Source: an uncultured Bacilli bacterium | Lineage (GTDB): Bacteria > Bacillota_I > Bacilli_A > RF39 > UBA660 | Assembly: GCA_947624115.1 (NCBI GenBank) | Contig: CANQIS010000005.1 | Location: forward strand, 1-33,294 | Length of the DNA stretch: 33,294 nt | Direction of reading: 5' to 3' | Part shown: positions 1 through 33,294 of the stretch, piece after piece | Layout: each line of letters begins with the position of its first letter | How positions within the stretch are numbered: position 1 is the first letter of the stretch | Made by a program: the position numbers and the translations under genes | Notes under the pieces: generated by a model | What the model was told of the DNA's origin: nothing | Databases searched by the model: none | Seen by the model: only the letters and a program-made list of their open reading frames with translations

Positions 1-474
1 ATGATATTTTATAGGATTTTCAGGTAAAACAATATCTGATGTTTCTTCTTTAAATACAAATTTATATATTTCTTTATTTTGATTAAAGTAACTAAAATTA
101 TCAAAATTTATTTGAATTATATTTTTACTTTCAATATAATCTTCATTTTCATTATATAAACTTGCTGATATTTTTTCGATATAAGCATCATTTTTAGCAA
201 ATAATCCTTCATAATAAGATTTATTCATTTCAAGATTAATACAAGTTTTATCAATTTCAATAATAATATCACTACGCGATTTCTTATCATTTTTATTATT
301 AATCAAAAATTCATTATTTTTAATAACAATATTTTTTAATTTACTTTTAGGAATACCAGTAACGTAGTGAATAATATCTTGTAAATATTCAGGATTATTT
401 TTATCTAACATAATAGCTTTAAAGATACAATCATAAACACCTAACATTAATTTTTCATTTTTTACTTTTTCGAT
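1..474 (-). CDS. Rpn family recombination-promoting nuclease/putative transposase (PDDEXK_2-like), C-terminus cut off by window start; start either ATG at 447 or in-frame ATC at 474
   Basis: Reverse-strand translation MLGVYDCIFKAIMLDKNNPEYLQDIIHYVTGIPKSKLKNIVIKNN...SRSDIIIEIDKTCINLEMNKSYYEG is nearly identical to the complete copy at 32201-33067; PD-(D/E)XK-like SDIIIEID...NLEMN block. Confidence 0.85.
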   Translation of the reverse strand, partial: MEKVKNEKLMLGVYDCIFKAIMLDKNNPEYLQDIIHYVTGIPKSKLKNIVIKNNEFLINNKNDKKSRSDIIIEIDKTCINLEMNKSYYEGLFAKNDAYIEKISASLYNENEDYIESKNIIQINFDNFSYFNQNKEIYKFVFKEETSDIVLPENPIKYH

Positions 475-532
475 TTTATCACCTCCTTCTATAATAAATA
501 TATAAAAAATAATGATAAAATCCTTTTTTTAT
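1..532. repeat. Direct repeat copy A (partner 32621-33152), Rpn 5' half plus leader
   Basis: By-eye alignment at constant offset 32620 with about 9 substitutions over about 530 bp. Confidence 0.92.
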
Positions 533-578
533 GAAAAAGTTTTTTTAAAAAATTGTAAAATGCTGAAATTTTGTTACA

Positions 579-612
579 AAATAATACTTGAGTTAAATCT
601 CAAGTATTATTT
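579..612. terminator. Bidirectional hairpin terminator downstream of asnB
   Basis: AATAATACTTGAG / TTAAAT / CTCAAGTATTATT, perfect inverted repeat with flanking A/T tracts, overlapping the asnB stop. Confidence 0.75.
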
Positions 613-2413
613 TATATTTACTAGCCCAATAATCAAATTGGTAGAGATAAGCAAGTAACTGTGGTCCAGTCATTAATTGGCCAAACCAAGGATTTTTAAA
701 GCTAGTTCCATTAGTTTTTAATAATTCGTTTAATTTATTTTTATCAAATATTTTATATAGGATAGAGTTTTTATTTTTTAATCTTTTTTTTAATAATTTA
801 CTAACTATTTTAGCGTATTTTGGATTATGGGTTTTAGGATAAGGATTTTTTTTTCGTTCACAAATTTCTATTGGTAATAAATCTTTAAAAGCTTCTCTTA
901 AGAGTCCTTTTTCTTTTCCTTGATATAATTTGTATTCGAATGGTGTATTCCATAAGTATTCAATTAATTTGGTATCAGCAAATGGGACTCTAGCTTCTAA
1001 TGATGTTCGCATTGTCATTCGATCTTTTCTTTCTAGTAAAGTAGGCATAAACCAAATCATATTTATGTAAAATAAATTTTTATATTTCTGCTCTTCTTTA
1101 TTTTTTGTTTTTGGAACTTCATTAATTGTTTTTTGATATTGCTGTTTAACGTAGTCTTTTATTTTTAATTTATCTTTAATATCGTCTTTTAATAAATTGT
1201 TTCTCTCTTCTAAACTGTCAATCCATGGAAAGTTTTTACGATTTCGAATTTTTTCGTTATAAAACCAAGGATATCCACCAAAAATTTCATCGGCACATTC
1301 TCCAGATAAAGCTACTTTAAATTTTTTTCTAATTTGTTTACTGAACCAATAAAGTGATGAATCGATATCGGCCATGCCAGGATAATCACGTGCAATTACG
1401 CTTGCTTTTAGTTCTTTTGCTAATTTTTTTTGACTAATTACTTTATAATGATGTTTAGTTTTAAATGTTTTACTCATTAGGTCAATAAATTGTTTATCAG
1501 TAGAAATTTGAAAATCGTTAGCCTTGAAGTATTTTTGATTATCTTCATAATCAATTGAAAAAGTGTTTAAAGTTTTATTTTTGCATCTAAATTCATTGCT
1601 ACATACAGCAGTTATAATACTACTATCTAAACCACCTGATAAAAAAGTACAAATTTCTACATCGGATATCATTTGTCTTTTAATAGAGTTTGTTATTAAT
1701 TCATTTATTTTATTTTTACATTCTTCAAAACTATCTTTAAAGTTCTCGTTTTTAAGTTGCCAATATCTTTCAATTTTTATATTTTCGTTTTCATATTTTA
1801 AATAGTGTCCTGGTCTTAATTCAAAAATGTCTTTAAAAATACCACACCCTGGCGTTTTAGAAGGACCTAGTGCTAATAATTCTTGAAGAGAGTTAATATT
1901 TATGATTGGTTTGACTAATTTATTTTTTAGTAAAGCTTTTATTTCGGAAGCAAACATAAAATTATCACCAATTTTTGTATAAAATAATGGTTTTACACCA
2001 AAACGATCTCTACCCATAAAGATATTTTTTCCATCATAAATTGCAAAAGCATAAATTCCCTCGATTTTTTCTAATATTTTTTCTTTATATTCAATATAGC
2101 CTTTTAATAAGACTTCTGTATCACTAGTTGTTGAAAATGTATAATTTTTAGTCATTAAATCTTTTTTTATTTCTTCTGTATTGTATAGTTCTCCATTATA
2201 AACAATTGTATAATTTTTATATGTCATAGGTTGTTTACCATTTTTTAAGTCTATGATTGATAGTCTTTGATGTCCTAGTAATATATTATTATCAAAGAAA
2301 TAACCAGTCATATCTGGACCACGATATTTTAAAGTTTTATTCATTTTTTTTAAAATGTTTTTATTTTTTAACATTTTTTCTTTTTTGTTATACCAACCAA
2401 CAAAACCACACAT
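593..2413 (-). CDS. asnB: Asparagine synthase (glutamine-hydrolyzing)
   Basis: N-terminal MCGFVGW (Cys2 class II amidotransferase), YRGPD, LGHQRLSIIDL, YNGELYN, GRDRFGVKPL, SGGLDSS and ECADEIFGGYPWF motifs; SD TGGAGG upstream. Confidence 0.95.
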   Translation of the reverse strand: MCGFVGWYNKKEKMLKNKNILKKMNKTLKYRGPDMTGYFFDNNILLGHQRLSIIDLKNGKQPMTYKNYTIVYNGELYNTEEIKKDLMTKNYTFSTTSDTEVLLKGYIEYKEKILEKIEGIYAFAIYDGKNIFMGRDRFGVKPLFYTKIGDNFMFASEIKALLKNKLVKPIININSLQELLALGPSKTPGCGIFKDIFELRPGHYLKYENENIKIERYWQLKNENFKDSFEECKNKINELITNSIKRQMISDVEICTFLSGGLDSSIITAVCSNEFRCKNKTLNTFSIDYEDNQKYFKANDFQISTDKQFIDLMSKTFKTKHHYKVISQKKLAKELKASVIARDYPGMADIDSSLYWFSKQIRKKFKVALSGECADEIFGGYPWFYNEKIRNRKNFPWIDSLEERNNLLKDDIKDKLKIKDYVKQQYQKTINEVPKTKNKEEQKYKNLFYINMIWFMPTLLERKDRMTMRTSLEARVPFADTKLIEYLWNTPFEYKLYQGKEKGLLREAFKDLLPIEICERKKNPYPKTHNPKYAKIVSKLLKKRLKNKNSILYKIFDKNKLNELLKTNGTSFKNPWFGQLMTGPQLLAYLYQFDYWASKYKIILEI

Positions 2414-2465
2414 AATAATACCTCCATTAATATATTTATGAAAAAAATAGGGATAAGTTACTAGT

Positions 2466-2492
2466 ACATATTTTTTTTGATTTCATATATTA
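2466..2492 (+). promoter_or_regulatory. Candidate sigma-K-type promoter for dpaAB
   Basis: AC-N16-CATATATTA matches the B. subtilis sigma-K form AC-N16/17-CATAnnnTA, about 28 nt before the dpaA ATG; SD GGAGG follows. Confidence 0.45.
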
Positions 2493-2519
2493 TTATTGTG
2501 AATATTTTGGAGGTAATAT

Positions 2520-3371
2520 ATGAATTGTTTAATTTTAGGTGGAGATAAGCGTTATTACGAAATTATAAATAATTTTGTAAGTAAAGGTTATAATGTTGAT
2601 TTGGTTGGTTATAAGACTGATTTAGAAAAGACTAATATAGTTGATATTAGTAGCATTAATATAAATGAATATGATATAGTTTTATTTCCAATGAATGGTG
2701 TAAAAAAAGATTTTTTAATTTCGGCTGAGCAACCATTTAATATTAGTAATAGTATTTTAAATAATGTAAAGGATAGTTGTGTTATTTTTTCTGGTATAAT
2801 GACTCCTTGTTTAGAACAAATAAAGAATAATAGTCACAGGGAGATTAATATATTTATGAAAGATGAAAAAGTTATCAATGAAAATGTTATACCAACGGTA
2901 GAAGGGATGATTGCTGATTTAGTTAAAAATACTGATATAACAATTAATGATAGTAATATAATAGTTATTGGTTATGGTCATATTGGCAAGTATTTAGTTA
3001 AAATATTAAATTATTTAGGTGCTGATGTAACGACAAGTATTATTGAAGAAAATGATAAAAAAGTATTAGATGGTTTAGGTATTAAAAATATTTTTTCTAA
3101 TAATAAAGATGAAATGAAAAAAAATTTAAAAAAAGCAGATATTGTCGTTAATACTGTACCAAATCTTGTTTTAAATCGTGAATATATAGATTGTTTACAA
3201 AATGATAGTTATGTATTAGATGTTTCTTCATATCCACATGGGGTGGATAAGGAATATTTAGATTTTAAAAAAATTAATAATCATATTTATTTAGGAATTC
3301 CATCAGATATTGCTTCTAAAACTTCAGGTAAAATTTTAGTTAAAAAAATTGATTCTATTATAGGGGGATAA
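2520..3371 (+). CDS. dpaA: Dipicolinate synthase subunit A
   Basis: 283 aa with Rossmann motif VIGYGHIGKYL, followed directly by a dpaB-like flavoprotein; organisation matches spoVFA-spoVFB. Confidence 0.88.
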   Translation: MNCLILGGDKRYYEIINNFVSKGYNVDLVGYKTDLEKTNIVDISSININEYDIVLFPMNGVKKDFLISAEQPFNISNSILNNVKDSCVIFSGIMTPCLEQIKNNSHREINIFMKDEKVINENVIPTVEGMIADLVKNTDITINDSNIIVIGYGHIGKYLVKILNYLGADVTTSIIEENDKKVLDGLGIKNIFSNNKDEMKKNLKKADIVVNTVPNLVLNREYIDCLQNDSYVLDVSSYPHGVDKEYLDFKKINNHIYLGIPSDIASKTSGKILVKKIDSIIGG

Positions 3372-3373
3372 GT

Positions 3374-3961
3374 ATGAAAAAAATAGGATTTGGAATAACG
3401 TCTTCATATTGTACTATAAGACAGATATTACAAGAACTAATTAATTTAAAGCAGAATGGTTATGATGTTATTCCTATAGTATCACCAGGTGTTATAACTG
3501 AAGATACAAGATTTGGTAAAGGTAGTGAATTTAAAAAAGTCATTGAGGAAATTACAGGTCATGATGTTGTATCGACAATTGTAGAGGCTGAGAAGTTTGG
3601 TCCAAAGGAAAAATTAGATTTATTAGTAATTGCTCCGGCGACAGGTAATTTTATTGCTAAATTAGCTAATGGTATAACTGATACACCGGTAACGATGGCT
3701 ACTAAGGCAACTCTTAGAAATCAATCACCAATAGTTATTGGTATTTCTACTAATGATGGTTTGGGTTTAAATGGTAAAAATATTATGACTTTATTAAATA
3801 CTAAAAATATTTATTTTGTACCATTTGGTCAAGATAATTGTGAAAAAAAGCCTAATTCTTTAATCGCACATTATGATATGTTGCAAGAAACAATCGAATG
3901 TGCTTTAGAAAATAAGCAAATTCAACCAGTATTAAAAGATTATCAAAAAGTACTAAAATAA
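3374..3961 (+). CDS. dpaB: Dipicolinate synthase subunit B (flavoprotein)
   Basis: 195 aa flavoprotein: GFGITSSYCTIRQILQELINLKQNGYDVIPIVSP, LLVIAPATGNFIAKLANGITDTPVTMATKATLRNQSPIVIGISTNDGLG. Confidence 0.9.
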   Translation: MKKIGFGITSSYCTIRQILQELINLKQNGYDVIPIVSPGVITEDTRFGKGSEFKKVIEEITGHDVVSTIVEAEKFGPKEKLDLLVIAPATGNFIAKLANGITDTPVTMATKATLRNQSPIVIGISTNDGLGLNGKNIMTLLNTKNIYFVPFGQDNCEKKPNSLIAHYDMLQETIECALENKQIQPVLKDYQKVLK

Positions 3962-3998
3962 AAAAGAATAAATTAATTTATATTTTTATTCTTTTTTT
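3961..3998. terminator. Bidirectional terminator between convergent dpaB and yfhO-like genes
   Basis: AAAAAGAATAAA ... TTTATTCTTTTT(TTT). Confidence 0.7.
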
Positions 3999-6521
3999 TG
4001 CTATATTATAAATTATTAATATTATTAAACTGATACTCGTGATTAGTAAACCAGCCTTTAAATGTGTTATTTCGTATTTAATTTTAATATTATGTTTACC
4101 AGAAGGTAAATCAAATCCTAAGAAAGCATTGGCAATTTTAAAGGTTGGAACTTTTTTATCATCAACGTATACACTAAATCCTTCATCATAGGAAATTGAT
4201 GTAAAAATAGTTTTTTCTTCATTGCTTTCAATAATACCTTCAATATAATCATTATTAAAATCGGTAATTTGAATAGAATTTTTTTCTAGATTATTATAGA
4301 ATTCTATAAATTTATCCATGTTCATTTGATAAGCTAAAATATTAATGTCATAAATTTCAGGTTTTAAATTAATTTTAATTTCTATTTCTTCATCTTTATT
4401 AAAATATCCTACATCTAAAATGTATGGTTCATTGGTTGTAACTGCGTAATATTCATTGTTAAGTAGAAAATGATCGAGATTATAACTTGCTACATATAAA
4501 TAAATGTTTCCTTCTTGTTTAGCCTTAAATTTAAGTGTTACGCTATTTGTTTGTTCATTATCTAAATTATACAGAGTATCGTCATAAAAATTAAAGATTT
4601 TTTGATCTATGTCATACTCTATATCTAATTTATTAAAAATATCAGTAATATCAGTTGCTTTTTCAACAAATTCTTGTTGGTTAATAAATGGATTAATATT
4701 ATTATTTTCCCATGTTTTTATATCGATTTTTGTTCCAAAAGCAAATGGTAAATAATAATTATTTTTATAAATTTTATGATAATTTATTTCATCTATATAA
4801 GTAAGTGTTTTATTTTCTTTACTAAAATCAATTAAATATTTTATAGACATAATACTATTGTAAATAGGGGTATTTGGTTTATAATAGTAACTATTTACAT
4901 TGTTACCTGGTATTCCTAAATTTTTTTGGGCTTTGGCCATTTGTTCATAAGCAACCGATGAAAAAATGGAAACACCATTGTAGTTATACCAAGCCCCATC
5001 ATTTAATGTTTGATTAAAACTTTTTTCAATTCGATATAAACTATCATCTTGTGCTTTTATTTTTTCAATAGCTGAATTAACAGAAATATAATTATCCATA
5101 AATATATTTTTGTCGTGATCGATATTCCAATTTTGATAAACATTTAAAATAATATCGATAAATATAATAAAAACTAAAATATATTTACCAATATCACTAT
5201 GTTTAAATTTGTATAATATAAATATTAGTAAAGTTATAATTAAAAAGAAATAATTTATTTCTATGGCTAATTTTGTTAAAAATTTTGTATAGGCTAGATA
5301 GTATAAAAATATAGCTAATATTGAAAAAATAATAAATGCATATTTAAGTTTTAATTTATCGATATTGATCGCTGAATAAAAGGCAATACAACAAATAATA
5401 AATACATAAATAAAAGAATATCTAAATGGTAAATCATTAGGAGTATGAAAACCATGCCAAATAAAATCAATTGGAACATAAATAAAACTTATAGTCATAA
5501 TTATGATAAAGACACTAGCCATTATTTTCGTTTTTATTTTTATATTTCCATTAAAGTAAAAGGCTAATACTAAAATTAAAGATATAATACTACAAGAAAC
5601 ATTAGGTAAGAAATGGTCTTGTGAAGAAAAAACAACCGAATCAGTTAGTGAAAAGTGATTAGCAAAAAAATCAATTAAATTAAAGTTAAAGTTTTTATAG
5701 AAAGTAAAACTATCACCAGTAGCTGATATACTGGATAATGAACTAATATAAGGTAGTAGCATAAAGCTTGCTATCCCACCTGCTAGTAAAGATGATAGGC
5801 TAAAAAGTAGTATTTTTTTAATTAATTCTTTACGTGTTATATTTTCTTTAAACATTATACAAATGATAAAAAATATACAAGCAAAAATACAGATCATATA
5901 ACTAATGAAATAATTGGCTATAATACTTAAAAATAATGATAAAATATATAAATTTATATTACCTTCATCTAATAGTTTTTTTATTCCAAGAATTACTAGT
6001 GGTAAAAAAATAAGACCATCTAACCACATAATATTCCAATAAAGAGCGATAAAATAACTAGAAAATCCATAGGCAAGACCAAAAACAGTACTAAAAATTG
6101 AATTTTTATGAAAGAATTTTATTAAAAAGTAACTCATAATAGTTGTAGCTGTAATAATTTTAAGAGCGATTATAATTGAAAAAGAGGTAACAATATTATC
6201 GCGTTTAAATAATAAAATGATTATATTAAAAGGACTTGATAGATAATTATAAAAATTTCTAAAGAATGGTAATCCAAGCCCGGTAGCCCATGAATAATTT
6301 AGACTAATTCCGGCTTTTATTTTATCGTACATTTCGGCAAGTAATGGACCATATTGATGATAAAAATCAACTGTTAATAGAGTATTTTTACCAATGGGAA
6401 TAATACTTTTAAAAGCAAAAATTAATAGAAATAAAAAAGTAGCTATTCCTAATGTTAATAAGCAATAACGATTATCGGTTATAATTTTTTTAATTTTTAT
6501 TTTAATATTATTCATATACAT
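3978..6521 (-). CDS. YfhO-family polytopic membrane protein
   Basis: 847 aa, many TM helices; N-terminal LLTVDFYHQYGPLLAEMYDKIKAG...SWATGLGLPF...LSSPFN is characteristic of YfhO; C-terminal beta domain then a final TM. Confidence 0.85.
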   Translation of the reverse strand: MYMNNIKIKIKKIITDNRYCLLTLGIATFLFLLIFAFKSIIPIGKNTLLTVDFYHQYGPLLAEMYDKIKAGISLNYSWATGLGLPFFRNFYNYLSSPFNIIILLFKRDNIVTSFSIIIALKIITATTIMSYFLIKFFHKNSIFSTVFGLAYGFSSYFIALYWNIMWLDGLIFLPLVILGIKKLLDEGNINLYILSLFLSIIANYFISYMICIFACIFFIICIMFKENITRKELIKKILLFSLSSLLAGGIASFMLLPYISSLSSISATGDSFTFYKNFNFNLIDFFANHFSLTDSVVFSSQDHFLPNVSCSIISLILVLAFYFNGNIKIKTKIMASVFIIIMTISFIYVPIDFIWHGFHTPNDLPFRYSFIYVFIICCIAFYSAINIDKLKLKYAFIIFSILAIFLYYLAYTKFLTKLAIEINYFFLIITLLIFILYKFKHSDIGKYILVFIIFIDIILNVYQNWNIDHDKNIFMDNYISVNSAIEKIKAQDDSLYRIEKSFNQTLNDGAWYNYNGVSIFSSVAYEQMAKAQKNLGIPGNNVNSYYYKPNTPIYNSIMSIKYLIDFSKENKTLTYIDEINYHKIYKNNYYLPFAFGTKIDIKTWENNNINPFINQQEFVEKATDITDIFNKLDIEYDIDQKIFNFYDDTLYNLDNEQTNSVTLKFKAKQEGNIYLYVASYNLDHFLLNNEYYAVTTNEPYILDVGYFNKDEEIEIKINLKPEIYDINILAYQMNMDKFIEFYNNLEKNSIQITDFNNDYIEGIIESNEEKTIFTSISYDEGFSVYVDDKKVPTFKIANAFLGFDLPSGKHNIKIKYEITHLKAGLLITSISLIILIIYNIAKKRIKI

Positions 6522-6641
6522 CTTCCATTCTAAAATAATTTTATCTAAATATTTATTAATTGTAAAGAATATCGTTTAAAAATTCTAAAATTATAATGCA
6601 AAAAGAAAATATTTTTGATAAAATGTTTATAGGTGATTTGA

Positions 6642-7370
6642 ATGATATATTCTTCAATTGATAATAAAAAGATAAAAGAGTTAAAAAAGTTAAATATTAA
6701 AAAATATCGTGATAAAACTAATTTTTTTTTAGTTGAAGGTGAACATTTAGTCATTGAAGCTTATAAAAAAGGTTTTTTAAAGGAATTAATTTTAAGGCAA
6801 GGTAGTAAGTTTAAGTTAGATATTGAAACTAGTTATGTAACCGATAATGTTTTAAAATATCTAACCAATTTAGATACTCCACAAGATGTCGTGGGTATAT
6901 GCAGACGTAATATATCTAATAAGATTATTGGTAATAAAATATTAATTTTAGATGATATTCAAGATCCTGGTAATTTAGGAACGATAATAAGAAGTGCGGT
7001 TGCTTTTAATATTGATACAATTATTTTAAGTAAAAAAACAGTTGATTTATATAATTCAAAAGTTATAAGAGCTTCTCAAGGCTTAATTTTTCATATAAAT
7101 ATTATTTGTGAAAATTTATTGGAAATTATTCCAAAATTGAAGCAAGAAAATTATGTAATATTAGGTACTAAAGTAACTGATGGAAAAAGTTTAAAAAGTA
7201 TTGAAAAAAAATCTAAATTTGCTATAATAATGGGAAATGAAGGCAATGGCGTAGCCCCTGATATTTTATCATTATGTGATGAATATATTTATATTGATAT
7301 TAATCATAATTGTGAGAGTTTAAATGTTGGTGTAGCTACAAGTATTATTTTATATGAATTAGATAAGTAG
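6642..7370 (+). CDS. SpoU/TrmH-family RNA 2'-O-ribose methyltransferase
   Basis: LDDIQDPGNLGTIIRSAVAF, IMGNEGNGV, SLNVGVATSIILYE motifs; N-terminal substrate-binding region NFFLVEGEHLVIEA. Confidence 0.92.
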   Translation: MIYSSIDNKKIKELKKLNIKKYRDKTNFFLVEGEHLVIEAYKKGFLKELILRQGSKFKLDIETSYVTDNVLKYLTNLDTPQDVVGICRRNISNKIIGNKILILDDIQDPGNLGTIIRSAVAFNIDTIILSKKTVDLYNSKVIRASQGLIFHINIICENLLEIIPKLKQENYVILGTKVTDGKSLKSIEKKSKFAIIMGNEGNGVAPDILSLCDEYIYIDINHNCESLNVGVATSIILYELDK

Positions 7371-7379
7371 GTGTAATAT

Positions 7380-7868
7380 ATGAATTACATTTTCATCGGT
7401 AAAATTGTTAATACACACGGTATTAAGGGTGAAGTACGTTTAATATCAAATTTTGAACGAAAAGATTTAGTCTTCAAAAAAGATTTTAATTTATATGTTG
7501 GTAATGAAAAGAAAAAATTAGTTATAGATAATTATAGAATTCATAAAAATTTTGATATGTTAACTTTTAGAGATTTAAATAATATTAATTTAGTATTGGA
7601 ATATAAAGGTCAAGATGTATATATATTACGTGATGATCTTAGCTGTGATATTAAATTAAAATCCGATTTATTAAATTATAATGTTATTTATAATAATAAA
7701 GTGATTGGACAAGTTAGTAATTTTTTTAATAATAAAGTTTATGATATTATGATTGTTAGTAATGATAAAAATGAGTATTTAGTTCCTTATTTAGATAATT
7801 TTATTGAAAGAATAGATTATGAGCATCAAACAATTTATATAATCAATATGAAAGGCTTAATTGAGTGA
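7380..7868 (+). CDS. rimM: Ribosome maturation factor RimM
   Basis: IGKIVNTHGIKGEVRL N-terminus; VPYLDNFIERID PRC-barrel segment; directly upstream of trmD. Confidence 0.92.
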   Translation: MNYIFIGKIVNTHGIKGEVRLISNFERKDLVFKKDFNLYVGNEKKKLVIDNYRIHKNFDMLTFRDLNNINLVLEYKGQDVYILRDDLSCDIKLKSDLLNYNVIYNNKVIGQVSNFFNNKVYDIMIVSNDKNEYLVPYLDNFIERIDYEHQTIYIINMKGLIE

Positions 7869-8548
7869 AAATTGACATTTTAACGTTATTTCCAAAGATG
7901 TTTGATGGTTTTTTATCCGAATCTATAATAAAAAGAGCTATTGAAAATAAAAAAGTTACAATAAATATTTATGATATTCGTGATTTTTCTAAAGGTCCTC
8001 ACAAAAAAGTTGACGATTATAGTTATGGTGGTGGGGCCGGTATGGTTTTAATGCCTCAACCAATTTTTGATGCAGTTGATTATTTAAAAACATCTGATTC
8101 ATTTGTTATTTTGGTAACACCACAAGGTCATACATATAAACAATCACTTGCCAAGTTTCTTTTGCAAAAAAAACATTTAATTATTATATGTGGTCATTAT
8201 GAAGGATTTGATGAGAGAATTCGTACACTAGCTGATATGGAAATAAGTATAGGTGATTATATTTTAACTGGTGGAGAATTAGCAAGTATGGTTATAAGTG
8301 ATAGTATTATACGTTTAATTGATGGGGTTATAACACGTGAATCCTATGAAAATGATTCCTTTACGGATAATCTACTCGATTATCCTGTTTATACAAAACC
8401 TTATGATTTTAGAGGAATGAAAGTTCCAGATATTTTATTAAGTGGACATCATGAAAATATTAATAAATGGCGTAGGGAAGAACAAATAAAAAAAACTCAA
8501 GAAAGACGACCTGATTTATTAGAAAAGAGTGATATTTATGGCGAGTGA
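7865..8548 (+). CDS. trmD: tRNA (guanine37-N1)-methyltransferase
   Basis: IDILTLFPKMFDGFLSESIIKRA, PHKKVDDYSYGGGAGMVLMPQP, GHYEGFDERI, SIGDYILTGGELA; GTG start overlaps the rimM TGA. Confidence 0.96.
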   Translation: MKIDILTLFPKMFDGFLSESIIKRAIENKKVTINIYDIRDFSKGPHKKVDDYSYGGGAGMVLMPQPIFDAVDYLKTSDSFVILVTPQGHTYKQSLAKFLLQKKHLIIICGHYEGFDERIRTLADMEISIGDYILTGGELASMVISDSIIRLIDGVITRESYENDSFTDNLLDYPVYTKPYDFRGMKVPDILLSGHHENINKWRREEQIKKTQERRPDLLEKSDIYGE

Positions 8549-9056
8549 ACAATATATATTAATAAAAACAAAAAAAACAGAAGATATAATATATATTGAT
8601 TATAAAAATATGGCAGGCTTTAAAGTAAAACCTAAAAATGTTAAAAAATATGGTGTTGTTGATGTTAACGAGATGATTATTATAAAACCAGCCTTTATTG
8701 ACCGAGTTTTAAAAAGAAAAGCTGGAAAAAAATTAGAAAATTATATTAATTATTTAATTGAGGTTTTGGATGATGATGATGCCGATGGTGCTAAATTAGC
8801 GCAAACATTAAATGATATTGTACGTTACCGTACAACTATCAATAATACTTATAGAAAATATTTAGATAGTAAATATTTGGAAATATTGTTGCGTAAGTTA
8901 AATTTAATTGAAGAAAAATTAAATGATAAAATGCAATTGTTTTATCAAAGAATGCAAAAACAAATTGAAGAGAAAATAAAAGAAGAACAAATGCGAAATA
9001 TTAAAATGCAACAATTATATGAGCAGGACGAAATTAAAGGTAGGAGAAGTAAATAA
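8538..9056 (+). CDS. Uncharacterized protein with charged coiled-coil C-terminus
   Basis: ORF overlapping the trmD end; likely start ATG 8538 (MASEQYILIKTKK...); no family recognised. Confidence 0.7.
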   Translation: MASEQYILIKTKKTEDIIYIDYKNMAGFKVKPKNVKKYGVVDVNEMIIIKPAFIDRVLKRKAGKKLENYINYLIEVLDDDDADGAKLAQTLNDIVRYRTTINNTYRKYLDSKYLEILLRKLNLIEEKLNDKMQLFYQRMQKQIEEKIKEEQMRNIKMQQLYEQDEIKGRRSK

Positions 9057-9087
9057 AACAAATAAGTTGGGCTTATTTGTTTTTTTG
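9055..9087 (+). terminator. Rho-independent terminator
   Basis: AAAACAAATAAG-TTGGG-CTTATTTGTTTTTTT. Confidence 0.85.
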
Positions 9088-9129
9088 CATATTACTTTTG
9101 TTATAAAATATAATATTTTAGGTGATATA

Positions 9130-9360
9130 ATGCGTTTGTCTGATTTACAACGAAAAGATGTTATTAATACGGTTGATGGAAAAAAGGTTGGAAATATTAT
9201 TGATATAGCAATTGAAAGTAATGGGCAGATGACAAGTTTAATCGTTGAAAAATCTAAGTTTTTTGTATCGATGTTTTCTAATAAGAATGAATTAGAAATA
9301 AAATGGAGTCAAATTGAAAAAATTGGTGAAGATGTTATATTGGTTACTTTGAATCTTTAA
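9130..9360 (+). CDS. YlmC/YmxH-family PRC-barrel protein
   Basis: MRLSDLQRKDVINTVDGKKVGNIIDIAIESNGQMTSLIVEK...ELEIKWSQIEKIGEDVILV; SD AGGTGAT before ATG 9130. The tracked start at 9019 runs through the terminator. Confidence 0.88.
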   Translation: MRLSDLQRKDVINTVDGKKVGNIIDIAIESNGQMTSLIVEKSKFFVSMFSNKNELEIKWSQIEKIGEDVILVTLNL

Positions 9361-10366
9361 AATTAGAATATACTTTACTATAAAACTCTTCCCACATTTT
9401 TAGAACGTGTTCTTTGCTGTAAAAATCACTAATGTTTTTTGATTTAGTAATGCTTTCTTTATATAATTTTTTGTTTTTACTTAGATTATCTATAATTTTT
9501 ACAAATTCTTCGTTGTTATCTCCTTTGAGATAATTATCAAATAAAATTACTTTGTATAAGTCTAGATCTCTTAATAAAATTGGAATTTCAGTGTTGGCGG
9601 TCTCGAGAATAGTCATGGGAAATAATTCGTTATATGATGGCAAGAAGAATAAATTAGCCATATTATAAATATCATTCATTTCGTTACGATTAACGATTCC
9701 TAAGAATTTTACATTGGTTGGTGGATTTTCAACAATTTGTTTTAATTCATTATAACCATCAGTAATTTTCCCAAAGGAAAAACCACCACACCAAACAAAT
9801 TCAATATTAGGTAATTTTTCAGCACATTTTACAAAATCTTTAACACCTTTTCTTGTTTGAACTTGTCCAGCTCCAATTACAACAAATTTATCTAAAGGAA
9901 TATTATATTTTTCTCGAATTTTGTTTTTTTCTGTTTGTTTTTTAGGATAAAATTGTTCTTTAGAAACATAATTAGGAATATAAACAATTTTTTCTTCTTT
10001 TATGTTATATTTTTTTAAATCTTCAATAAATATGGGATTGACAACAACTAAATAGTCGGCATTATTGTAAAAACTAATAACATATTTTTTGAAAATATTA
10101 AAGATTGGCTTTGGTAATTTTATTGATTCGTCTAAGGTATGGGGAAGAAAGTGAACATAAGCAACGTTTGGACATTTGCTTAATTTCATTTTTAGATAAA
10201 AACTTGGATTTATAGTATGGTGATGAATGATATCTGGATTTTTAGTAACAATTTGTAATTTATTTGATTCTTCGACTAAATTTATTTGTTCTAGGTAAGC
10301 ACTTCCAACGCCTTGACCTTTGACTTTGTCTGCGGTTGATAACATTTTAATTTTTATTTTGGTCAT
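9344..10366 (-). CDS. GT4-family glycosyltransferase (glycolipid-synthase-like)
   Basis: KFVVIGAGQVQTRKGVKDFVKCAEKLP, FLPSYNELFPMTILETANTEIPILLRD; GT-B C-terminal donor site E-x7-E. Confidence 0.85.
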   Translation of the reverse strand: MTKIKIKMLSTADKVKGQGVGSAYLEQINLVEESNKLQIVTKNPDIIHHHTINPSFYLKMKLSKCPNVAYVHFLPHTLDESIKLPKPIFNIFKKYVISFYNNADYLVVVNPIFIEDLKKYNIKEEKIVYIPNYVSKEQFYPKKQTEKNKIREKYNIPLDKFVVIGAGQVQTRKGVKDFVKCAEKLPNIEFVWCGGFSFGKITDGYNELKQIVENPPTNVKFLGIVNRNEMNDIYNMANLFFLPSYNELFPMTILETANTEIPILLRDLDLYKVILFDNYLKGDNNEEFVKIIDNLSKNKKLYKESITKSKNISDFYSKEHVLKMWEEFYSKVYSNFKDSK

Positions 10367-10431
10367 TTTGATCTACTCCTTTTTGATGATTATAGCATGT
10401 ATCAAATTTATCGTCAATGTCAGTTATAATA

Positions 10432-10460
10432 TTTACATGTAATAAATTTTTTGTTATAAT
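10432..10460 (+). promoter_or_regulatory. Sigma-A-type promoter for the DUF368 gene
   Basis: TTTACA-N17-TATAAT, about 30 nt upstream of the coding start. Confidence 0.6.
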
Positions 10461-10490
10461 GCTTGTTAGTTTAGAAGAGAGGTTGGTATT

Positions 10491-11336
10491 TTGAAGAATA
10501 TTATTTTATTAGTGAAAGGTTTTTTTATTGGTCTTGCAAATATTATTCCTGGTGTTAGTGGTGGAACATTAGCTATTACGCTTGGAATTTATGAACAACT
10601 AATAAATTGTATTAGTCATATATTTTCAAATTTAAAAAATAATATTAAATTTTTGTTGCCAATAGGTATAGGTGCAGTTTTATCCATTTTATTACTTAGT
10701 AATGTTATAACATATTCATTAGAAAATTATGTTTTGCCAACAGTTTTATTTTTTATAGGTGCTATTTTAGGTGGTATTCCTATGTTGTTTAAAAAATTAA
10801 AAAATAGTAAGGTGTCTATTTTTAATATTCTTATTTTTTTGTTAACTTTTAGCGTGATTATTTTGTTATTATTTTTTAATGGTAATAAGGTTGTATCTTT
10901 TAATAATATGGTAGTAACTGATTATATTTTATTATTTGTAATTGGAGTAGTAGCTTCTGCTACAATGGTTATTCCTGGTGTTAGTGGTTCGGCAGTATTA
11001 ATGACTTTAGGTTATTATGAACCAATTTTAAATGTTATTAAAGATATAACTAATTTTGGTAATTTTGGTAGTAATATTGCTATTTTAATTCCTTTTGGAT
11101 TAGGTGTAGTAGTTGGTATATTGTTAATTGCTAAATTATTGGAATTTTTATTTAAAAATTATGAAGTTATGACATATTATGGTGTATTAGGATTTATTTT
11201 TGCGTCTATTATATCAATTGTATATCAAAATTTAGTAATTAATTCTTTGTATGTTTTTTCAATTCCATCATTAATAATAGGTGTTTTCTTATTTTGCTTA
11301 GCATTTGGAATTGCTTATAAATTAGGCGATAAATAG
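10491..11336 (+). CDS. DUF368 membrane protein (PopT-like polyprenyl-phosphate transporter)
   Basis: Duplicated GxxxGLANIIPGVSGGTLAI / VVASATMVIPGVSGSAVLMTLGYYEPIL signature of DUF368. Confidence 0.9.
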   Translation: MKNIILLVKGFFIGLANIIPGVSGGTLAITLGIYEQLINCISHIFSNLKNNIKFLLPIGIGAVLSILLLSNVITYSLENYVLPTVLFFIGAILGGIPMLFKKLKNSKVSIFNILIFLLTFSVIILLLFFNGNKVVSFNNMVVTDYILLFVIGVVASATMVIPGVSGSAVLMTLGYYEPILNVIKDITNFGNFGSNIAILIPFGLGVVVGILLIAKLLEFLFKNYEVMTYYGVLGFIFASIISIVYQNLVINSLYVFSIPSLIIGVFLFCLAFGIAYKLGDK

Positions 11337-11374
11337 AAATTATTTATTGCTTTTTATGTGTTTTAAATTTTTTG

Positions 11375-11403
11375 TTGAAATTTTTATGTCAATATATTAT
11401 AAT
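11375..11403 (+). promoter_or_regulatory. Sigma-A-type promoter for the pilin-like GLUG protein
   Basis: TTGAAA-N17-TATAAT, consensus -10 and near-consensus -35, followed by SD AAGGAG. Confidence 0.65.
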
Positions 11404-11432
11404 ATTAGTATAATAGTAAGGAGCATTAAAAA

Positions 11433-14333
11433 ATGGAATATAATTTAAAAAAGAGAGGTTTTACATTAATAGAATTATTAGCTGTAATAGTAATAATAGC
11501 GGTAATAGCTTTAATAGTAGTACCACAAATAATGAATATTATTTATAGAGTAAGATTAAGTGCGGCAGTAGATAGTGGTTATGGAATGGTCAGTGCCGCT
11601 GAAGATTATGTAGCAGATTATTTTTTGCTTCATAATGGAGATGAATTGGATAGAAATATAGAATTTATATGTGACGGTAAGAGTTGTTTAAATGAATTAG
11701 ATGATGAATTAAAGTATAAAGGTAGTAAAGCAACAGCTGGAAAAGTTATAATAGAGAATGGTAAAAGAACTTCATTAGATAATGTGGTAATAAATGGTTT
11801 TACTTGTAATAAAAAATTAGATGAAGATATAGTAGTATGTGAAATGATTGAACCAGAAAAACCATTAGTAGATGATAATCCAGGAATAATATGTGGTGAT
11901 ACTTTGGAGGAAGAATATGACACAATGGAAGTGTGTTATATAAAAAGTGTTGAAGATTATATTGGGTTCATGAATCTAGTTAATAGTGGTAAAAATTTTA
12001 AAGATAAAAAAGTATATTTAATGAAAGATTTGGATTTAAAGGGTCAAGAAATTCAACCAATAGGAAATTTATCTACATCATTTAGTGGAACATTTGAAGG
12101 AAATACTTATACTTTATCAAATATAGAAATAAATTCAACAGTCGAATATACAGGAATGTTTGGTTATAATCAAGGAACAATCCAAGGCTTGAAAATAGAA
12201 AATTTAACAGTTAATGGTCTTACACATACAGGTGGTATAACGGGTTATAATAAAGGTATAATAAGTGATATTATGATGAACAAAGTAACAGTAAATGGAG
12301 ATAATTATGTAGCTGGTGTGGTAGGAGAACAAGATACTGGTGGTGTAACCAAAGATATAATATTAAATGATATAAATATTGTAGGAACATCATCTTATAT
12401 TGGAGGATTAGTTGGAAGAAGTTATCGAGGAACAGTTTCTGGGATAGTAAGTAATTCTAAAATTAATGGAACAGGTAATGTTGATTGTTTGTTAGGATAT
12501 AATTGGAGTGGTAGTAATCAATTAAAAGGATATTGTTCTTCAAGTAATACAATAAATGATGTAGAAAGTACAAGTCCATCGCTTAAAGGAGATGATTATG
12601 TAAATATATATAATCCATATATAGATACATGGTTAGGTGGAGATGATGATGGAAATGGGTACTATTATGATTATGGGAAAGATGGAAATCTAGAAATCAA
12701 AAAAGTTTCGGATAATCCAATGACTTTTAAATTAAAAGGTAGTGGAACTAGTGATGATCCATATAAAATCGGAAGTGTAGACGAATGGAAACAAGCCACA
12801 TTAAAATCAAATCAAGTAGATATTTATTTTGAATTAACAGATGATATAGATTTTAGTGGTCAAAAGTTTTATGCGATGACAACTGGTTCACAAGCATTTG
12901 TTGGTGAATTAGATGGTAATGTTCATAAGTTATCAAATATAGAAATAAGTTCAGTAGTTGAATATACAGGAATATTTGGTTATAATAAAGGAACAATTAA
13001 AGGATTAGAGATAGAAAATTTAACGGTTAATGGTCTTAAACATACAGGTGGTATAACGGGTTATAACAAAGGTATAATAAGTGATATTGTGATGAACAAT
13101 GTAACAGTAAATGGAGATAATAATGTAGCTGGTGTGGTAGGAGAACAAGATACTGGTGGTGTAACTAAAGATATAATATTAAATGATATAAATATTTTAG
13201 GAACATCATCTTATATTGGAGGATTAGTTGGAAGAAGTTATCAAGGAACAGTTTCTGGGATAGTAAATAATTCTAAAATTAATGGGACAAGTGATGTTGG
13301 CTGTTTGTTAGGATATAATTTGAGTGGTAGTAATCAGTTAAAAGGATATTGTTCTTCAAGTAATACAATAAATGATAAAGCAAGTACAAGTCCATCGCTT
13401 AAAGGAGATGATTATGTAAATATATATAATCCATATATAGATACATGGATAAGTGGGGATGATGATGAAAATGGTTACTATTATGATTATGGGAAAGATG
13501 GAAATCTAGAAATAAAAAAAGTTTCGGATAACCCAATGACCTTTAATTTAAAAGGAGAAGGAACAAAAGAAAATCCATATGAAATCGGAAGTGTAGATGA
13601 ATGGAAACAAGCAACATTAAAATCAAATCAAGCAGATATTTATTTTGAATTAACCGATGATATAGACTTTAATGGACAAAAATTTTATATATTGACTACT
13701 GGGTCAGCACCATTTATTGGAACGTTTGAAGGAAACGCTCATAAGTTATCAAATATAAATATAAGTTCAGTAGTTGAATATACAGGAATATTTGGTTATA
13801 ATCAAGGAACAATTAAAGGATTAGAAATAGAAAATTTAACAGTTAATGGTTTAGCACATACAGGTGGTATAACGGGTTATAACAAAGGAATAATAAGTGA
13901 TATTATGATGAACAAGGTAACAGTAAATGGAGATTATTATGTAGCTGGTGTAGTAGGAGAACAAGATACTGGTGGTGTAACCAAAGATATAATATTAAAT
14001 GGTATAAATATTTTAGGAACATCATCTAATATTGGAGGATTAGTTGGAAGAAGTTATCGAGGAACAGTTTCTGGGATAGTAAGTAATTCTAAAATTAATG
14101 GGACAAGTAGTGTAGAATGCTTGTTAGGATATAATTTGAGTGGTAGTAATCAGTTAAAAGGATATTGTTCACCGGATAGTATTATAAATAATAACCCAAA
14201 AGGTGGCAATCAAATTGCAAAATCAGAGTATAGTCAGTATATAAATTTCTGTAGTGTTGGAGATACTGATTCGAATGGTTATTGTTTTGAATATGATTCA
14301 AATAATGATGAAATAACAATAAAAAAGGTATAG
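11433..14333 (+). CDS. Type IV pilin-like (class III signal) surface protein with GLUG-motif repeats
   Basis: KKRGFTLIELLAVIVIIAVIALIVVPQI prepilin signal; repeated TGGITGYNKGIISDI / YIGGLVGRSYRGTVSGI GLUG-like motifs. Confidence 0.88.
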   Translation: MEYNLKKRGFTLIELLAVIVIIAVIALIVVPQIMNIIYRVRLSAAVDSGYGMVSAAEDYVADYFLLHNGDELDRNIEFICDGKSCLNELDDELKYKGSKATAGKVIIENGKRTSLDNVVINGFTCNKKLDEDIVVCEMIEPEKPLVDDNPGIICGDTLEEEYDTMEVCYIKSVEDYIGFMNLVNSGKNFKDKKVYLMKDLDLKGQEIQPIGNLSTSFSGTFEGNTYTLSNIEINSTVEYTGMFGYNQGTIQGLKIENLTVNGLTHTGGITGYNKGIISDIMMNKVTVNGDNYVAGVVGEQDTGGVTKDIILNDINIVGTSSYIGGLVGRSYRGTVSGIVSNSKINGTGNVDCLLGYNWSGSNQLKGYCSSSNTINDVESTSPSLKGDDYVNIYNPYIDTWLGGDDDGNGYYYDYGKDGNLEIKKVSDNPMTFKLKGSGTSDDPYKIGSVDEWKQATLKSNQVDIYFELTDDIDFSGQKFYAMTTGSQAFVGELDGNVHKLSNIEISSVVEYTGIFGYNKGTIKGLEIENLTVNGLKHTGGITGYNKGIISDIVMNNVTVNGDNNVAGVVGEQDTGGVTKDIILNDINILGTSSYIGGLVGRSYQGTVSGIVNNSKINGTSDVGCLLGYNLSGSNQLKGYCSSSNTINDKASTSPSLKGDDYVNIYNPYIDTWISGDDDENGYYYDYGKDGNLEIKKVSDNPMTFNLKGEGTKENPYEIGSVDEWKQATLKSNQADIYFELTDDIDFNGQKFYILTTGSAPFIGTFEGNAHKLSNINISSVVEYTGIFGYNQGTIKGLEIENLTVNGLAHTGGITGYNKGIISDIMMNKVTVNGDYYVAGVVGEQDTGGVTKDIILNGINILGTSSNIGGLVGRSYRGTVSGIVSNSKINGTSSVECLLGYNLSGSNQLKGYCSPDSIINNNPKGGNQIAKSEYSQYINFCSVGDTDSNGYCFEYDSNNDEITIKKV
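11941..14333 (+). repeat. Three in-frame tandem units of exactly 816 bp (272 codons) period; the third is divergent and shortened at its 3' end
   Basis: Matching positions CGGGTTATAA at 12241, 13057 and 13873 (both offsets 816); unit edges approx 11941/12757/13573; long near-identical blocks. Confidence 0.93.
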
Positions 14334-14350
14334 TTTTTAAGAGGTGAAAA

Positions 14351-14866
14351 ATGCAAAAGTTATTAATAGTTTTAACGACATTATTATGTTTAACAGGATG
14401 TAATGATAAGGAAAGTAATAAAAATAATCTAGTTAATGAAAAAGAGGAACCAGATTTAAAAAATAAATTAACAGAAGATATAGAAATAAAAGTAGAGGAT
14501 AATAATATATTTGATGGTTTATTACTAATAAATAAAAATAATTTAGCTCCACAATTTGGAATTGAATTAGAGGATGTAGAAAGTTATTTTGCAGCTGTAC
14601 CATATTATGCAAGTTCAAAAGTTTATATAGCTTTAAAACCAACTAAAGGAAAAGAAGAAAAAGTAAAAAAGGCAATGGATTTATATTTAGATAGCATGAT
14701 AATGAAACTAAATGAAGGGATAACTGAAGATGAAGAGAATCCAAATCAGAGTCAAATAGATTTAATAAATAATTGTTTAAAGACTGAATATAATGGTTAT
14801 TATGTTTATATAGTTGATAATAATTCTGAAAATATATTTGAAAGTATAAAATCATATTTAAATTAA
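14351..14866 (+). CDS. DUF4358-like lipoprotein
   Basis: Lipobox LLCLTGC then a hydrophilic mature part; SD GAGGTG; DUF4358 assignment by resemblance only. Confidence 0.7.
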   Translation: MQKLLIVLTTLLCLTGCNDKESNKNNLVNEKEEPDLKNKLTEDIEIKVEDNNIFDGLLLINKNNLAPQFGIELEDVESYFAAVPYYASSKVYIALKPTKGKEEKVKKAMDLYLDSMIMKLNEGITEDEENPNQSQIDLINNCLKTEYNGYYVYIVDNNSENIFESIKSYLN

Positions 14867-14875
14867 ATATAAAAA

Positions 14876-14906
14876 GTAATAGATATTAATTATCTATTAT
14901 TTTTTG
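14876..14906 (+). terminator. Rho-independent terminator
   Basis: AATAGATA-TTAAT-TATCTATT-ATTTTTT. Confidence 0.75.
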
Positions 14907-15022
14907 TATAAAAATATTAATAAAAAAATCTTTAAAACTTCTTTTTACAAGATTTTACAATTAATCTTTTAATTATTTAAAAAAAAATGTATAATGTATT
15001 TATAATAGATGGGAGTAAAAAT

Positions 15023-16303
15023 ATGGTTACTGGTCTAAAATTAATAGGTAAAAAATATATGTCATTAAAAAATAAAGTTCAAGAATATTTAAATCCTGAA
15101 TATGTTTATATACCATTAGTAGTTGGTAATGATACTAATATAAGTGTATTTGTAAAAAAAGGTGATTATGTATATAAAGGTAGTATTTTAGGAAAAAAGC
15201 AAGGTAATTTTTCAATTCCAATTTTATCTAGTGTTAGTGGTACAATAATTGATTTTCAAGAAAAATATTATTTAAATGGTAAAAAAATAAAATGTATAAT
15301 TATTCAAAATGATTTTAAAGAATTAACTGAAAATAAAATAAATATCAAAGATGATATGAATAAATTTTCAAAAAAAGATTTTATTGAAAGATTAAAAGAT
15401 AATGGTATTATTGGAATGGGAGGTGCTGGTTTTCCTACTTACGCAAAATATGATACTGATAAAACGATAAAAACATTATTAGTAAATGCAGTAGAGTGTG
15501 AACCATATATTACAGCTGATTATTCACTTATTTTAGAACATGCCGAACAAATATTAGAATGTATAAATACTATTCTTAAAATAAATAAGATAAAAGAATG
15601 TTATATTGCCATTAAAAAAAATAACTCTAAATTAATCAACACTTTTAATTTATATATTGGGACTTATCCTAATATTAAAATATGTGAGGTTAAAAATATA
15701 TATCCTATGGGGTGGGAAAAGAATGTTGTTAAAGAAGTATTAAAAAAAGATTATGATAAATTACCAATTGAAGTAGGTACTATAGTTAATAATGTTTCTA
15801 CAATTTACGCTATATATGAAGCATTGAAAAACAATCAGCCACTTATTGATCGAATTATTACAATTACTGGTGAAGGTTTGCAAAAACCTATTAATATTAA
15901 AGTTAAGATTGGTACTTTAGTCAGTGAAATTATTGAAAGGTTTAATAAATATAAAGACAATAAAGATTTATTGTTTGTAGCTGGTGGTCCAATGATGGGA
16001 ACTACTATTCCAACAGATGATTTAGTTGTTACACCAAATTTAAATTGTGTTTTAGTTATTCCAAAGCCAAAAATATCGCCAAGTATTGAATGTTTAAGAT
16101 GTGGTAAATGTGTAAAATTTTGCCCAGCCAAACTGGCACCTGTTCTAATAAAAGATAATTGTAATAATATAGATATTTTAAAAACGTATGAAGTTAATCG
16201 TTGTATCGAATGTGGACTTTGTTCATATATTTGTCCTTCTAAGATTAATGTTAGAGAATATGTTCGTTTAGCTAAACAAAATATAGGAAAGGTTGATAAA
16301 TAA
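15023..16303 (+). CDS. rnfC: Electron transport complex subunit RnfC
   Basis: GMGGAGFPTYAKY, VNAVECEPYITADY, two 4Fe-4S motifs CLRCGKCVKFCP and CIECGLCSYICP; SD GGGAG before ATG 15023 (tracked start 14987 is longer). Confidence 0.95.
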   Translation: MVTGLKLIGKKYMSLKNKVQEYLNPEYVYIPLVVGNDTNISVFVKKGDYVYKGSILGKKQGNFSIPILSSVSGTIIDFQEKYYLNGKKIKCIIIQNDFKELTENKINIKDDMNKFSKKDFIERLKDNGIIGMGGAGFPTYAKYDTDKTIKTLLVNAVECEPYITADYSLILEHAEQILECINTILKINKIKECYIAIKKNNSKLINTFNLYIGTYPNIKICEVKNIYPMGWEKNVVKEVLKKDYDKLPIEVGTIVNNVSTIYAIYEALKNNQPLIDRIITITGEGLQKPINIKVKIGTLVSEIIERFNKYKDNKDLLFVAGGPMMGTTIPTDDLVVTPNLNCVLVIPKPKISPSIECLRCGKCVKFCPAKLAPVLIKDNCNNIDILKTYEVNRCIECGLCSYICPSKINVREYVRLAKQNIGKVDK

Positions 16304-18075
16304 TGAGAGAATTTCCTTTAGAAAAAGGTCCATTTTTAAAAGCAAACAATAAAACATCTAAAATGATGTTTCATTTACTTATTGCTTTATTTCCAATTAT
16401 TATTTTTTCTTTTTATAAAAATGGTATTATTCCTTATAATAAAGGTGTAACTGATATTAAAGGTTTATTTTTACCACTTATTGTTATCATAGTTCCAACT
16501 TTAACATCATTTGTAACAGAAATGATATATGCTCAATTTTTTTTGCATGTTGATGCTTTAAAATATGTTAAAAGTTCTTTTAGTATTTTTCCAGGTTTAT
16601 TTTTAGGTTTAATAATGCCACTTAATACTCCACTTTCTATGCTAATATTAGGAGCTTTGGTTGCTACTTTAATTGGTAAAATGTTATTTGGTGGTTTTGG
16701 TAATAATATTTTTAATCCAGCTTTAGTTGGAAGATTATTTATTATTACAGCATACGCTATTACCTTTGGCAAATATATATATCACAATAGTTACGAATTA
16801 GATACAATTACAAGTGCAACACCACTTACAAATGCTAGTGTGATAGAAGGAATTGGCAGTTATGATACATTAGTAAAACCTTATGGTAATTTTTCTAATT
16901 TTTTTGTTGGTATGATACCAGGTTCAGTAGGTGAAACAAGTGCTTTGTTATGTTTAGTAGCGTTTATTTATTTAACAATTACGAAAACAATTAAATGGCG
17001 AATTCCCACTTTTTATATATTGACTGTTTTTATTATGAGTTTTATAATTGGTGCATTTAATGATTTGGAAAGAACTTATTCTTTATTTCAAATTTTAAGT
17101 GGTGGTTTAATGTTTGGAGCCGTTTTTATGGCAACAGATCCAGTAACTAGTCCAACAACGCCAATTGGTCAAGTATTATATGGTTTATGTTTAGGATTAT
17201 TAACTGTTATTTTCCGTCATTTAACTCCTTATCCTGAGGGAGTATTAACTAGTATTTTAACGATGAATATGTTAGTTTTTATCATTGATAAAATTGGGGT
17301 AAAAGCTCGTTTTAATTATAAAAAGTCTATTCCATATTTTGCGATAATAATTATTTTAATTGTATCTTTGAGTTGTTATATTGGTTTAGAATATCGTAAA
17401 AATAATGCAGTTGAAATTGATTCTAATTACGAAATTTATTCTAAAACAATCGAAAATGATACTGTCACTTATATGGTCGGACAAAAAGGTTATAGCAGTG
17501 TTTTAAAAGCTAAAATTGTCATTAAAAATAATAAAGTAATAACTTATGAAGTTTTAGAACAAAATGATAGTTATTATTCTAAAGTTGAAGATAGTAATTA
17601 TATTGATCAGTTAATAAAGAATCAAGATAGTTTAGAAAATTTTGATACTATTGCTGGTGCAACATTTACCTCTAATGGTTTAAAGAAATTGTTAATTAAT
17701 ACTTTAAATGATTATAAAAATAATAAAAATGAAGAAATTAAAGGAAATATAGATATTAATAAAGATTATGAAGTGTTAGAAAAAAATAATGATGGTATAA
17801 ATTATAATTATGTTGTTACACATAAAAGCTTTTCTGGAACTACAAAATTAAGTATTACAATCAGTAACTATGCAATTACAAATATTACTGTTTTAGAAAC
17901 AAATGATAGTTATTATCAAAAAGTTGTCGATAATGATTATATAAATTATCTAATAAATAATCAATCAAACCTAGAAAATATTGATACAATAACAGGAGCT
18001 ACATATACATCAAATGCTATAAAACAAGCTGTGTTAAAAACAATAGAGGAATATAAAGGTGATTTAAATGAATAA
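16303..18075 (+). CDS. rnfD: RnfD fused to two C-terminal RnfG/NqrC-type FMN-binding domains
   Basis: RnfD polytopic core (GGFGNNIFNPALVGRLF, DTITSATPLT, MATDPVTSPTTPIGQVLYG) to about codon 365, then tandem domains each ending in a flavinylation-type motif: DTIAGATFTS and DTITGATYTS. Confidence 0.93.
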   Translation: MREFPLEKGPFLKANNKTSKMMFHLLIALFPIIIFSFYKNGIIPYNKGVTDIKGLFLPLIVIIVPTLTSFVTEMIYAQFFLHVDALKYVKSSFSIFPGLFLGLIMPLNTPLSMLILGALVATLIGKMLFGGFGNNIFNPALVGRLFIITAYAITFGKYIYHNSYELDTITSATPLTNASVIEGIGSYDTLVKPYGNFSNFFVGMIPGSVGETSALLCLVAFIYLTITKTIKWRIPTFYILTVFIMSFIIGAFNDLERTYSLFQILSGGLMFGAVFMATDPVTSPTTPIGQVLYGLCLGLLTVIFRHLTPYPEGVLTSILTMNMLVFIIDKIGVKARFNYKKSIPYFAIIIILIVSLSCYIGLEYRKNNAVEIDSNYEIYSKTIENDTVTYMVGQKGYSSVLKAKIVIKNNKVITYEVLEQNDSYYSKVEDSNYIDQLIKNQDSLENFDTIAGATFTSNGLKKLLINTLNDYKNNKNEEIKGNIDINKDYEVLEKNNDGINYNYVVTHKSFSGTTKLSITISNYAITNITVLETNDSYYQKVVDNDYINYLINNQSNLENIDTITGATYTSNAIKQAVLKTIEEYKGDLNE

Positions 18076-18160
18076 AAAAATAAGGTCAATTTTATCGCTA
18101 ACTATAACGGCATTTATTTGTTCAACAATTATTTATTTAGTTAATAGTTTAACTCAATAG
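18068..18160 (+). CDS. 30-aa single-TM microprotein, candidate detached RnfG N-terminal anchor
   Basis: MNKKIRSILSLTITAFICSTIIYLVNSLTQ*; overlaps the rnfD stop by 8 nt, SD AAAGGTGAT upstream, TAGTG overlap with the next gene. Confidence 0.7.
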   Translation: MNKKIRSILSLTITAFICSTIIYLVNSLTQ

Positions 18161-18981
18161 TGGAAAAAATAGATAATTTTATAAATATAAGTCAACAGAT
18201 AAATAATCTAGTTGATAAAGAATTGAAAGATTATATTGTTGATCGATTGTTATGGTTAGAAAAAAATACTAAAATTGAATTTTTGGGTTTTATTGATGAT
18301 GAGGTAAAAGTAAAAGTATATTATGGTTATATTTCTTCGAATAGTCCAATTAAGTCGTCAAAGAGTGCTGAAGCTTTTTATTTAGATAATATCAATATAT
18401 ATTATGATTTTATTGTAAAATATAAGGAACATATTAATGAGCATGATTTGTTAAAAATGTTTCAAGATCTTCAAAATTATTTTACTGATACGTTTGGGTT
18501 AACAGGAAGTCAAAAGAAGCGTAATGAGGTGTATTGTGAGCATTCGGTTGAGTTGCAAAATCAAGTAATTGATAAAGATTTATTGTCAGTACATGAACTT
18601 GCTAAAAAAGGAGCTGCTATGTGTTTGGAACGTTCGGCTATTTTGCAAAATATTTTATCTTTACTTGGGCTAAATAGTTATTTTATTTATGGTAAATTAG
18701 AAAAAGTAGAAGATGAGGAACATAGTGTCGAATTACATTCTTATAATATAATAAAAATAACTAATGAAGATTATTTAATATATGATATTTCAAATCCACT
18801 TTCGTTAGAACATAATAATGAAAAATATTATTTTCCAGCTATAAATGTTATAAGTGAGGAACAATTAAATAATTTAATAAGTGGTCATAATTATATTTTT
18901 GATAATCGACAAGTTGAGAATTTATTTGATTGTCAAGCTAAAGTTTTAAATGAAATAAGAAGAATATATACAATAGGTTAG
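18160..18981 (+). CDS. Transglutaminase/papain-like fold protein in the Rnf operon
   Basis: Putative Cys-His-Asp triad: GAAMCLERSAILQNILSLLG ... EEHSVELHSYNII ... YLIYDISNP; GTG start coupled to the preceding stop. Confidence 0.7.
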   Translation: MEKIDNFINISQQINNLVDKELKDYIVDRLLWLEKNTKIEFLGFIDDEVKVKVYYGYISSNSPIKSSKSAEAFYLDNINIYYDFIVKYKEHINEHDLLKMFQDLQNYFTDTFGLTGSQKKRNEVYCEHSVELQNQVIDKDLLSVHELAKKGAAMCLERSAILQNILSLLGLNSYFIYGKLEKVEDEEHSVELHSYNIIKITNEDYLIYDISNPLSLEHNNEKYYFPAINVISEEQLNNLISGHNYIFDNRQVENLFDCQAKVLNEIRRIYTIG

Positions 18982-18990
18982 GAGAAAATT

Positions 18991-19626
18991 ATGCGAAAAG
19001 TTTTTAAAAAGTTAATTTATGAAAATCCTTTATTTGTTTTGTTGTTAGGTTTATGCCCAGCTTTAGCTGTAACAACAAATTTTGAAAGTGCATATATTAT
19101 GGGAATTTGTTTTACTATAGTAATTATTTTATCGAATGTGGTTATTAGTTTATTTAGAAAGTTAATACCAGAAAATGTTCAAATACCTACTTTTATATTA
19201 ATAATTGGGACTTTTGTAACAATTATTGAAATATTGTTAAATAGATTTTTACCTGATTTATCTAATAAGTTAGGTGTATATTTATCTTTGATTGTTGTTA
19301 ATTGTATTGTCTTGGGTAGAGCTTTATCGTTTGCTAGTAAAAATTCAGTGTTATGTACTCTAAAAGATAGTAGTTTGACTGGCATAGGGTATACACTAGC
19401 GTTGATGTTGATAGGGGCTATTAGAGAAATTTTAGGAACTAATACAATTACTTTTATGAATAGTTTAAGTAGTATTACCGGTTTTAGAGCTGTGTATAAA
19501 GTTTATCCTGATTTTAGTTTGCTTCCTAATCCAATATTTTCTTCGCCAGCTGGAGCATTTTTAATTTTAGGACTTTTAATCGCATTGTTTAATTATTTAA
19601 AAGGTGATAGACATGAATCTAATTAG
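18991..19626 (+). CDS. rnfE: Electron transport complex subunit RnfE
   Basis: ENPLFVLLLGLCPALAVTTN, IVVNCIVLGRA; order before rnfA. Confidence 0.93.
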   Translation: MRKVFKKLIYENPLFVLLLGLCPALAVTTNFESAYIMGICFTIVIILSNVVISLFRKLIPENVQIPTFILIIGTFVTIIEILLNRFLPDLSNKLGVYLSLIVVNCIVLGRALSFASKNSVLCTLKDSSLTGIGYTLALMLIGAIREILGTNTITFMNSLSSITGFRAVYKVYPDFSLLPNPIFSSPAGAFLILGLLIALFNYLKGDRHESN

Positions 19627-20182
19627 TTTATTTATTATTAGTTTGTTAACTGAAAATATTGTTTTAACAAAATTTTTAGGAATGTGTCCTTTTTTTGGTA
19701 CATCAAAAAATAAAAATAATGCTTTGTCAATGGGAATATCAGTTATGATTGTAGTGGTATTAGCTAGTTTAATTACATATTTTATAAATAATTATATTTT
19801 AATTCCGACTGAGACAACTTATTTGAAAACAATTATTTTTATTTTAGTAATATCTTGTTTAGTTCAATTAGTGGAAATAATATTAAAACAAAAGTTTAAG
19901 GGTGTTTATAATAGTCTTGGTATTTATTTACCGCTTATTACTACCAATTGTGCAGTATTGGGTATAGTTTTACTTAGTTCTAATAATGATTATAGCTTAT
20001 TGGAAACATTAGTTTATAGTGTTGGTAGTAGTTTAGGATTTACTTTAGTTATTTATGTTTTTTCTAGTATTAGAGAAAGATTAGAAACTTGTAATGTTCC
20101 TAAAAATTTTAAAGGTTATCCGATTGCGTTTATTACCGCTTTTATTATGGCGTTGGTATTTGCTCGTTATGTAGGTGTTTAA
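19613..20182 (+). CDS. rnfA: Electron transport complex subunit RnfA
   Basis: LLTENIVLTKFLGMCPFFGTS, LPLITTNCAVLGIVLLS, SIRERLE; SD AAAAGGTGAT before ATG 19613. Confidence 0.94.
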   Translation: MNLISLFIISLLTENIVLTKFLGMCPFFGTSKNKNNALSMGISVMIVVVLASLITYFINNYILIPTETTYLKTIIFILVISCLVQLVEIILKQKFKGVYNSLGIYLPLITTNCAVLGIVLLSSNNDYSLLETLVYSVGSSLGFTLVIYVFSSIRERLETCNVPKNFKGYPIAFITAFIMALVFARYVGV

Positions 20183-20304
20183 TGGGGTTTATAATCGTTA
20201 TTTTATTATTTATTTGCAATATTATTTTATTTAGAATAAATCATGTTAGAAAGAATTGTAAAAATTGTATAAATTGTATAAATTGTAAGGGGCATGAAAA
20301 ATGA
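20182..20304 (+). CDS. 40-aa membrane-anchored CxxCxxCxxC microprotein between rnfA and rnfB
   Basis: MGFIIVILLFICNIILFRINHVRKNCKNCINCINCKGHEK*; TAATG overlap with the rnfA stop and ATGA overlap with the rnfB start. Confidence 0.75.
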   Translation: MGFIIVILLFICNIILFRINHVRKNCKNCINCINCKGHEK

Positions 20305-20567
20305 TTGGTATATTAATTGTTACATTAACGGCGTTAGTTTTGAGTATTATTATAGTATTTTTAGATTCGAAATTAGCAATTAACAATAAAGAGCAAAATT
20401 TTATTGATTTATTACCTGGTTATAATTGTGGTGCATGTGGATTTGGTAGCTGTAGTGGTATGGCTAAAAAAATGTGTGAAAATATTAATAATTATAAAAA
20501 ATGTCGTCCATTAAAAGGTGATAAATTAAAGAAAATGGAGGATTATGTAAGTAAATATAATTTGTAA
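20301..20567 (+). CDS. rnfB: Minimal RnfB (TM anchor plus one 4Fe-4S domain, no ferredoxin domains)
   Basis: 88 aa: TM, then LPGYNCGACGFGSCSGMAKKMCENINNYKKCRPL (RnfB N-terminal cluster); in-frame stop at 20565-20567; SD AAGGGG. Confidence 0.88.
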   Translation: MIGILIVTLTALVLSIIIVFLDSKLAINNKEQNFIDLLPGYNCGACGFGSCSGMAKKMCENINNYKKCRPLKGDKLKKMEDYVSKYNL

Positions 20568-20703
20568 TATTATTTAAATCAATAGCTATATAATTGTAGT
20601 TTAGAATTTATATAGTTATTGAAATAGAAATATTTAAAAATTGTTTTATATTTTATTCTTTTATTTGCTTTAGAAGTTTGCTATAATAATAGTAGGTGTT
20701 AGT

Positions 20704-21729
20704 ATGAAAAATATATATGATAATAGTTTAAAAGATTTAGAGATGTATTTTGATACAATTAACGAGAAAAAATTTAAAGCTTTACAAGTGTATGATTGGC
20801 TTTATAAAAAGAGGGTAAAAAGCTTTGATGAGATGACTAATATAAAAAAAGATGTTATCGAAAAATTAAAAGATAATTTTAAGTTTGAAAGATTGGAAAT
20901 TATAAAACGTTTAGATGATGTTGATGTTCATAAATATTTATTTAAATTGTATGATGGTAATAAGGTAGAAGCAGTGTTGATGATGCATGATTATGGAACT
21001 AGTTTGTGTATTTCTACTGAGGTTGGCTGTAATATGAGTTGTGCTTTTTGTGAAAGTGGTCGATTAAAAAAAGTACGAAACTTAGAACCTAATGAAATGG
21101 TTTTACCAATTTTACAAATAGAAGATGATTTGAAAATTAGAATTTCACATGTTGTTTTAATGGGAATTGGAGAGCCATTTGATAATTATAATAATGTTAT
21201 GAAATTTTTAGATATAGTTAATGAACCAAAAGGTTTAGAATTAGGTTCAAGGCATATTACTATTTCAACTTGTGGTGTTGTTGATAAAATTTTGGAGTTT
21301 ATGAATAACGGTAAACAAGTAAATTTAGCGGTATCACTTCATGCACCAAATGATGAATTAAGAAATAAATTAATGCCTATTAATCGTGTTTATAATTTAA
21401 AAAAATTAATGAGTGCGATTAGGGAATATATTAAAGTAACTAATAGGAGAGTAACATTTGAATATATTATGTTAAGAGGAATTAATGATAATGTTGAGCA
21501 AGCTTTGGAGCTTTCAAATTTAGTTAAAGGAATTAATTGCTATATTAATTTAATACCATATAATGAAACAAGTCATATAGAATTTAAAAAAAGTAGTAAG
21601 GAGAGAATAATGGCTTTTTATGATTGTCTTAAAAAGAATGGTGTTAATGTAACAATTAGGCGTGAATTTGGTTCTAAAGTTATGGCAGCATGTGGACAAT
21701 TACGATCAAATTATGAGGAGGGAAAATAA
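20704..21729 (+). CDS. rlmN: Dual-specificity RNA methyltransferase RlmN (radical SAM)
   Basis: STEVGCNMSCAFCESG, GIGEPFDNYNNV, ITISTCGVV, LAVSLHAPND, GSKVMAACGQL. Confidence 0.95.
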   Translation: MKNIYDNSLKDLEMYFDTINEKKFKALQVYDWLYKKRVKSFDEMTNIKKDVIEKLKDNFKFERLEIIKRLDDVDVHKYLFKLYDGNKVEAVLMMHDYGTSLCISTEVGCNMSCAFCESGRLKKVRNLEPNEMVLPILQIEDDLKIRISHVVLMGIGEPFDNYNNVMKFLDIVNEPKGLELGSRHITISTCGVVDKILEFMNNGKQVNLAVSLHAPNDELRNKLMPINRVYNLKKLMSAIREYIKVTNRRVTFEYIMLRGINDNVEQALELSNLVKGINCYINLIPYNETSHIEFKKSSKERIMAFYDCLKKNGVNVTIRREFGSKVMAACGQLRSNYEEGK

Positions 21730-22463
21730 TGGAACATTATTATTTAACTGATCCAGGAAAAGTTAGGGAACAAAATGAGGATAGTGTAATTATTACTAAA
21801 AATCATAGTAATGAATACATAATGGCTGTTGCTGATGGTATGGGCGGACATAGTAATGGTGAGGTTGCTTCTAGTTTAGCAATTACGCATTTGGCTGATA
21901 ATTTTAAAGAATTAAAATCGATAGGAACTAAGGATGATGCGATTTATTGGATGCGTGCAATTACAAATGAAATAAATGCTTTAATTTATAAATATACTGA
22001 GGATAATCCAACTAGTAGTGGTATGGGGACAACTTTAGTTATGGCTATTTTGACTGATTCTTTTTTACTTTTTGGCAATATAGGTGATTCTTCAGGATAT
22101 GTAATTAGGAATGGGCAACTTCATAAAATAACAACTGACCATACTTTAGTTAATTTGTTAGTACAATCTGGTGAATTGACGGAAAAGGAAGCTAAGGAGC
22201 ATCCAAGAAAAAATGTTTTAATGAAAGCACTTGGTGCAAATGTTACTGCTGAGTTAGATATATTTGATGTTGAGAGTGATGTTGATGGAATATTTTTATG
22301 CAGTGATGGTTTAACTAATATGTTAGATGATGATCAAATTATAAAGGTTTTAAATTCGGATTTAAGTATTGAAGCTAAAGTTCAAAAATTAATTTATAAA
22401 AGTAATAATCGTGGTGGAAATGACAATATGTCAATCGCTTATTTAATAAAAAGAGGTGAGTAA
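21729..22463 (+). CDS. prpC: PP2C-family Ser/Thr phosphatase PrpC/Stp
   Basis: REQNEDS, VADGMGGHSNGEVAS, GNIGDSSGYVI, LCSDGLTNM, GGNDNMS. Confidence 0.95.
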   Translation: MEHYYLTDPGKVREQNEDSVIITKNHSNEYIMAVADGMGGHSNGEVASSLAITHLADNFKELKSIGTKDDAIYWMRAITNEINALIYKYTEDNPTSSGMGTTLVMAILTDSFLLFGNIGDSSGYVIRNGQLHKITTDHTLVNLLVQSGELTEKEAKEHPRKNVLMKALGANVTAELDIFDVESDVDGIFLCSDGLTNMLDDDQIIKVLNSDLSIEAKVQKLIYKSNNRGGNDNMSIAYLIKRGE

Positions 22464-22464
22464 T

Positions 22465-24240
22465 ATGGTAGTAAAGGGTCAAATGATTAATGAACGTTAT
22501 CAAATAATTAGATTGATTGGCGAAGGCGGTATGGCTAATGTTTATTTAGCTCACGATATAATTTTAGATAGAATGGTTGCAGTAAAAATATTACGAGGAG
22601 ATTTAGCTGATGATGAGAAATTTGTGAGAAGATTTCAAAGGGAGGCTATTGCTGCTAGTTCACTTACGCATCCTAATATTGTAGGTATGTATGATGTTGG
22701 TGAAGATAATGGTGATTATTTTATCGTTATGGAATATGTTAATGGTAAAACACTTAAAAGTTTAATAAAAAAAAGAGGTGCACTTACTTTACCGGAAGTT
22801 ATTGATATTATGAATCAATTGCTAGATGGGGTTAAATGTGCTCATGATAGTTATATTATTCATCGTGATATTAAACCGCAAAATATTTTAATATTAGATG
22901 ATGGTACTGTTAAAATAACAGATTTTGGAATAGCCACAGCTCTTAATAATAATGAATTAACACAAACTAATTCAGTTATGGGTTCAGTTCACTATTTACC
23001 TCCAGAGCAAGCTAATGGTCGAAATTCAACGGTTAAGAGTGATATTTATTCGATTGGTATTTTAATGTATGAATTACTTACCGGTAAATTGCCATTTAAG
23101 GGAGATAATGCGGTTGAAATCGCAATTAAACAAATGCGTGAGGAGATACCAAGTGTATGTTTAGTTAATCCTGAAATTCCCCAATCAATAGAGAATATTA
23201 TATTAAAAGCATGTGCTAAAAATCCAAAAAATAGATATGATAGTGTTGCTCAAATGCAAGAAGATCTTAAAACGGCTTTGAGTCCAGAACGTAAAAATGA
23301 AAAAAGAATCGTATATAAATATGATGAACAAGATTTAGATGAAACTCGTGAATTTGTGAAAGAAACGCGTGAAGAATTAAATAAAAATGTTAAAGAAATC
23401 GTCGATAATGATATGTGTGATGATATGACTGATAAAAAAGATGGTCAAGATAAAGGGCTTAATATAGCATTATTTTTAACGATAGTGGTATTTGGTTTAA
23501 TCGCAATTTTTATTATTGCTGCCGTAGTTATTTATCCAAAACTAAGTGAAGTTCCTGAGGTTAAAATTCCTAGTGTTGCTAACTTATCGCAAGAAGATGC
23601 TATTAAAAAGTTAGAAGATGCAGGTCTGACTGTTTATGATGATGTCAAAGAGGAAGCTAATAGTGAAATTGAAGAAGGAAAAGTAATTGGTACTAAACCT
23701 AGTGCTGATAGTACAATAAAAAAAGGTAATAGTGTAACTTTAATTATTTCAAGTGGTGAAGGTGGGTATACAATTTTAGATTATACTGGTAAAAATTATT
23801 ATGAAGTTAAGGCTGAATTAGAACTTCAAGGCATATATGTTATGATTGAGAAGAAGGATATTAGTGGATTGGAAAATAAAAATGATTTGGATCCATATGA
23901 AATAATTGATCAATCAGTTGCACCAGATACAAAATTATTTAATAATGAAAAAATAATTTTATATATACCTGATATTGTAACAGAATATCCTGATTTTGTT
24001 GGTGAAAAATGGACTGAAGATAAGGTTAGGGAGTTTTGTGATGCAAATGGTATTATTATCAATGTTGAATATCAAGAATCCGATGAGTATGTACCTGGAA
24101 CTGTTATTAGTCAAAGTAGGGCTAAAGATAGCAAGGTTGTAAGTGGTATGACACTAAAGATAGTAGTAGCTAAGGAAAAAGTTACAACTACAACTACAAC
24201 GACTACAACAACTACTACTAAAACTACGGTTGAGGAGTAA
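22465..24240 (+). CDS. prkC: Ser/Thr protein kinase with three PASTA domains and poly-Thr C-terminal tail
   Basis: GEGGMANVYLAHD, HRDIKPQNIL, DFGIA, TM helix, three PASTA-like repeats; SD GAGGTGAG before ATG 22465. Confidence 0.95.
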   Translation: MVVKGQMINERYQIIRLIGEGGMANVYLAHDIILDRMVAVKILRGDLADDEKFVRRFQREAIAASSLTHPNIVGMYDVGEDNGDYFIVMEYVNGKTLKSLIKKRGALTLPEVIDIMNQLLDGVKCAHDSYIIHRDIKPQNILILDDGTVKITDFGIATALNNNELTQTNSVMGSVHYLPPEQANGRNSTVKSDIYSIGILMYELLTGKLPFKGDNAVEIAIKQMREEIPSVCLVNPEIPQSIENIILKACAKNPKNRYDSVAQMQEDLKTALSPERKNEKRIVYKYDEQDLDETREFVKETREELNKNVKEIVDNDMCDDMTDKKDGQDKGLNIALFLTIVVFGLIAIFIIAAVVIYPKLSEVPEVKIPSVANLSQEDAIKKLEDAGLTVYDDVKEEANSEIEEGKVIGTKPSADSTIKKGNSVTLIISSGEGGYTILDYTGKNYYEVKAELELQGIYVMIEKKDISGLENKNDLDPYEIIDQSVAPDTKLFNNEKIILYIPDIVTEYPDFVGEKWTEDKVREFCDANGIIINVEYQESDEYVPGTVISQSRAKDSKVVSGMTLKIVVAKEKVTTTTTTTTTTTTKTTVEE

Positions 24241-24241
24241 A

Positions 24242-25078
24242 ATGATAGGAAAAATAATTAAATTAGTTAGTAATGATTATACAGTTTTAAGTGATAATAA
24301 ATATTATGTTTGTAAATCAAGAGGAAAATTTAGAAATTTAAATATTACTCCTTTAGTTGGTGATAATGTTAAATTTGATGTTGAAAAAAAATATATTTTA
24401 GAAGTTTTACCTAGATGCAATTTTTTGGTAAGACCACCAGTTGCTAATATAGATCAGTGTGTGGTTGTTACTAGTGTAAAAGAGCCAGATTTTTCAGCTA
24501 ATTTGTTAGATAAGTTATTAGATGTTATTGAATTTAATAATATTAAACCAATAATTTGTTTTACTAAGTTAGATAAATTGTTAGATGATGAAAAATTAGA
24601 AATAGTGAATATTATTAATTATTATAAAAAGATTGGATACGAGGTATATATTAATGATGAGTTGGATAAGATAAAAAAAATATTTGTTAATAAAATTACT
24701 GTTTTTACTGGTCAAAGTGGAGCTGGTAAGTCAACTTTATTAAATCGTTTAGATAGTAGTTTGAATTTAAAAACTGATGAAATTTCTTTAGCTTTAAATC
24801 GTGGTAAACATACAACTCGTCATGTTGAATTGATGAATTTAGGTGGTGGATATGTGGCTGATACGCCTGGATTTTCTGCAATAAATTTTTCAGATATGAC
24901 AAATAGTGATATTAGAGATAATTTTGTTGAGTTTAATTTATATCGTCATTTGTGTGAATATAAGGATTGTATGCATGATAGTGAAGGTAATTGTGAAATA
25001 AAAAGACAAGTAAATAATGGTGTTATATTGAAATCACGTTATGATAATTATTTAAAGTTTATTCATAAAGAAAAGTAA
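24242..25078 (+). CDS. rsgA: Ribosome small subunit-dependent GTPase RsgA
   Basis: CFTKLDKL, TGQSGAGKSTLLNRL, circularly permuted GTPase order, DTPGFS, CEYKDCMHDSEGNCEIK zinc motif; ATG 24242 preferred over tracked 24230. Confidence 0.95.
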   Translation: MIGKIIKLVSNDYTVLSDNKYYVCKSRGKFRNLNITPLVGDNVKFDVEKKYILEVLPRCNFLVRPPVANIDQCVVVTSVKEPDFSANLLDKLLDVIEFNNIKPIICFTKLDKLLDDEKLEIVNIINYYKKIGYEVYINDELDKIKKIFVNKITVFTGQSGAGKSTLLNRLDSSLNLKTDEISLALNRGKHTTRHVELMNLGGGYVADTPGFSAINFSDMTNSDIRDNFVEFNLYRHLCEYKDCMHDSEGNCEIKRQVNNGVILKSRYDNYLKFIHKEK

Positions 25079-25089
25079 TGGTAGGTGAT

Positions 25090-25740
25090 ATGATGAAGTT
25101 ATCAGTTTCTATTTTATCTTTTAAAGATAGGGTTGATGAAGTAGATTGTATTAATGACTTAGTTAAATGTAAGATTGATTTTTTGCATCTTGATATTATG
25201 GACGGCTTATTTGTACCAAATAAAACATGGAATATTACAGAAGTAAAAAAAATATTGCCTAATAATTTTAATAATTATGATGTTCATTTGATGGTAAATG
25301 ATTTAGACAATTATATAGATGATTTTGTTAGTATTAATCCTAAATATATGACATTTCATATTGAGGCAACAGATAATCCTAAAAAATATATTGATTTAAT
25401 TAAGAGTAATAATATAAAAGTTGGCATTTCATTAAAACCTTCGACTGATTTAGAGCTTTTAAAACCATATTTATCTTTAGTTGATTTAGTACTAGTTATG
25501 TCTGTTGAACCAGGCTTTGGTGGTCAAAAATTTATGGAATCTATGTCTGATAGAATTAATGAATTATATAAATTAAGAGCAGAAAATAATTATAATTATG
25601 TTATTGAAGTAGATGGTGGAGTAAACAATAATACAATTAATAGTTGTCAAAATTGTGATATAGTGGTAGTTGGTAGTTATATTACTAATAATAATTATCA
25701 AATAAGTATTGATAATTTAAAACTAAAAAAAGACACGTAG
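25090..25740 (+). CDS. rpe: Ribulose-phosphate 3-epimerase
   Basis: FLHLDIMDGLFVPN, DVHLMV, VLVMSVEPGFGGQKF, VDGGVN; start at 25090 or 25093. Confidence 0.94.
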   Translation: MMKLSVSILSFKDRVDEVDCINDLVKCKIDFLHLDIMDGLFVPNKTWNITEVKKILPNNFNNYDVHLMVNDLDNYIDDFVSINPKYMTFHIEATDNPKKYIDLIKSNNIKVGISLKPSTDLELLKPYLSLVDLVLVMSVEPGFGGQKFMESMSDRINELYKLRAENNYNYVIEVDGGVNNNTINSCQNCDIVVVGSYITNNNYQISIDNLKLKKDT

Positions 25741-25753
25741 TTTTCGTGTCTTT
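25729..25753 (+). terminator. Hairpin at the rpe 3' end (terminator-like, short T tract)
   Basis: AAAGACACG-TAGTTTT-CGTGTCTTT. Confidence 0.6.
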
Positions 25754-25782
25754 AAAGAAGAGTTTATATGAGGGGAAATAAT

Positions 25783-25878
25783 ATGAATTATAGAAATTTT
25801 CATTTCTATACTATAAGATATTCCGAATATAAACTTTTTTATTTATATATAACTATTATCATTAGAAAAAACTATTAA
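25783..25878 (+). CDS. Possible 31-aa aromatic-rich small protein
   Basis: MNYRNFHFYTIRYSEYKLFYLYITIIIRKNY* with GAGGGG SD 8 nt upstream; no homology evidence. Confidence 0.3.
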   Translation: MNYRNFHFYTIRYSEYKLFYLYITIIIRKNY

Positions 25879-25949
25879 ATTTTTGTCATAATTAAATAAT
25901 TTTAATTATTTTTGTGTTATAATAGATTAATAGGAATAGTGGTTAAATT

Positions 25950-26354
25950 GTGAAAAAGGCTAATAAAAATGTTACTTTTCTTTTGGTTATGGTACTTGTT
26001 TTAGTATTTGTTTTTAATATTCCATTGATTTTAAATGAAATATCATATAAATCAGAAAGAGAATATTATAGTAAACTACAGCTTTTTTTAAAAGATGTTA
26101 AAAGTCAAGATACCAATTCGTTTAAGTTAAGTAATGGTTGTGTAGATAGTAAGCTTGTTGATTCGGCTGATATTGGTTTTTCTTTTAATGATGAGGTTAA
26201 AGTTAGAGTTTTTCGCTCATCTTATTATTATTTGTATTGTGTGGAAACGGAAGATTGTTTGTGTGCAAAATATCAGCATACGACTGATATTGCTGAGGCG
26301 ATTTGTTGTGATGGCCCAGTATTTATAGATAATTTAAATTTTTGTAGAAATTAA
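25950..26354 (+). CDS. Cys-rich exported or membrane-anchored protein of unknown function
   Basis: N-terminal hydrophobic segment NVTFLLVMVLVLVFVFNIPLIL, then about 100 aa with seven Cys (YCVETEDCLCAKY, AICCDG, NFC). Confidence 0.7.
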   Translation: MKKANKNVTFLLVMVLVLVFVFNIPLILNEISYKSEREYYSKLQLFLKDVKSQDTNSFKLSNGCVDSKLVDSADIGFSFNDEVKVRVFRSSYYYLYCVETEDCLCAKYQHTTDIAEAICCDGPVFIDNLNFCRN

Positions 26355-26370
26355 TGTTAAAAGGTGATTT

Positions 26371-28704
26371 ATGAAGAATTCTAATATTAATTATAAGGAT
26401 GGTTTGTCTTGGCAACAGGTAGAGGAAAGGGTCGCAAGTGGTCTTGTTAATCATGATACAACGGTTCAAACTAAGTCGATTAAACAAATTATTTTATCAA
26501 ATATTTTTACTTTATTTAATTTAATAAATATTATTTTAGGAATAATTGTTTTATTGGTAGGGTCATATAAAAATTTATTGTTTTTAGGAGTAATTTTTTG
26601 TAATATATTAATTGGAATTGTTCAAGAAATTCGTTCTAAAAGAGCTATAGATAAACTTTCAGTTATTTCTAGTACAAAAATAAATGTGATACGCGATAAG
26701 AAATTACAGGAAATAAATATTAATGAGATTGTTTTAGATGATATTATAAGCTTTGAATTAGGTAATCAAGTTGTAGTTGATTCTTGTATTTTAGATGGTA
26801 CTGTTGAGGTTAATGAATCTTTTATTACGGGTGAGTCTGATACAATTACTAAGAAGAAAGATGACATGTTATTGTCTGGTAGTTTTATTGTATCAGGTAA
26901 TTGTATTGCTAAAGTTGAGCATATTGGTAAAGATAATTATACTTCAATTATTTCTAATGAGGCTAAATATATTAAAAAAGTAAATTCTGAAATTATGAAT
27001 GCATTAAATAAAATTATTAAATTGATATCTTATGTTATTTTTCCATTAGGTCTTTTATTATTTATACAGCAATTATCAATTGAGGGTAATACATTTCAAA
27101 ATGCGGTAATTAGTACTGTGGCTGCTATTATTGGTATGATACCAGAGGGATTGGTACTACTTACTAGTACAGTATTAGCTGTTAGTGTTATAAGACTTAG
27201 TAAATATAATGTATTAGTTCAAGAGCTTTTTTGTATCGAAACTTTATCAAGGGTTGATACATTGTGTTTAGATAAAACGGGAACTTTGACTGAGGGTAGT
27301 TTGGAGTTAGTTGATGTAGTTAAAATATCTCCTAAATTTGATGATAAAATGTTATCGGCTTTTACGAATTCTTTTAGGACAACAAATGCTACATTGGAAG
27401 CAATTCGAGAAAAATATCATGACAAAGTTGGTTATAAAATAAAAGATGTTATTGATTTTTCTTCGGATAAAAAATATTCAGCTGTTTGTTTTGATGAGGT
27501 TGGAACTTATGTACTTGGAGCACCTGAATATGTAATTTCTAATCTTTCAGCTGATATAAAGTTAAAAATAAATAAGTATATAGAAGATTATCGTGTTTTA
27601 TTATTTGCTTTTGATAATGATATTAATTTAAATAATTGTGAACCATTAGCACTTATTTTAATCAAAGATAAAATTAGAAAAAGTGCGATTAAAACTATTG
27701 ATTATTTTAAAAAGCAAGATGTTGATATTAAAATTATATCTGGTGATAATCCAGTAACTGTTTGTAAAATTGCTAGTGAATGTGGTGTTGCTGATAGTAA
27801 GTATATTGATGCTAGAACGTTAATTACTGATGCTAAGATAAAAGAAGCTTTAACTGTTTATAATGTTTTTGGTAGAGTTACACCAATCCAAAAGAAAAAA
27901 ATAATTTTGGCTTTGAAAGAAATGGGACATATAGTTGCGATGACTGGTGATGGTGTTAATGATGTTTTAGCACTTAAAGAGGCAGATTGTAGTATTGCTC
28001 TTGCTAATGGAAGTGATGCAACTAGAAACGTATCACAACTTGTTTTATTGAATTCTGATTTTAGTTCAATGCCTAAAATTGTCTTGGAAGGTAGAAGAAC
28101 AATAAATAATATTGAACGTTCAGCATCTTTATTTTTAGTTAAAACTATTTATTCGCTCTTGTTAGCAATCTTGTTTATATTTATTACAAGGCCTTATCCT
28201 TTTATGCCAATTCAGTTAACATTAACAAGTGTTGTGACAATTGGCATTCCGTCATTTGTTTTAGCACTTGAACCTAATAAAAGTAGAATTAAGGGAAATT
28301 TTTTCTTTAATGTTATTGGTCGAGCTTTACCTATTGCATTGATGATTGTTTTAAATATTGTTATAATTATGATTATTTCTGAATTATTAAATTTTAATTT
28401 TGGACAGAGTAGTACTTTATGTGTTATTTTAACAGGATTTACTGGTCTTAGCTTTTTATATCAATTATGTCAACCATTTAATCAGATGAGATTAGCATTA
28501 TTGATTAGTTTGGTTGTTGTTTTTGTTTTTGGAATTGTTGGATTTAGAAATTTATTTTCTTTGTCTGTATTGAATATAAAAATGATTATAGTTATGTTAA
28601 TACTTATGGTATTTACTTATTTTATGACTAATTGGTTATATAGTTTTGTTAAAAAATTTATCGATAAGAAAGGAAAAAAATATGAAAAGAAAAGTAACCG
28701 TTGA
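26371..28704 (+). CDS. Cation-translocating P-type ATPase (P2/CtpE-like)
   Basis: FITGESD, IPEGLVLL, DKTGTLTEG, MTGDGVNDVLALKEADCSIAL. Confidence 0.93.
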   Translation: MKNSNINYKDGLSWQQVEERVASGLVNHDTTVQTKSIKQIILSNIFTLFNLINIILGIIVLLVGSYKNLLFLGVIFCNILIGIVQEIRSKRAIDKLSVISSTKINVIRDKKLQEININEIVLDDIISFELGNQVVVDSCILDGTVEVNESFITGESDTITKKKDDMLLSGSFIVSGNCIAKVEHIGKDNYTSIISNEAKYIKKVNSEIMNALNKIIKLISYVIFPLGLLLFIQQLSIEGNTFQNAVISTVAAIIGMIPEGLVLLTSTVLAVSVIRLSKYNVLVQELFCIETLSRVDTLCLDKTGTLTEGSLELVDVVKISPKFDDKMLSAFTNSFRTTNATLEAIREKYHDKVGYKIKDVIDFSSDKKYSAVCFDEVGTYVLGAPEYVISNLSADIKLKINKYIEDYRVLLFAFDNDINLNNCEPLALILIKDKIRKSAIKTIDYFKKQDVDIKIISGDNPVTVCKIASECGVADSKYIDARTLITDAKIKEALTVYNVFGRVTPIQKKKIILALKEMGHIVAMTGDGVNDVLALKEADCSIALANGSDATRNVSQLVLLNSDFSSMPKIVLEGRRTINNIERSASLFLVKTIYSLLLAILFIFITRPYPFMPIQLTLTSVVTIGIPSFVLALEPNKSRIKGNFFFNVIGRALPIALMIVLNIVIIMIISELLNFNFGQSSTLCVILTGFTGLSFLYQLCQPFNQMRLALLISLVVVFVFGIVGFRNLFSLSVLNIKMIIVMLILMVFTYFMTNWLYSFVKKFIDKKGKKYEKKSNR

Positions 28705-31700
28705 TGGTAATGAAGCTTGTAGTATGGCAGCTTATATGTTTACAGAGGTAGCAGGAATTTATCCAATTACGCCTGCTAGTCCAATGGCTGAGCATATTGA
28801 TGAGTGGAGTAGTAAGGGACGTTTAAATTTGTTTAATGATAGAGTAAAAGTTGTTGAAATGCAAAGTGAAGCAGGTGCAGCTGGTATGGTTCATGGGTCT
28901 TTACAAGCAGGTCTATTGACAACAACTTTTACGGCTAGTCAAGGTTTATTGTTAATGATCCCAAATATGTATAAAATAGCTGGTGAAATGTTACCTGGTG
29001 TAATTCATGTAGCAGCAAGAAGTTTAGCAAGTCATGCACTTAGTATTTTTGGTGATCATCAAGATGTATATGCAACTAGAATGACAGGTTTTTGTCAGTT
29101 GGCTTCGTCTTCTGTTCAAGATGCATTTTATTTAGCCATAGTTGCTCATTTATCAGCGATTAAGTCATCATTACCATTTTTACATTTTTTTGATGGTTTT
29201 AGAACTAGTCATGAAATTGATAAAATTGATGTTTTAGATATTGATGATATAAAAAAATTAGTTGATTTTAATGCGATTGAAAATTTTCGTAATCGTGCTT
29301 TAAATTTAAATAATTGTGTTACAAGAGGTACAGCTCAAAATGATGATATTTATTTTCAAGCTTTGGAAGTTCGTAATAAATTTTATGATGATGTTCCAAA
29401 CATTGTAAATAATTATATGGAAAAAATTAATGAAATAGCTGGAACTAATTATAAGCCATTTGAATATTATGGATCATTAGTAGCTAAAAAGGTAATTGTG
29501 GCAATGGGGTCTGTTTGCTCGACAATTAAGGAAACAATTGATAAATTAAATAGTAATGGTGATAATGTTGGATTAATTGAAGTTCATTTATATCGACCAT
29601 TTAGTAAAAAGTATTTATTAGATGTATTGCCAGAGAGTGTTGAGAAAATTGCAGTTTTAGATCGAACTAAAGAGGCTGGTAGTCAAGGAGAGCCTTTATA
29701 TCTTGATATTGTTAATGCTTTAACTGATAAAGATATAAAAATTGTTGGTGGTAGATATGGTCTTTCAAGTAAAAATACAACGCCTTCACAAATAAAAGCA
29801 GTTTATGACATGTTAAGTCAGCATTTGAAAAATAATTTTACAATCGGAATATATGATGATGTTACTAATTTAAGTTTAGAGGCCGATAATAGTTTTAAAA
29901 TAAGTAAACATGATGAATTCTTATTGTATGGTTATGGTAGCGATGGAATGGTTAGTGCTTCTAAAACTTTTATAAAATTAATTGGAGATAATACTGATAA
30001 ATTTGTTCAAGGTTATTTTCAATATGATTCTAAAAAATCTGGTGGTGTAACAATTTCACATTTGCGTTTTTCTGATGAAATTATTAATTCTACTTATTAT
30101 GTTGAAAATCCTAAATTAATTGCTCTTAGCAAAGATAGTTATTTATTTGATTTTGAAATTTTAGAAAATATTGCTCAAAATGGTGTATTTATTTTAAATA
30201 GTTCAATGACAGATTTGGAATTAGAAGAAAAAATACCTAATCATGTAAAACAAATTATTATTGATAGAAATATAGATTTTTATGTTATAAATGCCTATGA
30301 ATTAGCAAGAAAAATCGGACTTAAAAATAAAATAAGTACAATTATGGAAAGTGTTATTATAAAATTATCAAATATTATTGATTATGAAGAGGCTAAAATA
30401 AAATTAAAAGAATATGTTAAGGATAAATTTTTTAAAAAAGGAGAAGAAGTTGTTTTAGCTAATTATCACGCTATTGATAACTCTTTTGATTACTTAAGAA
30501 AAGTTGATTTAAAGTCAAAAAAAGATGTTGCTGATAGTATAAATGTTTATAGTGATGTATATCATACGATGATAAAAAGACAGGGTAATCTTTTAGCAAC
30601 TAGTGCTTTTTTAAATTATCCAGATGGTACTTTTGAAGGTGGTAGTAGTGCTTTAGAAAAACGTGGTATTAGTTTAATTGTTCCAAATTGGTTAAATGAA
30701 AATTGTATTCAATGTAATCAATGTTCTTTTGTTTGTCCACATAGTGTTATTAGACCATTTTTAATTAGTGATGAGGAATATAGTAAGTTACCAGATTTTA
30801 TTAAATCTAGAGTAGTGCGAGCAATTGGAGCAGATTATTATTATTGTATAGCTATTTCAATTAAGGATTGTACTGGTTGTGGTCTTTGTTTAAAAACATG
30901 TCCTGGTAAGGCTAACCAAAAGGCACTTGTTACTAAGAAGTTAGACGAGCAGCTTGTTAGTAAGGAACAAGAAGTATTTGATTATTTAGTTGAAAATATA
31001 AGTTATAAGCCAGCTTTTAAATTGGATACAGTTAAGGGTAGTCAATTTAAAAGGCCAAAATTTGAATTTTGTGGTGCATGTGCAGGTTGTGGTGAACCTA
31101 GTTATATTAAAGTATTAACTCAATTGTTTGGTGATTCCATGATGATTGCTAATGCTACAGGTTGTTCATCAATTTATGGTGGTAGTGCCCCAATAACACC
31201 ATATAAAATACCATGGGCTAATTCGTTATTTGAAGATAATGCTGAATATGGTTATGGTTTATTGATTGCTAATAAAACGATGCGTAATCGAATAAAAATG
31301 ATTATGCAAGAAAACTTAGAAAACAAAAATAGTGCTTTGTTTATGGAATGGTTAGAAAATTATGATAATTATGAAATAACTAAAAAAGTTTATGAAAATT
31401 TGGATTATGAAAGTTGTCCTAGTGAATTAGTTAAATTAAAAGAGTATATAACTTATCGTTCAATTTGGACAATTGGTGGTGACGGTTGGGCTTACGATAT
31501 TGGTTATGGTGGAATTGATCATGTACTAGCCTCAAATGATGATGTGAATATATTGGTTTTAGATACGCAAGTTTATTCAAATACTGGTGGACAATCTTCA
31601 AAATCTAGTCCAAAGGGATCAATTGCTTCTTTTGCAACAAGTGGAAAATTGCAGAATAAAAAAGATTTAGCAAGAATGGCTTTGGCTTATCCACACGTTT

Positions 31701-32083
31701 ATGTTGCACAGGTTTCGTTAGGAGCGAATATGATGCAGTTATTAAAGGCTTTTCGTGAAGCAGAGAGTTATAAAGGACCATCAATTATTATAGCTTATGC
31801 TCCTTGTATATCACATGGAATTACTGGTGGTATGGAGAATAGTGTAGAAATGCAAAAAATGGCCACTGCTTGTGGATATTTTCCAATTTTTAGATATAAT
31901 CCTGTTGATGGTAAATTTATGTTGGATAGTAAAAATGTTAATTTTGATTTATATGATGATTTTTTAAATTTACAAACTAGATATTCAGCTTTAGAAAAAG
32001 TTAATCATGAAAATGCACTTAATTTGTTAAAAGAAAATAAAGAGGACGCAATGAAACGATTTGAATTTTATAATAATTTATAA
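28682..32083 (+). CDS. nifJ: Pyruvate:ferredoxin (flavodoxin) oxidoreductase
   Basis: YPITPASPMAEHIDEWS, FGDHQDVYATR, CIQCNQCSFVCP, CTGCGLCLKTCP, TPP-site region GGDGWAYDIGYGGIDHV, DTQVYSNTGGQSSKSSP; ATG 28682, overlapping the ATPase end. Confidence 0.97.
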   Translation: MKRKVTVDGNEACSMAAYMFTEVAGIYPITPASPMAEHIDEWSSKGRLNLFNDRVKVVEMQSEAGAAGMVHGSLQAGLLTTTFTASQGLLLMIPNMYKIAGEMLPGVIHVAARSLASHALSIFGDHQDVYATRMTGFCQLASSSVQDAFYLAIVAHLSAIKSSLPFLHFFDGFRTSHEIDKIDVLDIDDIKKLVDFNAIENFRNRALNLNNCVTRGTAQNDDIYFQALEVRNKFYDDVPNIVNNYMEKINEIAGTNYKPFEYYGSLVAKKVIVAMGSVCSTIKETIDKLNSNGDNVGLIEVHLYRPFSKKYLLDVLPESVEKIAVLDRTKEAGSQGEPLYLDIVNALTDKDIKIVGGRYGLSSKNTTPSQIKAVYDMLSQHLKNNFTIGIYDDVTNLSLEADNSFKISKHDEFLLYGYGSDGMVSASKTFIKLIGDNTDKFVQGYFQYDSKKSGGVTISHLRFSDEIINSTYYVENPKLIALSKDSYLFDFEILENIAQNGVFILNSSMTDLELEEKIPNHVKQIIIDRNIDFYVINAYELARKIGLKNKISTIMESVIIKLSNIIDYEEAKIKLKEYVKDKFFKKGEEVVLANYHAIDNSFDYLRKVDLKSKKDVADSINVYSDVYHTMIKRQGNLLATSAFLNYPDGTFEGGSSALEKRGISLIVPNWLNENCIQCNQCSFVCPHSVIRPFLISDEEYSKLPDFIKSRVVRAIGADYYYCIAISIKDCTGCGLCLKTCPGKANQKALVTKKLDEQLVSKEQEVFDYLVENISYKPAFKLDTVKGSQFKRPKFEFCGACAGCGEPSYIKVLTQLFGDSMMIANATGCSSIYGGSAPITPYKIPWANSLFEDNAEYGYGLLIANKTMRNRIKMIMQENLENKNSALFMEWLENYDNYEITKKVYENLDYESCPSELVKLKEYITYRSIWTIGGDGWAYDIGYGGIDHVLASNDDVNILVLDTQVYSNTGGQSSKSSPKGSIASFATSGKLQNKKDLARMALAYPHVYVAQVSLGANMMQLLKAFREAESYKGPSIIIAYAPCISHGITGGMENSVEMQKMATACGYFPIFRYNPVDGKFMLDSKNVNFDLYDDFLNLQTRYSALEKVNHENALNLLKENKEDAMKRFEFYNNL

Positions 32084-32178
32084 GTTAATATTTGTTGTAT
32101 ATGTAAAATAATAAATGAATAATAAAAAGAAAATTTTATAATATAAATTGATTAAGATATTATTTTATCATAAAAAAA

Positions 32179-32211
32179 CTGATAAATAGAAATAGAATTT
32201 TTATTTATCAG
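32179..32211. terminator. Bidirectional hairpin terminator between nifJ and the Rpn gene
   Basis: CTGATAAATA ... TATTTATCAG followed by TTTTT; A7 on the other side. Confidence 0.75.
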
Positions 32212-33067
32212 TTTTTAAACTTTTGATTTCATCAATAGTTAGATTTGTTATTTTAGAAATTAATTCAATCTCTAAATTTTCTTCTAGCATCTTTTTAGCT
32301 ATAGTATAATTGTTTTGCTTAATACCTTTAGAAATACCTTGTTTAATGCCAGCCTCGCGAGCTTTAATTTCGGCACCTTTAATTTTAGTCCGTATAATTT
32401 TCTCAGCCTCTTTTTCAGCATCATATAATCCTATTACTTTTTCATCTTCATTTAAGGCTAACAATTTAGATGTAACCTTTTTCATTACTTGATCATCTCC
32501 TGAAATTTTATCAGCAAATTCTTTAGTTTCAGCTCTTAATAATAAGCAGTATCTTTCAAATTTGCTTAAATTTACTATAGGTTTATTATAACACTTTTTG
32601 TATAAATAATCTAGATCAACATGATATTTTATAGGATTTTCTGGTAGAATAATATCTGATGTTTCTTCTTTAAATACAAATTTATATATTTCTTTATTTT
32701 GATTAAAGTAACTAAAATTATCAAAATTTATTTGAATTATATTTTTACTTTCAATATAATCTTCATTTTCATTATATAAACTTGCTGATATTTTTTCGAT
32801 ATAAGCATCATTTTTAGCAAATAATCCTTCATAATAAGATTTATTCATTTCAAGATTAATACAAGTTTTATCAATTTCAATAATAATATCACTACGCGAT
32901 TTTTTATCATTTTTATTATTAATTAAAAATTCATTATTTTTAATAACAATATTTTTTAATTTATTTTTAGGAATACCAGTAACATAATGAATAATATCTT
33001 GTAAATATTCAGGATTATTTTTATCTAACATAATAGCTTTAAAGATACAATCATAAACACCTAACAT
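32201..33067 (-). CDS. Rpn family recombination-promoting nuclease/putative transposase, complete copy (possible start at ATC 33094)
   Basis: 288 aa PDDEXK_2-like with C-terminal KGAEIKAREAGIKQGISKGIKQNNYTIAKKMLEENLEIELISKITNLTIDEIKSLKTDK, typical of the family. Confidence 0.9.
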   Translation of the reverse strand: MLGVYDCIFKAIMLDKNNPEYLQDIIHYVTGIPKNKLKNIVIKNNEFLINNKNDKKSRSDIIIEIDKTCINLEMNKSYYEGLFAKNDAYIEKISASLYNENEDYIESKNIIQINFDNFSYFNQNKEIYKFVFKEETSDIILPENPIKYHVDLDYLYKKCYNKPIVNLSKFERYCLLLRAETKEFADKISGDDQVMKKVTSKLLALNEDEKVIGLYDAEKEAEKIIRTKIKGAEIKAREAGIKQGISKGIKQNNYTIAKKMLEENLEIELISKITNLTIDEIKSLKTDK

Positions 33068-33152
33068 TAATTTTTCATTTTTTACTTTTTCGATTCTATC
33101 ACCTCCTTCTATAATAAATATATAAAAAATAATGATAAAATCCTTTTTTTTA
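32621..33152. repeat. Direct repeat copy B (partner 1-532)
   Basis: Same alignment; similarity ends just past the TCCTTTTTTT tract upstream of the gene. Confidence 0.92.
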
Positions 33153-33207
33153 TGATAAATTTTTTTTTAATTTAATTATTAATTTAATTATTTATATATA
33201 CATAACA

Positions 33208-33250
33208 AAAAAATAAGACTTAAAATTAGTCATTTTAAATCTTATTTTTA
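33208..33250. terminator. Bidirectional hairpin terminator downstream of the right-edge gene
   Basis: AAAATAAGACTTAAAA-TTAGTCA-TTTTAAATCTTATTTTT (one mismatch). Confidence 0.7.
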
Positions 33251-33294
33251 ATATTTTCGATTTCATTAATAGTTAGGCCTGTATATTTTGTTAT
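33235..33294 (-). CDS. C-terminal end of a third Rpn-family gene, truncated by window end
   Basis: Reverse strand: ITKYTGLTINEIENIKNKI* aligns with ISKITNLTIDEIKSLKTDK* of the 32201-33067 protein. Confidence 0.65.
   Translation of the reverse strand: MTKYTGLTINEIENIKNKI

Follow-up and report, generated by a model that had tools for sequence, protein, structure and literature searches.

A 30-residue microprotein beside an FMN_bind-fused RnfD as the probable surviving membrane anchor of RnfG

The closest described relatives of the system considered here are the Rnf and Nqr complexes, in which RnfG/NqrC—a protein of about 170–210 aa, as opposed to the 29–45 aa of the peptides described below—is the flavin shuttle subunit. 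According to a review, the RnfG/NqrC head carries an electron over about 35 Å between RnfA/E and RnfD, and the driver of this head movement is listed there as unresolved (PMC12174285). In the structure reported for A. woodii, the main partner of RnfG is RnfA/E; TM1 of RnfG also interacts with TM1 of RnfB, whereas RnfD is contacted to a minor extent (PMC11889175).

We analyzed a window of 33,294 nucleotides (contig CANQIS010000005.1 of assembly GCA_947624115.1) from an uncultured Bacilli bacterium with a 1.57-Mb draft genome. Its nearest named relatives are uncultured Bacilli and Tenericutes MAGs, including Candidatus Faecisoma (Mycoplasmatota at NCBI), and the host and these relatives form a group referred to here as RF39-type. 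The carriers of the peptide are a group of small-genome gut bacteria. The window holds an rnf operon, all on the forward strand, in the order rnfC, rnfD with two FMN_bind domains, a 30-aa ORF, a 273-aa ORF, rnfE, rnfA, a 40-aa Cys-rich ORF, and an 88-aa rnfB. By their family matches, RnfC (14987–16303; TIGR01945, 367 bits), RnfD, RnfE (18991–19626; PF02508, and NF009070 RsxE with 205 bits, above the cut-off), RnfA (19613–20182; PF02508, and TIGR01943 with 222.6 bits), and RnfB (20301–20567; PF04060) are all present with their cluster ligands, and the Cys motifs of RnfA, RnfE, and RnfB are retained in most related loci. The 88-aa RnfB consists of a TM helix and one 4Fe–4S motif; its ferredoxin domains are absent, and the 30 RnfBs recovered from related loci are without exception short as well, at 83–100 aa. 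Hence, this Rnf is devoid of the usual ferredoxin-docking clusters.

Two further small proteins accompany this set. The 40-aa microprotein between rnfA and rnfB (20182–20304), with one TM helix and a CxxCxxCxxC motif, recurs in about 28 related loci—in one of them with a weak match to FeoB_associated (PF12669), below the cut-off—and is possibly another small Rnf-linked subunit. The 273-aa protein (18160–18981) stands outside the Rnf core, matches no family above the cut-off, and is confined to the genus of the window, occurring between microprotein and rnfE in just two relatives (L033 and L034). In three loci (L054, L099, and L100) this place is taken by a different, unrelated ORF of some 178 aa, and the L054 ORF and the 273-aa protein were not alike when compared. 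Elsewhere in the window, positions 28646–32083 read like a pyruvate:ferredoxin oxidoreductase, a plausible electron source, and positions 11433–14333 encode a 966-aa protein with a type IV pilin-like start (GFTLIELLAVIVIIAVIALI) followed by three long near-identical repeats.

The preliminary description of this DNA had placed the FMN domains on RnfD, and this is indeed where they lie. The rnfD gene (16303–18075) encodes an RnfD core (aa 8–337; PF03116), an 11th helix (aa 339–363), and two terminal FMN_bind domains (PF04205). The AlphaFold model of this protein (mean pLDDT 80.7, pTM 0.62) displays the same succession of core, helix 339–363, and two FMN_bind folds, of which the core matches the solved chains 7zc6_D, 9eri_D, and 8ahx_D and the FMN_bind folds match domain 1 of CbFMN4. 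Most RnfD-fused FMN domains retain the SGAT-type site or its Thr, and ApbE—the flavinylation enzyme—is encoded in the host genome. A search of the whole draft genome for a further FMN_bind domain, an rnfG gene, or a complete RnfG subunit for this complex gave none, the two RnfD domains being the sole FMN_bind matches; hence, no normal RnfG is found in this assembly, which is 90.7% complete. Helix 339–363 was itself considered as the true RnfG anchor and rejected because helices of these fusions score low: they do not exceed 5.4 bits when matched to the HMM of RnfG N-termini introduced below and reach 10% in hhalign.

What stands between rnfD and rnfE, the standard position of rnfG, is the ORF at 18068–18160 with the product MNKKIRSILSLTITAFICSTIIYLVNSLTQ, a single-helix microprotein that its translation, conservation, and match to the RnfG N-terminus HMM mark as a probable RnfG remnant comprising the N-terminal TM anchor only. 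Translation and layout are exactly as the preliminary description had them: the Shine–Dalgarno sequence AAAGGTGAT lies immediately upstream, the ORF overlaps with its ATG the end of rnfD (TAA at 18073–18075) by 8 bases, and its TAG (18158–18160) has one base in common with the GTG of the ORF that follows. The window peptide matches no model in Pfam or NCBIfam.

Within the family of the host, 193 genomes were searched for RnfD relatives and 84 had them, and 53 regions around them—nearly all of these sequences being MAG contigs—were annotated. The earlier reading had been tied to conservation of the peptide wherever the RnfD–FMN fusion is shared, and of the 35 loci in which an FMN-fused rnfD is followed by rnfE, window included, 34 bear an ORF of 29–45 aa between the two genes, a count of kindred sequences and not of independent events. 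Seven further loci of a named collection carry the peptide as well, some of them being the same contigs. The related loci share the pattern KKIKxILVLTxTAxICSxLxYLV, a G-rich, ribosome-binding-like sequence precedes every peptide start, and one Cys is invariant in 33/33 aligned peptides, at a site that in RnfG is mostly A, C, or S. Changes between close pairs are mostly synonymous, with pS of 0.41–0.93 versus pN of 0.03–0.25 in most of them (0.52 and 0.03 for L033/L034, 0.58 and 0.21 for the window and L033; the out-of-register pair L037/L051 is left out). The ORF is thus confirmed as a real conserved gene, since its presence in nearly all loci, the excess of synonymous change, and the invariant Cys go beyond chance.

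Alternatively, the peptide might be a decaying relic, translated yet functionless. L063 (genome G132) is the sole related locus with RnfD–FMN and RnfE/A but no peptide, its rnfE following directly after rnfD, so that the peptide may be dispensable there; also, the TxPxI motif that follows the helix in RnfG is gone from most peptides. However, the purifying selection, the invariant Cys, the ribosome-binding-like site in every copy, and the persistence over dozens of genera make such decay very improbable.

The resemblance to an RnfG N-terminus, noticed in the preliminary description, is borne out by profiles that agree in both directions and by clean controls. An HMM built from 29 canonical RnfG N-termini of 29 loci, microproteins excluded, scores the window peptide with 30.1 bits (E 4.7e-8) and the peptides altogether with a mean of 20.4 and a maximum of 37.2 bits. 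Thereby, 22 of 33 peptides lie above every decoy: the best of the decoys—1,748 scored out of 1,832 TM-containing ORFs of the same genomes—is an RnfB helix with 17.9 bits, and 981 compartment-preserving composition shuffles reach 15.7 bits at best. In the reverse direction, the seven top matches of the peptide HMM among 1,500 ORFs of out-group loci are seven RnfGs. Profile–profile alignment of peptides and RnfG by hhalign yields a probability of 97.7 and a score of 51.6, against 0.2–26% for other Rnf helices and 0.9% for the other microprotein, with statistics that are limited by alignments of about 30 columns.

RnfG chains of solved structures served as the comparison reference. The first PDB matches of the RnfG profile are 7zc6_G (1.5e-7) and 9eri_G (1.7e-6), which ties this profile to the helix seen in cryo-EM; the peptide profile returned no RnfG chains from the PDB and only noise (FieF, E about 1). 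Curated rnfG models match the longer peptides weakly (E 0.06–0.44) and the window peptide not at all—with just 30 residues to match, such models lack the necessary sensitivity. In a class-wide search of 395 genomes, the peptide profile recovered the family members, a canonical RnfG N-terminus within an rnfCDGEA operon (G642, E 3.2e-5), and one unrelated 41-aa ORF (G202, E 1.5e-5). Two loci whose FMN domains are sisters in the tree of these domains, L058 and L080, extend the likeness beyond the helix: their peptides of 43 and 45 aa, beside which INTERMEDIATES is given, bear NQLTEPLIK and YETTKPLIE and match the VNxxTxPxI junction that in RnfG comes just ahead of the linker and head lost here. 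The full junction motif is confined to these two, and the window peptide stops after its V-N..T (VNSLT).

Single helices hold little information, and an unrelated small membrane protein—an assembly factor or a regulator—could look RnfG-like simply by being one, as the E value of the 41-aa ORF illustrates. Yet, the decoys, the shuffles, and the sister helices of the operon score far lower than the peptide, the gene occupies precisely the rnfG position, and the TxPLI of RnfG follows the helix in two relatives. An unrelated protein is hence strongly disfavoured and very improbable. Judged by these profiles, the 30-aa peptide is homologous to RnfG TM1.

It is a separate matter where the FMN domains of RnfD came from. 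The preliminary description saw a split RnfG, whose anchor survives as a microprotein and whose head sits on RnfD. The first half is upheld by profiles and position; the second half, a head that moved to RnfD, fits poorly with the 11th helix that RnfD has of its own and with fusions that occur beside intact RnfG. The survey of intermediates proposed along with this reading did recover such fusions together with full RnfG in sister lineages, in addition to the longer remnants of L058 and L080. They are found in Acholeplasmatales, in Erysipelotrichaceae (Massilimicrobiota and Traorella), and in Clostridia (Proteiniclasticum and others), at loci L116–L120, L122, L125, L131, L134, L138–L140, and others. 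Hence, the order of fusion first and head loss second is directly represented among these lineages.

Taken as one divided RnfG, the anchor and the RnfD FMN domains would together make up a complete subunit, and a tree in which the RF39-type RnfD domains are forced to group with the canonical RnfG domains is not rejected (p-AU 0.286). In the free FMN-domain tree, on the contrary, they fall among RnfD-fused domains and not within the main RnfG group (support 81/83), the helix ahead of the fused domains takes the same place in the fusions of RnfG-keeping genomes and is not RnfG-like, and RnfD–FMN fusions adjoin an intact RnfG in several other orders. The tree is suggestive of a transfer direction without settling between head loss and transfer, and a divided RnfG is unlikely on the whole. 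Since the RnfD FMN domains come with their own, non-RnfG-like helix and stand beside intact RnfG elsewhere, RnfG more likely lost a redundant head: these domains look older, and most likely RnfG shed its flavin head instead of donating it to RnfD.

The distribution of the peptide also points to its partners. Whole-genome searches of 16 relatives gave neither an Rnf-Nqr family protein (RnfE/A) nor a credible peptide. Relatives without RnfE/A include carriers of the FMN fusion on at least two separate branches of the FMN-domain tree (L059/L061 and L068/L071). Thus, the distribution of the peptide, present in 34 of 35 loci with RnfE and not found in the 16 genomes without RnfE/A, follows that of RnfE/A instead of that of the FMN domains. 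Loci L059, L061, L101–L106, L108–L113, L068, and L071 encode RnfC and RnfD–FMN with no RnfE or RnfA adjoining, and for the FMN-carrying genomes G048, G181, G024, and G142 neither is encoded anywhere in the whole genome. RnfC with RnfD–FMN alone resembles half of a pathway, one that would lead from NADH to an extracytosolic flavin and has arisen at least twice. In three Spirochaetaceae loci (L144, L146, and L148), RnfD bears two FMN_bind domains, and neither RnfG nor the anchor peptide was found in the locus; this is apparently an independent loss of RnfG.

At the level of sequence comparison, homology to RnfG TM1, the rnfG position, conservation, and joint absence with RnfE/A are demonstrated for the peptide. 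We consider it highly probable that the ORF is the surviving TM anchor of RnfG, which would have lost its FMN head after the RnfD–FMN fusion and kept its helix as a structural subunit. In such a sequence of events, RnfD would first have gained the extra helix together with one or more FMN_bind domains of its own; the head of RnfG would then have become redundant and been lost, and the helix would have been retained for its packing, inside the membrane, against RnfA/E and the helix of RnfB. Given that the peptide travels with RnfE/A and that RnfG in A. woodii has the contacts described above, the simplest reading makes it a structural part of the RnfA/E–RnfB module. By this analogy, the helix most likely holds RnfA/E and RnfB together, as a structural subunit that would be free of cofactors.

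Electrons might then pass from ferredoxin via RnfB and the [2Fe–2S] cluster of RnfA/E to the RnfD-tethered FMN domains, which would replace the RnfG head as shuttle, and further via the RnfD flavins and RnfC to NAD+. This electron path is inferred, as are the topology and packing site of the peptide and the dispensability of a covalent link between anchor and head. A more tentative idea, less likely than not, is a flavin shuttle in two pieces, with the RnfG anchor and the moving FMN head on different proteins and with redox-driven domain movement and ion pumping that would work in spite of the missing covalent link. As part of this idea, the invariant Cys may have acquired a new role near the [2Fe–2S] cluster of RnfA/E.

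The locus amounts to an experiment of nature that asks how much of RnfG the Rnf machine needs. As head and anchor are separated and both kept, one can test directly whether the anchor serves a purpose other than flavin shuttling. The locus also illustrates clearly how a large subunit can shrink to a microprotein of about 30 aa that annotation overlooks.

A full-text literature search, whose reach lay mostly outside subscription papers, returned neither a helix-only RnfG nor such an RnfD–FMN fusion. The multi-flavinylated RnfG and the NQR/RNF-like two-subunit systems of Meheust et al. 2021 (PMC8238504) also rearrange FMN_bind domains, but in those cases FMN domains are added to RnfG, or else RnfD is equipped with a cytosolic domain for NAD binding. 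Compared with RnfD/NqrB (PF03116), the window RnfD has the same core fold and differs by the 11th helix and by one or two C-terminal FMN_bind domains in fusions of this kind. The peptide shares with RnfG (TIGR01947) and NqrC the single N-terminal helix with the pattern K..I...L.LT.....C/A-S/G...L..VN..T, and with RnfG the gene position between rnfD and rnfE and the operon partners—with the 273-aa gene ahead of rnfE in the window genus. Unlike RnfG/NqrC, it ends after this helix and bears no linker helix, no FMN_bind domain, and no flavinylated Thr. With the FMN domain missing, the peptide is to be regarded as a homologous remnant in the position of RnfG and not as a functional RnfG, and the complex to which it belongs is a new variant of Rnf.
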